A stretch of DNA of 64,000 nucleotides from Blattabacterium cuenoti (lineage in GTDB: Bacteria > Bacteroidota > Bacteroidia > Flavobacteriales > Blattabacteriaceae), in NCBI RefSeq assembly GCF_014251275.1, contig NZ_CP059183.1, forward strand, positions 124,001 to 188,000, written 5' to 3'. The translations under genes and the position numbers were made by a program. The notes under the pieces were generated by a model that saw only the letters and a program-made list of their open reading frames with translations, was not told the origin of the DNA and made no database searches. Positions 1 to 64,000 of this stretch are shown piece after piece (position 1 is the stretch's first letter; each line of letters opens with the position of its first letter).

Positions 1-101
1 AATTATATTTTTATTTAATTTGTTTATAAATAATTATAATTCAATATTTAATTATATAATAAAACAAAAAACCTTTTAATTTTAATTAATTTTTTTTTAA
101 T

Positions 102-674
102 ATGAAATGGATTCATTCATTAATTAGTTGTTTTATGATACTTTTTAGTATTATAGATATATTAGGTAATGCACCTATAATTATGGGTTTTAAATCTAAA
201 GGCAATATTATAGATAAAAAGAAAATTATAATAACATCTCTTATTATTTTTTTATCTTTTCTATTTTTAGGACAATCTATGTTAAAGATTATAGGAATTG
301 ATGTACATTCTTTTTCTATTGCTGGATCAATTGTATTATTTATCATTGGATTAGAAATGATATTGGGAATAGATATTCATAAAATAACAGAAAATGCTCA
401 AACTTCTATTGTTCCAATAGCATTTCCACTTATAGCTGGGCCAGGATCTTTAACGACTTTAATTTCATTAAGAACTACTTATGATGTTAATGTAATTCTT
501 TTATCTCTTTTATTGAATATGTTAATTGTATATTTTGTTATTGATAAGTGTGATGTAATAGCAAAAACCATAGGAAATAGTGGATTGGATATTTTAAAAA
601 AAATATTTGGGGTAGTATTACTTGCTTTTTCAGTAAAAATATTTGGTGCTAATATTTTACAACTATTTTATTAA
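102..674 (+). CDS. MarC family integral membrane protein
   Basis: A 190-residue, highly hydrophobic protein with about six membrane segments (roughly residues 5-28, 42-62, 70-90, 101-120, 130-147, 165-185). The stretch PLIAGPGS near residues 109-116 is the conserved motif of the MarC/UPF0056 family. The family sits in the inner membrane; its transport substrate is not established, and the old link to multiple antibiotic resistance is doubtful, so no substrate is claimed. The start is the first ATG after a T-rich leader. Its 3' end overlaps, by 12 bp and convergently, the end of the frameshifted rnpA on the other strand. Family assignment is confident; function is unknown. Confidence 0.85.
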   Translation: MKWIHSLISCFMILFSIIDILGNAPIIMGFKSKGNIIDKKKIIITSLIIFLSFLFLGQSMLKIIGIDVHSFSIAGSIVLFIIGLEMILGIDIHKITENAQTSIVPIAFPLIAGPGSLTTLISLRTTYDVNVILLSLLLNMLIVYFVIDKCDVIAKTIGNSGLDILKKIFGVVLLAFSVKIFGANILQLFY

Positions 675-1036
675 TAGATTTTTTATTTTACAAAAAATAT
701 TTTGTATGGATTGATTAATTTTTTTATACTTGTAAACTGTTGTAGATATATATATAAATATTATAAATATATTTTTTCCATTTTTATTTATAATAGAATT
801 TTTATTTAACATGTATGAAGTTCTAAGTAATCTTTTAATTCTATTTCTTTTAACAGATTTTTTTATAATTTTTTTTTTACTAATATTCCAACTAATTCAG
901 CGTATGAATTATTATTAATATTTAAATCTTTTATAAGGTAAACTGATATAATAGGAAAAACAAATATGCGTTTTCCATTCATTAATACATTAAGAAAAAA
1001 CTTTTTACCAAACTTTCTTTTTTCAATCTTATTCAC
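663..1036 (-). pseudogene. rnpA: RNase P protein component, frameshifted at an A10 tract (possibly rescued by slippage)
   Basis: Reading the minus strand from GTG at 1036 gives 56 codons of RnpA-like sequence (NGKRIFVFPIISVYL, then YAELVGILVKKK). It then hits a stop just after a run of ten A (plus-strand T run 869-878). One extra A restores a frame running to a stop at 663-665 with the RnpA signature (SVKRNRIKRLLRTSY) and a typical C-terminal IFIYIS segment. The repaired product is 124 residues, normal for the protein subunit that helps RNase P RNA cut tRNA 5' leaders. GTG 1036 overlaps the fbp stop by 8 bp, so the two are probably co-transcribed. Intact sequence on both sides of the shift suggests a working gene rescued by polymerase slippage; a recent pseudogene or a homopolymer sequencing error are alternatives. 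Confidence 0.85.
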
Positions 1037-2030
1037 AATTTATTATAAATTCTTCTAATTTAGATACAATATTTTTCGGTCCACAAAAAAAAGGAGTTCT
1101 TTGATGCAACATTTTAGGTACTATATTTAAAATCCTATTTTTTCCATCAGAAGCTTTTCCACCTGCTTGTTCAGTTAAAAAAGCAATAGGATTGCATTCA
1201 TAAAGTAATCGTAGCTTTCCTTGTGGATATGTAGCAGTTTTTGGATAAATATAAATTCCTCCTTTAATAATATTTCTATGAAAATCACCTACTAATGATC
1301 CAATATATCTTGCTGTATATGGTCTATTACGACCTTCTTCTTGACAATATCTTAAAAATTTTTTAATTCCATCAGAAAATTTATCATAATTTCCTTCATT
1401 TATAGAATAAATTTTTCCTTTTTTTGGAAATTTCATATTAGGATGAGATAAATAAAAAGTTCCAATTGAAGGATCTAATGTAAATCCATTTATCCCATTA
1501 CCTATACTATAAACTAGTATAGTAGAAGATCCATAAATAACATATCCTGCAAGAATTTGACGAATTCCTTCTTGTAAAAAATCATCAATTGTTAAATTTA
1601 TATTAATTGAAGATTTTCTTTTGTATACAGAGAATATAGTTCCAATAGGAACATTAACATCAATATTAGAAGACCCATCAAGTGGATCTATTAAAACAAT
1701 ATATTTATTTCCGTAATAATCTTTTTTTTCATTTTTTATAACTATAAAATTTTCACTTTCTTCAGATGCAATTCCACAAACTACATTTCTACTTTTAAAA
1801 GATTCAACAAATGTTTTATGAGCAAAATTATCTAGTTTTTTCTGCCTTTCCCCATGAATATTTTTTATTCCAGAACTTCCTATAATTTTTTTTGTTATCC
1901 CAGCTTTATTAACTTCTTTATGAATGGCTTTAGATGCCAATTTTATACTACTAAATAATCGTAATATAGATTCTGTTGAATAATAAAATTCATCTATATT
2001 ATTTATAATAAATTCCCCTAGCGTATACAT
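1029..2030 (-). CDS. fbp: Fructose-1,6-bisphosphatase class I
   Basis: Hydrolyses fructose 1,6-bisphosphate to fructose 6-phosphate, the committed cytosolic step of gluconeogenesis. The 333-residue length matches class I FBPases. The metal/phosphate motif DPLDGSSN lies at about residues 115-122, preceded by the acidic SEESE near residue 89. The C-terminal part carries PQGKLRLLYECNP and a later GGKASDG. ATG at 2030 is the natural start. The downstream rnpA frame overlaps its stop by 8 bp. Together with fbaA and glpF-K-D in this window it supports a glycerol-to-hexose route. Confident call. Confidence 0.95.
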   Translation of the reverse strand: MYTLGEFIINNIDEFYYSTESILRLFSSIKLASKAIHKEVNKAGITKKIIGSSGIKNIHGERQKKLDNFAHKTFVESFKSRNVVCGIASEESENFIVIKNEKKDYYGNKYIVLIDPLDGSSNIDVNVPIGTIFSVYKRKSSININLTIDDFLQEGIRQILAGYVIYGSSTILVYSIGNGINGFTLDPSIGTFYLSHPNMKFPKKGKIYSINEGNYDKFSDGIKKFLRYCQEEGRNRPYTARYIGSLVGDFHRNIIKGGIYIYPKTATYPQGKLRLLYECNPIAFLTEQAGGKASDGKNRILNIVPKMLHQRTPFFCGPKNIVSKLEEFIINCE

Positions 2031-2158
2031 ATGTATATCATATATAAATGAATTATTTTATTTATATAATATATGATAAAAATTGTATTATATACATAAC
2101 ATTATATAATTAATGTAAATTTTACATATATTATTTATTAATTTTATTTTTTGTTTTA

Positions 2159-2911
2159 ATGAAATTTATACAAGTATCATTAACATTGTTATGGCGTATG
2201 TGGTTTTTTTTCATTAATTTTTTTTTAGTGCCTTTTTGGGCAATAATATCTCTTCCTTTTTTATTTAAAGAAAAATATTATCCCATTGTATTTTGGTTTC
2301 ATCAAATATGGGCTAGGATGAATTTATTCTTAATGGGATTTTGGTATGTATTAGAAAAAGATGAAGAAATTTTAGATAATAATAAACAATATATTATTAT
2401 TAGTAATCATTCTTCTATTATGGATATAATGATAATTTTCTCATTAATGAGAAACCATCCGTTAGTTTTTGTTGGAAAATCAGAATTAGCAAAACTTCCA
2501 TTATTTGGATTTATATATAAAAAAACAAATATTTTAATAGACAGAAAAAATTTGTCTAGTTGTATAAAAGTTTTTAAAAAAATCCAACAAAAAGTAGATA
2601 CTGGAAAGAGTATTTGTATTTTTCCAGAAGGTGGGGTCCCAAATTCTTCTATTTTTTTAAAAAATTTTAAAAGTGGAGCATTTTTTATTGCAATTACAAA
2701 AAAAATTCCAATTATTCCTTTAACAATAGCAGATATAAAAACAAAGTTTCCTAGCTTTTCTATTACAAAAGGTTCTCCAGGGAGAATAAGGATTAGGCAA
2801 CACCATTCTATTTCTACAAATAATTTATCTTTAAGAGATAAAAATTATTTGAAAATAAAATGTTTTAATATAATTAAATGTCAATTAAAAAAATTTGAAA
2901 ATGAAAGATAA
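2159..2911 (+). CDS. plsC: 1-acyl-sn-glycerol-3-phosphate acyltransferase (PlsC family)
   Basis: A 250-residue membrane-associated acyltransferase that would convert lysophosphatidic acid to phosphatidic acid in phospholipid synthesis. The N-terminus has two hydrophobic stretches (about 8-38). The catalytic HX4D motif is NHSSIMD at residues 83-89 and the substrate-binding motif is FPEGG at 155-159. Both blocks are characteristic of the LPLAT superfamily, and the intact motifs argue for activity. Its stop codon is directly followed by the rnhA ATG (no gap), so the two are probably one transcript. The exact acyl-acceptor specificity within the superfamily is inferred. Confidence 0.88.
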   Translation: MKFIQVSLTLLWRMWFFFINFFLVPFWAIISLPFLFKEKYYPIVFWFHQIWARMNLFLMGFWYVLEKDEEILDNNKQYIIISNHSSIMDIMIIFSLMRNHPLVFVGKSELAKLPLFGFIYKKTNILIDRKNLSSCIKVFKKIQQKVDTGKSICIFPEGGVPNSSIFLKNFKSGAFFIAITKKIPIIPLTIADIKTKFPSFSITKGSPGRIRIRQHHSISTNNLSLRDKNYLKIKCFNIIKCQLKKFENER

Positions 2912-3412
2912 ATGAAACTTTCTTTTATGAAGAAAAAAATTCATATTTATACAGATGGATCATCAAAAGGGAATCCAGGAATAGGAGGGTATGGTGTATT
3001 TATTGAAATTTTTTATAAAAATTATTATAAAAAAATTATTATTTCGGAAGGATTTCGTTTTACAACTAATAACAGAATGGAGTTATTGGCAGTAATAATT
3101 GGATTAGAAAAAATAAAAAAAAAAAATATTATTGTATTTACTGATTCTAAATACATTGTTAATACTATTCAAAAGGGGTGGATTTATAAATGGAAAAAAG
3201 ACAATTTTTTAAATAAAAAAAATGTAGACTTATGGAAAAGATTATTAAATGTTTTTGATAAAAGGTTCATTTTTTTTCATTGGATAAAATCTCATAATAA
3301 TCATTACATTAATGATTATTGTGATAGACTATCTATAGCCGCATCAAAAAATATTTTATTGAAAATTGACTATACATATGAAAAACAAAATTATAAAGAT
3401 AAAAATATTTAA
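2912..3412 (+). CDS. rnhA: Ribonuclease HI
   Basis: Cuts the RNA strand of RNA-DNA hybrids, removing primers and R-loops. The four acidic catalytic residues are visible: D15 in YTDGSSKGNPG, E57 in NRMELLA, D78 in FTDSKY and D138 in NDYCDRLS. The 166-residue length is close to the bacterial norm of about 155. The annotated ATG abuts the plsC stop; a second ATG at 2927 (residue 6) would leave the core unchanged and is an equally plausible start. The 3' end overlaps the convergent methyltransferase gene by 4 bp. Confidence 0.93.
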   Translation: MKLSFMKKKIHIYTDGSSKGNPGIGGYGVFIEIFYKNYYKKIIISEGFRFTTNNRMELLAVIIGLEKIKKKNIIVFTDSKYIVNTIQKGWIYKWKKDNFLNKKNVDLWKRLLNVFDKRFIFFHWIKSHNNHYINDYCDRLSIAASKNILLKIDYTYEKQNYKDKNI

Positions 3413-4200
3413 TTATAATTTTTTTGTCTTATTATTTCATATAGAATTATAGACATAGCATTACTTACATTTAAAGAGTCTATGTTACCAAACATAGGAA
3501 TTTTTAAAATTTTATTTGCTATTTTAAACCAAATATTAGATACCCCATTTTTTTCAGAACCAAAAATAACAGCAATTCTAGAATAGGGAAATTTATATTT
3601 AAATAAATTATACGATTTTTTATGAAATCCAGTAACTATGATATTAATATTATTTTCTTTCAACCAATGAATAACTGACTTTATATTTTTTATATAAAAA
3701 ACATTTCTATTAAAAATACATCCTAAACTACATCTAATAACATTAGGATTAAAAATATATGTTTTCATATTAGATAAAATAATTATTTTTAATCCTAATG
3801 CATTAGCCGTTCTTAACATCGCACCTAAATTTCCAGGTTTTTCTATCCCATCTAATATAAGAATTAAAGAATTCTTATCAGTAAGTTCAACTTCGTACAA
3901 ATCATATAATGGCTTGTCTTTAAATAAAGCTATAATTCCACCTGAATTTTCTCTATATGCTAATTTTTTAAATATTTTCATATTTATATAATAAGTAATA
4001 TCACGATATGATTCTATTATATAATTATTGTATTTGTGAAAAACATCGTTACATATAAAAATTCTTATTGGAAAAAATTTATTATTTATAGCAAATTTAA
4101 ATTCTCTTAATCCTTCTACAATAAAATATTTATTTCTTTTTTTTAAATTTTTTTTTAAATCTTTAATTTTAGCATTTTGCATGCTTTCAATCTTTTTCAT
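3409..4200 (-). CDS. TrmH/SpoU-family RNA 2'-O-ribose methyltransferase
   Basis: A SAM-dependent methyltransferase of the SPOUT class acting on rRNA or tRNA. The knot motifs are seen in order: DGIEKPGNLGAMLRTA, then IFGSEKNGVS, then DSLNVSNAMSIILYE. The N-terminal part matches the small substrate-binding domain typical of the RlmB/TrmH group. I chose ATG at 4200 (263 residues); a TTG at 4221 would add seven residues and overlap the divergent deaminase start. The target nucleotide cannot be decided from sequence alone; RlmB (23S rRNA), TrmH (tRNA) or a TsnR-like enzyme are all possible. The dCMP deaminase frame begins only 14 bp away on the other strand. Confidence 0.85.
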   Translation of the reverse strand: MKKIESMQNAKIKDLKKNLKKRNKYFIVEGLREFKFAINNKFFPIRIFICNDVFHKYNNYIIESYRDITYYINMKIFKKLAYRENSGGIIALFKDKPLYDLYEVELTDKNSLILILDGIEKPGNLGAMLRTANALGLKIIILSNMKTYIFNPNVIRCSLGCIFNRNVFYIKNIKSVIHWLKENNINIIVTGFHKKSYNLFKYKFPYSRIAVIFGSEKNGVSNIWFKIANKILKIPMFGNIDSLNVSNAMSIILYEIIRQKNYN

Positions 4201-4214
4201 ATTTTTATATGTAA

Positions 4215-4636
4215 ATGACAAAAGTGTATAAAATAAATGATATAATTTATATGAAATTAGCTATTGAAAAATCTAAATTTTCTTTGTGTAAAAAAAAAAA
4301 GTAGGATCTATAATAGTAAAAAACAATAAAATTATATCTTATGGATATAATTATTTTCCTGATGAAAATAATTATGTATGTGAAGATGAAAACGGAAATA
4401 CTAAATGGAATGTTATTCATGCAGAAGCATCTGCTATATTAAAAACAGCATCAAATTATTTTTCTTCTTGTAAAGGAGCAACTATGTATAGTACACATTT
4501 TCCATGTAAAGATTGCAGTAAATTGATATATTTATCTGATATTAAAAAAGTCTTTTATTTTTATCCAAAAAAAGATAAAGAAGTTATACTTTTTTTTAAA
4601 AAAATTAAAGTATCAATAAAAAAACTTATTATATAA
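4215..4636 (+). pseudogene. dCMP deaminase family protein, frameshifted at an A11 tract (possibly rescued by slippage)
   Basis: From ATG 4215 the frame encodes 25 residues resembling the deaminase N-terminus (YMKLAIEKSKFSLC), then enters a run of eleven A (4290-4300) and stops at 4302. A frame needing one more A continues to TAA at 4634 with all hallmarks of deoxycytidylate deaminase: VGSIIVKNNKIISYGYN, then TKWNVIHAEASAILK (zinc His and catalytic Glu) and PCKDC (zinc cysteines). The repaired protein is 140 residues, close to the family norm. It would convert dCMP to dUMP, the substrate of ThyA (also in this window). Conservation on both sides of the shift argues against long-standing decay. 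tRNA-Leu starts 5 bp after its stop. Confidence 0.83.
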
Positions 4637-4641
4637 AATAA

Positions 4642-4727
4642 ACCCAAGTGGCGAAATTAGGTATACGCTCTGAACTCAAAATTCAGTGATTTTCATTATC
4701 TTGTGGGTTCGATCCCCACCTTGGGTA
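4642..4727 (+). tRNA. tRNA-Leu (anticodon CAA)
   Basis: A complete type II tRNA cloverleaf of 86 nt. The acceptor stem is ACCCAAG (4642-4648) paired with CTTGGGT (4720-4726), followed by discriminator A. The D stem is GCG/CGC. The anticodon stem CTGAA/TTCAG (4670-4674 and 4682-4686) holds loop CTCAAAA, giving anticodon CAA (reads UUG). The long variable arm forms GAT/ATC (4687-4702). The T stem is GTGGG/CCCAC with loop TTCGATC. CCA is not encoded, so the CCA-adding enzyme (44958-46409) is needed. It follows the frameshifted deaminase by 5 bp and ends 3 bp short of the convergent ureC stop. Confidence 0.97.
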
Positions 4728-4730
4728 TTT

Positions 4731-6440
4731 TTAAAATAAAAAATATCTTTGAGCCAATGGCAAAGTTTTAGAAGGTTTAGAAATTATTTTCTCTCCATCT
4801 ATATATACACTATAATTTTTTGTATCAATTTCAATATTTGGAGTTTTTTCATTTAGTACCATATCTTTTTTATACAAATTCCTGCATCCTTTTATAATTT
4901 TTACACTTTTTTTTATTTCATTTTTTTGGAAAAAAGTATCATATATAGAATTTTTATAAACAAAAATACTACTTAATTTTGGATCAAAATATCCAAACAT
5001 TTTTCTATACATAAAAGGCTGAGGAGTAGGAATAGTAGCATTTGTATCACCTACACAAGCACATACAATCATCCCACTTTTTATAACTATTTCAGGTTTA
5101 ACTCCAAAAAAAGAAGGTTTCCATAATACTATATCTGCCATTTTTCCAACTTGTACAGATCCCACATATTCTGAAATTCCATGAGTGATAGCAGGATTTA
5201 TTGTATATTTAGATATATACCTTTTTACTCTAAAATTATCGTTCTTACTGTAAGAATCTTCTATAAGACATCCTCTTTCTTTTTTCATTTTATCAGCAGT
5301 TTGCCAAGTTCTTTTTACTACTTCGCCTATTCTTCCCATAGCTTGAGAGTCTGAACTTGTCATACTTATAGCTCCAATATCATGAAGTATTCCTTCTGCT
5401 GCAATTGTTCCATATCTTATACGAGATTTAGCAAAAGCAACATCTTCTGGCAAATTAGGATCTAAATGATGACATATCATTAACATATCTAAATGTTCAT
5501 CTATTGTATTACAAGTAAAAGGCATCGTAGGACTAGTAGAAGAAGGTAAAATATTTTTATGTGATATAACTTTCAATAAGTCTGGAGAATGGCCTCCACC
5601 TGCTCCTTCTGTATGATAAGTATGAATTGTACGATTTTTAAATACATTTAAAGTATCCTCTATATATCCTGATTCATTTAATGAATCTGTATGTATATTA
5701 ACTTGAACATCTAATTTTTCCGCTACATCTAAACATTTATCAATAACATAAGGAGTACTCCCCCAATCTTCGTGAATTTTCAATCCACCTCCTCCAGACA
5801 CTAATTGCTCTATTAATGCTTTAGGATTAGAACTATTTCCACTTGCAAGAATAATTAAATTAATAGGAATATGATCAGTACTTTTTAACATTTTTTGAAT
5901 ATTCCAAACTCCTGAAGTACAATTAGTTGCTATTGTTCCAGTAGTTGGACCTGACCCTCCACCAATAATAGTAGTTGTACCATTTTCTAATGCTACTTTA
6001 AATAATTGTGGACATATGTAATGTACGTGACTATCTACACTTCCAGCTGTAACAATCATATTTTCTGCAGAAATAACTTCAGTCCCAGATCCTATATACA
6101 TGTTTGGAGTGACCCCATCCATAAAATATGGATTTCCAGATTTTCCTATAGAAATAATTTTTCCATCTTTAATTCCAATATCAGCTTTTATAATACCCCA
6201 ATAATCAATAATTATTGCGTTAGTCAATACTAAATCTGGAATACCATCATCTCTGGTAGCTAATGGATGTTGACCCATTCCATCTCTAATTACTTTTCCA
6301 CCACCAAAAACACATTCATCTCCATAAACAGTGTGGTCTTTTTCTATTTCAATCCATAAAGATGTATCCCCTAGTCTAATTTTGTCTCCTTTAGTTGGGC
6401 CATACATACTTGCATAAGAAACTCTATCTATTTTTTTCAT
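4731..6440 (-). CDS. ureC: Urease subunit alpha (catalytic)
   Basis: The nickel-containing catalytic subunit that hydrolyses urea to ammonia and carbamate. Every active-site residue expected from the Klebsiella enzyme (offset +4) is present: H138 and H140 in [10 protein letters not shown], the carbamylated lysine K221 and H223 in LKIHEDWG, H250 in NIHTDS, H276 in [11 protein letters not shown], the flap C323-H324 in ICHHLD, and D364 in TSSDSQAMG. The 569-residue length is canonical. Its ATG overlaps the ureAB stop by 4 bp, so translation is probably coupled. In this symbiont type urease recycles host nitrogen waste. The accessory genes ureD/E/F/G are not in the window. Confidence 0.98.
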
Positions 6441-7066
6441 ACTATTGAATTTTCTTTTCCTGAAAAACCATAAATTTTTTTATTTCCTCCTATTTCTACA
6501 AGCATAATTTTTTTTGTTTCTCCTGGTTCAAATCTTACTGATCTTCCAGATGGAACATCTAATCTGTATCCTTTAGTACCTATTCTTTCAAAAAGTAGAG
6601 CAGTATTTGTTTCATAAAAGTGAAAATGTGAACCTACCTGAATAGGTCTATTTCCTGAATTATATATTACTCTTTCTATACGTGATCTATTAGGAAGTAA
6701 AACAATATCTTCTGTAAGAAGACGATATTCTCCTGGTATCATCTCAGAAGTATTTTTTTTTACTCTTTTAATAGGATTATGTATTGTAACTAATTTTGTT
6801 CCATCTGGAAAAGTTGCTTCTATTTGAACATTATTTAATAATTCATATACTCCATCCATAATGTGTTCATCACTCAAAATATTTCCAGCTTCATACATTA
6901 AATCTTTAACGCTTTTTCCATCACGTGCTCCTTCCATAACATAATGAGTAATTAAAGCTAAAGTTTCAGGATAATTTAATTTCAATCCTCTTTTTAAACG
7001 TTTTTTTGCTAATTCTCCAGCAACATATAGGAGAATTTTTTCCTTTTCATAAGAAGTTAAATGCAT
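6437..7066 (-). CDS. ureAB: Urease gamma-beta fusion subunit
   Basis: A 209-residue fusion. Residues 1-100 are the gamma subunit ([36 protein letters not shown]). Residues from about 109 on are the beta subunit ([12 protein letters not shown], then [11 protein letters not shown] and a terminal GFSGK). The two would normally be separate proteins of about 100 residues each; a short lysine/threonine linker joins them. The trimer with UreC forms the (alpha-beta-gamma)3 urease. The start is ATG 7066, facing the 361-bp gene-free region shared with thrA, where its promoter should lie. It overlaps ureC by 4 bp. Confidence 0.96.
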
Positions 7067-7427
7067 AATACTTTCTTAAAGTTTTTATTATTTGTTATGG
7101 GAATCGTTATTATAAAATTAATTAATAAATATATTATTTTTTGTTTTTATTTATGTCACTATTTATGTTAACGAAATAAGAGAAAAAAAATATACTTAAT
7201 AAAAAAAATTATTATAGTATGTTAAATAAAAATAAAGAAAAATAATATTTAATTTTTTATTCATATAAACATATAAAATTAATGAATATCACAATAAAAT
7301 ATTTATTATATTGAAAAAAATATAATTTTAATACAAAAAAAAGATAAAAATAACAATGGCTCCATAAATTATTATTATTTTTGTTACCCTTTTTAAGAAA
7401 AAAAAGACAGTAAAAAATAATTAAAAA
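7067..7427. other. Gene-free divergent region between ureAB and thrA
   Basis: 361 bp, the longest stretch without a gene. Both neighbouring operons start outward from it, so it must hold promoters for urease (minus) and thrABC (plus). It is almost pure A/T with short open frames only (the longest readable peptide is about 24 codons without any family resemblance). No tRNA fold, no stable GC-containing hairpin and no clear threonine-rich leader peptide was seen. A Bacteroidetes -7-like box is noted separately at 7376-7383. Confidence 0.8.
7376..7383 (+). promoter_or_regulatory. Candidate -7 box for the thrABC operon
   Basis: TATTTTTG fits the Bacteroidetes -7 consensus TAnnTTTG and lies 44 bp before the thrA ATG. 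I see no convincing -33 TTTG partner at the right distance, and such octamers arise by chance in this composition, so this is a weak prediction. Confidence 0.25.
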
Positions 7428-9881
7428 ATGCAAGTTTTAAAATTTGGAGGAAGTTCAGTAGCTAGTTCAAATTCTATAAATCGTATTTGTTCTTTATTAG
7501 AAAAAAAACCTAAAGGAAGATATGCAATAGTTGTATCTGCTTTAGGAGATATAACTGATCAATTAATACAATGTGGCAAACTAGCTTCTGAAAGAAAAAA
7601 TCTGTATAAAAATTTATTAGAAAAAATTGAAATACGTCATATTAACATTATTAGAGAATTATTTCCAATTACTTATCAAAGTCATTTAATCAGTTGGATA
7701 AAAAAAAACATTAATGAATTAGAAAGCTTATGTGACGGAATTTTTCAGGTAGAAGAATTATCTAAACGTTCTCTAGATAAAATTATGAGTTTTGGTGAAC
7801 TAAGTTCTTCTTTTCTAATTTCAGAAAAATTAAAACAATATGGATTAGATGCTGTTTGTAAAGATAGTAGAGATTTAATTGTTACTGATTCTCAATTTGG
7901 ATGTGCACAAGTAGACTTTATTACTAGTAATCATCAAATAATTCAATTTTTTAGTGAAAAAATATCTAAATATGTTGTTCTTCCTGGATTTATAGGATCA
8001 ACTATAGATAATGAAACAACTACATTAGGAAGAGGTGGATCTGATTACACATCTGCAATTTTAGCTGCTGCTATTTCTGCAAGTTTGCTGGAAATATGGA
8101 CAGATGTTAGTGGAATGATGACAGCAAATCCAAAAGTAGTTAATCAAGCATTTCCTATAAAAGAAATATCTTATGAAGAAGCTATGGAATTATCTCATTT
8201 TGGAGCAAAAGTAATTTATCCTCCTACTATACAACCAGCTATGAAAAAAAATATTCCTATTCAAATTAAAAATACTTTTTCTCCTTTAGATACAGGAACT
8301 CTGATTTACATAAGAAAAAATACAAGTATTAGTCAACCAGTAACTGGAATTTCTGGAATTCAGAATATGGCTTTGCTAACATTAGAAGGAAGTGGAATGG
8401 TAGGAAATCCTGGATACTCAAAACGATTATTTGAAGCATTATCAAGAGAAGAAATAAATGTAATTTTCATAACTCAAAGTTCTTCAGAACATTCTATTAC
8501 AACTGGAATTCATGATAAAAATATGATAAAAGCAAAGTCAGTAATAGATAGTGAATTTTCCCAAGAAATTAATCAAAAACATATAGAACCGTTGAGAATA
8601 GAAAAGGATCTTTGTATTATTGCAGTAGTAGGAGATAATATGAAAAATCTTCATGGAACTAGTGGAAAAATGTTCTCTTCTTTAGGAAGAAATAGTATAA
8701 ACGTACGGGCAATTGCACAAGGATCTACTGAAAAAAATATATCTGCTGTAATTAGAAAAGAAGATTTTAAAAAAGCATTAAATACTTTACACGAAGCTTT
8801 TTTTGAAAGTCCTCCAAAACAAATTAATCTTTTTATTTGTGGAGTAGGAAAAGTAGGAAGTAAATTACTAGAACAAATAGATAAACAACAAAATTATTTA
8901 TTGAAAGAACTAAAGTTACAGGTTAGAATTATAGGATTAGCTAATAGCACAAAAATGTATTTCAATGAAAATGGAATAAATATAAATAAAAATAAATGGA
9001 ATCATAATTTGAATACATATGGGAACAAAATGAATATATATTCTTTTATGAAAGAAGTATGTAAATTCAATTTAAGAAATAGTTTATTTGTTGATAATAC
9101 AGCCAGTGAAGAAATGGCGATGACTTATGATAAATTTCTAAAGAATGGAATAGGAGTTATTACTTGTAATAAAATAGCTTGTTCTTCAAACTATAATAAT
9201 TATAAAAAATTAAAAATACTTTCTAGACACTTTAATGCTCCATTTTTATTTGAAACTAATGTAGGTGCTAGTTTACCAGTTATTAGTACTTTAAATGATC
9301 TTATTAATAGTGGAGATCAAATTAATAAAATAGAAGCAGTATTATCAGGAAGTTTAAATTTTATATTCAATCATTTTGTACACAATGAATCTTTTTCCGA
9401 TATAGTAAAAGAAGCTCAATTAAAAGGATATACTGAACCAGATCCTAGGATTGACCTAAGTGGATTAGACGTAATGAGAAAAATACTTATTTTAGCAAGA
9501 GAATGTGGGTCTTCATTAGAATTAAATGATATACAAAAAAAATCTTTTATTCCTGAAAATTGTTATAAATCAAATTCAATTAAAAGTTTTTATAAAGCAT
9601 TGCATAAATATGATAATTATTTTTTGAAAATTAGAAAAGAAGCAGAAAAAAATCAAAAACAATTACGTTTTGTAGCAAGATATGAAAATGGAATTGCTTA
9701 TGTAGGGCTTGAATCAGTTAATAAAAATCATCCTTTCTTTCATTTAGAAGGAAAAGATAATATGGTCTTATATAACACTAATAGATATTCAGAACAACCT
9801 CTTATTATAAAAGGTGCAGGTGCTGGATCTGAAGTAACTGCTTCTGGAGTATTTTCAGATATTATTAAAGCTACTAAATAA
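7428..9881 (+). CDS. thrA: Bifunctional aspartokinase / homoserine dehydrogenase
   Basis: Catalyses the first and third steps from aspartate to threonine. The 817-residue length matches E. coli ThrA. The aspartokinase domain opens with the kinase motif KFGGSSVA at residues 4-11 and contains GFIGST and TTLGRGGSDYT. ACT regulatory segments follow (about 315-455, including VGDNMKNLHGTSGKMF). The homoserine dehydrogenase domain starts near residue 463 with the nucleotide-binding NLFICGVGKVGS and carries GYTEPDPRIDLSG. It is first of the tight thrABC operon (gaps of 5 and 30 bp). Retained ACT domains suggest feedback control by threonine may persist. Confidence 0.97.
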   Translation: MQVLKFGGSSVASSNSINRICSLLEKKPKGRYAIVVSALGDITDQLIQCGKLASERKNLYKNLLEKIEIRHINIIRELFPITYQSHLISWIKKNINELESLCDGIFQVEELSKRSLDKIMSFGELSSSFLISEKLKQYGLDAVCKDSRDLIVTDSQFGCAQVDFITSNHQIIQFFSEKISKYVVLPGFIGSTIDNETTTLGRGGSDYTSAILAAAISASLLEIWTDVSGMMTANPKVVNQAFPIKEISYEEAMELSHFGAKVIYPPTIQPAMKKNIPIQIKNTFSPLDTGTLIYIRKNTSISQPVTGISGIQNMALLTLEGSGMVGNPGYSKRLFEALSREEINVIFITQSSSEHSITTGIHDKNMIKAKSVIDSEFSQEINQKHIEPLRIEKDLCIIAVVGDNMKNLHGTSGKMFSSLGRNSINVRAIAQGSTEKNISAVIRKEDFKKALNTLHEAFFESPPKQINLFICGVGKVGSKLLEQIDKQQNYLLKELKLQVRIIGLANSTKMYFNENGININKNKWNHNLNTYGNKMNIYSFMKEVCKFNLRNSLFVDNTASEEMAMTYDKFLKNGIGVITCNKIACSSNYNNYKKLKILSRHFNAPFLFETNVGASLPVISTLNDLINSGDQINKIEAVLSGSLNFIFNHFVHNESFSDIVKEAQLKGYTEPDPRIDLSGLDVMRKILILARECGSSLELNDIQKKSFIPENCYKSNSIKSFYKALHKYDNYFLKIRKEAEKNQKQLRFVARYENGIAYVGLESVNKNHPFFHLEGKDNMVLYNTNRYSEQPLIIKGAGAGSEVTASGVFSDIIKATK

Positions 9882-9886
9882 TAATT

Positions 9887-10840
9887 ATGAATGCGATAAA
9901 AATATTTTCACCTGCTACTGTAGCTAATTTAGTTTGTGGTTTTGATATAATTGGATTAGCATTAGATTCTCCAAAAGATGAAATACATTTATTTAAATCA
10001 GACGATCCAGGAATACGTATAAATAAAATTTATGGAGCATCCTTACCTGATGACCCTAACAAAAATGTTGCTTTCGTAGCTTTACAATTTTTATTAAAAA
10101 AATATAAACAAAAACAAAAGTTTTATCAAGAAAAAAAAATAGGTTTTGAAATAAAATTAATTAAGAACATTAATCCTGGTAGTGGAATAGGATCTAGTGC
10201 CGCAAGCGCAGCTGGAGTAGTTTTTGGAGCAAATATTCTATTAGGAAATCCTTTCAATACAATTCAATTAATACGTTTTGCTATGGAAGGAGAACGTATG
10301 GCAAGTGGGGCAGCTCATGCTGATAACGTAGCTCCTGCAATTATGGGTGGAGTAACATTAGTAAGAAGTTATAATCCTTTAGATATTACAAAATTACACA
10401 CTCCAAATGAGTTATGGGTAAGTATAATTCATCCTAAAATTGAAATAAAAACATCAGATGCAAGAAATATTTTAAAACATAAAATATTAATGACTGATGC
10501 AATTAGACAATGGGGTAATATAGGGGCATTAGTAGCTGGATTATATCAAGAAAATTATGCTTTAATAAGCAGATCTTTGGAAGATGTAATTGTAGAACCT
10601 ATACGTGCTATTCTTATTCCAGCATTTTACGAATTAAAAATAAGATGTAAAGAAATAGGAGCATTAGGTGGAGGAATTTCTGGATCAGGCCCATCTGTTT
10701 TTATGTTAAGCAAAGGAAATAAAACAGCTAAAAAAGTTACTGAAGTTATGAATAAAGTTTATTCTACATTAAAAATAGATTATAATACTTATACTTCTCC
10801 TATCAATAAAAAAGGATTAAAATGGAATAAAATTTTTTAA
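9887..10840 (+). CDS. thrB: Homoserine kinase
   Basis: Phosphorylates homoserine to O-phosphohomoserine, the substrate of ThrC. It is a GHMP-family kinase: the phosphate-binding motif GSGIGSSAASAAG lies about a third of the way in, the N-terminus reads FSPATVANLVCGFDIIG, and the C-terminal GAGG-type loop is GALGGGISGSGPS. The 317-residue length is normal. It sits 5 bp after thrA and 30 bp before thrC, so the three enzymes are one transcript. No anomaly seen. Confidence 0.96.
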   Translation: MNAIKIFSPATVANLVCGFDIIGLALDSPKDEIHLFKSDDPGIRINKIYGASLPDDPNKNVAFVALQFLLKKYKQKQKFYQEKKIGFEIKLIKNINPGSGIGSSAASAAGVVFGANILLGNPFNTIQLIRFAMEGERMASGAAHADNVAPAIMGGVTLVRSYNPLDITKLHTPNELWVSIIHPKIEIKTSDARNILKHKILMTDAIRQWGNIGALVAGLYQENYALISRSLEDVIVEPIRAILIPAFYELKIRCKEIGALGGGISGSGPSVFMLSKGNKTAKKVTEVMNKVYSTLKIDYNTYTSPINKKGLKWNKIF

Positions 10841-10870
10841 AATAAAAAAATAATTATTAAAAATAATATA

Positions 10871-12196
10871 ATGTTGTACCATAGTTTAAATAATGATACT
10901 AATTTAGTTACCTTTGAACAGGCAGTTTTAAATGGTATATCATCAGATGGACATTTATATGTTCCAAAATATATACCAAAGTTAGATCCTATATTTTTTA
11001 GAAAAATTACAAGTTTTAGTCAATTTAATATAGCAACATCTGTAATAAAACCTTATATAGGAAATACTATACCAAATGATGTTATATATAATATTGTTAA
11101 AAATACTATAAATTTTCCATTACCATTAAAAAATATACATGATAATATTTATGCATTAGAACTTTTTCATGGACCTACTTTAGCATTCAAAGATATTGGA
11201 GCTAAATTTATGGCAGAATGTTTAAGTTATTTTTGTAAAAAAATAGAAAATAAAATTACTGTTTTAGTTGCTACATCAGGTGATACTGGTGGAGCAGTAG
11301 CAAGAGGTTTTTACAATAAAATAGGAATAGAAGTAGTTATTCTATATCCATATAATAGAATTAGCCCATTACAAGAAAAACAAATAACTTCTTTAGGATC
11401 TAATATATTTGCATTGGAAATTAATGGAAATTTTGATGATTGTCAAAATATGGTAAAAAAAGCTTTTTTAGACAACGAAATAAAAAAAAAATATACTATT
11501 ACTTCTGCAAATTCTATTAATGTAGCAAGATGGCTACCACAAATGTTTTATTATTTTTTTTCATACAAAGAATTCCTAAATAAATTTGATACTTTTAAAC
11601 TTAATTTTTCAGTCCCTAGTGGAAATTTTGGGAATATATGTGCAGGAATGCTAGCTGAAAAAATGGGTCTACCTGTAAAAGTTTTTATTGCTTCTACAAA
11701 CATTAATGATACAATTCCAAGATTTATTAAATCTGGAAATTATAGTCCTACTTCAGTAAAAAAGACTATATCAAATGCAATGGATATTTCTGATCCTAGT
11801 AATTTTCCAAGAATATTGAATTTTTTGTATAAAAAGAATATAAATAAATTAAAAAAAAAATTGTATTCTTATAAATTTACTGATAAGGAAGTTTTGAATG
11901 TTATAGGAAAAACATGGAATAAATATAAATATGTATTGGATCCACATGGAGCTATTGGTTATTTAGGAATTATTAAGTATTTACAAAATATTAATAATAC
12001 TTCATATACAGGAATTTTTTTAGAAACGGCTCATCCTATTAAATTCATAGACAATATTCCAAGTTCTTTAAGATCAACAATTTTTTCTAAAAAAGAAACA
12101 CATAAACATAATATGTTAAATTTAAAAAATATAAATAAAAAAATATCTATAAAAAATAATTTTAATGAATTTAAAGATTGGTTATTAAACAGATAA
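10871..12196 (+). CDS. thrC: Threonine synthase
   Basis: A PLP-dependent enzyme converting O-phosphohomoserine to threonine. The PLP-lysine motif ELFHGPTLAFKDIGA is clear at about residues 97-111, and the phosphate-holding VATSGDTGGAVA follows at about 135-146. The 441-residue length fits the E. coli-type (class 1) enzyme. It is last of thrABC; the convergent thyA ends 18 bp downstream. The C-terminus (after about residue 400) is lysine/asparagine-rich and less conserved, as usual in this AT-rich genome. Confidence 0.96.
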   Translation: MLYHSLNNDTNLVTFEQAVLNGISSDGHLYVPKYIPKLDPIFFRKITSFSQFNIATSVIKPYIGNTIPNDVIYNIVKNTINFPLPLKNIHDNIYALELFHGPTLAFKDIGAKFMAECLSYFCKKIENKITVLVATSGDTGGAVARGFYNKIGIEVVILYPYNRISPLQEKQITSLGSNIFALEINGNFDDCQNMVKKAFLDNEIKKKYTITSANSINVARWLPQMFYYFFSYKEFLNKFDTFKLNFSVPSGNFGNICAGMLAEKMGLPVKVFIASTNINDTIPRFIKSGNYSPTSVKKTISNAMDISDPSNFPRILNFLYKKNINKLKKKLYSYKFTDKEVLNVIGKTWNKYKYVLDPHGAIGYLGIIKYLQNINNTSYTGIFLETAHPIKFIDNIPSSLRSTIFSKKETHKHNMLNLKNINKKISIKNNFNEFKDWLLNR

Positions 12197-12214
12197 TTTT
12201 ATTACAATTAAATA

Positions 12215-13012
12215 TTAAATTGCTACATCTCCCTGAATATGAGGAAAAGGATGATAACCTTTTAACTTAAAATCTTCAAAAGAAAATTCAAAAATATTTT
12301 TAACATATGGATTAATAATAATTTTTGGAAGTTTTTTTGGTTTTCTTTTAACCTGAACTTTTACTTGATTTATATGATTATTATAAATGTGAGCATCTCC
12401 TATAAAATGTATAAATTTATCTTCTTTCAACTTTAAAGTTTTTGCTATCATCATTAGTAATAAAGAATAAGAAGCAATATTAAATGGTAGCCCCAAAAAA
12501 ATATCTGCACTTCTCTGATATAAAATCAATGATAATTTTTTTTTACAAACATAAAATTGAAAAATTACATGACATGGAGGTATTGCCATATCTTTTATCA
12601 TTCCTACATTCCAAGAAGAAACTATTATTCTTCGTGAATTTGGATCATATTTGATTTTTTGTAATACTTCATGTATTTGATCTATAAAATTTTTTCCTTT
12701 ATTTGTAGGCCATTTTCTCCATTGCATTCCATATATAGGACCAAGATCTCCATTTTCATTTGCCCATTCATTCCAAATAGTTACTTTATTTTTTATTAAA
12801 TATTTTATATTAGTATCTCCTTTAATAAACCAAAGTAATTCATATATAATAGATCGTATGTTTAATTTTTTAGTAGTTAAAAGAGGAAATCCATTTTTTA
12901 AATCAAATTTCATTTTGTATCCAAAAATACTTTTAGTTCCTATTCCAGTTCTATCTTCTCTTTTTACACCATTTTTTAAAACGTTTTTTAGTAAATTCAA
13001 ATATTGTTTCAT
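12215..13012 (-). CDS. thyA: Thymidylate synthase
   Basis: Methylates dUMP to dTMP using methylene-tetrahydrofolate. The 265-residue protein has the active-site block [12 protein letters not shown] (catalytic Cys), the dUMP-binding [17 protein letters not shown], and [13 protein letters not shown], all in the expected order. The length equals the short E. coli form. It is divergent from prs with a 69-bp gap. The dCMP deaminase that would supply dUMP is frameshifted in this window, so the route of dUMP supply is an open point here. Confidence 0.97.
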
Positions 13013-13050
13013 GATAGATAAAATTTATATAAGGTTAATTATTTCTTTAA

Positions 13051-13058
13051 TATTTTTG
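13051..13058 (+). promoter_or_regulatory. Candidate -7 box for prs
   Basis: TATTTTTG matches the Bacteroidetes -7 consensus TAnnTTTG, 23 bp before the prs ATG within the 69-bp thyA/prs divergent gap. No clear -33 element was found, so this is tentative. Confidence 0.25.
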
Positions 13059-13081
13059 TTGCATAATAAAAAAATATAACT

Positions 13082-14026
13082 ATGAATCAAAAAGTTCTAT
13101 TCTTTTCTACAAGAAGTGGATTAAAGTTGTCAGAAAATATAGCTCGTTATTATGGGTCTACTCTTGGTAGAGTACGATTTTTAGAATTTAGTGATGGAGA
13201 ATATACCCCTCATTTTGAGGAATCTTTACGTGGATCTAGAGTATTTTTAATTGGATCTACTTTCCCTCCAGTAGATAATTTAATGGAACTTTTATTAATG
13301 AGTGATGCAGCTAAAAGAGCTTCTGCTTATAGTATAACACTTGTTATTCCTTACTTTGGGTGGGGAAGGCAAGATCATAAAGATAAACCTAGGACCCCTA
13401 TTGCAGCAAAACTTATAGCAAATTTGATAGTAGCATCTGGGGCCAACAGAGTTATGACTATGGATTTACATGCAGATCAAATACAAGGATTTTTTGATAT
13501 ACCTGTAGATCATCTATATGCTTCTAGGATTTTTATTAATTATATAAAAAAACTAAATATAGAAAAATTAACTATTGCTTCTCCAGATATGGGTGGAGCA
13601 AAAAGAGCTAGAAGTTATGCAGGTTATTTGGGGACTGATGTTGTAATTTGTTATAAAGAAAGAAAAAAAGCAAATGAAATAGAATTCATGAATCTAATAG
13701 GAGATGTAAAAGGAAAAAACATTATACTAATAGATGATATGGTGGATACAGCAGGGACTTTAACAGAAGCTGCTAATTTAATAAAAAGAAAAGGAGCTTT
13801 GAGTATTAGAGCTATAGCTACACATCCAGTCTTATCAGGTAATTCTTATGATAAAATAAATAAATCAAAAATTGAAGAATTAGTAGTAACGGATACTATT
13901 CCTGTAAAAATTAATCAATGTAAATTTAGGAAAAACATTCATATATTATCATGTGCTCCACTTTTTGCAGAAGTTATGCAATCTCTAAAAAATGATGAAT
14001 CTATTAGCAGTAAATTTATAATTTAA
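13082..14026 (+). CDS. prs: Ribose-phosphate pyrophosphokinase (PRPP synthetase)
   Basis: Makes PRPP from ribose 5-phosphate and ATP, the sugar donor for purine, pyrimidine, NAD and histidine synthesis. The 314-residue length is canonical. Visible motifs: FSDGEYTPHFEESLRG near the N-terminus, YFGWGRQDHKD (ATP/regulatory flexible loop region), MTMDLHADQIQGFFDIPVDHL, and the PRPP-binding loop LIDDMVDTAGT. It leads a plus-strand run with rplY (6-bp gap) and tadA. It directly supports the large purine block further downstream. Confidence 0.97.
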   Translation: MNQKVLFFSTRSGLKLSENIARYYGSTLGRVRFLEFSDGEYTPHFEESLRGSRVFLIGSTFPPVDNLMELLLMSDAAKRASAYSITLVIPYFGWGRQDHKDKPRTPIAAKLIANLIVASGANRVMTMDLHADQIQGFFDIPVDHLYASRIFINYIKKLNIEKLTIASPDMGGAKRARSYAGYLGTDVVICYKERKKANEIEFMNLIGDVKGKNIILIDDMVDTAGTLTEAANLIKRKGALSIRAIATHPVLSGNSYDKINKSKIEELVVTDTIPVKINQCKFRKNIHILSCAPLFAEVMQSLKNDESISSKFII

Positions 14027-14032
14027 CACAAA

Positions 14033-14623
14033 ATGAAGTATATAAATATATACGGTGAAAAAAGAAATATTGGAAAAAAACAAGTTTATTTTACTAGAAT
14101 TTTTGGAAAGATCCCATGTATTTTGTATGGTAATAACATTAATATTCCATTTTCTGCATCTTTAGATGATTTGAAAAAAATTGTATATACTTCTGAAGTA
14201 CGTGGTGCAATTATTACATTAAAAGGATGTAATAAAAAGATAAAAGCAATTAGAAAAGAAATACAATTTGATCCTGTTAAAGATAAAATATTACATGTAG
14301 ATTTTTACAAAATAGATGAATCAAAACCCATTATATTATATACTCCATTGAAATCATTTGGAAGACCAATTGGTGTATCAAAAGGTGGAATATATTATTC
14401 TCCAATTAGAAAATTAAAAATAAAAGCTTTTCCTTCCAATATTCCAGATTACATAAAATTAAATGTTAATTCATTAGATATAGGAGATAGAATTACTGTT
14501 AAAAATTTGCATAATGAAAAGTATTCTATTCTACATTCTGATAATACATTAGTAGCAAGAGTAAAGTTTTCTCGTACTATTGAAAAAATATCTCAAGATG
14601 AAGAAAATAAAGAAAAAAAATAA
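14033..14623 (+). CDS. rplY: 50S ribosomal protein L25 (Ctc family)
   Basis: Binds 5S rRNA in the large subunit. The 196-residue length marks the two-domain CTC form (L25 domain plus C-terminal TL5-type domain) rather than the short E. coli protein. Diagnostic stretches are GKIPCILYGN, EIQFDPVKDKILHVDFY and, in the second domain, the region around SKGGIYYS. The tail is lysine/glutamate-rich. It lies 6 bp after prs and 2 bp before the GTG of tadA; the prs-rplY pairing is common in bacteria. Confidence 0.93.
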   Translation: MKYINIYGEKRNIGKKQVYFTRIFGKIPCILYGNNINIPFSASLDDLKKIVYTSEVRGAIITLKGCNKKIKAIRKEIQFDPVKDKILHVDFYKIDESKPIILYTPLKSFGRPIGVSKGGIYYSPIRKLKIKAFPSNIPDYIKLNVNSLDIGDRITVKNLHNEKYSILHSDNTLVARVKFSRTIEKISQDEENKEKK

Positions 14624-14625
14624 TA

Positions 14626-15078
14626 GTGTACGAGGATATTAAATTTATGGAAATTGCTTTAAAAGAAGCTTTTAAAGCTTTTAATAAAAATGAAATTCCT
14701 ATAGGAGCTATAATTATTTATGATAATATTGTAATAGCAAAAGCACATAATTTAACTGAAAATTTAAAAAATGTTACTGCACATGCAGAAATGCAAGTAA
14801 TAAATATAGCTTCTAATTATTTTAACAAAAAATATATTAAAGAATGTACTTTATATGTTACAATAGAACCTTGTGTAATGTGTGCAGGTGCTATAGCTCT
14901 TTCTAAAATAGGAAAGATAGTTTGTGGATCTTATAATGATTCAAAAATAGGATTTTTAAATTATAATATTAAATTTCATTCAGAAACTATATTTGTGACC
15001 GGAATTATGAGAAAAAAATGTCAATCATTAATGAAAAAATTTTTTCTTATTAAAAGAATTGAAAAAAAAATTAAATAA
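14626..15078 (+). CDS. tadA: tRNA-specific adenosine deaminase
   Basis: Deaminates A34 to inosine in tRNA-Arg(ACG). The zinc-deaminase signature is complete: HAEMQVI (zinc His and catalytic Glu) and PCVMCAGAI (zinc cysteines), followed by IGKIVCGSYNDSKIG, typical of TadA rather than cytidine or dCMP deaminases. It has 150 residues. The start is GTG at 14626, 2 bp after the rplY stop; ATG at residue 8 would cut into the first helix, so GTG is preferred. Its 3' end overlaps the convergent dedA end by 8 bp. Confidence 0.93.
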   Translation: MYEDIKFMEIALKEAFKAFNKNEIPIGAIIIYDNIVIAKAHNLTENLKNVTAHAEMQVINIASNYFNKKYIKECTLYVTIEPCVMCAGAIALSKIGKIVCGSYNDSKIGFLNYNIKFHSETIFVTGIMRKKCQSLMKKFFLIKRIEKKIK

Positions 15079-15745
15079 GCAATTTTTTTATTTTATATTT
15101 TAAAATTAAAGGTAGAATAGTTATAAATACAATCAATAAAATTATCCATTCTAAATGGTTTTTTAATTCAGGAAAATTTTTATCTAAATAATATCCAGAT
15201 AACATTAAAGAAAATGTCCAAATTAATGCTCCAATAATATTATATACCATAAATTTTTTAAAATTTATGCGAATTGCACCTGCTATAACAGGTGCAAAAG
15301 TACGAAACATAGGAAAAAACCTGCTCATAACTAATGTAGTAGTTTTATATTTATTATAAAATAATTTTGCTAAAATTAAATGTTTTTTTTTAAAAAAAAA
15401 TGAATCTTTTTTCCTATCCAATAATTTTCCTGATTTGTACCCCAACCAATATCCTTGTATATTTCCAAGTATAGCTACACATGTAACAATAAGAATAATT
15501 ACAAAAAAAGGAACGTTATAAAAATTTTTTCTTAAATCTTCTCCAAAAATACCTGCAGTAAACAGTAGAGAATCACCGGGTAAAAAAAATCCTATGAAAA
15601 AACCTGTCTCTGCAAATACAATAACTAGTATAATAAGTAAAGCAGTATTACTAAAATATGAAAATATCCATCTAGGATTCAATAAATGTTGAAAAAAGTC
15701 CCAAATATCTACTAAACAAGAGAAAAAATAATTAAATATTTCCAT
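15071..15745 (-). CDS. DedA family membrane protein
   Basis: A 224-residue polytopic inner-membrane protein of the DedA/SNARE-associated (VTT) family, whose members take part in lipid flipping and membrane homeostasis. Diagnostic stretches are ETGFFIGFFLPGDSLLFTAG near residues 46-65, GNIQGYWLGYKSG, and the arginine-containing MSRFFPMFRTFAPVIAGAIR. About five hydrophobic segments are seen. Its 3' end overlaps tadA by 8 bp. The transported lipid in this lineage is unknown. Confidence 0.9.
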   Translation of the reverse strand: MEIFNYFFSCLVDIWDFFQHLLNPRWIFSYFSNTALLIILVIVFAETGFFIGFFLPGDSLLFTAGIFGEDLRKNFYNVPFFVIILIVTCVAILGNIQGYWLGYKSGKLLDRKKDSFFFKKKHLILAKLFYNKYKTTTLVMSRFFPMFRTFAPVIAGAIRINFKKFMVYNIIGALIWTFSLMLSGYYLDKNFPELKNHLEWIILLIVFITILPLILKYKIKKLLI

Positions 15746-15807
15746 TTTTTACTTTTTGAATATTTTTTTCGTAAAAAATAATTATTTTTCTCATAATATA
15801 TTTATTT

Positions 15808-15927
15808 ATGGCGTTTATATTATTTTTTATTAATTTTTTAGGATGGATTATAAATCTATTATTTATATTAATAGGCATTATTTTTATAACTTACTGGTTG
15901 TATAAAATATTTCATACTATTAATTAA
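15808..15927 (+). CDS. Small predicted membrane protein (39 aa)
   Basis: An ATG-initiated 39-residue frame in the 232-bp gap between dedA and aroB, ending with tandem-like TAA. The product is hydrophobic with one long membrane segment (FLGWIINLLFILIGIIFIT, about residues 10-28) and a short basic tail (YWLYKIFHTIN). From memory it resembles the C-terminal half of small flavobacterial proteins annotated as DUF6341; I could not verify this. It starts with Met-Ala and contains two Trp. It precedes aroB by 50 bp on the same strand. It could be chance in AT-rich DNA, where T-rich frames look hydrophobic. Confidence 0.42.
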   Translation: MAFILFFINFLGWIINLLFILIGIIFITYWLYKIFHTIN

Positions 15928-15977
15928 TATAATATTATAATGAAGATTATATATGTAATTATATTATAAAAAAATAT

Positions 15978-17060
15978 ATGAAAATGAAAAAACATGAAGT
16001 ATATATATATTTTAATGAAAATGAAAAAGCTTATAATTTTTTAAGTAATTATTTACTTAAAGAAATTAATTTTGTGAAAGATATATTTATTCTAGTAGAT
16101 AAATGCACATCTATATATTGTCTTCCTATTCTTTTTAAGAATATAGAATTTTTAAAAAAATCTAATATTGTTAAAATTAAATCAGGAGAAAGTGAAAAAA
16201 ATATTCATACATGTATTGAAATATGCAATTATTTAGGAAAAATGAAAGGGTCTAGAAAAAGTATATTAATTAATCTAGGTGGGGGTGTAATAACAGATAT
16301 CGGTGGTTTTGTCTCTTCTATATTCAAAAGAGGAATACGTTTTATAAATATACCTACAACATTATTAGCAATGGTAGATGCTTCTATAGGAAATAAAACA
16401 GGAGTTAATTTGAATTCTATTAAAAACGAAATAGGATCTTTTTATTCACCAGAATTTTTAATTATAGATGTTAATTTTTTAAAAACACTTACAAATGATG
16501 ATATTATTTCAGGTATGTCAGAAATGTTTAAACATGGGTTAATAGCAGATAATAACTTTTGGATGGATATGAAAAATGCTTATAAGGATATAAAAAATAT
16601 AATGAAAAATCAAATAAAATTGTATGATTTAGTAAATAAATCTATTTTGATAAAAAAAAAAATTGTAGATAAGGATCCTAAAGAAATAGGAGTTAGAAAA
16701 ATCTTAAATTTTGGACATACAATTGGCCATGCATTAGAAAGTTTTTTTCTAATGAAAAAAAAAAAAATTTCACATGGAGAAGCTATAACTATGGGTATGA
16801 TTTATGAATCTTGGATTTCTTATAAAAGTAACGGTTTATCTATAAAAGAATATGAAGAAATAAAATCAGTATTGTCTACTTTATATTCTACTAAAAAAAA
16901 AATATCTGATTCAGAAATTGAAAAATTATTTAAAATTATGGAATATGATAAAAAAAACTATAAAAATAAAATTCAGTTTTCTTTACTGAAAAATATAGGA
17001 AAATGTTCATACAATTGTGAAGTTTCTTATCCATTGATTAAGGAAAGTTTATTAAATTAG
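15978..17060 (+). CDS. aroB: 3-dehydroquinate synthase
   Basis: Second shikimate-pathway step: cyclises DAHP to 3-dehydroquinate with NAD and a divalent metal. Motifs in order: [16 protein letters not shown] (NAD loop), [19 protein letters not shown], and the metal-binding [10 protein letters not shown]. The 360-residue length is normal. A run of thirteen A (16755-16767) lies in frame just before the SHGEA motif; slippage there would destroy a fraction of the product. The start ATG has an in-frame second Met two codons later. gyrA follows after 17 bp. Confidence 0.96.
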
Positions 17061-17077
17061 TCTTTTTATTTTTTAAC

Positions 17078-19534
17078 ATGTCTAAAATAAGCGAAGGTGA
17101 AAAATTAATTCCTATTAATATTGAAGATGAAATGAAATCATCTTATATAGACTATTCTATGTCTGTTATTGTCTCTAGAGCACTACCTGACGTAAGAGAT
17201 GGACTAAAACCTGTACATAGAAGAGTACTTTATGGAATGTATCAATTAGGTCTTTTTTCTAAAAGTCAATACAAAAAATCAGCTAGAATTGTAGGAGAAG
17301 TATTAGGAAAATATCATCCACACGGAGATATATCAGTTTATGATACTATGGTACGTATGGCTCAAAACTGGTCACTTCGTTATCCATTAGTAGATGGACA
17401 AGGAAATTTCGGATCATTAGATGCAGATCCACCTGCAGCTATGCGTTATACAGAAGTACGTATGGAGAAAATATCTGAGGAAATGTTGTTAGATATACAG
17501 AAAGAAACAGTAGATATGAAATTAAATTTCGATGATTCTTTAGAAGAACCTACAATATTACCAACACGAATTCCTAATCTTATCATTAATGGATCCTCTG
17601 GTATTGCAGTTGGAATGGCTACAAATATTCCACCTCATAATATAAAAGAAACCATTAAAGCAATTTTTGCTTATATAGATAATAATAATAATTTATCTGT
17701 AGAAAAAATTATAAAATATATAAAAGCTCCTGATTTTCCTACAGGAGGAATAATTTATGGATATGATGGAGTTAAAAAGGCTCTTTGTACTGGAAGAGGG
17801 AGGATTATTTTAAGAGCAAAAGTACATTTTGAAGAAATAGATGGAAGAAAATGTATTATAGTAAATGAAATACCTTATCAAGTAAACAAGTCTGATATGA
17901 TATCTAAAACAATAGAATTAATAAAAGAAGGAAGAATAGAAGGTATTTATCAAATTCGTGATGAATCAGACAGAAAAGGGTTACGTATTGTTTATGTTTT
18001 AAAACAAAATACTAATTCAAATATTATATTAAACAAACTATTTCAATTTACATCTTTGCAGATTTATTTTAATGTAAATATTATAGCTTTAGTTAATGGA
18101 AAACCAGAACAATTAAATATAAAAGATTTAATTAAAAATTTTGTAGACCATAGACATGATGTTATAATAAAACGTACTAAATACGAACTAAAAAAATATA
18201 AACATCGCATACATATATTAATTGGTTTTCTTAAAATATTAAATCATTTAGATATAATGATCCAATTAATTAGAAAATCTAAAAATCGTAATGAAGCTTG
18301 TGGAGAATTAATAAAAAAATTTGATATATCTGATGATCAATCTAAATCAGTTTTGGATCTTCGTTTACAAAGTCTTACAACTTTAGAACAAGAAAATATA
18401 AAAAAAGAATATAAAGAATTAAATAATAAAATAAAATTTCTTAAAGAAGTTTTATCTAAATATTCTGTAAGAACAAAAATAATTAAGGAAGAATTATTAG
18501 AAATACAAAAAAAATATCAAGATCCACGTAGAACACAAATTGATCATTATGGAAGAGAAGTAAATATGGAAGATCTAATTGAAAATGAACAAGTAGTTCT
18601 TACTATCTCTAAAGCAGGGTATATAAAGAGAACATCTTTATCAGAATATAAACGTCAAGGTCGAGGAGGGATAGGTAATAGAGGAGCAATAACAAAAGAA
18701 TCTGATTATTTTAAACATTTACTTATAGCAACAAATCATCAATACTTATTATTATTTACAGAAAAAGGAAAATGTTTCTGGTTAAGAGTGTATGAAATCC
18801 CAGAAGGATCTAAAATTTCTAAAGGTAGAGCAATACAAAATATTATTAATTTACAAAAAGATGACAAAGTAAATGCTTATATATTAACTGGAAATATTTC
18901 TGATAAAAAGTATGTAAAAGATTATTATGTTATGATGGTTACTAAAAAAGGAATTATAAAAAAAACATCATTAGAACATTATTCTCGTCCTAGAAAATAC
19001 GGTATCAATGCAATTGTTATTAGAAAAGGGGATTCTTTGTTAGAAGCAATACTAACTAAAGGAAATGGACATGTTTTTATAGCTTTAAATAAAGGTAGAA
19101 TCATTCGTTTTTCAGAAAAAAAAGTTAGAGCAACAGGTAGAAATTCTTCCGGAGTTATTGGTCTTACAGTAAAAGATGATATGACAATTGGAATGATTTG
19201 TGTAGATAAAAGAGATAAAGGCCAGTTATTAGTAGTTTCCGAAAAAGGATTTGGAAAAAGATCAAATTTAAAAGATTATAGACTAACTAATAGAGGTGGA
19301 AAAGGAATTAAAACAATAAATATTACTAAAAAAACAGGTAATTTAATTTCTATTCAATATGTTTCAGAAGAAGATGATTTAATGATTATAAAAAAATCAG
19401 GAGTTATGATACGAATTCCAATATCAGATATTAGAATAATGGGAAGGGCTACTCAAGGTGTAAGATTAGTTTATTTGAAAGAAAACGATGCAATTGCTGA
19501 TGTTGCAAAGGTTTATAAAACTATTATAGATTAA
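17078..19534 (+). CDS. gyrA: DNA gyrase subunit A
   Basis: Breakage-reunion subunit of gyrase. The catalytic tyrosine is Y124 in AMRYTEVRM. The N-terminal winged-helix region has [13 protein letters not shown], and the C-terminal beta-pinwheel contains a degenerate gyrase box [10 protein letters not shown] (canonical QRRGGKG), supporting gyrase rather than ParC. The 818-residue length is normal. At the position equivalent to E. coli Ser83, the key quinolone contact, this protein has Ile (I85 in HGDISVYD), while the Asp87 equivalent (D89) is kept. It lies between aroB and ruvB on the plus strand. Confidence 0.96.
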
Positions 19535-19577
19535 TAAAATATTTATTTAATAGCTAAAAATAAAAATACTAATTTCT

Positions 19578-20543
19578 GTGTCATATTTAATAGATTTTAA
19601 TTTAAATCCAAAAACAATTAAAGACTTCATTGGACAGAATGATTTATTAGAAACTTTAAAAGTTTTTATACAGGCTGCAAAAAAAAGAAAAGATACTCTT
19701 GATCATATTTTATTTCATGGACCACCAGGTTTAGGAAAAACTACTTTATCTAATATTGTTGCTAATGAATTAGGTGTAAATATTACAATAACTTCAGGAG
19801 GAGTTTTAGAAAAACCGGGAGATTTAGCAGGATTACTTATTCATTTAAAAATAAATGATGTTTTTTTTATAGATGAAATTCATAGACTACCTGCAGTAGT
19901 AGAAGAATATTTATATTCTGCAATGGAAAATTACAAAATTGATATAATTATAGATTCTGGAGCAAATGCAAAATCAATACGAATTAATTTACCACCATTC
20001 ACATTAATAGGAGCTACTACTAGATATGGATCAATTACAGCACCTATGCGTTCTAGATTTGGAATTAATTTTCGTATTAATTATTATCATAAAAAATTGT
20101 TAAAAGACATTATAAATCGTAGTGCAGTATTATTAAAAATACCTATAACAGAAAGTGCATCATTAGAAATAGCTAATAGGAGTAGAGGGACCCCCCGAAT
20201 AGCTAATGCATTACTTAGAAGAATTCGTGATTTTGCTCAAATAAAAGGTACTGGAGTTATTGATATTGATATATGTAATTTAGGACTTAAAGCTTTACAT
20301 GTAGATAAACATGGATTGGATGAAATGGATAATAAAATTCTTTCATATATTATTGATAATTTTCAAGGGGGCCCAGTAGGAATAAATACTATAGCTACTG
20401 CTTTAAGCGAAAATTCAAATACGATAGAAGAAGTATATGAGCCTTTTCTTATACAAGAAGGATATTTGGTAAGGACTTCTAGAGGAAGAAAAGTTACAAA
20501 TTTAGCATATAGGCATTTAAAAAAATGTTCATTTAAAAAATGA
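19578..20543 (+). CDS. ruvB: Holliday junction branch migration helicase RuvB
   Basis: The AAA+ motor of RuvAB. Walker A is GPPGLGKTTLS, Walker B is FIDEIHRL, sensor 1 is IGATTRYG, and the C-terminal winged helix follows (about 245-315, GGPVGINTIATALSE, ending near TSRGRKVTN). It has 321 residues from GTG 19578, somewhat short at the N-terminus, where other RuvBs have a non-essential leader of about 20 residues. No ruvA or ruvC is present in the window. A C6 run at 20191-20196 encodes the Thr-Pro-Arg of the sensor 2 region. Confidence 0.95.
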   Translation: MSYLIDFNLNPKTIKDFIGQNDLLETLKVFIQAAKKRKDTLDHILFHGPPGLGKTTLSNIVANELGVNITITSGGVLEKPGDLAGLLIHLKINDVFFIDEIHRLPAVVEEYLYSAMENYKIDIIIDSGANAKSIRINLPPFTLIGATTRYGSITAPMRSRFGINFRINYYHKKLLKDIINRSAVLLKIPITESASLEIANRSRGTPRIANALLRRIRDFAQIKGTGVIDIDICNLGLKALHVDKHGLDEMDNKILSYIIDNFQGGPVGINTIATALSENSNTIEEVYEPFLIQEGYLVRTSRGRKVTNLAYRHLKKCSFKK

Positions 20544-20579
20544 ATAAAATATTTTTTATTATTTATTTATTTTATTACT

Positions 20580-20587
20580 TAAATTTG
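20580..20587 (+). promoter_or_regulatory. Candidate -7 box for the purine block
   Basis: TAAATTTG fits the Bacteroidetes TAnnTTTG consensus, 20 bp before the purA ATG and inside the only 64-bp gap ahead of the eleven-gene purine run. No -33 partner is obvious, so it is a weak candidate. Confidence 0.28.
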
Positions 20588-20607
20588 TAAATTATAAATA
20601 AAATGTA

Positions 20608-21927
20608 ATGCCTTCAAATGTAATAGTAGGGTTGCAATGGGGTGATGAAGGGAAAGGTAAGATAACTGATTTACTTTCCAAATACTCAGATTATGTTATA
20701 CGTTATCAAGGAGGAAATAATGCTGGACATTCCATTCATGTTAAAAATCATCATTTCATACTTCATCTAATTCCTTCTGGGGTTATACATTGTGATGTAC
20801 AATGTATTCTTGGTCCTGGTATGGTAATAGACCCTAAATTTTTTATTCAAGAAATAAAAGAATTAGAATCTTTTGGAATTAATACGGATAAAGTTTTTAT
20901 AGACAAAAGAGTACATATTACTATGCCTTATCACTGTTTGCTAGATAAGTATCAAGAAGAATCTTTAGGTAAAAATAAAATTGGAACTACTCATCGTGGA
21001 ATAGGTCCTACTTATGTAGATAAAATATCTAGAATAGGAATTAGAGTATTGGATTTGTTAAAAAAGAATATTTTGTATAAAAAACTTAAATATAATATAA
21101 ATTTAAAAAATTCTATTTTTAAAAAAATTTATAATAAACCAACTATTTCATTTGAATATGTTTATAATGAATATATAAAATATTCAGAAATTTTACATGA
21201 TAGAATTATAGATTCTGTTTATACAATTCATAATGCATTTAAAAAAAAAAATAAAATACTATTTGAAGGAGCTCAAGCATTGTTATTAGATATTGATTAT
21301 GGAACATATCCATATGTTACTACTACTTCTACATCTACAGGTGGGGCTTGCATAGGTAGTGGGGTGCCCCCAAATCTTTTAGGAAATTTTATAGGAGTTG
21401 CAAAAACATATTGCACACGTGTTGGATCTGGACCGTTCCCAACAGAAATACAAGACAAAGAAATTGAAAATATTGTGCGAAAATATGGAAATGAATATGG
21501 ATCTACTACTAAAAGACCAAGACGATGTGGATGGTTAGATTTAATAGCTCTAAAATACTCTTGTATGATAAATGGAATTAAATATTTAATTCTAACTAAA
21601 TTAGACGTTTTAAGTAGACTTAGGACTATAAAAATATGTGTAAAGTATAAATACAATATAAATAATAAAAATACTTCTCATTTTATAGCAGATATAGAAA
21701 ATGAAAGAATAGAAAGTGTATTTATTAAATTTCCTGGATGGAATAAAGATATATCTCATATAAATGATTATGAAAAATTACCTAAAAATTGCAAAGAATA
21801 TCTAAATTTTATTGAAAAATATTTAAAATTAGAAATATTATTAATTTCATTAGGATCTGAAAGAGATCAAAATATTATAAAAAATAAAACTTTATTTAAT
21901 AAAATATTTTTATCAAAAAATTCGTGA
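20608..21927 (+). CDS. purA: Adenylosuccinate synthetase
   Basis: First step from IMP to AMP: couples IMP and aspartate using GTP. The 439-residue protein opens with the P-loop-like GLQWGDEGKGK (residues 8-18), continues with QGGNNAGH, and contains GTTHRGIGPTYVDK and TTKRPRRCGWLD. It is first of the plus-strand purine block; the following purB GTG overlaps its stop by 4 bp, indicating coupled translation. A GC-rich island (GGGGTGCCCCC at 21360-21370) encodes Gly-Val-Pro-Pro in the catalytic core. Confidence 0.97.
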   Translation: MPSNVIVGLQWGDEGKGKITDLLSKYSDYVIRYQGGNNAGHSIHVKNHHFILHLIPSGVIHCDVQCILGPGMVIDPKFFIQEIKELESFGINTDKVFIDKRVHITMPYHCLLDKYQEESLGKNKIGTTHRGIGPTYVDKISRIGIRVLDLLKKNILYKKLKYNINLKNSIFKKIYNKPTISFEYVYNEYIKYSEILHDRIIDSVYTIHNAFKKKNKILFEGAQALLLDIDYGTYPYVTTTSTSTGGACIGSGVPPNLLGNFIGVAKTYCTRVGSGPFPTEIQDKEIENIVRKYGNEYGSTTKRPRRCGWLDLIALKYSCMINGIKYLILTKLDVLSRLRTIKICVKYKYNINNKNTSHFIADIENERIESVFIKFPGWNKDISHINDYEKLPKNCKEYLNFIEKYLKLEILLISLGSERDQNIIKNKTLFNKIFLSKNS

Positions 21928-23333
21928 AAAAATATAAAAATCCGTTAGTAGAACGATACAGTAGTAAAGAAATGTTATATAATTTTTCTCCAGAAAAAAA
22001 ATTCTTTATTTGGAGAAAATTATGGTATAACTTGGCAAAAGTTCAAAAAGAATTAGGATTAAATATTAGTTATGAACAAATACAAAATTTAAAAAATAAT
22101 TTATATAATATTAATTGGGAAAGAGTTGAATTTTTTGAAAAAAAATTTCATCATGATGTTATGGCTCATTTACATGCTTTTGGAGAACAAGCAACTATAG
22201 CAAAACCTATTTTACACTTAGGAGTTACCAGCGCTTTTTTAGGAGATAATACAGATATTATTTTAATGCGAGATGGATTAGATATTTTGCTAAAAAGAAT
22301 AATTAATATTATTTTTCGTCTTAGAAACTTTTCTTTAGAATATCATAATACTCCAACTCTAGCTTATACTCATTATCAACCTGCCCAATTAACTACAGTA
22401 GGAAAACGTGCTGTATTGTGGATTAATAGTCTACTTATGGATGTAAATGAATTAGAATTTATATTAAAAAATCTTTATTTTAGGGGAGTAAAAGGAACTG
22501 TTGGCACTGCTGCAAGTTTTAAAGAATTATTTAATGGAGATTTAGAAAAAACACAATACTTAGATAAAAAGCTATCAAAAATATTTGGATTCGAAAATGT
22601 TTTTTCTGTGACTGGGCAAACTTACGATAGAAAAATTGATACTCAAATTTTAAATTTATTATCTAACATATCTCAAACATCCCATAAATTTAGTAATGAT
22701 ATTCGCTTATTACAAAATCTAAAAGAAATAGAAGAACCTTTTTACGAAGAACAAATTGGTTCCAGTGCAATGTCTTATAAAAGAAATCCAGTCTATAGTG
22801 AAAGAATGGCTTCTTTAGCAAAATATGTAATATCTTTATCTAATAGTTCAGCTATAGTAGCAGCTACTCAATGGTTAGAAAGAACTTTAGATGATTCTGC
22901 CAATAGAAGATTAGTTATTGGGCAAGGATTCCTTACCGTAGATGCCATTTTAATTATTTGGAATAAAATATTAGAAAATATGATTGTATATACTAAAATT
23001 ATTGATAATAATATAAATAAAGAACTTCCATTTTTAATAACTGAATACATTATTATTGAATCTGTAAAAAATGGTGGAGATAGACAGGAAATTCATGAAA
23101 GAATACGTATTCATTCAATGGAAACAAGTAAAGAAATTAAATTAAAAGGAAAAGAAAATAACTTTATAAAAAGAATTTTACTTGATAAAAATATTCCAAT
23201 TAATAAACAAAAAATAAATAAAATTTTAAATCCTAAAAATTTTATAGGATTTTCTTCAGAACAAACCTTATCTTTTATTAAAGAAAAAGTCAATCCTATA
23301 TTGGAAAAATACCATTATTTTATCGATAAATAA
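21924..23333 (+). CDS. purB: Adenylosuccinate lyase
   Basis: Cleaves both SAICAR (purine step 8) and adenylosuccinate (AMP branch). The fumarase-superfamily signature is SSAMSYKRNP in the C-terminal third; HLGVTSAFLGDNTD and the catalytic-His-bearing YTHYQPAQLTTVGKR are also present. It has 469 residues. The start is GTG 21924, overlapping the purA stop by 4 bp (GTGA). It sits in the purine block, consistent with its dual role. Confidence 0.96.
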   Translation: MKKYKNPLVERYSSKEMLYNFSPEKKFFIWRKLWYNLAKVQKELGLNISYEQIQNLKNNLYNINWERVEFFEKKFHHDVMAHLHAFGEQATIAKPILHLGVTSAFLGDNTDIILMRDGLDILLKRIINIIFRLRNFSLEYHNTPTLAYTHYQPAQLTTVGKRAVLWINSLLMDVNELEFILKNLYFRGVKGTVGTAASFKELFNGDLEKTQYLDKKLSKIFGFENVFSVTGQTYDRKIDTQILNLLSNISQTSHKFSNDIRLLQNLKEIEEPFYEEQIGSSAMSYKRNPVYSERMASLAKYVISLSNSSAIVAATQWLERTLDDSANRRLVIGQGFLTVDAILIIWNKILENMIVYTKIIDNNINKELPFLITEYIIIESVKNGGDRQEIHERIRIHSMETSKEIKLKGKENNFIKRILLDKNIPINKQKINKILNPKNFIGFSSEQTLSFIKEKVNPILEKYHYFIDK

Positions 23334-23390
23334 ATATGATTGATTAATATAATAACAAAAAAAAATTTAAATTCAATATAATTGCAAAAA

Positions 23391-26300
23391 ATGAATTTAA
23401 AAATTTTTATCCAAAAAAAACCATATTTTGATACTGATTCTATAAAATTATATAATGAATTATGTAATTTACATACTCCATTAGTTAATGGATTAATTAT
23501 ATATTGTGTATACAATATTTACAATATAAATAAAAAACTATTTTTAGAAAGTCTATATAAAATTTTTGCAGATCCTGTTACAGATATTTTACATATAAAT
23601 AAGAATTTTAATAATCCTTGTTTTAAATTTTTCTCAGATTATGATGAAATTAGATCTGATTCTGCTACGCAATGTCTTAAAATATTAGATTATAAATCTT
23701 GTGCATATATAAAATCTAGTTATTTAGTTGAATTATTTGGAATAGATAAAAATAAAAAAGAATATTTAAACAGTATAAAAGAATATTTAAAAAAAAAAAA
23801 ATCATTAAATATTCATACTTTTTCACATGAAAAAGTGTCACATAACCATAATCTATATATAGATGGATTTATTAATTTTTCTGTAGAAAAACTAATAAAA
23901 TTCCATAAGAAATTTAATTTTTCCATGAATATTATGGATTTGATATTTATACAAAAATATTTTATTAAAGAAAAAAGAAATCCTACAGAAATAGAACTAC
24001 AAGTTTTAGATGTTTTTTGGTCTGACCATTGTAGACATATTACTTTCTTTACTTCCCTTATTGATATATCTTTTAAAGGCTCATTAAAAAATATGTATAA
24101 TAAAATTTTTAATAAATATTTAGAAGATAGACATTTTATGGGAATTTCAAAAAAACCTATAAATCTAATGGAATTATCTAGTCTTCCTTACAAAGTTCTT
24201 TGTAAAAAAGGAAAATTAAAACATGAAATATCCTCACTTGAAAATAATGCTTGTATGATAATGATAGATGTTGATTTTACGGATAGAGATGACAAAGAAA
24301 AATGGTATATTTTTTTTAAAAATGAAACTCATAATCATCCTACAGAAATTGATCCTTTTAATGGAGCTGCAACTTGTGTAGGAGGTGCAATAAGAGACCC
24401 ATTATCTGGAAGATCTTATGTTTATCAAGGACTTAGATTAAGTGGAGCAGCAAATCCTAAAAACACTAAAACATTTTATGGAAAATTACCACAAAATAAA
24501 ATTTGTTTTGAAGCAGCTAGGGGTTATAGCTATTATGGCAATAGAATTGGTCTAGCGACTACACATGTTCGTGAAATTTATCATGAAGGATATAGGGCAA
24601 AAAGAATGGAAATAGGAATGGTAGTTGGAGCAGTTCCAAAAAATTTTGTAAAACAAAAAAAATTAAAAAAAGGAGATATTATAATGTTAATTGGTGGAAT
24701 GACAGGAAAAGAAGGAGTAGGAGGAGCTATAGATTCTTCTAAATCAGATAATTTTAATTTTAAAAATAATGTAAAACAAAAATGGGATCCTTTAACGGAA
24801 AGAAAAATACAAAGATTTTTTAGAAAAAAGGAAGTTACTTATTTAATAAAAAAATGTAATGATTTTGGAGCAGGTGGAGTATCAGTAGCCATAGGAGAAT
24901 TAAATGATAGTATAAAACTTTATTTAGATAAAATTCCTATAAAAAAAAATCAAGGAATAATAACCCCAATAGATATTGCTCTTTCTGAATCTCAGGAACG
25001 TATGGCCGTTGCATTGGATTCTAAACATGCAGAAAAATTTATTTCTTTAGCAAAAGAAGAAAATCTACTTTCTGTTCCTATAGCTGAAATTACTGATAAT
25101 AATAGGATAATTTTTATGTATGAAGAAAAAGAATTATTTAATATTAAAAGTTCTTTTCTAAATACTAGAGGATTTTGTAAAAAACAATCAGTTATAGTTA
25201 ATACTCCTACTTCAATTTCTCCATTTAAACAATCAAGAAAGTTATCTTTCAATAAAAAGACTTTTTTTAAAACTTTATCTAAACTAAATGTAGCATCTCA
25301 AATAAATTTATCAGAAATGTTTGATAGTACTGTAGGTGGAACTACAGTATTAATGCCTTTTGGTGGTAAATATCAAATGACTCCATCTGAAGGTAGTGTA
25401 CAAAAAATTCCTGTTATGAAAGGAAATACAAATACAGTTAGCATAGTAGCATGGGGATATCATCCAGAAATTTCAGTATGGAGCCCTTTTCATGGAGGTA
25501 TTTACTCTATTATAGAATGTATATCTAAAATTGTTTCTATGGGGGGGGATTTTAAAAATATTTATTTTAGTTTTCAAGAATATTTTCAAAAATTAGGTAA
25601 TGATCCAGAAAATTGGGGAAAACCATTTTCATCTTTATTGGGAGCATACCATGCTCAAATGTCTTTAGGCATTGGATCAATTGGAGGAAAAGACTCTATG
25701 TCAGGGTCTTATAAAAAATTAAATGTACCTCCTACATTTATAACATTTGGAGTATCAACTAGTAAAAGTCTATACATAACTTCTCCAGAATTTAAAAAAA
25801 TTGGAAATATAATTTATTTATATTATCATAGATTATTAAAAAATGATATGCCTGATTTTGAATCTATTAAAAATATATACAATAAAATTTATCAAGGAAT
25901 TAAGTCTGGTAAAATTGTATCAGTTAAAACTATAAAAGATGGTGGGATTTCCTCTGCAATTGCAGAAATGTCATTTGGAAATAGATTAGGAGCTATTATA
26001 GATTGTAAATATAATTTATTAGAAATTAGTATTGGATCATTAATTATAGAAGCATCTTCTTTTATATCAAATGATTTAATAAAAATTGGAGAAGTTACAT
26101 CATATGATTATTTAATTTTTAACGGAATAAATATTTCTATAGATGAAGCAATAAATAATTGGACAAATACTTTTAATTCTGTTTTTTCTTTTAATAAAGA
26201 AAAATATAAAAAAGAAAAATATAAAAAAAACATTTCAAAAAATACTTATAGAGTAACAAAAAATTTTTCTATTATATGTAAATCAAATTATAAAGGAATT

Positions 26301-27089
26301 CCACGTGTACTAATTCCAATTTTTCCTGGAACAAATGGAGAATTTGAATCAGTACGTGCATTTGAAAAAGAAAAATCTATAATTAAAACTTTTGTATTTA
26401 GAAATTTACGTAATGAAGATGTAATATCTTCTTCATTGCAATTGACAAAATATATAAAATCTTCACAAATTATTATGATTTGTGGAGGTTTTAGTGCTGG
26501 AGATGAACCAGATGGAGCAGGAAAATTTATTTCATCTATATTACATAATCCTTATATTAAAGATTCAGTTAAAAATTTTCTTGATAAAGATGGATTAATT
26601 TTAGGTATTTGCAATGGATTTCAAGGATTAATAAAATCTGGATTATTACCTTATGGTAAAATTTGTTTAAGAAATAATAATTCCCCTACATTAACTTATA
26701 ATAAAATAGGAAAACATATTTCTAAATGTGTAAATATTAAAATAATTTCAGATAAATCTCCATGGTTAAATGGAATGAAAAATAAAATATATATTTTACC
26801 AATTTCTCATGGAGAAGGAAAATTTTATGCTAAAAAAAAAATTATTAGTACGTTGTTTAAAAAACAACAAGTTGCTGCACAATATGTAGATTTTAAAGGG
26901 AATCCAAGCTCAAATAGTATTCATAATCCTAATGGATCTATATCATCCATTGAAGGAATAATAAGTCAAGATGGAAGGATTTATGGAAGGATGACTCATC
27001 CTGAACGATATGACGAAGGTTTATTAAAAAATATTCCTAACATACGTGAACATTCTATTTTTAAAAATGCTGTACAATACTTTTTATAA
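23391..27089 (+). CDS. purL: Phosphoribosylformylglycinamidine synthase (large PurL)
   Basis: Converts FGAR to FGAM with glutamine. It is the long, single-chain proteobacterial-type enzyme: FGAM synthase core (SDHCRH, KNETHNHPTEIDPFNGAATC, later GIGSIGGKDSMSG) plus a C-terminal class I glutaminase (ICGGFSAGDEPDG, catalytic Cys in GICNGFQGL, and SHGEGKF). I prefer ATG 23391 (1232 residues) over a TTG three codons upstream. Two homopolymers are notable: A13 at 23789-23801 and G8 at 25541-25548, both read in frame. No separate PurS/PurQ is needed with this form. Confidence 0.97.
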   Translation: MNLKIFIQKKPYFDTDSIKLYNELCNLHTPLVNGLIIYCVYNIYNINKKLFLESLYKIFADPVTDILHINKNFNNPCFKFFSDYDEIRSDSATQCLKILDYKSCAYIKSSYLVELFGIDKNKKEYLNSIKEYLKKKKSLNIHTFSHEKVSHNHNLYIDGFINFSVEKLIKFHKKFNFSMNIMDLIFIQKYFIKEKRNPTEIELQVLDVFWSDHCRHITFFTSLIDISFKGSLKNMYNKIFNKYLEDRHFMGISKKPINLMELSSLPYKVLCKKGKLKHEISSLENNACMIMIDVDFTDRDDKEKWYIFFKNETHNHPTEIDPFNGAATCVGGAIRDPLSGRSYVYQGLRLSGAANPKNTKTFYGKLPQNKICFEAARGYSYYGNRIGLATTHVREIYHEGYRAKRMEIGMVVGAVPKNFVKQKKLKKGDIIMLIGGMTGKEGVGGAIDSSKSDNFNFKNNVKQKWDPLTERKIQRFFRKKEVTYLIKKCNDFGAGGVSVAIGELNDSIKLYLDKIPIKKNQGIITPIDIALSESQERMAVALDSKHAEKFISLAKEENLLSVPIAEITDNNRIIFMYEEKELFNIKSSFLNTRGFCKKQSVIVNTPTSISPFKQSRKLSFNKKTFFKTLSKLNVASQINLSEMFDSTVGGTTVLMPFGGKYQMTPSEGSVQKIPVMKGNTNTVSIVAWGYHPEISVWSPFHGGIYSIIECISKIVSMGGDFKNIYFSFQEYFQKLGNDPENWGKPFSSLLGAYHAQMSLGIGSIGGKDSMSGSYKKLNVPPTFITFGVSTSKSLYITSPEFKKIGNIIYLYYHRLLKNDMPDFESIKNIYNKIYQGIKSGKIVSVKTIKDGGISSAIAEMSFGNRLGAIIDCKYNLLEISIGSLIIEASSFISNDLIKIGEVTSYDYLIFNGINISIDEAINNWTNTFNSVFSFNKEKYKKEKYKKNISKNTYRVTKNFSIICKSNYKGIPRVLIPIFPGTNGEFESVRAFEKEKSIIKTFVFRNLRNEDVISSSLQLTKYIKSSQIIMICGGFSAGDEPDGAGKFISSILHNPYIKDSVKNFLDKDGLILGICNGFQGLIKSGLLPYGKICLRNNNSPTLTYNKIGKHISKCVNIKIISDKSPWLNGMKNKIYILPISHGEGKFYAKKKIISTLFKKQQVAAQYVDFKGNPSSNSIHNPNGSISSIEGIISQDGRIYGRMTHPERYDEGLLKNIPNIREHSIFKNAVQYFL

Positions 27090-27108
27090 AAAAAATATAA
27101 AAAAATAT

Positions 27109-27591
27109 ATGAAAATTGCAATATTCTTTGGAAGTATTTCTGATAAAGGTATAATGAAAAATGCAACTGAAATATTAAAAATATTTAATGTAAATTATAA
27201 ATGTTATATTATTTCTGCACATAGAATTCCAGAAATTTTAATAAACACTATAAAAAAAGTAGAATCTGAAAAAACAGATTTAATTATAGCTGGAGCTGGT
27301 TTATCTGCACATTTACCTGGAATTATATCTTCTAGAACAATTATCCCAGTTATTGGAGTCCCTATATACAGTAAAAATGGATTATTAGGTGGAATAGATT
27401 CATTATTTTCTATAATTCAAATGCCTAAGGATGTCCCAATTGCAGCTGTAGGTATTAACAATTCTTATAATGCCGCACTTTTTTCTATTCATATATTATC
27501 TATGAAATATCCAGAAATAAAAAAAAAACTAATAAAATTTAGAATTAACATTAAGGAAAGATTACTAAATGAAATAGAACAAGATTTGTAA
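27109..27591 (+). CDS. purE: N5-carboxyaminoimidazole ribonucleotide mutase (PurE class I)
   Basis: Moves the carboxyl group of N5-CAIR to give CAIR. Class I features are visible: FGSISDKG, SAHRIPE, and GAGLSAHLPG, then VPIYSKNGLLGGIDSL. ATG 27109 gives 160 residues, the family norm; an open frame extends upstream into purL but is not needed. Class I PurE requires PurK to make N5-CAIR, and no purK lies in this block. The gap from purL is 19 bp and to purC 4 bp. Confidence 0.94.
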   Translation: MKIAIFFGSISDKGIMKNATEILKIFNVNYKCYIISAHRIPEILINTIKKVESEKTDLIIAGAGLSAHLPGIISSRTIIPVIGVPIYSKNGLLGGIDSLFSIIQMPKDVPIAAVGINNSYNAALFSIHILSMKYPEIKKKLIKFRINIKERLLNEIEQDL

Positions 27592-27595
27592 AGTT

Positions 27596-28324
27596 ATGAT
27601 TAATACAATTAAAAAAGATCTCATTATAGAAGGAAAAACAAAAAAAATTTATTCTACAAAAAATCCACATGAAATTATCATACATTATAAAGATAATTTA
27701 ACTTCTTTACATGGATTGAAAAATAAATTATTTCAAGATAAAGGAATATTGAACAATGAAATAACTACTATAATATTTAAACATCTTCATTATAATGGAA
27801 TTAAAAATCATTTCATACGAAAAGAGAATAACAGAGAACAATTATGTTATAAATTAAATATGATTCCTTTAGAATTTGTAACAAGAAATATTGTTTCTGG
27901 GAGCATGTCAAAACGATTAGGTATTACAGAAGGTAAACTAATATCAAATGGTATTTTTGAAATTTTTTATAAAAGTGATAAATTAAAGGATCCATTAATT
28001 AATGATCATCATGCAGTATTTTTAGAAATTATTTCCTATGAAGAATTAAATTTCATATATTCTGTTATGAAAAATATAAATAATATTCTTAAAAAATATT
28101 TTATTAATAAAAACATTATATTAGTGGATTTTAAAATAGAATTTGGAAAAAATAAAAAAAATGAAATTTATCTTTCCGATGAAATTAGTCCTGATACCTG
28201 TCGTTTTTGGGATAAAAACACAAAAAAAAAATTAGACAAAGACATATTTAGAATAGAATCAGAAAAAAATATAGATATAATTAATACATATATGGAAATT
28301 CTAAAAAGATTACACGAAAATTAA
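27596..28324 (+). CDS. purC: SAICAR synthetase
   Basis: Joins CAIR and aspartate using ATP. The 242-residue protein begins with the family pattern LIIEGKTKKIY, has PLEFVTRNIVSGSMSKR, and the active-site LVDFKIEFG with LSDEISPDTCRFWD. It is the compact bacterial form. It lies 4 bp after purE and 53 bp before purF within the purine block. Confidence 0.96.
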   Translation: MINTIKKDLIIEGKTKKIYSTKNPHEIIIHYKDNLTSLHGLKNKLFQDKGILNNEITTIIFKHLHYNGIKNHFIRKENNREQLCYKLNMIPLEFVTRNIVSGSMSKRLGITEGKLISNGIFEIFYKSDKLKDPLINDHHAVFLEIISYEELNFIYSVMKNINNILKKYFINKNIILVDFKIEFGKNKKNEIYLSDEISPDTCRFWDKNTKKKLDKDIFRIESEKNIDIINTYMEILKRLHEN

Positions 28325-28377
28325 ATTAATATTAATAAAAAAAAGTAAAAGAAATATTTTTATAAAAAGAAAAAAAT

Positions 28378-29817
28378 ATGATATTTTATTCTATTATAAA
28401 AAAAAAAAATCATAATGATTTTTATGATAAATTTCATGATGAGTGTGGTATTTTTGGAGTATATTCACCTAAAAATATAGATACTTTTACTTTAATTCAA
28501 TTTGGGTTATTTGCATTACAACATAGAGGGCAAGAAGCATGTGGATTTTCCGTATTACGAGATGGATATATTATATCTCACAAGAATGAAGGTCTTGTTT
28601 TAGATTTTTTTCGTAAAATTTCTAATGATGAATGTTATAATGGTAATGCTGTAATTGGTCATACAAGATATTCTACAGAAGGAGGTCAAAGTAAAAAAAA
28701 TATTCAACCTTTTTTTGGGGTTAATTCTTTTGGCAAAAGTACAATATCTATTGTTCATAATGGTAACTTGGTTAATGCTAAAATTATTCGTAATAAACTA
28801 GAATCGGAAGGAATAAATTTTATATCAGAATATTCTGATTCGGAAGTTATATTACGATTGATACAAAAATATTTGCTAGAATTTGGTAATAGTTTAAAAA
28901 AAGCAATAAAAAAAACAACTTTAGACATTATAGGTGCATATTCCGTAATAGTTTTAATGAACGATCAAATAGCAGCATTTAGAGATCCAAATGGAATTAG
29001 ACCTTTATGTTATGGATTGTTAAATAAATCAACTTATATATTTAGTTCAGAAACTTGTGGAATAGATTCAGTTGGGGGAATTTATGTTAGAGATGTATTT
29101 CCAGGTGAAATAATTATTGTTAATAATAAATCAATTAAATTTTATTTTTTTACAAAAAAAGTAAAAAAAAGAATATGTTCATTTGAATATATTTATTTTT
29201 CTCGTCCAGATTCTTTAATTGAAAATTTAAGTGTATACAAAATTCGTGAAAAAAGTGGGGAAAAACTTTATAATCAATATCCAGTAAAAGCTGATGTTGT
29301 AATTGGAGTTCCAGATTCTGGGGTGCCAGCTGCTATTGGATATTCTAAAGCTTCTGGAATTCCTTTTAAACCAATATTGGTAAAAAATAAATATATTGGA
29401 AGATCGTTTATATTACCTAAAAAAGAAATGAGAGAAAAAATAGTAAATTTAAAGTTAAATCCTATTTTATATGAAATAAAGGGGAAAAAAATAGTTATTA
29501 TTGATGATTCCATAGTTCGTGGAACAACTAGTAAAAGATTAGTTACTATTTTAAGAAAAGCAGGAGCTAAAGAAATTCATTTCAGAAGTGCATCACCCCC
29601 TATTATAGCTCCATGCTATTTAGGAGTAAATACTCCAAATAAAGAAGATCTTATTTCATATAACATAGAAAAACATAGTATTAAAAATCTACTAAATGTA
29701 GATAGTTTGGAATTTTTAAGTATGGATAATTTGCTAGAAATATTAGGAGGAAAAAACTATTGTTTTGGATGTTTTACAGAAAATTACCCAGTTGATAAAA
29801 AAAACTGTATTATATAA
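28378..29817 (+). CDS. purF: Amidophosphoribosyltransferase
   Basis: Committed purine step: transfers glutamine amide to PRPP. It has a 22-residue propeptide ahead of the catalytic C23 in ECGIFGVYS, HRGQEACG, and the PRPP loop VIIDDSIVRGTTS. Four cysteines at the positions of the B. subtilis-type 4Fe-4S cluster are seen (KRICSFEY, IAPCYLG, and NYCFGCFTENYP), so processing and a cluster are expected. It has 479 residues. An A12 run (28398-28409) lies in the propeptide, before the active-site cysteine. The next gene, purM, starts 10 bp after the stop. Confidence 0.97.
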   Translation: MIFYSIIKKKNHNDFYDKFHDECGIFGVYSPKNIDTFTLIQFGLFALQHRGQEACGFSVLRDGYIISHKNEGLVLDFFRKISNDECYNGNAVIGHTRYSTEGGQSKKNIQPFFGVNSFGKSTISIVHNGNLVNAKIIRNKLESEGINFISEYSDSEVILRLIQKYLLEFGNSLKKAIKKTTLDIIGAYSVIVLMNDQIAAFRDPNGIRPLCYGLLNKSTYIFSSETCGIDSVGGIYVRDVFPGEIIIVNNKSIKFYFFTKKVKKRICSFEYIYFSRPDSLIENLSVYKIREKSGEKLYNQYPVKADVVIGVPDSGVPAAIGYSKASGIPFKPILVKNKYIGRSFILPKKEMREKIVNLKLNPILYEIKGKKIVIIDDSIVRGTTSKRLVTILRKAGAKEIHFRSASPPIIAPCYLGVNTPNKEDLISYNIEKHSIKNLLNVDSLEFLSMDNLLEILGGKNYCFGCFTENYPVDKKNCII

Positions 29818-29827
29818 AAAACATATA

Positions 29828-30823
29828 ATGAAAGAAAATTACATTGCTATAAATAAAATTAGTAAAATTTTAAAAAATACTTATAATTATAAAGTTTTAA
29901 GTACTTTAGAAGACTTTTCTGCATTTTATAAAATACATGAATATATAAAATATAAAAAACCAATTTTAGTATCTGGAGTTGATGGTGTAGGAACTAAGTT
30001 ACGTTTATCTTTAGATTATAAAAAGTACGATGTAATTGGAAAAGATTGTTTTGCTATGTGTATAAATGATATTTTGTGTCATGGAGCAACTCCTTTATTT
30101 TTTTTGGATTATTTAGCTTGTGAAAAACTTGATTTTAATATTATAGAGAAGATAATAGAAGGAATATCTGTTTCTTGTAAAGAAAATAATACATGTTTTA
30201 TTGGAGGAGAGACTGCAGAGATGACAGGATTTTACAAAAGAAAAAATGATTATGACATTTCTGGATTTTGCGTAGGAATTGTAGAAGAAGACAATATTAT
30301 AAATGGTAAAAAACTTATTAAAGAAAATGATATTTTAATTGGGATCCCTTCATCAGGTGTGCATAGCAACGGATTTTCATTAATTAGAAAAATCTTTTCT
30401 AAAGAAGACTTTAGAAAAGATTTTAAAAAAAAACCTCTTTATGAGACACTTTTGAATCCTACTAGGATATATTATAAAATTATTTATAATTTATTGAAAA
30501 AATTTTCAATTCATGGTATTGCTCATATTACTGGAGGTGGAATATTGAATAATTTATGTAGAATAATTCCAAATAATTTATCAGCTATAGTTAAAATAGA
30601 TCAAATTCCTATTAATTTTAAATCTATTTTTGAATTTATTCAAAAAAAAGGTAATCTTTCAGATGAAATAATGTTAAATACTTTTAATATGGGAGTAGGA
30701 ATAATAATTGTTGTTTCTTCAAAAGAAGTAAATTTAATTTTAGATGAATTACATTTACTTAGAGAATCCCCCTTTATTATTGGCAATATTGTAAAAGGAA
30801 GTAAAAAAGTTTTTTTTAAATAA
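29828..30823 (+). CDS. purM: Phosphoribosylformylglycinamidine cyclo-ligase (AIR synthetase)
   Basis: Closes FGAM to AIR using ATP. ATG 29828 gives 331 residues, near the usual 340; the open frame reaching back into purF is not part of the gene. Motifs: GVDGVGTKLRL, KDCFAMCINDILCHGATPLFFLDY, FIGGETAEM, IGIPSSGVHSNGFSLIR, and AHITGGGILNN. It is 10 bp downstream of purF and 19 bp upstream of purN. Confidence 0.96.
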   Translation: MKENYIAINKISKILKNTYNYKVLSTLEDFSAFYKIHEYIKYKKPILVSGVDGVGTKLRLSLDYKKYDVIGKDCFAMCINDILCHGATPLFFLDYLACEKLDFNIIEKIIEGISVSCKENNTCFIGGETAEMTGFYKRKNDYDISGFCVGIVEEDNIINGKKLIKENDILIGIPSSGVHSNGFSLIRKIFSKEDFRKDFKKKPLYETLLNPTRIYYKIIYNLLKKFSIHGIAHITGGGILNNLCRIIPNNLSAIVKIDQIPINFKSIFEFIQKKGNLSDEIMLNTFNMGVGIIIVVSSKEVNLILDELHLLRESPFIIGNIVKGSKKVFFK

Positions 30824-30842
30824 AAAATATTTAATTTACTAT

Positions 30843-31406
30843 ATGGAATACAAAGCCATATCTATTTTAGTTTCTGGAAAAGGTACTAATATGAAGCATA
30901 TTTTTCAGGCAATTAATAAAAAAATATTATCAGATTTTATAATAGATTCAGTTATTTCTGATAGAAATTGTGATGCAATAAAATATGCAAAAAAAAGGGA
31001 TATAAAAACTTTTTCCTTGAAAAAGGATAAATTTTTATCAAAAAAAATAGATAAAATATTAAAAAAACATTTTCCATATGTTATAGTTTTATCTGGATTT
31101 TTATCAATACTTGACGAACTATTTTGTAAAAAATGGTCAGGAAAAATTATTAATATTCATCCATCACTTTTACCTAAATATTGTGGAATAGGGATGTATG
31201 GGATGAAAGTTCATAAATCAGTAATAAATAATAAAGAAAAAATATCAGGTGCTACTGTTCATTACGTTACAAAAAATATAGATAAAGGCCCTATTATTTT
31301 AAAAAAATCTTGCAAAATTTCTAATAAAGAAACTGTTCTTTCATTATCAAAAAAAGTTTCTCTTATAGAGAGAGAAATATTAATTAAATCTATAAAAAAT
31401 TTATAA
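30843..31406 (+). CDS. purN: Phosphoribosylglycinamide formyltransferase
   Basis: Formylates GAR using 10-formyl-THF. The 187-residue protein carries ILVSGKGTNMKHI at the N-terminus, a divergent VVLSGFLSIL where FMRIL is usual, and the catalytic block INIHPSLLPKYCGIGMYG with GATVHYVTKNIDKGPII. All catalytic residues (Asn, His, Asp) appear to be retained. It lies between purM and purH, with gaps of 19 and 29 bp. Confidence 0.94.
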   Translation: MEYKAISILVSGKGTNMKHIFQAINKKILSDFIIDSVISDRNCDAIKYAKKRDIKTFSLKKDKFLSKKIDKILKKHFPYVIVLSGFLSILDELFCKKWSGKIINIHPSLLPKYCGIGMYGMKVHKSVINNKEKISGATVHYVTKNIDKGPIILKKSCKISNKETVLSLSKKVSLIEREILIKSIKNL

Positions 31407-31435
31407 TTTATAAAAATTTTTTCAAGTTACTTATT

Positions 31436-32965
31436 ATGAAAATGAAAAGAGCTCTAATTAGTGTTTACAAAAAAAATAAAAAATTACTTGATTTTGTAAA
31501 TTTTTTATATAAAAAAAAATATAAAATTATTTCTACTGATGGGACTTACAAATTTTTAAAAAAAAATGGATTACATAATATAATAAAAATATCAGATATT
31601 ACTTCATTTCCTGAAATACTAGATGGTAGAATAAAAACTATCCACCCAAATATTTATGGAGGAATACTTGCAAATCGTACTATAAAACGACATATGATGT
31701 CTATAAAAAATTATAATATTGATTGCATTGATATTGTTGTTATTGATTTTTATCCATTTATTGAACATAAGGAAAATAAAAACCATGATTATTTAATTGA
31801 ATTAATAGATATTGGAGGTCCATCTATTATACGTGCAGCAGCAAAAAATTTTTTGCATGTTACACCAATTGTAGATAATGAAGATTTTGAATTAGTTATA
31901 AATGATATAGAAAATTTTGGATATACAAGTTTAAAACTAAGAAGAAAATTAGCAGTTAAAGCATTTTTTTTTACTTCATATTATGATAATATCATTTATA
32001 AGTATCTTTTAGGAAAAGATAAATTTCCTATTTATTTTAATTTATTTTTCAAAAAAAAGATGGAATTATGCTATGGGGAAAATCCACATCAAAAAGCTGT
32101 TTACTATTCTAATCATTATGGAACAGGAGCAATGAATAATTTTCAACAATTGAATGGTAAACAACTTTCTTTTAATAATATAAGAGATGTTGATGTTGCA
32201 TGGAAGATAGTTACTCAATTCACAGAACCAGCTTGCTGTAGCGTAAAACATTCTACACCTTGTGGAGCAGCTATAGGAAAAGATATTATTGAAGCTTTTA
32301 AAAAAACTTATGAAGCCGATCCTATTTCATCTTTTGGAAGTGTTATAGCAATAAATACTACTATTACAAGTGAATTAGCAAAAGAAATAAATCTACTTTT
32401 TATAGATGTAATAATTGCACCTGATTGTGAAAAAAATGCATTAAAAATACTTAAAGTAAAAAAAAAATTAAGAATTATAAAAATAAATAAACCTATTTCA
32501 GATAAAACTGAATACGTACAAATAGATGGTGGGTTGTTAGTTCAAGATTCAGATTACTTTTTTCATGATGAAAATAATTATAAAATAGTTACAAAGAAAA
32601 ATTTTTCCAATGAAGATAAAAAATCTTTACTTTTTGCAAACAAAGTAGTAAAATATGTTAAATCTAATGCAATTGTGATAGCTAAAGGGACTCAAACTTT
32701 GGGGATTTCCGGTGGACAAACTAATAGGATTTGGGCAGCTAGTCAAGCAATAAATAGAGCATTAAAAAAGAAAAAAAAAGGACTAGTACTTGTATCTGAT
32801 GCATTTTTTCCTTTTAAGGACGTTATCTATGAAGCTGCAAAATCTGGTGAAATTCGTGCAATTCTTCAACCAGGAGGGTCTATACGTGATGAAGAATCAA
32901 TTAAAGCTTGTGATGAATTTGGAATATCCATGGCATTTACTGGGATAAGATATTTTAAACATTAA
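31436..32965 (+). CDS. purH: Bifunctional AICAR transformylase / IMP cyclohydrolase
   Basis: Performs the last two steps to IMP. The N-terminal cyclohydrolase domain (about 1-200) has ISTDGTYKFL, GRIKTIHPNIYGGIL and DIGGPSIIRAAAKN. The C-terminal transformylase domain has YGENPHQKA, CCSVKHSTPCGAA with the catalytic Lys-His, and DAFFPFKDVIYEAA. It has 509 residues, normal. A second Met at residue 3 is an alternative start. It sits in the purine block just ahead of purD (9 bp). Confidence 0.97.
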   Translation: MKMKRALISVYKKNKKLLDFVNFLYKKKYKIISTDGTYKFLKKNGLHNIIKISDITSFPEILDGRIKTIHPNIYGGILANRTIKRHMMSIKNYNIDCIDIVVIDFYPFIEHKENKNHDYLIELIDIGGPSIIRAAAKNFLHVTPIVDNEDFELVINDIENFGYTSLKLRRKLAVKAFFFTSYYDNIIYKYLLGKDKFPIYFNLFFKKKMELCYGENPHQKAVYYSNHYGTGAMNNFQQLNGKQLSFNNIRDVDVAWKIVTQFTEPACCSVKHSTPCGAAIGKDIIEAFKKTYEADPISSFGSVIAINTTITSELAKEINLLFIDVIIAPDCEKNALKILKVKKKLRIIKINKPISDKTEYVQIDGGLLVQDSDYFFHDENNYKIVTKKNFSNEDKKSLLFANKVVKYVKSNAIVIAKGTQTLGISGGQTNRIWAASQAINRALKKKKKGLVLVSDAFFPFKDVIYEAAKSGEIRAILQPGGSIRDEESIKACDEFGISMAFTGIRYFKH

Positions 32966-32974
32966 TGAAAATAT

Positions 32975-34210
32975 ATGAAAATTTTAATTCTTGGAAATGG
33001 AGGAAGAGAACATGCTATTGGTAAAAAAATATTGAAAGACAATCCTTTTGTAAGACTTTATTTCTATCCAGGTAATGGAGGAACAAATTTAATAGGAATA
33101 AATATAGGAAATTATATAAATGATTATTCTATGTTAGAATTAGCACTTTTTTCTAAAAAAAATAATATTGATCTAACTATTGTAGGTTCTGAAGTTTTTT
33201 TAATGAAAAAAATTGTAGATATATTTCATTCTTATGGATTGAGGATAATAGGTCCTAATTACTTATCAGCTAGACTTGAGGGAGATAGAGGTTTTTCAAA
33301 ATTTTTTATGAAAAAATATGGAATTAGGACCCCTAATTATGAAATTTTCCATTGTTATGATGATGCAATTAATTATTTAGATAAAAAAAAATTTCCTTTA
33401 GTAATAAAAACTAACGGTATAGCTTCTGGAAAAGGAGTTTTATTGACAAATAATAAGAAAGAAGCAAAAAAAGCAATAAGAGAAATCATGATAGAAAAAA
33501 AATTTGGAAAATCTGGGGAAAAAATTATTATAGAAAATTTTTTACAAGGAGAAGAAGCTTCAATAATAACAATTTTTAATGGAAAATATATTACTCCTTT
33601 TATATCTTCCAAAGATTACAAAAAAATAGGAGAAAATGAAATTGGATTAAATACAGGTGGAATGGGTGCAATTTCTCCTCATCCTCATATGAATAATTTA
33701 ATTTGGATGGATTTTAAAAAAAATATATTAGATCCTACTTATGAGGGGTTGATTTCAGAAAAATTAATTTTCTTCGGTTTTATATATTTTGGATTAATGA
33801 TAACATGTGAAAAAGTATATTTATTAGAATATAATACTAGAATGGGAGATCCAGAAACTCAAACACTTTTACCATTGATGAAAAATAATTTTTTAAATAT
33901 TATTACTTCTTTTGATAAAATAGATATGTTTTGGGAACAATTATATTCTTGTTGTATAGTTTTATCTTCTAAAGGATATCCGAAAAAATATGAAATTGGA
34001 AAAATTATATCAGGTATTAATTCATTAAAAGAACCTTTTTATATATCTGGGGCAAAAAAACAAGAAGAAAAATGGGTGACTACCAGTGGAAGGGTAATTA
34101 ACATAATTGGGCTTGGAAATACAATTAATGAATCAATAAAAATTGCCTATAAAAATGCAAAAAAAATAAAATTCGATAATCTTTACTTCCGTAAAGATAT
34201 AGGTTCATAG
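32975..34210 (+). CDS. purD: Phosphoribosylamine-glycine ligase (GAR synthetase)
   Basis: Ligates glycine to phosphoribosylamine using ATP. It opens with ILILGNGGREHAI, has the ATP-grasp segment LVIKTNGIASGKGVLL, FLQGEEASI, NTGGMGAISP, and the metal-binding EYNTRMGDPETQ. It has 411 residues. It lies 9 bp after purH and 24 bp before the guaA ATG. No irregularity seen. Confidence 0.96.
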   Translation: MKILILGNGGREHAIGKKILKDNPFVRLYFYPGNGGTNLIGINIGNYINDYSMLELALFSKKNNIDLTIVGSEVFLMKKIVDIFHSYGLRIIGPNYLSARLEGDRGFSKFFMKKYGIRTPNYEIFHCYDDAINYLDKKKFPLVIKTNGIASGKGVLLTNNKKEAKKAIREIMIEKKFGKSGEKIIIENFLQGEEASIITIFNGKYITPFISSKDYKKIGENEIGLNTGGMGAISPHPHMNNLIWMDFKKNILDPTYEGLISEKLIFFGFIYFGLMITCEKVYLLEYNTRMGDPETQTLLPLMKNNFLNIITSFDKIDMFWEQLYSCCIVLSSKGYPKKYEIGKIISGINSLKEPFYISGAKKQEEKWVTTSGRVINIIGLGNTINESIKIAYKNAKKIKFDNLYFRKDIGS

Positions 34211-34234
34211 AATAATAGAATAAAAGTGCAAAAA

Positions 34235-35776
34235 ATGAAAAAAAATTTAATTATTGTATTAGATTTTGGATCTCAATACAGTTATATGATTGCAAAAAGA
34301 ATTAGAGAAATAGGAGTTTATTCTTTATTGTTACCCCATAATATATTTATAAATGATATTATAGAAAAAAATCCTAAAGGTATTATTTTATCAGGAGGGC
34401 CTTTTTCTGTATATAAAAATAATGCTCCATTAATATCAAAAAAAATTCTTGAATTAAATATTCCAATTCTTGGAATTTGTTATGGAATGCAACTTATATC
34501 CTATATTTTTGGAGGAAAAATAAAAAAATCTAATTATAAAGAATATGGAAAATCTTATTTAGTTACAGATAAAAAAAATTTTTTATTTAAAAATGTACCA
34601 AAGAAATCTGTTGTTTGGATGAGTCATTATGATGAAGTAAAAAATAATCCAAAAGAATTAGAAAGTATTGCCCATACTAATTCCTGTAAAATAGCTGCAT
34701 ATAAGCATAAAGAAAAAGATATTTATGCAGTACAATTTCATCCTGAAGTAAAAAATACAGAATATGGAAAATGTATTTTAAAAAATTTTGTTATTAATAT
34801 TTGTAAATGCAATAAAAATTGGAAATTAGAAGATTTTGTTCAAAAACAAGTTAATAGTATAAAAAATATTGTTTCTGATAAAAAAGTAATATTAGGGATT
34901 TCTGGTGGATTAGATTCTTTTGTTACTGCATATATAATTAATAAAGCAATTGGAAATTCTTTAATTTGTATTTTTATAGATACTGGTTTTTTATTAAAAG
35001 AAGAAAAAAAAACAATACAATTTTTTTGTAAAAAAATGAACTTTTCTATAAAAGTAATAGATGCTGTAGATATTTTCTTAAAAAAATTAACCGGAGTATA
35101 TAATCCTGAAATAAAAAGAAAAATAATAGGAAAAGAGTTTGTTACTTTATTTCAAAAAGAATCTAGAAAAATTAATAATGTTGAATTTTTAGCACAAGGA
35201 ACTATTTACTCAGATGTAATAGAATCTTCTATAAATAAAAATGTAGGATTAAATAATTTTGTAAAATCTCATCATAATGTAGGAGGGTTACCAAAGTGTA
35301 TGAAATTAAAACTAATTGAACCATTAAGAAAGTTATTTAAAGATGAAGTTAGAAAAATAGGAAAATCTTTGAAACTTCCAAAAGAAATTTTATACAAACA
35401 TCCATTTCCAGGACCTGGATTAAGTATAAGAATTATTGGAAAAATAAATAAAAGAAAAATTTCTATTCTAAGAAAAGCAGAAAATATTCTTTTACAAGAA
35501 TTAAAAAATTTTAATATATATAATAACATTAGTCAAGCTTTTATAATATTACTACCTATAAAATCTGTAGGAGTAATGGGGGATAAAAGATCATACGAAC
35601 ATGTAGCAGTATTGCGAGTTATTAAAACAGAAGATTTTATGACTTCTACTTTTTATCCTTTATCTTATGAATTTTTAGAGATAATTTCAAATAGAATAAT
35701 AAACGAAATTAATGGTATTAATAGAATGGTATATGATATAACATCAAAGCCCCCATCTACTATTGAATGGCAATAG
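34235..35776 (+). CDS. guaA: GMP synthase (glutamine-hydrolysing)
   Basis: Converts XMP to GMP. The class I glutaminase domain has the catalytic C82 in LGICYGMQL and HPEV further on; the ATP pyrophosphatase P-loop is GISGGLDS near residue 220; the C-terminal dimerisation domain ends with TSKPPSTIEWQ (canonical end PPATIEWE). I chose ATG 34235 (513 residues) over GTG three codons upstream. It is last of the plus-strand purine run; the convergent accD ends 10 bp beyond. guaB is not in the window. Confidence 0.96.
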   Translation: MKKNLIIVLDFGSQYSYMIAKRIREIGVYSLLLPHNIFINDIIEKNPKGIILSGGPFSVYKNNAPLISKKILELNIPILGICYGMQLISYIFGGKIKKSNYKEYGKSYLVTDKKNFLFKNVPKKSVVWMSHYDEVKNNPKELESIAHTNSCKIAAYKHKEKDIYAVQFHPEVKNTEYGKCILKNFVINICKCNKNWKLEDFVQKQVNSIKNIVSDKKVILGISGGLDSFVTAYIINKAIGNSLICIFIDTGFLLKEEKKTIQFFCKKMNFSIKVIDAVDIFLKKLTGVYNPEIKRKIIGKEFVTLFQKESRKINNVEFLAQGTIYSDVIESSINKNVGLNNFVKSHHNVGGLPKCMKLKLIEPLRKLFKDEVRKIGKSLKLPKEILYKHPFPGPGLSIRIIGKINKRKISILRKAENILLQELKNFNIYNNISQAFIILLPIKSVGVMGDKRSYEHVAVLRVIKTEDFMTSTFYPLSYEFLEIISNRIINEINGINRMVYDITSKPPSTIEWQ

Positions 35777-35786
35777 AAAAATATAT

Positions 35787-36626
35787 CTAAATCATCATAG
35801 ATACTAAGTTATATATATTTTTTTTCAATTTAGTTCTAGGAGAAATTAAATCTATAAATCCATGATCCATTAAAAATTCAGAAGTTTGAAATCCTTTTGG
35901 TAAACTTTTACCTATTGTTTCTCTAATTACTTTAGGTCCTGCAAATCCTATAAGAGCACCAGGTTCTGCTATGTTTATATCTCCAAGTAAAGCATAAGAG
36001 GCAGAGACTCCACCTGTAGTAGGATCTGTAAGTACAGAAATGTAAGGTAATTTAGTATCACGTAATTGTGTAAGTTTTGCTATAGTTTTAGCCATTTGCA
36101 TTAAAGAAAAAGAAGATTCCATAATTCTTGCTCCACCAGATTTTGATATAAGTATATATGGTAATTTTTTTTCTATACAATAAGTAATAGATCTGGAAAT
36201 TTTTTCACCTACTACAGATCCCATAGATCCACCAATAAACGAAAAATCCATACAAGATATTACAACTTTCATTCCTTCCATATTTCCAATTCCTGTTCTA
36301 ATTGCATCATATAAATCTGTTTTTTTTTTTGCTTCTTTTATTCTATCTGTATATTTTTTGTAATCTTCCCATTTTACTGGATCTTTACTAGTCATTTTTA
36401 CATTTATCTCTAAAAATTTTCCATTATCAAAAAGAATTTCAAAATATTCATTACTATGAATTCTTACATGATATCCATCTTCTGGACTTACATAAAAATT
36501 CTTTTTTAATTGATCTGTATCTATAACCTTTCCAGTAGGAGTCCTATGCCATAATCCACTGGGTATATTTTTTCTATCATCTATAGATGTTATAATATTC
36601 TTTTTTTTTCTTAAAAACCAAGCCAT
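35787..36626 (-). CDS. accD: Acetyl-CoA carboxylase carboxyltransferase subunit beta
   Basis: With AccA, transfers the carboxyl group from biotin to acetyl-CoA for fatty acid synthesis. The crotonase-like core is clear ([20 protein letters not shown] from about residue 161, [22 protein letters not shown]). The N-terminal segment that forms a four-cysteine zinc ribbon in E. coli (about residues 20-60) contains no cysteine here ([17 protein letters not shown]). From my knowledge of the phylum this is the normal Bacteroidetes form. It has 279 residues. It lies 14 bp downstream of fbaA. Confidence 0.95.
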
Positions 36627-36640
36627 ATATAAATTTTTTT

Positions 36641-37708
36641 CTATAAAGTATTAATATTATTCATCAACTTGAAATATTCTTTTAAAAGAATTACAAATGA
36701 TTTTTCTCCTTTTCTAAGCCATACTCTAGGATCATAATATTTTTTATTAGGTAAATATTTTCCTTCAGGGTTCCCTATTTGTTTTTTTATATATTCTTTA
36801 TTATTTTCCATGTAATCTCTAACTCCACAAGTAAAAGCGTATTGTAAATCTGTATCTATATTCATTTTTACTACTCCATAATTAATAGAGTTTTCTATAT
36901 GTTTTTTAGATGAACCTGATCCTCCATGAAAAACAAAATGAACTGGATTTTTTTTAGTGTTAAATTTTTTTTGAATATATTTTTGTGTTTTTTTTAATAT
37001 TTCAGGACGTAAAATAATATTTCCTGGTTTATAAACACCATGTACATTTCCAAATGAAGCAGCTATGATAAAATTATCACTTATATTTTTTAATTTTTCA
37101 TATGCATATGAAACTTCTTCTGGTTGAGTATATAGCTTATTATTTTCTATATTAGAATTATCTATACCATCTTCTTCTCCACCTGTTACTCCAAGTTCTA
37201 TTTCAATTGTCATATTACTCTTATTCATTCTATAAAAATAAGTTTCACAAATGTTAATATTTTCTTTTAAAGATTCCTTAGATAAATCTAACATATGTGA
37301 ACTAAACAAAGTTTTTCCAAAACGTTCTAAATAATTTTCATTAGCTTTCATTAATCCGTCTATCCATGGTAAAAAAGATCTTGGACAGTGATCAGTATTG
37401 AGTATAACTGTAGCTTTATAAAAAGTAGCTAATTCATGAATATGCATAGCACTAGCTATTGCTCCTTTTATGGCCGCTTCTTGATGTAAATTTTTTAATC
37501 CTTTTCCAGCATTAAAATGAGCCCCACCATTAGATAACTGTATAATTACAGGAGAATTAACTTCTACTGCAGTTTCCATTACAGCATTTGCTGTATTTGA
37601 TCCAATTATGTTTACAGCTGGAATAGCAAAAGAATTATCTCTAGCATATTCAAATATTTCTCTTACGGTATTTCCGGTAACCACTCCAAATGGGAATTTT
37701 CTATACAT
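36641..37708 (-). CDS. fbaA: Fructose-bisphosphate aldolase class II
   Basis: Zinc-dependent reversible aldol condensation of DHAP and glyceraldehyde 3-phosphate. It is the 355-residue class IIA form (E. coli FbaA-like). Zinc ligand H107 lies in LNTDHCPRS, with a further metal/substrate site in [10 protein letters not shown] and the phosphate loop FHGGSGSS. The start is ATG 37708. It is transcribed with accD. Beside fbp and glpF-K-D it supports gluconeogenesis from glycerol as well as glycolysis. Confidence 0.96.
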
Positions 37709-37846
37709 ATTTTTACAATTTTATTTTAATGAAGATGTCTTTTGTAAAAAAAAATACTTTTTTTTATGGAATTGAATTGCAAATTAACAATTTTAATTTT
37801 TTTATACTATAATATTTTACTAAAATATTTATATTTTTTAATTAAT

Positions 37847-40444
37847 ATGTTAGATTCTGGAACATTAAAAATATACCATGCTTCTGCTGGTTCAGGTAAA
37901 ACTTTTATATTAATAAATAGCTATCTTTATATTTTGTTTAAAACTCCTTATAATGAGGGGTTTAAAAAAATTTTATTTTTAACTTTCACCAGAAAATCAT
38001 CTGATGAAATGAAGAAAAAAATTTTTGATTGTATAAAAGATTTTTCAAATAAAAAAATTAAAAAAGATTATTATAAAATTTATAATTTTATTATAAAAAC
38101 TTTTGATTTAACTGATGAAGAATTTTATGACCGTTCTAAAAAAATATTAGATGCAATTATAAATGATTTTTCTTCTTTTTCCAAGAATATCAGTACAATT
38201 GATAAATTTACTTATCGTATTGTCCAATCTTTTAAATCTAATACTAATAAAAGAATTTCCTTAGAAATGGATACAGATCATTTTTTATCTGAGGTAGTAA
38301 AAAATATTATGCAAAAATTACAAAAATCTAAAAAATGGGCACAATTGTTAGTTAAATTTTCTTTAGAAAAATTTAAAATGGGGGAATCTTGGGATATAAA
38401 AAAAGAAATTTACAAAATGGCATTTTTAATGATAGACGAAAATCATTATTTTTTTGCTAAAAAAATTAGAAATTATTCTTTAAATAATTTTATTAAATTA
38501 AAGAAAGTTTTAGTTAAAAGAATTATAGATTTTGAAATATCATGCGAAAATAAAGGAAATAAATTTTTTAATTTTTTAAAATCAACATCAATTAATAAAA
38601 GTTCTTTTATATATTCAGATTTATCAAATTTTTTTTACAATATAAAAATAAAAAATTTCATTATTGATCCTGTAAAAAAACGTCTTGAAAAAAACATTAA
38701 AAATGGAATATTATTTTCTAAAACATTTTATAACAAAAAACAGAAAAATTTGATTGAAACTCATAGAAAAAAAATTATTTCTTTATACGAAGAAACAAAA
38801 AATTTTTATAAAAAAAATATTTTTTATTATGTGTTAGACAAATTTTTATTAAAAAATATCAATTTATTGTCTATTATTCATGAAATAGAAAAAGAATTTG
38901 TCTTTTTAAAAAAAAGTAAGGGTATTATTCTAAATTCAGAATTAAACAAAATTCTTTATGAAAAAATTAATTATTCATATCCAAAAATTTATGAAGAAAT
39001 TGGAATGGAATATGAATATTATTTTATAGATGAATTTCAAGATATTTCTTATATGCAATGGAAAAATATTGAAATTTTAGTTGAAAATTCATTATCAGAA
39101 AATGGATCAGTAATAATAGTAGGAGATGTTAAACAATCTATATATAGATGGAGAGGAGGAGATGCTAAACAATTTATTAATTTAGTAAATTCTCATACAA
39201 AATTTTATAAAAAAAAGATAAAAACATTAGATATAAATTATAGAAGTAATAAAGAAATTGTTAAATTTAATAATTCATTGTATTCCTATATTTCAAATGT
39301 ATTTACCTCTACAATATATAAAAATGTATACAAAAATACTGTACAAAAAACATTCAAAAATTCTGATGGATATGTAGAATTAAATTTCTTTAAAAAAGGT
39401 TTTTTTGAAACTAAAAATAGTTATAAAGAATGTATATACAGTAAAATAAAAAAAAAAATTGAAATTTTATTAAATAAAAAATATCTTTTATCTGATATAT
39501 CTATATTAGTAAGAACTAATGAAGAATGTAATTTTTTATCTGAAAAATTAATTATGGATGGATTTTATGTAAATACTTATGGTAAGATTTTAATGAAAAA
39601 TCATATTAACATAAAAATTATTATAAATGTTCTATATGTAATTTACAATCCTTACTCTTATGAAAAAAGATTCTATTTAATTTTATTTTTATTAAAAAAT
39701 AAATTTATTAATACTAAAAAAAATATACATAATTTCATTGAAAATTCAATTTTTTTACCATTAAATATTTTTTTCAAAAAAATTTTATTCAATGATACTA
39801 TTACATTAAAAAATTATTACAATAAATCACTATATCAAATAATAGAAATTATAATAGAATCTTTTAAATTATTAAATAGTAAAAACAGTGGATATATATA
39901 TTCATTTTTAGATTTTGTTTATAGAATTACAAAACAAAATATAGTAAATACTATTTCAGATTTTTTGTATTATTGGGAACAAAAAAAACATAAAGAAAGT
40001 GTTATATACTCATATAAAAAAAATTCATTACATGTAATGACCATTCATAAATCAAAGGGTCTACAATTTCCTATTGTAATACTACCATTTATAGATTGGA
40101 AAATTATTTCAAATAGATATAGAGAAGGAAGATGTATTGATATTGATCCTTCTTTATATAATGGATTAAATACTATGTATTTAGATATACCACATTATTT
40201 TAGTAAAATAAATGATAAAAAAATTAATAGTATTTATAATGATTACATGATAAATATAATGTTAGATAACATAAATTTATTATATGTAGCTACTACTAGA
40301 TCTATTGAACAACTAATTTTATTTTCAAAATTAGATAATAAAAAATTAATATCGCATTATATAAAAGGTTTTTTGTATAAAAAAAAAATATGGAAAGAAA
40401 AAAAATATAAATATGTTTTCGGAAAAAATAAAAAATATTATTAA
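37847..40444 (+). CDS. RecB/AddA-like UvrD-superfamily helicase lacking a nuclease domain
   Basis: An SF1A DNA helicase. Starting at ATG 37847 (865 residues) the motifs appear in order: I YHASAGSGKTF (10-20), II YYFIDEFQD, III IIVGDVKQSIYRWRGGD, IV LDINYRSNKEI, V MTIHKSKGLQFPIV, and VI LLYVATTRS. The Q-less, AS-containing motif I and the 'SIYRWRGGD' block are RecB/AddA-like rather than UvrD/Rep-like. Full RecB/AddA proteins carry a C-terminal PD-(D/E)XK nuclease of about 200-300 residues; here the protein ends about 60 residues after motif VI. An open frame reaches back to 37766 but the upstream residues look like translated AT-rich leader. No AddB/RecC partner is seen. Confidence 0.8.
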   Translation: MLDSGTLKIYHASAGSGKTFILINSYLYILFKTPYNEGFKKILFLTFTRKSSDEMKKKIFDCIKDFSNKKIKKDYYKIYNFIIKTFDLTDEEFYDRSKKILDAIINDFSSFSKNISTIDKFTYRIVQSFKSNTNKRISLEMDTDHFLSEVVKNIMQKLQKSKKWAQLLVKFSLEKFKMGESWDIKKEIYKMAFLMIDENHYFFAKKIRNYSLNNFIKLKKVLVKRIIDFEISCENKGNKFFNFLKSTSINKSSFIYSDLSNFFYNIKIKNFIIDPVKKRLEKNIKNGILFSKTFYNKKQKNLIETHRKKIISLYEETKNFYKKNIFYYVLDKFLLKNINLLSIIHEIEKEFVFLKKSKGIILNSELNKILYEKINYSYPKIYEEIGMEYEYYFIDEFQDISYMQWKNIEILVENSLSENGSVIIVGDVKQSIYRWRGGDAKQFINLVNSHTKFYKKKIKTLDINYRSNKEIVKFNNSLYSYISNVFTSTIYKNVYKNTVQKTFKNSDGYVELNFFKKGFFETKNSYKECIYSKIKKKIEILLNKKYLLSDISILVRTNEECNFLSEKLIMDGFYVNTYGKILMKNHINIKIIINVLYVIYNPYSYEKRFYLILFLLKNKFINTKKNIHNFIENSIFLPLNIFFKKILFNDTITLKNYYNKSLYQIIEIIIESFKLLNSKNSGYIYSFLDFVYRITKQNIVNTISDFLYYWEQKKHKESVIYSYKKNSLHVMTIHKSKGLQFPIVILPFIDWKIISNRYREGRCIDIDPSLYNGLNTMYLDIPHYFSKINDKKINSIYNDYMINIMLDNINLLYVATTRSIEQLILFSKLDNKKLISHYIKGFLYKKKIWKEKKYKYVFGKNKKYY

Positions 40445-41296
40445 TTATTTTACATGTTTTTCAGCATGATAAGATGATCTTACTAATGGCCCACTCTCTA
40501 CATATTTAAATCCCATTTTAATTCCAATTATTTTTAATTCTTGAAATTTTTCTGGTAAAATAAAATTGTGTACAGGATAATGATTTAAAGATGGTTGCAA
40601 ATATTGTCCTATTGTTAATATATCTACTTTAGATTTTTTAATATCTTTCATTGTTTCTATTATTTCTTCCTGTTTTTCCCCCAAACCTAACATAAACCCA
40701 GTTTTTGTACGAATATTTCTGTTTTTATCTTTAATATATTGTAGGACTTTTAGACTTCTATCATATTTAGCTTGTACACGTATTACTTTCGTTAGCCTAT
40801 TTACTGTCTCTATATTATGAGAAATTACTTCTGGATTAGTATCTATAATTTTATCTATTATATTTTTTTCCCCTTTAAAATCAGGAATTAATGCTTCTAT
40901 AGTTACATATGGATTTAAAAATCGTGTCATTTTTATAGTTTCTATCCAAATAGATGAACCCATATCTTTCAAGTCATCTCTGTTTACAGAAGTTATGACA
41001 GCATGTTTTATTTGTAATATTTTTATTGACTTTGCTACTTTTTTTGGTTCTTCCAAATCTAATTTTCCAGGTCTTCCTGTTTTAACTCCACAAAATTTAC
41101 AAGATCTAGTACAAATATTTCCCAGAATCATAAATGTAGCTACTCCTTTTCCCCAACATTCGCCTATGTTTGGACAACTAGCACTTTGACATATTGTATT
41201 TAGTTTATGCGTAGTTACCAATTTTTTAAGTTTTTTATAATTTTCTCCTATTGGTAATTTTACTTTTATCCATTTTGGTTTTATATTTCTATTCAT
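40445..41296 (-). CDS. lipA: Lipoyl synthase
   Basis: Radical-SAM enzyme inserting two sulphurs into octanoyl-protein to make lipoate for 2-oxoacid dehydrogenases. Both iron-sulphur motifs are intact: the auxiliary cluster cysteines C36, C41 and C47 (CQSASCPNIGEC) and the radical-SAM C62, C66 and C69 (CTRSCKFC). The C-terminal serine motif is SGPLVRSSYHAE. It has 283 residues. Lipoate is needed by the E2 partner of the E1 fusion encoded later in this window. Its stop is immediately next to the helicase stop (convergent). Confidence 0.96.
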   Translation of the reverse strand: MNRNIKPKWIKVKLPIGENYKKLKKLVTTHKLNTICQSASCPNIGECWGKGVATFMILGNICTRSCKFCGVKTGRPGKLDLEEPKKVAKSIKILQIKHAVITSVNRDDLKDMGSSIWIETIKMTRFLNPYVTIEALIPDFKGEKNIIDKIIDTNPEVISHNIETVNRLTKVIRVQAKYDRSLKVLQYIKDKNRNIRTKTGFMLGLGEKQEEIIETMKDIKKSKVDILTIGQYLQPSLNHYPVHNFILPEKFQELKIIGIKMGFKYVESGPLVRSSYHAEKHVK

Positions 41297-41478
41297 AATT
41301 TTTTATATGTTTTTTTTATAAATTATAATATTTTATTATAATATTATTATATATTGTTATAATAGTATCACCAGTTATACTTATTATACTTTATACTGAT
41401 TATAATGGTTATATAGAATAATAATAAAATGAGTATAAATAATAGGAAAAAAATGATTTTAATCATGAAAATTAAAAA
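41297..41478. other. Divergent AT-rich gap between lipA and nif3
   Basis: 182 bp serving as the 5' region of both genes. It holds an imperfect inverted repeat, ACCAgTTATA (41370-41379) against TATAATGGT (41401-41409), separated by 21 bp, and several TTATAC/TATAAT-like hexamers in between. The repeat could be an operator or chance; no RNA fold of a known family was recognised. Confidence 0.35.
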
Positions 41479-42588
41479 ATGAAAGTTTTAGTTAAACATG
41501 TAATTGATAAATTAGAGAATCTTGCTCCAATAGAGTATAGTGAGCCATATGATAATGTAGGATTAATTGTAGGAAATTTTTATCAAGAAATAGAAAATAT
41601 ATTAGTTACTTTAGATTTGACGGAAAAAGTTTTATTAGAATCTATTAGTAAGAAATGTAATCTTATAATATCTTTTCATCCTATTATTTTTTATCCAATA
41701 AAAAAAATAACTGGAAAAAACTCATCAGAAAGAATTATAATAAAGGCTTTAAAAAACAATATATCAATATATGTAATTCATACAAATTTAGATTCTGTAT
41801 GGGAAGGCCCAACTTGTTACTTGTCTAATTTATTAGGTATTAATAGAGAAAAAGTACTTATTCCAAAAAAGGGAATGATAAAAAAACTAAATGCTTATGT
41901 TCCAAATAAATATGTTAGTAAAGTAAGAAATGCTTTATTTAAAGCAGGAGCTGGTAATATTTCTAATTATAGTAAATGCAGTTATAACTTTGATGGAATA
42001 GGGTCATATATGGGAAATGATAATTCTAATCCTTTTCATGGAGAAAAAGGAATTTTTCACATGGAAAAAGAAACATGTATTTGTGTTGTTTTTCCTTCTC
42101 ACAAATTAGATTTTATAAAAAAAGCACTTTTAGACAATCATCCTTATGAAGAAGTAGCTTATGAAATTTATAGTATAGAAAATTATAGTTCTTATTTGGG
42201 TATTGGTTTTGTTGGAAATCTTATTAAAAAAATGAATATATATGATTTTATTTCTCATGTAAAACAAAAAATGAATTTATCTTGTATTAGATATTCTAAT
42301 ATTATAAATAAAAAAAAAAAAATAAATAGAGTATCTATGATTCCTGGATCTGGTAGTTTTGGAATTAAATATGCAATACAAGAAAACTCTGATATTTTTA
42401 TATCTTCAGATTTAAAGTATCATGATTTTTTCAAAAATGAATATAATATTACAATTATGGATATAGGCCATTATGAATCTGAAAAATTTACCAAACATTT
42501 AATAAAATTTTTTTTAGAAAATATTTTTACTTCTATTTTTGTTTATGAATCTGAAACTATTACTAACCCAATTGAATATTTTTATTAA
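41479..42588 (+). CDS. Nif3-like dinuclear metal centre protein
   Basis: Member of the NIF3/YbgI/GTP cyclohydrolase I type 2 family, hexameric, with two metal ions per subunit; cellular role unresolved. It is the long (369-residue) form with a central inserted domain (about 125-225). Metal-site segments are SFHPIIFYP near residue 64, HTNLDSVWEGP, and DIGHYESEKF near the C-terminus. An A13 tract (42310-42322) is in frame. It is followed at 2 bp by a coiled-coil protein, a pairing typical of Bacteroidetes. Confidence 0.88.
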   Translation: MKVLVKHVIDKLENLAPIEYSEPYDNVGLIVGNFYQEIENILVTLDLTEKVLLESISKKCNLIISFHPIIFYPIKKITGKNSSERIIIKALKNNISIYVIHTNLDSVWEGPTCYLSNLLGINREKVLIPKKGMIKKLNAYVPNKYVSKVRNALFKAGAGNISNYSKCSYNFDGIGSYMGNDNSNPFHGEKGIFHMEKETCICVVFPSHKLDFIKKALLDNHPYEEVAYEIYSIENYSSYLGIGFVGNLIKKMNIYDFISHVKQKMNLSCIRYSNIINKKKKINRVSMIPGSGSFGIKYAIQENSDIFISSDLKYHDFFKNEYNITIMDIGHYESEKFTKHLIKFFLENIFTSIFVYESETITNPIEYFY

Positions 42589-42590
42589 AA

Positions 42591-43379
42591 ATGGAAACAA
42601 AAAAAAATATTACTGAAGAGTATAAATTAAAAACTTTATATCATATTCAATTAATAGATTCTAGAATAGATGAAATACAAGAATTTCGTAAAAGCATTCC
42701 TGTAGAGATGGAATATATGGAAAAAGAATTAAAAAATATAAAAGAAAATGTGGAACAAATTAGGTTGCAAATTCTTTATATGAAAGAAAAAATAGAAAAA
42801 GAAAAAAAAAATATACAAAAATCTGAGGAATTGATAAAAAAATACGAAAAACAAAAAAATAAAATAAGGAATAACAAAGAATTATATTATATTGATAAAG
42901 AAGTAGATTATCAAAAACTAGAAATTCAATTATCACAAAAAAAAATAAAAGAATTTAATACAAAAATTAAAAGTAAAAATAATCTTTTAGAAGATAAAAA
43001 AAATACATTAAAAAATAAAGAAGATTTTTTTTCTCACAAAAGAAAAGAATTAAATAATATTTTATCAGAAAATCAAAAAGAAAAAAATATTTTGTTAGAA
43101 AAAAACATTTTTTTATCTAAAAAATTAGACAATAATATATTAGACCTTTATAAAAAAATAAGAAGTAGAGTAAAGAATGGAATAGCTGTTGCTCCTGTAC
43201 AAAGAGGTGCTCCTTTAGGATCCTATTTAACTATAACTCCCCAAAAATATTCAGAATTAATACAAAGAAATAAACTTTTAATAGATGAACATAGTGGGAG
43301 AATATTGATAGATTTTGAATTAGCTGAAGAAGAAAAGAATAAATTATTTGTTGAACTTTATAAAAAAAAGAAAATATAA
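42591..43379 (+). CDS. Coiled-coil protein of the C4-type 'zinc ribbon' (DUF) family, without cysteines
   Basis: A 262-residue, strongly charged protein. Residues 15-185 form a long K/E-rich coiled coil. The C-terminal GIAVAPVQRGAPLGSYL and DEHSGRILIDFELA match the end of the family that sits beside nif3 in Bacteroidetes and is named for a four-cysteine zinc ribbon. This protein contains no cysteine at all, so it cannot bind zinc that way; my recollection is that other Bacteroidetes members also lack the cysteines. Function unknown; the neighbour suggests a link with Nif3. Confidence 0.78.
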   Translation: METKKNITEEYKLKTLYHIQLIDSRIDEIQEFRKSIPVEMEYMEKELKNIKENVEQIRLQILYMKEKIEKEKKNIQKSEELIKKYEKQKNKIRNNKELYYIDKEVDYQKLEIQLSQKKIKEFNTKIKSKNNLLEDKKNTLKNKEDFFSHKRKELNNILSENQKEKNILLEKNIFLSKKLDNNILDLYKKIRSRVKNGIAVAPVQRGAPLGSYLTITPQKYSELIQRNKLLIDEHSGRILIDFELAEEEKNKLFVELYKKKKI

Positions 43380-43381
43380 TT

Positions 43382-43966
43382 TTGGAAAAAAAAACATTGT
43401 ATTCTAATGAAGAATTTATTCAAATGAATAATTTAACTTTGTTTGAAGTTTCTTCATGGAGAAAAAAAAATTTTAAAAATTTTTTATCCGATAAGGCAAA
43501 TGTTATTATGTTTATTTGTAATCATTGTCCATATGTTAAACATATTAATGATGAATTAGTTATATTGTCTAAAGAATTTATTAAAAAAGGTATATCATTT
43601 ATAGCTATTAATTCTAATGATATTAAAAAATATCCAGAAGATTCTCCTGAAAATATGAAAAAAACCCATTTATATATCGGATATCCATTCCCTTATTTTT
43701 TTGATGAGACACAAGAAGTTGCAAAATATTATGGAGTAAAATATACACCAGAATTTTTTATTTTTTCAGGATTTGGAAAATTATATTATAATGGACAGTT
43801 TGATAATTCTAGGCCGGGAAATAATATCCCTGTAACAGGATATGATATACGATATGTATTAGAAAAAGTTCATAATAATATTAATATTGATTATCCAATT
43901 ATTAAACCAAGTTACGGATGTAGTATTAAATGGAAAACATCAAATTATGATAGTAAATTGGAATAA
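43382..43966 (+). CDS. Thioredoxin-like / AhpC-TSA family protein
   Basis: A 194-residue redoxin-fold protein. The CxxC-type motif MFICNHCPYVKH (around residues 51-62) and INSNDIKKYPEDSPE match a peroxiredoxin-like thioredoxin family common in Bacteroidetes. Further conserved stretches are PYFFDETQEVAKYYGV, the cis-Pro region YTPEFFIF, and the terminal KPSYGCSIKWK. It starts at TTG 43382, with no nearby in-frame ATG upstream of the conserved region. Its end overlaps the convergent DHH phosphoesterase gene by 41 bp. Redox partner unknown. Confidence 0.82.
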   Translation: MEKKTLYSNEEFIQMNNLTLFEVSSWRKKNFKNFLSDKANVIMFICNHCPYVKHINDELVILSKEFIKKGISFIAINSNDIKKYPEDSPENMKKTHLYIGYPFPYFFDETQEVAKYYGVKYTPEFFIFSGFGKLYYNGQFDNSRPGNNIPVTGYDIRYVLEKVHNNINIDYPIIKPSYGCSIKWKTSNYDSKLE

Positions 43967-44933
43967 TTTTTAAAAAATATTCAATAGTTTCAGGTAAACT
44001 TTTATCTAAAATTCCACCAGATGCATTTTTATGTCCCCCACCTCCAAAATATTTTCTAGAAAATAAGTTTACATCAAAGTTTCCTTTTGATCTAAAAGAA
44101 ATTTTAATAGGAAAATCTTTCTTTTCTTCAAAAAAAAATGCAGAAAATACAACATTTTTAATTTTTAATCCATAATTTATAATTCCTTCTGTATCACCTA
44201 TTTTATAGGAACATAGTTTAGTATCTAAATAATCTATACTTGTATAAGTAGTACGATATTTATTAATTATTTTTAATTTATTCAAAGCAATTGATAGTAA
44301 TTTTAACTTATTTATATGATATGTTTCCTGCAATTTATTATAAATTAAATTTATATTTATTCCTATTTTCATTAGTTTTCCTGCAACAAAATGAGTTTCT
44401 GATGTAACAGAAGGAAAACGAAAATATCCAGTATCTGTCATTAGCCCTACATATAAACAAGTAGCTATTTCATTATCTATTTTATCTAAATTATTCATTT
44501 TAGATATAAATCTAAATATCATAATACTAGTAGATGCTACATTTGGATCAAAAAACATGAAATCAAAAGAAATGGGAGATAGATGATGATCTATAAGTAT
44601 TTTTTTTGCTTTTGAATATAGAAAAAATTTTTTTAAATTATTTATTCTAGATATATTGTTAAAGTCTATAAGAAAAATATAATCAGAATTGAAAAATTTT
44701 TTTTTCACTAAATCTTCATTTTTTTTAGAAAAAATAAGAACATTTTTTATTCCTGGTAACCAATTAAAAGAATCAGAATACTCTGTAGGAGAAATTATAT
44801 CTACATCATGGTTTAACTTTCTAAAATAGAATAAAAGTGCTAAAGATGATCCAAGTGCATCCCCATCTGGATTTTTATGAAGCAATAAAACAATTTTTCT
44901 TTTTTCTATTCCACTAATATTGTAATAGAACAT
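43926..44933 (-). CDS. DHH/DHHA1 phosphoesterase (NrnA-like oligoribonuclease / pAp phosphatase)
   Basis: Likely degrades nano-RNAs and/or pAp. The DHH-family motifs are all visible: HKNPDGDALGSSLAL (I), FLIDFNNIS (II), LIDHHLSP (III), and LMTDTGYFRFPS (IV). The C-terminal DHHA1 motif is GGGGHKNASGG. It has 335 residues, as in NrnA. Cyclic-di-AMP phosphodiesterase activity is a less likely alternative because no GGDEF/PAS part is present. The 3' end overlaps the thioredoxin-like gene by 41 bp. Confidence 0.86.
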   Translation of the reverse strand: MFYYNISGIEKRKIVLLLHKNPDGDALGSSLALLFYFRKLNHDVDIISPTEYSDSFNWLPGIKNVLIFSKKNEDLVKKKFFNSDYIFLIDFNNISRINNLKKFFLYSKAKKILIDHHLSPISFDFMFFDPNVASTSIMIFRFISKMNNLDKIDNEIATCLYVGLMTDTGYFRFPSVTSETHFVAGKLMKIGININLIYNKLQETYHINKLKLLSIALNKLKIINKYRTTYTSIDYLDTKLCSYKIGDTEGIINYGLKIKNVVFSAFFFEEKKDFPIKISFRSKGNFDVNLFSRKYFGGGGHKNASGGILDKSLPETIEYFLKIIPIYYHNLMFSI

Positions 44934-44957
44934 ATACTTAATAATTTATTTTTTTCA

Positions 44958-46409
44958 TTATAAATTTTTTTTATTTTCTAATATATTTAATCCTAATTCC
45001 TTTCCTTTTTTTAACATAAGAAAATAGGCAGAATTATATTCATTAGAGATATTTCCTTCTAAAATAGAATTTTTAATATAATCTTTAATTATTCCTATTT
45101 TTTTACATGGATTAATATGGAAAACTTTCATTATATCATTTCCTGATATAGGTGATTTCCAATTTGCAATTTTATCCTTGTTTTCTATGTACTTTATTTT
45201 TTTTTCAAGAAAAAAAATATTTTTTTTGTATTGTTTCATTTTTTCCAAATTTTTAGTAGTTATATCAGCTTTACATAATTTAATCAAATCAACTAAATCT
45301 TTTCCCATATCGAATAATAATCTTCTTATAGCAGAATCTGTTACATTATTTCCTATTAAAGATAGTGGCCTATAACTATTTTGTACTATTTTTTTTACAT
45401 AATTCATATTATTTCCTTTTGGAAGTTTTAATCTTCTAAAAATATTAGGAATCATTTTGCTACCTACAAATTCATGAGAATAAAAAGTCCACCCTATTTT
45501 TGGATAAAATTTTTTTGTACAATATTTTCCTATATCATGTAACAAAGCGGCCCACCTTAACCATAAAGAAGAATTATTTTCATTGCTTATGTTATCTACC
45601 ACTTGTAAAGTATGATAAAAATTATCCTTATGTTTTAATCCATTTTTTTCTTCAACTCCTTTTAACAAAACTAATTCAGGTAATATTATTGATAATAGTC
45701 CTGATTTATACAATAAAAAAAAACCAATAGAAGGCTTATCAGATAATAAAATTTTATTTAATTCTTCTGTAATTCTTTCTGAAGAAACAATATTTATTCT
45801 ATTTTTATGTTTTTTTATTGAATTAAAAGAATTATCTTCTATACAAAATTTAAGTTGAGTAGCAAATCTTATTGCTCTCATCATTCGTAATGGATCATCT
45901 GAATAAGTTATATCAGAATTTAATGGAGTTCTTAGTATACCTTTTCGTAAATCAGATAATCCGGAAAATGGATCTATTAAATCTCCATAATTTTTATCAT
46001 TTAAGCTAATAGCTAAAGTATTAATTGTAAAATCTCTTCTATTTTGATCATCTTGTAAAGATCCTTGTGCTACTATTGGGTTCCTACTTGATATTTGGTA
46101 GGATTCTTTTCTAGATCCAACAAATTCTATTTTTTTGTTATCATATTTTAACATAGCAGTTCCATAACGTTTAAATGTAATTATAGCTGGATAATAATTT
46201 GTATGTCTATAAATAGTTTCAGCTACATAAACTGCTAATTTAATTCCTTTTCCTATAGTTAAAATATCTAAATCTTTGAAATCTACTTTTCCTAATAATA
46301 AGTCTCTTACATATCCTCCTATAACATAACTATCTTGTCTTATTTCTTTTGAACAAATATTTAAAATTTTAAATATTTGTTCTTTATTAAGGTAATATGA
46401 TAAATTCAT
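44958..46409 (-). CDS. cca: CCA tRNA nucleotidyltransferase with HD domain
   Basis: Adds or repairs the 3' CCA of tRNAs. The class II nucleotidyltransferase motifs are GGYVRDLLLGK (31-41), the metal-binding DLD (46-48), and RRDFTINTLAI. The head/neck has DPLRMMRAIRFA. An HD-type motif, LLHDIGKYC, follows around residue 290, and the C-terminus carries an extra helical domain. It has 483 residues. It is needed here: the tRNA-Leu gene in this window does not encode CCA. It is followed by a DHH gene and preceded at 9 bp by the tsaC-like gene. Confidence 0.92.
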   Translation of the reverse strand: MNLSYYLNKEQIFKILNICSKEIRQDSYVIGGYVRDLLLGKVDFKDLDILTIGKGIKLAVYVAETIYRHTNYYPAIITFKRYGTAMLKYDNKKIEFVGSRKESYQISSRNPIVAQGSLQDDQNRRDFTINTLAISLNDKNYGDLIDPFSGLSDLRKGILRTPLNSDITYSDDPLRMMRAIRFATQLKFCIEDNSFNSIKKHKNRINIVSSERITEELNKILLSDKPSIGFFLLYKSGLLSIILPELVLLKGVEEKNGLKHKDNFYHTLQVVDNISNENNSSLWLRWAALLHDIGKYCTKKFYPKIGWTFYSHEFVGSKMIPNIFRRLKLPKGNNMNYVKKIVQNSYRPLSLIGNNVTDSAIRRLLFDMGKDLVDLIKLCKADITTKNLEKMKQYKKNIFFLEKKIKYIENKDKIANWKSPISGNDIMKVFHINPCKKIGIIKDYIKNSILEGNISNEYNSAYFLMLKKGKELGLNILENKKNL

Positions 46410-46418
46410 CTAAAAAAA

Positions 46419-47003
46419 CTACTTACGTATTATTTTTATTTTATCTGATAGTATTTTCAAAATCATAGAATTTTTATAAAATGCCCTCTCTTTTCTTCGT
46501 ATATTAACTGAATAATCTATTTTCCCCAAAATATATGGATTTATATCATAAAAAGATTCAGGACTATCAAATCCAGATAAATTTGCAGATGTTGAAATAA
46601 TTGGTCTATTTAAATTTTTAATTAAACAAGTACAAAAAAAGTCATGTGTTAAACGTACTGCTAATGTCCGTTTAGGTTTTTCAACTAAAAAATCATATTT
46701 AATGTTTTTTTGCACTTCATATACTATTGTTATAGGTTTTTTGTTCCTTACAAAATTTTCATATATTATTTTTTTAGTAAAGTCAGGTATTTTTCCTACT
46801 AATTCAGACAAACGATTCATACTTTCTACTAAAAGAATCATTGATTTAGAATAATTCCTGTTTTTTATTTCATAGATTTTTTTTACTGCATCTTCATTAA
46901 ATGCATCACAACCTAATCCCCAAACAGTATCAGTTGGGTATAATAAACTTTTACCTTTCTTAAGAAAAGAAACACTATTATCTATTTCTTTTTTTAAAAA
47001 CAT
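46419..47003 (-). CDS. L-threonylcarbamoyladenylate synthase (YrdC/Sua5 family)
   Basis: Makes threonylcarbamoyl-AMP from threonine, bicarbonate and ATP for t6A37 modification of ANN-decoding tRNAs. The YrdC-domain signatures are LYPTDTVWGLGCDA near residues 21-34, KNRNYSKSMILLV, and PIISTSANLSG. It is 194 residues: the single YrdC domain (TsaC length) without the Sua5 C-terminal domain. It sits between dapD (18 bp) and cca (9 bp) on the minus strand. Confidence 0.92.
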   Translation of the reverse strand: MFLKKEIDNSVSFLKKGKSLLYPTDTVWGLGCDAFNEDAVKKIYEIKNRNYSKSMILLVESMNRLSELVGKIPDFTKKIIYENFVRNKKPITIVYEVQKNIKYDFLVEKPKRTLAVRLTHDFFCTCLIKNLNRPIISTSANLSGFDSPESFYDINPYILGKIDYSVNIRRKERAFYKNSMILKILSDKIKIIRK

Positions 47004-47021
47004 GATTTTATTAATTTATTT

Positions 47022-47897
47022 TTATATAATACTATGTGTTCTTAAGGCATCATTTAATGATGTTTTTTTGTCAGTACTTTCTTTTCTTTTTCCTATTATA
47101 ATTGCACAAGGCATATTATAAATACCTGCAGGAAATTTTTTTGGATATGTTCCTGGTATTACTACAGAATACTTAGGTATGTATCCTTTTAATTCAATAG
47201 GATTTCCATATTGTGTTACGTCAAATATTTTAGTAGTAGCTGTTAATACTACATTTGTTCCTAAAACTGCTCCTTCCTTTATAAGTATACCTTCTACTAA
47301 AATGCATCTAGATCCAATAAAAACATAATCTTCAACTATAACTGGATAAGCTTGTAATGGTTCTAATACCCCTCCAATACCTACTCCTCCACTTATATGA
47401 ACACGTTTTCCAATTTGTGCACAACTACCTACTGTTGCCCAAGTATCTATCATTGTTTCTTCTCCTATATAAGCTCCTATATTTACATATGAAGGCATTA
47501 AAATAACTCCAGTAGATATATAAGATCCATAACGAGCTATAGCATGAGGAACTACACGAATTCCTTTTTCTTTATATTTATTTTTTATAGGAATTTTATC
47601 ATAAAATTCTAATGGGCCTAACTCAATTTTATTCATTTTCTGAACCGAAAAATACATAATAATAGCTCTTTTTACCCATTCATTTATTTTCCAATCTCCA
47701 TTTATAAAGTTGCAAACTCTAACTTTTCCTTTTTCAAGATAATCAATTACTTTATTAACATTATTCTTTATATCTTTATCATTTTTCCAAAGACTTTTCT
47801 TACTCCATGCATTATCAATTTTTAACTCTAATTCACATTTGTTTTTGTTATTCACTTTATTAAAAAATTTATAAACAAAATTAGCAAAATAAAACAA
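47022..47897 (-). CDS. dapD: Tetrahydrodipicolinate N-succinyltransferase
   Basis: Succinylates tetrahydrodipicolinate in lysine/meso-DAP synthesis. The C-terminal two thirds are a hexapeptide-repeat beta helix (GVILMPSYVNIGAYIGEETM, GSCAQIGKRVHISGG, GGVLEPLQAYPVIVED). It gives 291 residues from TTG 47897, about 20 longer than usual; a GTG at 47855 would give 277 and begin just before the conserved KIDNAW region, so I consider it at least as likely. The succinyl branch implies DapC/DapE partners elsewhere. It is divergent from ruvX with only 39 bp between. Confidence 0.94.
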   Translation of the reverse strand: MFYFANFVYKFFNKVNNKNKCELELKIDNAWSKKSLWKNDKDIKNNVNKVIDYLEKGKVRVCNFINGDWKINEWVKRAIIMYFSVQKMNKIELGPLEFYDKIPIKNKYKEKGIRVVPHAIARYGSYISTGVILMPSYVNIGAYIGEETMIDTWATVGSCAQIGKRVHISGGVGIGGVLEPLQAYPVIVEDYVFIGSRCILVEGILIKEGAVLGTNVVLTATTKIFDVTQYGNPIELKGYIPKYSVVIPGTYPKKFPAGIYNMPCAIIIGKRKESTDKKTSLNDALRTHSII

Positions 47898-47936
47898 GAT
47901 AACAATAAAATAAAAATATTTTATAAATTTATTGTT

Positions 47937-48359
47937 ATGAAAAAACTATTGGGAATTGATTATGGTACAGTAATTACTGGTCTATCTATTACTGATGAAA
48001 AACAAATTTTTGCTTTTGGATTAGATGCTATTCCAACAAAAAAATTATTTATTTTTTTAGATTATTTTTTTTCTTATGAAGAAATAGAAAGAATAATAAT
48101 AGGATTGCCAAAAAAGTTAAACAACAAACATGAAAATACAGTAGAAAAATATATTCAAAATTTTACTATAAAATTTTCTGAAAAGTATCCAGAAATTATT
48201 ATAGATAGATTTGATGAACGTTTTACATCTAAAATTGCATTTTTATCAATGATAGAGTTGGGGTTAAATAAAAAAAAAAGAAAAAATAAAAATATTTTAA
48301 ACAAAATAAGTGCTACTATTATATTACAATCTTATATTATGAAAAAAAATAACTCATAA
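47937..48359 (+). CDS. yqgF: Putative pre-16S rRNA nuclease / RuvX-like (YqgF)
   Basis: A 140-residue RNase H-fold protein of the YqgF family, implicated in maturing the 16S rRNA 5' end. Motifs: LLGIDYGTVITGLSITDE at the N-terminus (catalytic Asp), IIIGLPKK, and DRFDERFTSKIA. It precedes def by 3 bp on the plus strand. The older proposal, Holliday junction resolvase, is less favoured for this family. Confidence 0.9.
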   Translation: MKKLLGIDYGTVITGLSITDEKQIFAFGLDAIPTKKLFIFLDYFFSYEEIERIIIGLPKKLNNKHENTVEKYIQNFTIKFSEKYPEIIIDRFDERFTSKIAFLSMIELGLNKKKRKNKNILNKISATIILQSYIMKKNNS

Positions 48360-48362
48360 TTC

Positions 48363-48893
48363 ATGATATTACCTATTATTCTTTATGGAAATCCTATTTT
48401 AAGAAAAAAATGTTTAAATATTGATTTTATTTCTTCAAGAAAAGTAACTGATAAGTTAATTAAAGACATGTATGAAACTGTACATAAAGTAAATGGAATA
48501 GGATTAGCAGCACCTCAAATTGGTAAAAATATAAGTTTATTTATTATTAATATTCCATTTTTTAACGGAAAAAAAATAATATACTTTCAAGAAGTTTTTA
48601 TTAATGCATTTATACTAAAAATTTATGGTAAAGAATATAAATTTAACGAAGGATGTCTTAGTATACCTGGAATTATGAGTTATATAAAAAGAAAATCAAA
48701 TGTATTAATTGAATATTATGATAAAAATTATAATAAACAAAAGAAAAAACTATCAGGAATGTGTGCAAGAATTATTTTACATGAGTATGATCATCTAAAT
48801 GGAAAATTATTTATAGATTATTTATCGTATAAAAAAAGAAAATTAATAGAAAAAAAATTGATTTTTATACAAAAAAATCATATAAAAACATAA
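48363..48893 (+). CDS. def: Peptide deformylase
   Basis: Removes the N-formyl group from nascent proteins. The three family motifs are intact: GIGLAAPQIG (I), EGCLSIPG (II, metal Cys) and the HEXXH-type HEYDHLNG (III). It has 176 residues, normal. It follows yqgF at 3 bp. Its 3' end overlaps the convergent rplT end by 16 bp, showing how compact this genome is. Confidence 0.96.
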   Translation: MILPIILYGNPILRKKCLNIDFISSRKVTDKLIKDMYETVHKVNGIGLAAPQIGKNISLFIINIPFFNGKKIIYFQEVFINAFILKIYGKEYKFNEGCLSIPGIMSYIKRKSNVLIEYYDKNYNKQKKKLSGMCARIILHEYDHLNGKLFIDYLSYKKRKLIEKKLIFIQKNHIKT

Positions 48894-49225
48894 TCTACTA
48901 TTTTTTTTAGAACATCTGGTTCGTTCATTGAAATATCAGATAAAATTTTTCTATTAATTTTTATATTATGTTTAGATAATTTTTTAATAAACTCTGAATA
49001 AGATTTTCCATGTTTACGTACTCCAGCATTAATTCTCATTATCCAAAGAGATCTAAAATTTTTTTTCTTTTTTTTTCTTCCAATATAGGAATATACAAAA
49101 GATTTTTCTACAGCGTTTTTTGCAACAGTATATGCTTTGCTTCTTGCTCCATAGTACCCCTTTGCCAATTTAAGTATTTTTTTTCTTTTTTTTCTAGAGG
49201 AAACAGCATTCGTAGATCTTGGCAT
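48878..49225 (-). CDS. rplT: 50S ribosomal protein L20
   Basis: Early large-subunit assembly protein binding 23S rRNA. The 115-residue basic protein shows the family pattern KILKLAKGYYGARSKAYT, then NFRSLWIMRINAGVR, then SYSEFIKKL. It is last of thrS-infC-rpmI-rplT, a conserved order. L20 represses its own operon in some bacteria, but no leader pseudoknot is recognisable here. Confidence 0.97.
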   Translation of the reverse strand: MPRSTNAVSSRKKRKKILKLAKGYYGARSKAYTVAKNAVEKSFVYSYIGRKKKKKNFRSLWIMRINAGVRKHGKSYSEFIKKLSKHNIKINRKILSDISMNEPDVLKKIVDYVFI

Positions 49226-49230
49226 AAAAA

Positions 49231-49419
49231 TTATATTTGTTTTTTTATATTTTTTATATTTGATTTTTTCAATAAAGAAAACTTAGATAAAGCACGTTTT
49301 CTTTTTTTAGATTTTTTAGTTAGAAGATGATTTTTAAATGCATATTTTTTTTTTATATACCCATTAGCAGTTTTTTTAAATCTCTTCTTTGAACCTGATT
49401 TTGTTTTTAATTTAGGCAT
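49231..49419 (-). CDS. rpmI: 50S ribosomal protein L35
   Basis: A 62-residue, very basic protein. The family pattern [16 protein letters not shown], followed by [15 protein letters not shown], is complete. It lies 5 bp upstream of rplT and 6 bp downstream of infC, the standard arrangement. Confidence 0.97.
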
Positions 49420-49425
49420 TACATT

Positions 49426-49959
49426 CTAAAATTTTTTTGGAGCTAATATCATATACATTCTTTTTCCTTCCATAACTGGCATTTGTTCTACTTTTCCATA
49501 TTCTTCAATATCTTCTGCAAATTTTAATAATTTTATTTTTCCTTGTTCTTTATATACAATAGATCTTCCTTTAAAAAAAACAAACACTTTAACTTTATCT
49601 CCTCTCATTAAAAATTTTTCTGCACTTTTTATTTTAACTTTTCCATCATGATCTCCTATTTGTGGCCCAAATCTAATTTCTTTAGTATTTATTTTTACTT
49701 GTTTTGCCTTAAACTGTTTTTTCCTTTTTTTTTGTTCATATAAAAACTTCTTATAATCCAATATTTTACATACTGGAGGGTCTAACTTTGGATTAATTTC
49801 TACTAAATCAAGATCTTTATTATTAGCATGCATAATAATTTCTTTTGTTAGATATATCCCATTTTCTTTATCTGAATCTCCAACTAAACGTATAGTATTA
49901 GACTTAATATTTTCATTAATTCTATATTCTTCTTTTTTTTGTTGAAACACCCTGATAAT
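49426..49959 (-). CDS. infC: Translation initiation factor IF-3 (probable AUU start)
   Basis: Keeps 30S subunits free and proofreads start codons. Core motifs: YRINENI, VEINPKLDPPVCKILDYKKF, KEIRFGPQIGDHD, and FVFFKGRSIVYKEQG, ending GKRMYMILAPKKF. A GTG at 49950 would give 174 residues, but an in-frame ATT at 49957-49959 sits 7 nt behind a perfect AGGAG (49967-49971), a far better initiation context, giving 177 residues. An AUU start is the classic device by which IF-3 limits its own synthesis. The start lies 13 bp before the thrS stop, in another frame. Core identity is certain; the start is inferred. Confidence 0.93.
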   Translation of the reverse strand: MIRVFQQKKEEYRINENIKSNTIRLVGDSDKENGIYLTKEIIMHANNKDLDLVEINPKLDPPVCKILDYKKFLYEQKKRKKQFKAKQVKINTKEIRFGPQIGDHDGKVKIKSAEKFLMRGDKVKVFVFFKGRSIVYKEQGKIKLLKFAEDIEEYGKVEQMPVMEGKRMYMILAPKKF

Positions 49960-49966
49960 ACGTCTT

Positions 49967-49971
49967 CTCCT
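49967..49971 (-). promoter_or_regulatory. Strong Shine-Dalgarno (AGGAG) ahead of infC
   Basis: AGGAG on the minus strand, 7 nt before an ATT codon in frame with infC. Other starts I checked here (for example gyrA, thrA, rplT) have no comparable sequence, as expected of Bacteroidetes, which rarely use Shine-Dalgarno pairing. It lies inside the 3' end of thrS. Confidence 0.6.
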
Positions 49972-49972
49972 A

Positions 49973-51256
49973 TTATTTCCTTTTGAAAATTTTTTTTTTA
50001 TAATGTACAGTTTTAAAATTTATTTTACTTAAAATAGTTTTTATTCCATCAAAAATAGAAAATACCCCTATATTTCCTATTCCATGACATCGTAAAGAAA
50101 TCATTTTTCTTTTTTCTTCTTTCTCTCCTAAAATAATCATATAAGGTATTTTGTCATTTTCAGAATCCCTAATTTTTTTATTTATTTTTTCATTTCTACT
50201 ATCAATAAAAACTCTAATATCATGATTTAACATCAAATTTAAAATTTTTTTTGCATAAATTATATATTTATCACTAATTGGTAGTATTGCTACCTGATTA
50301 GGCGCTATCCATAATGGAAAATTACCATTTGTATGTTCAATCATAATAGCTATAATACGTTCTAATGATCCAAATGGAGCTCTGTGAATCATGACAGGGC
50401 GATGTTTTTCATTATTTTTTCCTTTATAATATAAATCAAATCTTTCAGGCATATTATAATCTACTTGAATTGTCCCAAGTTGCCAATTTCTTCCCAAGGA
50501 ATCCTTTATCATAAAATCTAGTTTTGGCCCATAAAATGAAGCTTCTCCATAATTAACAGATGCATTCATATTTTCTTCTTTAACTGATTTTAATATAGCT
50601 TCCTCTGCTTTTTTCCAATTTTCCTTAGATCCCATATAATTATCTATTTTATTAGGATCTCTAAGCGAAATTCTTACTGTATAATCAAAAAATCCTAAAC
50701 AATGAAAAACGTAAGTAATTAAATTTATTACTTTTTTAAATTCTTTTAGAAGTTGATCATGAGTACAAAAAATATGTGCATCATCTTGAGTAAAGCATCT
50801 AACTCTAGTTAACCCATGAATTTCTCCACTTTTTTCATAACGATATACTGTTCCGAATTCAGCAAAACGTTTAGGAAGATCTCTATAAGACCAATCTTGA
50901 GCTCTATAAATTTCACAATGATGGGGACAATTCATTGGCTTTAAAATAAATTCTTCTTTTTTATTAGGTGTATGAATAGGTTTAAAACTATCATTTCCAT
51001 ATTTACTCCAATGGCCACTCCTTACATATAATTTTTTGGATCCAATGTGAGGAGTAGTTACCATCTCATATCCTGATTTTTTTTGAAGATCAATTAAAAA
51101 TTTTTCTAAACTATTTCTAATAATTGTTCCTTTTGGCAACCATAATGGTAATCCAGGTCCAACCCTATCAGAGAAAATAAAAAGTTTAAGTTTTTTTCCT
51201 ATTTTTCTATGATCTACATCAGAATTTTCTTTTGAAGAAAAGACCAATTTTTTCAT
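49973..51256 (-). CDS. thrS: Threonyl-tRNA synthetase, short form without TGS and editing domains
   Basis: Charges tRNA-Thr. From ATG 51256 the protein has 427 residues against about 640 in normal bacterial ThrRS. It begins at the catalytic-domain boundary (DHRKIGKKLKLFIFSD) and keeps class II motifs and zinc ligands: C110 in KPMNCPHHC, H161 in DDAHIF, the later MIHRAPFGSLER, and the anticodon-binding domain (about 325-427, VAILPISDKY). The N-terminal TGS and the editing domain that clears Ser-tRNA-Thr are missing. The upstream frame to 51367 runs antiparallel-free into glpF and is not ThrRS-like. The missing part has been replaced by glpF, 30 bp away. Confidence 0.93.
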   Translation of the reverse strand: MKKLVFSSKENSDVDHRKIGKKLKLFIFSDRVGPGLPLWLPKGTIIRNSLEKFLIDLQKKSGYEMVTTPHIGSKKLYVRSGHWSKYGNDSFKPIHTPNKKEEFILKPMNCPHHCEIYRAQDWSYRDLPKRFAEFGTVYRYEKSGEIHGLTRVRCFTQDDAHIFCTHDQLLKEFKKVINLITYVFHCLGFFDYTVRISLRDPNKIDNYMGSKENWKKAEEAILKSVKEENMNASVNYGEASFYGPKLDFMIKDSLGRNWQLGTIQVDYNMPERFDLYYKGKNNEKHRPVMIHRAPFGSLERIIAIMIEHTNGNFPLWIAPNQVAILPISDKYIIYAKKILNLMLNHDIRVFIDSRNEKINKKIRDSENDKIPYMIILGEKEEKRKMISLRCHGIGNIGVFSIFDGIKTILSKINFKTVHYKKKIFKRK

Positions 51257-51285
51257 AAAAAATAATTTACAAGTTTTTTTTATTA

Positions 51286-52029
51286 TTATGATAACAATAA
51301 ATACAACATTGATGCCATAAAACTTCCTATAACTGGTCCAAATATTGGAATTATTGCATAATCCCAATCACTTTTACCTTTTCCAGGTATAGGTAATATT
51401 GAATGCATTATCCTAGGCCCTAAATCTCTAGCTGGATTAAGTGCAGCACCAGTTACTCCTCCTAAAGATAAAACTATTCCTAAAACAACTAAAGAAGAAG
51501 GTAATGCATCAATAGATCCAAGTCCTATTAAATGCTTTTTTTCAAATAAGAAAATAGTTCCTTTTTTTACCAAATGAAATGAAATAAAAATAAATATAAA
51601 AGTAGTTAAAATTTCACTAGTAAAATTAGAAAAAAAATTCCTTATGGAAGGAACAGTAACAAAAACTGATAACTTATCTTTTTCATTTTTAGTTTCAATA
51701 AAATAATCTTTATATAAACACCATACTAAAAAAGATCCTAACATAGATCCAACTATCTGAGAAATTATATAATAAGGAACCAAATTCCAACTAAATTTAC
51801 CTATAATAGCAAATCCTAAAGTAACACATGGATTTAAGTGACCCCCACTATATGGAGCAGAAACTATAATTCCCATAAATACAGCTAAAGCCCAACCAAT
51901 TGTAACTGTTAACCATCCTCCATTTTTATTATTTCCTTTAGTTTTTGATAAAACTAAATTTGCTACTACACCATTTCCTAAAAAAACTAATATTGTAGTA
52001 CCTATTATTTCTGCACATACTTCTGACAT
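51286..52029 (-). CDS. glpF: Glycerol uptake facilitator (aquaglyceroporin)
   Basis: A MIP-family channel for glycerol in the inner membrane. About six membrane segments plus the two half-helices are seen; the pore motifs are GGHLNPCVTLGFA (NPC instead of the usual NPA) and LNPARDLGPR (NPA followed by Arg-Asp, the GlpF-type signature). It has 247 residues. The gene order glpD-glpK-glpF on the minus strand makes glycerol the likely substrate; water or urea passage is possible for this family but not shown. Confidence 0.92.
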   Translation of the reverse strand: MSEVCAEIIGTTILVFLGNGVVANLVLSKTKGNNKNGGWLTVTIGWALAVFMGIIVSAPYSGGHLNPCVTLGFAIIGKFSWNLVPYYIISQIVGSMLGSFLVWCLYKDYFIETKNEKDKLSVFVTVPSIRNFFSNFTSEILTTFIFIFISFHLVKKGTIFLFEKKHLIGLGSIDALPSSLVVLGIVLSLGGVTGAALNPARDLGPRIMHSILPIPGKGKSDWDYAIIPIFGPVIGSFMASMLYLLLS

Positions 52030-52085
52030 ATTAACAAATATTGAATTGATATGATAATAAAATATATAAATATATAATATACATA

Positions 52086-53579
52086 CTATTCCTGGTTAGC
52101 CCAAGAACGAGTAGTTTTTATTGCTTTTTTCCAACCTTTAATTATATTTTTACTATTTTTCATTTTTTTTGGTTCAAAAATTCTTTCTACCTGCCACTTA
52201 CCTTGAATATCCTCTAAACTACTCCAATAATTAACTGCAAGTCCTGCCAAATAAGCTGCTCCAGCAGCAGTTAATTCAGAGATTTTAGATTTTACCACTC
52301 TTACATTTAAAATGTCCGATTGAAATTGCATTAATAATTTATTAACCGTCGCTCCACCATCTACACGAATTTCTTTAATAGAAATTCCTGAATCTGCTTC
52401 CATTGCTTTAAGAACATCCATATTTTGAAAAGCAATACTTTCTAATGCTGCTCGTACAAAATGTGCAGAAGATGTTCCTCTTGTTATCCCCACTATTATC
52501 CCTCTAGCCTTATGGTCCCAATAAGGGGCTCCTAATCCAGAAAAAGCAGGAACCATATACAATCCTTCTGTATTTTCTACAGAAGAGGCTATATCTTCAG
52601 CTTCATTTGAATATGTAAGTAGTCCTAATCCATCTCTAAGCCATTGGATTACGGCTCCTGCTATGAATACACTTCCTTCTAAAGCATATTGGACCTTATT
52701 TTTAATTTTCCATGCTACTGTAGTTATCAAATTATTCTTAGAAAAAACTGGATTTTTTCCTACATTCATTAGCATAAAACAACCTGTTCCATAAGTATTT
52801 TTTACCATACCTATTTTAGTACACATTTGACCAAATAAAGATGCTTGTTGATCCCCAGCAATACCAGATATTGGTATTTTATGAGACAAAATATTTCCTG
52901 TAGTATATCCAAAAATTTCACTAGAAGATTTTACTTCTGGCAACATTGTAATTGGAATATTAAATAAATTTACCAATTCATTATCCCAATTTAATGTGTG
53001 AATATTAAATAACATTGTCCTAGATGCATTAGTTACATCTGTAACATGAATTTTTTTTCCTGTTAAATTCCATATCAACCATGAATCGATAGTCCCAAAT
53101 GCTAAATTTCCTGAAAATGCCCTTTTTTTTGCTCCTTGGACATTATCTAATATCCATTTAATTTTTGTAGCAGAAAAATAAGGATCTATAATAAGACCGG
53201 TTTTTTTTCTAATCATTTCTGTTAATCCCTCTTTTTTAATTTCATCACAATATTTTGATGTTCTTCTATCTTGCCAAACTATAGCATTGAATATAGGTTC
53301 TCCTGTTTTTTTATCCCATATTACAGTAGTTTCTCTTTGATTTGTTATTCCTATAGATTCTATATTATCTCCTTCTAAATTTGCTTTTAAAATTGCTTCT
53401 AAAGCAACAGAAGCTTGTGTAGACCATATTTCTTCTGCATTATGTTCTACCCATCCTGGATGTGGATAAATTTGTGTAAATTCTCTTTGAGCTATAGAAA
53501 TAATATTTCCAATCTTATCAAATATAATAGCTCTAGAACTAGTTGTTCCCTGATCTAATGATAGCACATATTTTTTCAT
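52086..53579 (-). CDS. glpK: Glycerol kinase
   Basis: Phosphorylates glycerol, trapping it as glycerol 3-phosphate. The FGGY-family protein has 497 residues. Motifs: [13 protein letters not shown] (phosphate 1), [23 protein letters not shown], and [15 protein letters not shown] with the C-terminal AALESIAFQ. It lies between glpD (61 bp) and glpF (56 bp), forming a glycerol-use cluster. Confidence 0.97.
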
Positions 53580-53640
53580 ATAAAAAAGTAAGTAGAAGTG
53601 TTATAATAATTTTTTTATCAATTCTATTCTATATAAAAAA

Positions 53641-55248
53641 TTATGAATAATAGTATTTCATTGCTAATTTTTTAAAAGAATTTACTTGTGATTTTTCCCA
53701 TTTTTTATCACGAGAAAGCTCTTTAGCCATTAAATTTGCAATTTTTGGTGCAATCTCTATTGATTTTTTTGCATTTAAAAATAATAAACGAAATCTTCTT
53801 GCTAAAACATCTTCAATAGTTCTAGCCATTTCATATCTTACCATCCATATGACTTCTGCTTCAGTACATAATGATGAGTAATCAGATTTTTTATTTGAAA
53901 ATAAAGTATTTCCTAAAAAAGGATTTTTTTTTATTAGTTTTTTTATATTCCACTCATCCTCTCCATATTTTTTCCAATAAAGATCATATTCATTATTATA
54001 TGAAAAAAAATTAGATCCATAAATTTTAAGATTTTTTGTTATAGATGGCTTATTATTAAATTTTCCTATTTCAATAGCTTTATTTACTGTATCTTCTGCC
54101 ATTTTTCTATAAGTTGTCCATTTACCACCTATTATACTTATTAATCCAGAAGTACTTACTATAAGTTTATGATTCCTAGATATATCTTTAGTTTTATTTT
54201 TATTATCTTTTGATATAAATAGTGGTCTTAATCCAGAAAAAGCACTTAATATATCCTTTTTTTCAGGAAAAAAAATGAAATATTTTTTAAAAGTTTGTAA
54301 AATAAAATCAATTTCTTCTTCTAAAGGTATTGGATCAATTACAGTTTTTTTTAAGAATGTATCTGTAGTTCCTACTAAAACATGATCATACCATGGGACA
54401 CAAAATAAAATTCTTTCATCCGAAGTTTTAGGAATAACTATAGCATTTTTACTACTAAAAAAAGATTTATTTAAAACAATATGAGTTCCTTGACTAGGTT
54501 GTATAGATAAAGATGAATCTAAATTATTATCCATTTTTAAAATGGAATCAGAAAATACTCCTGTTGCATTAATTACAATCTTTGATAAAATAGAGTATTC
54601 TTTTTTTGTTTCAATATCACATGCTATAACTCCTGATACTTTATTTTTATTTTTTTTTATAAGGTTTTTTACTTTGAAATAATTTAGCAAAATTCCTCCA
54701 TGTTGTACACAAGTTTGAGCTAAATTAATAGCTAAACGAGAATCGTCAAATTGTCCATCATAATATAGAATTCCTCCTTTTAACTTATGATTATTAATTT
54801 CTGGAATAATTTTTATAATTTCATTTTTAGACAAAAACTTAGATTTACCGAAACTTAACGATCCAGATAACCACTCATATAATTTTAATCCGGTCCAATA
54901 AAAAATACCCATTTTCCAACTAAAAACTGGAATAATAAATTTTTGTTTTCTAACTAAGTGTGGGGCATTTTTTAAAAGATATCCTCTTTCTCTTAAAGCC
55001 TCAAAAACTAATTTAATATTTCCTTGGGCTAAATATCGTATTCCACCATGAATTAACTTAGTACTTCTACTAGATGTAGCTTTGGAAAAATCTGATTGTT
55101 CTAAAAGAAGAGTTTTATATCCCCTAGAAGAAGAATCTAGAGCTATTCCTATTCCAGTTGCACCTCCACCAATAATAATAATATCCCAAAAATTTTCATT
55201 TTCTAAAATTTTTAGAAATTTATCTCTATTTAAGAAATCTTTCATCAT
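53641..55248 (-). CDS. glpD: FAD-dependent glycerol-3-phosphate dehydrogenase
   Basis: Membrane-associated oxidation of glycerol 3-phosphate to dihydroxyacetone phosphate, passing electrons to quinone. The N-terminal FAD fold is IIIIGGGATGIGIALD (about 23-38), followed by STKLIHGGIRYLAQGN, PSQGTHIV, and GGKWTTYRKMAED; the C-terminal domain is the DAO-C type. It has 535 residues. Two Met codons open the frame. It is the first gene of the minus-strand glp set; the 112-bp gap before it (from ffh) should hold its promoter. Confidence 0.95.
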   Translation of the reverse strand: MMKDFLNRDKFLKILENENFWDIIIIGGGATGIGIALDSSSRGYKTLLLEQSDFSKATSSRSTKLIHGGIRYLAQGNIKLVFEALRERGYLLKNAPHLVRKQKFIIPVFSWKMGIFYWTGLKLYEWLSGSLSFGKSKFLSKNEIIKIIPEINNHKLKGGILYYDGQFDDSRLAINLAQTCVQHGGILLNYFKVKNLIKKNKNKVSGVIACDIETKKEYSILSKIVINATGVFSDSILKMDNNLDSSLSIQPSQGTHIVLNKSFFSSKNAIVIPKTSDERILFCVPWYDHVLVGTTDTFLKKTVIDPIPLEEEIDFILQTFKKYFIFFPEKKDILSAFSGLRPLFISKDNKNKTKDISRNHKLIVSTSGLISIIGGKWTTYRKMAEDTVNKAIEIGKFNNKPSITKNLKIYGSNFFSYNNEYDLYWKKYGEDEWNIKKLIKKNPFLGNTLFSNKKSDYSSLCTEAEVIWMVRYEMARTIEDVLARRFRLLFLNAKKSIEIAPKIANLMAKELSRDKKWEKSQVNSFKKLAMKYYYS

Positions 55249-55360
55249 ATTTTACTTATATTTCTAATAAAAAGTTAAAATATTGACATTTTTATAATAA
55301 TTAACGAACAAAATTAAAAATATTTTCAATAAAAGAAAATTTAATTTATAATTAATTAAA

Positions 55361-56728
55361 TTACATTTTTCTTTTATCAAAAATTTCCGAAATAAAATTT
55401 TTTATCAAATCTTTTCCAGAATTAGTTTTAATTTTTTTCATAATTTTGTTTATATCTTTGAATTGTTTCAAAAAAAAATTAATTTCATCTAAAGAAATTC
55501 CTGATCCTTTTGAGATTCTTTTTTTTCTGCTTATATCTGAAAGTATTTTTGGATTTTTTCTTTCATAAGGAGTCATAGAAAAAATAATAGATTCCATTTT
55601 TTTAAAAGATTTGTTATCAATTTCCCTGTTTTTTTGTGGTAAATATTTATCAACTCCTGGAATCATTGAAATTATATTTTTAATATTTCCTATTTTTTTT
55701 ATTTGCTTTATTTGTTCTAAAAAATCATTAAAGTCAAAACGATTTTTTGACATTTTATGATAAATTTCTTTTGTATTTTTTTCATTGAACTGTTCCTGAA
55801 CTTTTTCTACTAAAGAAATTATATCTCCCATACCTATAATACGATTAGCTATTCTATCTGGATGAAAAATTTCTATATCTTCTATTTTTTCTCCATTGCT
55901 AATAAATTTTATAGGCTTATTAATAATACTAGAAATAGTTATTGCTGCCCCGCCCTTACTATCTCCATCTAATTTTGTCATTACTATTCCGTCAAAATTT
56001 AATGATTCATAGAAAGATTTAGCAGTATTTATAGCATCCTGTCCTGTCATAGAATCTATAACAAATAAGATTTCATTTGGATTAGAATGTTTTTTAATAA
56101 TTTTTATTTCTTTCATCATAATTTCATCAATAGCTAACCTACCTGCAGTATCAATAATTACTACATCTTTCTTCATATCAAATGCATAATCAATAGATTT
56201 TTCTACAATATTTGCAATGTGATCATGATCATAGCTATTTATTTTTTCTAAAGAAAAAACAGGAACACAAATTTTTTTTGCAAGAAAATTTAATTGATCA
56301 ACTGCAGCTGGTCTATGAATATCTGCTGCAACTAATAAAGGGGAATAACCTTTTTTTTTCAAAAAAAAAGATAATTTAGAGGAAAAAGAAGTTTTTCCAC
56401 TACCTTGTAATCCACAAATTAAAATAATAAAAGGAGTTTTGTAAATATTAAGTTCTACATTTTTTCCTCCCATAAGAGTTACTAATTCATCATATACTAT
56501 TTTTATAATAAGTTGTCTTGGATTTAAAGAAGTTAAAACTTTTTTACCAATAGATTTTTCTTTTATTTTTTTTATAAATTTTTTAACAATTTTATAGTTA
56601 ACATCTGCATCTATAAGTGCTCTTCCTACTTCTTTTATAGAAGATGCAAGATTAATTTCTGTAATTTGATGATTACCTTTTAAAACATTAATAGCTTTTT
56701 GTATTTTGTCCTGTAAAGTTTTAAACAT
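55361..56728 (-). CDS. ffh: Signal recognition particle protein Ffh (SRP54)
   Basis: SRP GTPase that delivers nascent membrane proteins to the translocon. N domain residues 1-95; G domain with P-loop GLQGSGKTS (106-114), ADIHRPAAVDQL, IDTAGRLAID, TKLDGDSKGGAA; helical M domain from about 300 with the RNA-binding SDISRKKRISKGSGIS. It has 455 residues. The M domain is lysine/isoleucine-rich with comparatively few methionines. The 4.5S RNA gene was not found in the window. Confidence 0.96.
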   Translation of the reverse strand: MFKTLQDKIQKAINVLKGNHQITEINLASSIKEVGRALIDADVNYKIVKKFIKKIKEKSIGKKVLTSLNPRQLIIKIVYDELVTLMGGKNVELNIYKTPFIILICGLQGSGKTSFSSKLSFFLKKKGYSPLLVAADIHRPAAVDQLNFLAKKICVPVFSLEKINSYDHDHIANIVEKSIDYAFDMKKDVVIIDTAGRLAIDEIMMKEIKIIKKHSNPNEILFVIDSMTGQDAINTAKSFYESLNFDGIVMTKLDGDSKGGAAITISSIINKPIKFISNGEKIEDIEIFHPDRIANRIIGMGDIISLVEKVQEQFNEKNTKEIYHKMSKNRFDFNDFLEQIKQIKKIGNIKNIISMIPGVDKYLPQKNREIDNKSFKKMESIIFSMTPYERKNPKILSDISRKKRISKGSGISLDEINFFLKQFKDINKIMKKIKTNSGKDLIKNFISEIFDKRKM

Positions 56729-56741
56729 ATAAACAATTTTT

Positions 56742-58490
56742 TTACATTTTATCTACCATATCTATCCCTAATAAATTCATTCCATATTTTAATATATTAC
56801 CTGTAATACAAATAATAGTCATATTAGCATTACATTGAATAACATTTAAAGTATCTAATAATTTTTTATTTTGATATAAATTATTAAAACACTTAGATAC
56901 TTCATAAACATAATTTGCAACTAATGAAGGATTAAAATACATACATGATTTTTTTAATACTAAAGGATATTTACTAAGAATTTTTATTAAATTTTTTTCA
57001 TATGTATCTAATACTACATTTTTCCAATTAAAATTATTTTTTGTAGGAAATAATTTGAAAAATTTTCTTTCTAAAGAACGTATTCTAGAATAAGTGTATT
57101 GTACATATGTTCCAGTTCTACCTTTTAGGGAAATTGATTTATTTATATCAAAAGATATTTCTTTTTTTGGATCAACTTTAAGAAAATGATATTTCAATGC
57201 ACCTATTCCTATAATATTATAAGTTTTTTCATGAGTGTTTACTGAAGCCTTTTTCAAAAATTTTTTTTTTGCAATAGAAATAATTTCATTTATAATACTA
57301 TCTACTGTTACAACATTTCCTTCCCTGGATTTCATTCTACCACTAGGAAGTGTTACCATTTCATATGACAGATGATATAATTTATTTACCCAAATAAAAC
57401 CTAAACGTTTTAATATTGCAAATAGAGTTTTAAAATGATAATTTTGTTCTTTTCCTACTACATATACTAAATTATCTATTTTATATTTATTAAAACGTTT
57501 TACTGCATTTCCTAAATCTTGAGTAAGATATACAGATGTTTGATCTGATCTTAATAAAAGTTTATGATAAAATCCTTCTTTAGATAGATCAATCCAAACA
57601 GATCCATCTTTTTTTTTGAAAAAAATATTTTTTTCCAGACCTTTTTTAACAATATTTTTTCCAATTTCATAAATTTTACTTTCATATTCTGTTTTGTCAA
57701 AACTAATTCCAATCTTATGATAAGTTTTTTTAAATCCATCATAAACCCATTGATTCATTTTTTTCCAAATACTAATAGTATTTGTATCTTTATTTTCCCA
57801 TTTTATTAACAAATTTCTTGCATCTTTCAAAATTGAAACTTCGTTGTTATTTTTTACATTATTAATTTCTTCTTTATAAATCTTATCAAACAAATTGTAA
57901 TATTTTCCTACAAAATGATCACCTTTTAATGAACAGTCATTAGGAGTTTTACCTTTTCCAAATTTTATCCAAGCTATCATAGATTTACAAATATGTATTC
58001 CTCTATCATTGATAATTTGTGTCCTTATTATATTATGTCCAAACATTTTTAATATTTTAGAAATAAAGACGCCTATTAAACAATTTCTTAAATGACCTAA
58101 ATGAAGTGGTTTATTAGCATTAGGAGAAGAATATTCTACCATTATTTTTTTAGGATTTTTTATTTTAAGATTATAAAAATTTGAATTTAACATTATATTA
58201 ATAAGATTAACATAATAATTATCTTTAAAAATAAAGTTTAAAAATCCTTCAACAATGTAAAATTTAACATATCCTTTTAATTTTTCTTTTACATAACTAC
58301 CTATTATAGACCCTACTTCATTTACAGGTTTTTTTAATTCCTTAGATAAGGAAAATAAAATTAAAGTAAGATCTCCTGAATGATCTTTATTTGTATACTT
58401 AAAATCCAATTTTTTATAAACAGGAAATTTATATAAATCATATAATAATTTTTTAACTAATTCTTCTACTAATTGAAAATAATCATTCAT
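56742..58490 (-). CDS. argS: Arginyl-tRNA synthetase
   Basis: Class I synthetase charging tRNA-Arg. The HIGH box is HLGH in ANKPLHLGHLRN; the KMSKS equivalent is GRMKSREGNVV; the C-terminal DALR anticodon-binding domain spans about 460-582 (TGTYVQYTYSRIRSL). It has 582 residues, normal. It lies 13 bp after ilvE and 13 bp before ffh on the minus strand, probably one transcript. Confidence 0.96.
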   Translation of the reverse strand: MNDYFQLVEELVKKLLYDLYKFPVYKKLDFKYTNKDHSGDLTLILFSLSKELKKPVNEVGSIIGSYVKEKLKGYVKFYIVEGFLNFIFKDNYYVNLINIMLNSNFYNLKIKNPKKIMVEYSSPNANKPLHLGHLRNCLIGVFISKILKMFGHNIIRTQIINDRGIHICKSMIAWIKFGKGKTPNDCSLKGDHFVGKYYNLFDKIYKEEINNVKNNNEVSILKDARNLLIKWENKDTNTISIWKKMNQWVYDGFKKTYHKIGISFDKTEYESKIYEIGKNIVKKGLEKNIFFKKKDGSVWIDLSKEGFYHKLLLRSDQTSVYLTQDLGNAVKRFNKYKIDNLVYVVGKEQNYHFKTLFAILKRLGFIWVNKLYHLSYEMVTLPSGRMKSREGNVVTVDSIINEIISIAKKKFLKKASVNTHEKTYNIIGIGALKYHFLKVDPKKEISFDINKSISLKGRTGTYVQYTYSRIRSLERKFFKLFPTKNNFNWKNVVLDTYEKNLIKILSKYPLVLKKSCMYFNPSLVANYVYEVSKCFNNLYQNKKLLDTLNVIQCNANMTIICITGNILKYGMNLLGIDMVDKM

Positions 58491-58503
58491 AAAAGATTTT
58501 TTT

Positions 58504-59565
58504 TTAAAAACCTCTTTCTATTTTTACTCTCCACCCAAATGGATCATATGATAAATTATGCTGTATGTCTAATAATTTTTTCCTTAAACGAATAGATAAT
58601 CTTTCAACTTCTGGTAAATTAGGAAAACTAAAAATAGTATTTTTATAACTAATTGATTCAAAAAAATTTATTACTACTGCTGTTCCACAACCAAATGCTT
58701 CTTTTAATTCACCTTTTTTTAAACTTTCTATTATTTCTGATACTTTTATATTTTTTTTTTCTACAGTAACGTTTTCTTTTTTAGAAAGAGAAATAATACT
58801 ATCACAAGTAATTCCACTCAATATACTATCACTTTCCTTTGGAGTTATTAATTTATCCTTAATCAAAAAAAAAACATTCATAGTCCCAGATTCTTCTATT
58901 TTTGTATGAGTATTAGAATCTGTCCATAACACTTGGTCAAATCCTTCTTTATTTGCTATTTTTGTAGGATAAAAAGAAGATGCATAATTACCAGATGCTT
59001 TAGTAAATCCTATTCCACCTGGAGCGGATCTACTATATTTTTCTTCTATTTTTATTTTTAGAGGTTTTTTATAATAAGAATCAACAGGAGTTGATATAAC
59101 AATAAACATGTATTCTTCAGCAGGTTTAGCAGATAAAATACCTCTAGTAGCTATTAAAAAAGGACGAATATACAAAGATTTTCCATAATTATTAGGGACC
59201 CAATCTCTATCTATGTCTATCAACTTTTTAATTCCATTTAAAAATATGTTTTTTGGAATTTGTGGCATTTCTAAACGTATTGCAGATCTATTAATTCTTT
59301 TAAAATTTTCTTCTGGACGAAATAAAAAAACTTCTCCTTTTTTATCTTTATATGCTTTCATCCCTTCAAATACTGATTGTCCATAATGAAAAACAAGAGT
59401 AACAGGAGATAACATAATATCACTAAATGGTTTTATAACTGAATTTTTCCACTTTCCATTTTTGAATTCTGAACAAATCATATGATCTGAATAATAATTT
59501 CCAAAAGAAATATTATTAAAATCTACTTCTTTAATTCTTGAATGCAAAATTTTTTCTATTTTCAT
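58504..59565 (-). CDS. ilvE: Branched-chain amino acid aminotransferase
   Basis: PLP fold-type IV transaminase interconverting leucine, isoleucine and valine with their 2-oxo acids. The 353-residue length fits the BCAT group (not the 300-residue E. coli form). Motifs: VFHYGQSVFEGMKAYK, SLYIRPFLIATRG, the PLP lysine in GGIGFTKASGNYA, and GTAVVI near the C-terminus. It follows the E1 dehydrogenase fusion by 7 bp, which links branched-chain amino acids to branched 2-oxo acid oxidation. Confidence 0.94.
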   Translation of the reverse strand: MKIEKILHSRIKEVDFNNISFGNYYSDHMICSEFKNGKWKNSVIKPFSDIMLSPVTLVFHYGQSVFEGMKAYKDKKGEVFLFRPEENFKRINRSAIRLEMPQIPKNIFLNGIKKLIDIDRDWVPNNYGKSLYIRPFLIATRGILSAKPAEEYMFIVISTPVDSYYKKPLKIKIEEKYSRSAPGGIGFTKASGNYASSFYPTKIANKEGFDQVLWTDSNTHTKIEESGTMNVFFLIKDKLITPKESDSILSGITCDSIISLSKKENVTVEKKNIKVSEIIESLKKGELKEAFGCGTAVVINFFESISYKNTIFSFPNLPEVERLSIRLRKKLLDIQHNLSYDPFGWRVKIERGF

Positions 59566-59572
59566 ATTTATA

Positions 59573-62032
59573 TCAATTATTATTTATCATTTTCAGTACT
59601 TTTTCTACAATGTTTTCAACAGAAGGTTTAGAAAAATAATCTCCATCTGATCCATAAGGTGGTCTATGTTCTTTAGCTGTTATAGTTTCTGGAGGACTAT
59701 CTAAATAATAATATCCTTTTTGTTCATCTAATATTTTTTGCAAAATATAAGCTGAAGCTCCACCAGGAACATCTTCATCTACAATTAACAATCTGTTAGT
59801 TTTTTTTAAACTTTTTACAATATTTTTTTTGTAATCAAAAGGTAACAAAGATTGGACATCAATTATTTCTACATAAATATTCATTTTATCCAATTCTTCT
59901 GCAGCTTCATTTACAATCCTCCAAGTAGATCCATATGTTACAATAGTAACATCTTTTCCATTTCTAGTAACTTCTATAACTCCAATAGGAGTTTTGAAAA
60001 TTCCTAAATTATAAGGTAACTTTTCTTTTATTCTATATCCATTTAAACATTCAATTACTAAAGCAGGATCATCTGATGATAATAAAGTGTTATAAAATCC
60101 AGCAGCTTTTACCATATTTCTTGGTACAAGAATTAATATACCTCTTAAATAATTAAGTATTCCTCCCATTGGTGAACCAGAATGCCATATTCCCTCTAAA
60201 CGATGTCCTCTTGTCCTAATAATAACAGGAGCTTTTTGTCCTCCTTTTGTTCTGTAATGTAAACAAGCAAGATCATCACTCATAATTTGTAAAGCATATA
60301 ATATATAATCAATATATTGAATTTCTACTATAGGGCGTAGTCCTCTCATAGCCAGCCCAATGGCTTGCCCAATAATAGTAGATTCTCTAATTCCAGTATC
60401 AAAAATTCTAATTTTTCCATATTTTTTCTGTAAACCTTCTAATCCTTGATTAACATCACCCATTTTACCTACATCTTCTCCAAAAATAATAAGATCAGGA
60501 TACATTTCTAACAATTTATCAAAATTTTCTCTCAATATTACTCTTCCATCAACAAAAATATTATCTTTTAAATTGTATAAAGGAAAAATTTCTTTAACTT
60601 TTTTATGTGAATTTCTTGAAATACTGTATAAATGAGAAGAATAATCTTCTTGCTCTTTATTATATTTTTTTTCAATCCACTTTTTTAAAAATTCTTTATG
60701 TTTACTTTTTACTTTATATGATAGATATAGAAATTTTCTTACCATAGAGAATATTGATCTTTTTGTATAAAAATTAGTATAATTATTTAGTTTATTAATA
60801 TTATTTTTTATATGTACTTTAATCCATTTTTTTCCATAATCTAAACAAGAATTATTAATTTTTTGAAAAATATATAACACTTCTTGTCTTATTTTATTAA
60901 TAGGTTTTTTAAAATCTTCCCAAGCTTTATTTTGTTCATTTTTAACGTATTCTTTAGCTTCAAAATCTATTTTATCTAAACAACAAACAGTAGCTATTTT
61001 AAATTTTTTATCTTTTTCATATTCAAAATTTAAAATCCAGTTTCTAAATTTTTTTATTCCATCGTTTTTAATTTCCCATTCTAAACGAATTTTTGATTTA
61101 TATCTTTCATGAGAAGAAGATGTTGAATGCCCTTGTGGTTGAGTTAATTTAGTTATATGTATAATTACCGGAACATGTTCATAACGAGCTATTTTTTCTG
61201 CTAACATATACTTTTGTATAAGTGTTATGTAATCTGATCCATTTACTTCAATAATTTCAATTCCCTTTTCACTTTTATTTCTATGAAATCCATACAATAG
61301 ATCGCTAATATTTTTTTTGGGAAACTGATATTTATTAGGAACTGATATTCCATATTCATCATCCCAAATAGAAATAATAATTGGAATTTGTAAAACTGCA
61401 GCAGCATTTAAAGTTTCCCAAAATAAACCTTCAGAAATACTTGCATTTCCAATAGTTCCAAATGCTATTTCATTTCCATTATTAGAGAATTTTTTATGTG
61501 TAATATTTAAATTATTTAATTGTTTATAAATTTTTGAAGCTTGAGCTAATCCTAATAATCTTGGCATTTGAGCAGCAGTAGAAGAAATATCAGCACTAGA
61601 ATTTTTACATTTTACAAGTTCTTTCCAACTTCCATCTTTGTTTAGGAATCTAGTGCCAAAATGAGATGTCATCATTCTTCCAGAAGAAGTAGGTTCTTCT
61701 TTTAAGTTTGAATTAGCATATAATTGTGAAAAAAAATTTTTTACAGTTAAAACACCTATAGCCATCATAAAAGTCTGATCTCTATAATATCCAGATCTTA
61801 TATCTCCATTTTTAAACACTTTTGCCATAGCTAATTGTGGAATTTCTTTACCATCTCCAAATATTCCAAATTTAGCTTTTCCGTTTAAAACTTCTTTACG
61901 TCCTAAAATACTAGCTTCCCGGCTAATTCTTGCTAACTTATAATCATTTAATATTGAATTTTTAAACAGACTAAAACTTATTTCTTTTCTTTCACCTTTA
62001 AAAAAAATATCTTTATATTTTTTATAATTCAT
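59573..62032 (-). CDS. 2-oxoacid dehydrogenase E1 component, alpha/beta fusion
   Basis: Thiamine-diphosphate decarboxylase of a 2-oxoacid dehydrogenase complex, most likely branched-chain (2-oxoisovalerate). Residues from about 30 to 460 are E1-alpha (FGDGKEIPQLAMAK, SGYYRDQTFMMAIG, the ThDP segment GNASISEGLFWETLN, and the SSSHERYK phosphorylation-loop region). Residues from about 485 on are E1-beta (FGEDVGKMGDVNQG, RIFDTGIRESTIIGQAIG, GGASAYILQ, and KEHRPPYGSDGDY). It has 819 residues; such long fusions are common in Flavobacteria. E2/E3 genes are not in the window. Pyruvate as substrate cannot be excluded. ilvE lies 7 bp downstream. Confidence 0.88.
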   Translation of the reverse strand: MNYKKYKDIFFKGERKEISFSLFKNSILNDYKLARISREASILGRKEVLNGKAKFGIFGDGKEIPQLAMAKVFKNGDIRSGYYRDQTFMMAIGVLTVKNFFSQLYANSNLKEEPTSSGRMMTSHFGTRFLNKDGSWKELVKCKNSSADISSTAAQMPRLLGLAQASKIYKQLNNLNITHKKFSNNGNEIAFGTIGNASISEGLFWETLNAAAVLQIPIIISIWDDEYGISVPNKYQFPKKNISDLLYGFHRNKSEKGIEIIEVNGSDYITLIQKYMLAEKIARYEHVPVIIHITKLTQPQGHSTSSSHERYKSKIRLEWEIKNDGIKKFRNWILNFEYEKDKKFKIATVCCLDKIDFEAKEYVKNEQNKAWEDFKKPINKIRQEVLYIFQKINNSCLDYGKKWIKVHIKNNINKLNNYTNFYTKRSIFSMVRKFLYLSYKVKSKHKEFLKKWIEKKYNKEQEDYSSHLYSISRNSHKKVKEIFPLYNLKDNIFVDGRVILRENFDKLLEMYPDLIIFGEDVGKMGDVNQGLEGLQKKYGKIRIFDTGIRESTIIGQAIGLAMRGLRPIVEIQYIDYILYALQIMSDDLACLHYRTKGGQKAPVIIRTRGHRLEGIWHSGSPMGGILNYLRGILILVPRNMVKAAGFYNTLLSSDDPALVIECLNGYRIKEKLPYNLGIFKTPIGVIEVTRNGKDVTIVTYGSTWRIVNEAAEELDKMNIYVEIIDVQSLLPFDYKKNIVKSLKKTNRLLIVDEDVPGGASAYILQKILDEQKGYYYLDSPPETITAKEHRPPYGSDGDYFSKPSVENIVEKVLKMINNN

Positions 62033-62147
62033 ATAAATATTATTTTTTTGTAGATTATAATATATAAATTTCCATTTATAAATTTCTTTTTTTAATTTTA
62101 AATTAAAATTTTAAGTCTTGTTTTTTTTCTAATATACAAAATGATAT

Positions 62148-62594
62148 ATGATAGAAAACTTATTTGGAAATATCACTTGTTCAATTATAAAACCAGATGC
62201 TATAGAAAGAAGATATATATTTCCTATTTTTTTTGAAATTTATAAAAATGGATTTCATATTATAGCACTGAAAATGATAAAAATATCTAAAAAATCTTTT
62301 GAAAAATTTTACGAAAAACACAAAAGTAAATATTTTTTTGAGTCTTTAATAAAATTTATGTCTTCTGGTCCTATAATATCAATGATTTTGAAAAAAAATA
62401 ATGCAGTAAAAGATTTTAGATTATTGATAGGAAATACAAATCCATTAATTGCAGAAAAAGGGACTATAAGAAATTTATATGCTACTTCTTTAGAAAAAAA
62501 TGCAATTCACGGATCTGATAGTAATATAAATGCAATCAGAGAGTGTAGATTTTTTTTTTCTAATGAAGAGATTTTTTATAAAAAAAACTTTTAA
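62148..62594 (+). CDS. ndk: Nucleoside diphosphate kinase
   Basis: Balances (d)NTP pools by transferring phosphate via a histidine. The catalytic H121 lies in KNAIHGSDS; the N-terminal SIIKPDAIERR and GNTNPLIAEKGTIR are standard. It has 148 residues. It is divergent from the E1 gene across 115 bp. A T10 run (62550-62559) near its end is in frame. An out-of-frame ATG lies 7 bp upstream of the chosen start. Confidence 0.95.
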   Translation: MIENLFGNITCSIIKPDAIERRYIFPIFFEIYKNGFHIIALKMIKISKKSFEKFYEKHKSKYFFESLIKFMSSGPIISMILKKNNAVKDFRLLIGNTNPLIAEKGTIRNLYATSLEKNAIHGSDSNINAIRECRFFFSNEEIFYKKNF

Positions 62595-62600
62595 AACATT

Positions 62601-63215
62601 ATGAAAAAAAGATTTTTAATAATTATTTCTTTTATTTTCATTTTTATACTAATAACTGGTTCATGGATAATAAAAATTTACAATAATTTAATAAGACTAA
62701 ATGAAAATATAAAAAACCAATGGGGTCAAGTAGAAAATGTTTATCAACGTAGATCAGATTTAATTCCAAACTTAGTAAATACAGTAAAAGGTTCTGCTTC
62801 TTTTGAAAAAGGAACATTAACTCAGATTGTAGAATCAAGAGCAAAAGCTACTTCTATTCATATTAATGCAGATAATTTAAGCCAAGATCAAATAAATAAA
62901 TTTCAAAAAGCACAGGAAAATTTAAATAATTCTATTGGAAAACTATTTTTTATAATGGAAAATTATCCAACATTGAAAGCAACACAAAATTTTTCTGAGT
63001 TGCAAAATCAATTAGAAGGTACTGAAAATAGAATAAATGTAGAAAGAAATAGATTTAATGATCAAGTAAACAACTTCAATACTTATAGGAATCAATTTCC
63101 AGAAATTATAATTTCCAATTTTTTTTCTAAATTTAAAGAAAAAGGTTACTTTAAATCTCAAATTAATGCTAATAAAACACCTATAGTAGATTTTTCAGTA
63201 ATTTTAGTAATTTAA
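62601..63215 (+). CDS. LemA family protein
   Basis: A 204-residue protein with an N-terminal membrane anchor (about 4-26) and an external helical domain. The family pattern NIKNQWGQVENVYQRRSDLIPNL with the following VKGSASFEKGTL, and later ENRINVERNRFNDQVNNFN, is unmistakable. Function is unknown. In Bacteroidetes lemA is usually followed by one or two TPM-domain genes, as here (9-bp gap). Confidence 0.92.
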   Translation: MKKRFLIIISFIFIFILITGSWIIKIYNNLIRLNENIKNQWGQVENVYQRRSDLIPNLVNTVKGSASFEKGTLTQIVESRAKATSIHINADNLSQDQINKFQKAQENLNNSIGKLFFIMENYPTLKATQNFSELQNQLEGTENRINVERNRFNDQVNNFNTYRNQFPEIIISNFFSKFKEKGYFKSQINANKTPIVDFSVILVI

Positions 63216-63239
63216 AGAAAATTAGTGACTTCATTCATA

Positions 63240-63974
63240 ATGAATATACTTATAAAAATTCTATTTATCATAATTCCAATAACAATAGTTAATGGACAGT
63301 TTAATATACCTAATCATAAACAAAATATAAGTCCTATTCAGGATTATTCTAATGTTTTGTCTAAAGAAGAATTGCATAATCTTAATAAAAAACTACTTAA
63401 TTATTTTAAAATAACATCTACAGAAATATTAATTATTCTTATTAGAGATCTTAACGGGGAAGATCCTAACGTAGTTGCATATAAATGGGGGGAAAGATGG
63501 AGGATAGGCCAGTTTTATAAAAATAATGGAATTGTTATACTTTTATCCATTAATGATAAAAAAATATCTATACAAAATGGATATGGAGTTGAGTCTTATT
63601 TAACTGATTTTTTAACTAAAAAAATTATAAATAACATTAAACCATATTTAAAAAATAATCTTTATTATGAAGCAATAGATAATTGTATTAATGATATATT
63701 CAAAATATTGAAAAACAATTTTGTTAATAAAAAACCATTGAAAAAAAAAAAACATAGTTTGATATCATGGATTTATGTTTTTGTTTTTTTTGTAATGATA
63801 TTTATATTTTATAAAAATGGAATGATTAATACTTCTTTGTTAAATACATTATTAATAACTAATTTATTCTTATCTAATAAAAATAATTTTTATGAAGAAG
63901 ATGAAGATGAATTTGATGGATTAGGTGGAGGGGGAAATTTCGGGGGTGGAGGTAGTAGTGATGATTGGAAATAA
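63240..63974 (+). CDS. TPM-domain (YgcG-like) membrane protein
   Basis: ATG 63240 gives 244 residues with a signal peptide (about 1-20, ILFIIIPITIVNG), a TPM domain (about 35-160: IQDYSNVLSKEELHNLNKKL, IGQFYKNNGIVILLSINDKK, IQNGYGVESYLTD), one or two membrane segments (about 178-215), and an acidic then Gly/Ser-rich tail (GGGGNFGGGGSSDDW). A GTG at 63225 is an upstream alternative. It is the usual partner of lemA; such tails may associate with the membrane or partners, but the function is unknown. The second TPM gene often seen in relatives, if present, lies beyond the window. Confidence 0.88.
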   Translation: MNILIKILFIIIPITIVNGQFNIPNHKQNISPIQDYSNVLSKEELHNLNKKLLNYFKITSTEILIILIRDLNGEDPNVVAYKWGERWRIGQFYKNNGIVILLSINDKKISIQNGYGVESYLTDFLTKKIINNIKPYLKNNLYYEAIDNCINDIFKILKNNFVNKKPLKKKKHSLISWIYVFVFFVMIFIFYKNGMINTSLLNTLLITNLFLSNKNNFYEEDEDEFDGLGGGGNFGGGGSSDDWK

Positions 63975-64000
63975 TAAATATATTATATATAACATTTAAT

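Follow-up and report, generated by a model that had tools for sequence, protein, structure and literature searches.

A frame-split dCMP deaminase gene of Blattabacterium, broken at one poly(A) run in most of 49 species and very probably functional

How can a gene of nucleotide metabolism be split between two reading frames and still carry every motif of its enzyme, and does such a break mark a dying gene, an assembly fault or a frame that is restored during expression? The question is raised by positions 4215-4636 (forward strand) of the window analysed here, a stretch of 64,000 nucleotides with 24% GC from the 594,902-base genome of Blattabacterium cuenoti, an obligate cockroach symbiont, in which open reading frame (ORF) reading places a frame-split dCMP deaminase gene. 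Its 5' part (4215-4304, forward strand) is read in the zero frame from ATG 4215 as MTKVYKINDIIYMKLAIEKSKFSLCKKKK, contains a conserved internal Met at 4251 and ends KKKK-TAG, with the stop codon at 4302-4304 and a run of exactly eleven A's (A11) just before it at 4290-4300. The 3' part (4301-4636, same strand) is read in the -1 frame as counted from the start; it begins with GTA 4301 and stays open for 111 codons through to TAA 4634-4636, encoding on the way HAEA at 4418-4429 (+), with the zinc-ligand His and the catalytic Glu, and PCKDC at 4502-4516 (+), with the zinc-ligand cysteines. The gene is bounded directly on its 3' side by a tRNA-Leu (CAA) gene (4642-4727, +). In four relatives (G006, G012, G022 and G059) the dCMP deaminase ORF extends into the apparent tRNA-Leu gene and ends in a C-terminal ...NPGGEIGIRxGLKIQ.

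An earlier note on this DNA had located the frame switch at the A11 run and held that one more A would give an enzyme of 140 residues, and the reading of both frames agrees. In silico, adding one A joins the parts in a single ORF of 140 amino acids and removing two A's joins them in one of 139; removing one yields no joined ORF. The run encodes the four lysines of CKKKKVG and stands immediately 5' of the conserved KVG, and because it does so the 29-residue zero-frame product has neither the zinc nor the catalytic motifs and finds no match in a Pfam search.

The frame-joined protein matches Pfam PF00383 (9e-23, 80.5 bits against a curated cut-off of 25), and the HAE and PCxxC-type zinc and catalytic motifs of that class are found in the window and in all 49 species compared. 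Its closest solved chain is PDB 4p9c, a deoxycytidylate deaminase (1.3e-22), which belongs to the same family by sequence, retains HAE and PCxxC, and has CKRMKVG where CKKKKVG stands here. As far as the matches show, the 4p9c/ComEB family is encoded in a single frame in those sources, whereas here the coding sequence is split. The best NCBIfam model is ComEB, at 67 bits under an equivalog cut-off of 219, and a separate TadA-like protein is encoded in the window at 14626-15078. The claim of a dCMP deaminase with intact HAEA and PCKDC is thereby upheld at the level of the family, and specificity for dCMP over tRNA or other substrates is predicted.

A gene newly dead, with its decay pending, would fit the truncation of the zero frame to 29 amino acids and the presence in relatives of dut as an alternative source of dUMP. 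The sister-species comparison tells otherwise. The earlier reading, that of a real, conserved enzyme broken at A11, had named early stops or radical substitutions in the second half of the gene in sister strains as what would tell against it; among 49 Blattabacterium species genomes, all of which have the gene, the downstream half shows no premature stop in any, and HAE and PCxxC-type motifs (PCKEC, PCQEC, PCEKC and similar) are retained in every one. For this half, the upstream part being too short for dN/dS, pairs with both members out of frame at A11 give values of mostly 0.16-0.40, with 0.84 for one pair (G043/G046) that has few synonymous changes; most values for in-frame pairs and for neighbouring genes fall within 0.05-0.5, close to the out-of-frame pairs. 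On the 5' side of the run a YMxxAIExSKxSxC segment is conserved in most relatives, and in nearly all species the upstream part closes with a conserved SxC ahead of the run. The out-of-frame part of the gene is thus under purifying selection over evolutionary time. The window itself falls among eight deeply diverged species that form a clade and all have A11; between them, amino-acid changes in neighbouring genes reach about 0.7 per site. Against open downstream halves, low dN/dS and such a clade, early pseudogenization is a highly improbable reading, and the conservation of the sequence suggests that the frame-split gene is very probably functional.

The state of the run varies across the genus within narrow limits. 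It is exactly A11 in 30 of the 49 species and A10 in two (G012 and G063), and the in-frame forms of the gene are A12 (nine species) and a run 12 bases long but interrupted (seven species). One species, G062, has a different net -1 break, in which GT is preceded by an additional A and an A10 run comes with a stop in the zero frame; it may be a sequencing error or real decay. A13 was never found at this run among the 49 species. A tree built from 12 neighbouring proteins, unrooted and so unable to tell gains from losses of frame, shows at least ten switches between in-frame and out-of-frame states. With exactly A11 in 30 of 49 genomes, and with no genome of the 49 in which the downstream half is closed, the observed break is not chance.

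Could the true run be A12, shortened by homopolymer errors in sequencing or assembly? Homopolymers are error-prone, and two older genomes (G062 and G063) may contain errors of this kind, but 30 separate assemblies agree on the same length at one site, and other long runs behave quite differently. In 16 neighbouring genes of the 49 genomes, 108 of about 110 runs of at least eleven A's are in frame and two, both in rnhA, are at breaks; in the dCMP deaminase gene 30 of 39 such runs are at the break (Fisher p about 1e-21 against the runs of the neighbouring genes, with species not independent). The break is therefore a property of the dCMP deaminase gene, and a general fault of assembly does not explain it. 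This control was made run by run because breaks close to the ends of genes are partly missed by tblastn alone, which reported six of those in the dCMP deaminase gene, and only seven broken gene instances among the 16 neighbouring genes in 49 genomes. A tblastn break at the start of a 530-amino-acid ORF of G041, seen in G004 and G019, was set aside as an apparent chance upstream extension unrelated to poly(A).

Among the genes looked at, poly(A) breaks are sporadic elsewhere and the majority state only in dCMP deaminase. In five relatives the syntenic 64 kb hold one further clear poly(A) break, in ruvX (yqgF). This gene is intact in the window (47937-48359), but in at least seven of 49 relatives (G041, G008, G001, G018, G045, G052 and G063) it continues as a match in a second frame close to the C terminus, with the break at A13 in G041 and at A12 in G008. 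The frame of rnhA (2912-3412 in the window) is lost at or close to long runs of A in G013, G020 and G052, and the window's copy has a 12-A run in frame. As a neutral yardstick of length drift, intergenic runs are too few: nine were comparable, of which two are pure in both genomes. With genus-wide recurrence, an open and conserved downstream half and the control on runs in other genes, a sequencing error or a fresh pseudogene is very unlikely.

What, then, restores the frame? Because both halves of the gene are intact, the cell probably does so during RNA synthesis, and we consider it likely that the gene encodes a working deoxycytidylate deaminase despite an old, tolerated -1 indel in its poly(A) run, and that it is rescued by slippage of RNA polymerase. 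The gene has a single net indel in a run of nine or more A's and is otherwise intact. The polymerase would slip on the A11 template and produce a mixed pool of mRNAs, in which those with twelve A's (or nine) would be in frame and would yield the enzyme of 140 or 139 amino acids; on the remaining mRNAs translation would stop at or soon after the run. The length of the run would then probably reflect replication slippage between 12 and 11 together with selection against interruption or further loss. We infer slippage as the frame correction, and likewise its efficiency and the supply of dUMP by the enzyme. Re-initiation in the downstream frame was ruled out as a source of the enzyme, as the -1 frame of the window sequence has no internal ATG, GTG or TTG ahead of HAEA.

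The identical protein could also be made by ribosomes shifting by -1 on the heptamer A_AAA_AAG (4295-4301, +), which lies in the zero frame with the TAG directly after it. The arrangement fits exactly, with a downstream frame of -1 and a heptamer that is a classical slippery site of the X_XXY_YYZ type known from dnaX. In Escherichia coli dnaX and in some insertion sequences, -1 ribosomal frameshifting takes place at A_AAA_AAG. The gene described here shares with E. coli dnaX the identical heptamer and the need for the -1 frame; unlike dnaX, it has no stimulatory structure or Shine-Dalgarno-like element that we could find, and its A11 is longer than such a shift needs. RNAalifold, applied to 18 A11 species over 174 alignment columns, returned no consensus pairs or conserved structure, and the alignment contains no AGGAG-like element just upstream. 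Conservation of the heptamer is uninformative because its final G is forced by the conserved downstream Val codon, and the TAG is inconstant, the zero frame continuing for several codons in G020 and G022. A seven-A site would tolerate interruption of the first four A's of the run, whereas none of the 33 out-of-frame genes shows any, and a ribosomal shift of -1 would leave the A10 species out of frame. For these reasons transcriptional slippage is favoured and ribosomal frameshifting as the main route is unlikely, while the two may work together.

The purity of the run calls for caution as evidence for slippage. Interrupted runs occur in none of the 33 out-of-frame genes and in seven of the 16 in-frame genes (Fisher p 1e-4 before phylogenetic correction), a difference that loses its significance once relatedness is considered, there being at most three informative independent pairs. 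A second tract weakens the argument further: read from sequence, a PyrE-PyrF fusion ORF (3302-4675 of L042, in G041) holds a pure A10/A11 tract in 41 of 48 species, almost equally conserved while in frame, so that run purity counts for less as evidence unique to slippage. The PyrE-PyrF tract sits near the start of the second domain, where slippage could release PyrE alone. Strong slippage also has against it that many runs of at least eleven A's in Blattabacterium genes are in frame, which suggests that the polymerase of this genus may slip less on A11 than that of other bacteria; the argument relating long in-frame runs to a less slippery polymerase comes from PMC1088944.

Restoration may, in principle, precede transcription altogether, if A11 and A12 copies coexist among the symbionts of one host or among the chromosomes of one cell and the A12 copies make the enzyme. 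In such a phase-variable population A11 and A12 are one step apart, the switching on the tree is frequent, and minorities would be masked in consensus assemblies. Mixed DNA is nonetheless improbable, with a consensus of A11 in 30 independent assemblies and A13 absent throughout.

A use for the enzyme is suggested by its surroundings. The window encodes thymidylate synthase (thyA, 12215-13012, reverse strand; an ORF whose orthologue was assigned by inspection of its translation), the presumed consumer of dUMP, and a thyA orthologue lies near the dCMP deaminase gene in 49 of 49 genomes. A search of the window's genome for a thymidine kinase came up empty, so ThyA could plausibly draw on dUMP derived from dCMP, and on family membership a dUMP-supplying role is plausible too. 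The enzyme is probably useful and need not be the sole source of dUMP, because dut lies on a small plasmid or is integrated in several relatives; its location on a plasmid together with nrdB is described in PMC6039017. Of the 49 genomes, 12 have a dUTPase that scores above cut-off, in most cases on a small second contig, and its absence elsewhere means little because most assemblies hold one contig. The dUTPase gene is chromosomal in G005, G048 and G049, at about 139-140 kb and about 5 kb from dCMP deaminase, and in G049 it contains one stop.

Rescue of this type is already known from other insect symbionts. Poly(A) frameshifts of Buchnera and Blochmannia are rescued by transcriptional slippage (Tamas et al. 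2008; Wernegreen et al. 2010; as quoted in extracts of PMC3017870, PMC4389277 and PMC5009743), with correction at the run in 12-50% of transcripts of aphid and ant symbionts according to the extract of PMC5009743 citing Tamas 2008, and Blochmannia genomes carry four to eight poly(A)-frameshift genes each (PMC3017870, PMC4389277). As far as those extracts describe them, these cases, including B. vafer (PMC3017870), resemble the present one in that an obligate, AT-rich insect symbiont has one indel within a long stretch of A's in a gene that is otherwise intact, selected and conserved between species, with independent gains or reversions. Unlike them, the present case comes from the Bacteroidetes, concerns another gene, was followed across 49 species with at least ten switches and is described at the level of DNA. 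In Thermus thermophilus dnaX (A9) and in mxiE (PMC1088944) a homopolymer likewise lets RNA polymerase make mixed-frame mRNA, and in mxiE slippage yields the longer product, as is proposed for dCMP deaminase; those sites are programmed and their product is used, whereas no use is evident for the 29-amino-acid product here. For the flavobacterial symbiont Walczuchella, the excerpted text of PMC3971599 has its authors suggest that pseudogenes with homopolymer frameshifts may still function, and that excerpt holds no comparable gene or conservation analysis. Our literature search found no report of slippage rescue in Blattabacterium and no paper on Blattabacterium together with dCMP deaminase; judged by their titles, the papers returned for Blattabacterium and transcriptional slippage concern other symbionts or are reviews.

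The gene is therefore real, functional-looking and frame-split, and its putative rescue is of a known kind in a new phylum, a new gene and, above all, a new genus-wide breadth. That A11 is maintained throughout the genus as a control, slippage fixing a low and constant output of dCMP deaminase, seems to us unlikely; if true, a bacterial symbiont would have slippage programmed into a housekeeping gene of nucleotide metabolism. Because one site can be compared over 49 species with several switches into and out of frame, the question of whether such breaks are tolerated or maintained becomes testable. The gene may be overlooked or annotated as a pseudogene in many Blattabacterium genomes, and its rescue would extend poly(A) slippage from gammaproteobacterial symbionts to a symbiont of the Bacteroidetes.
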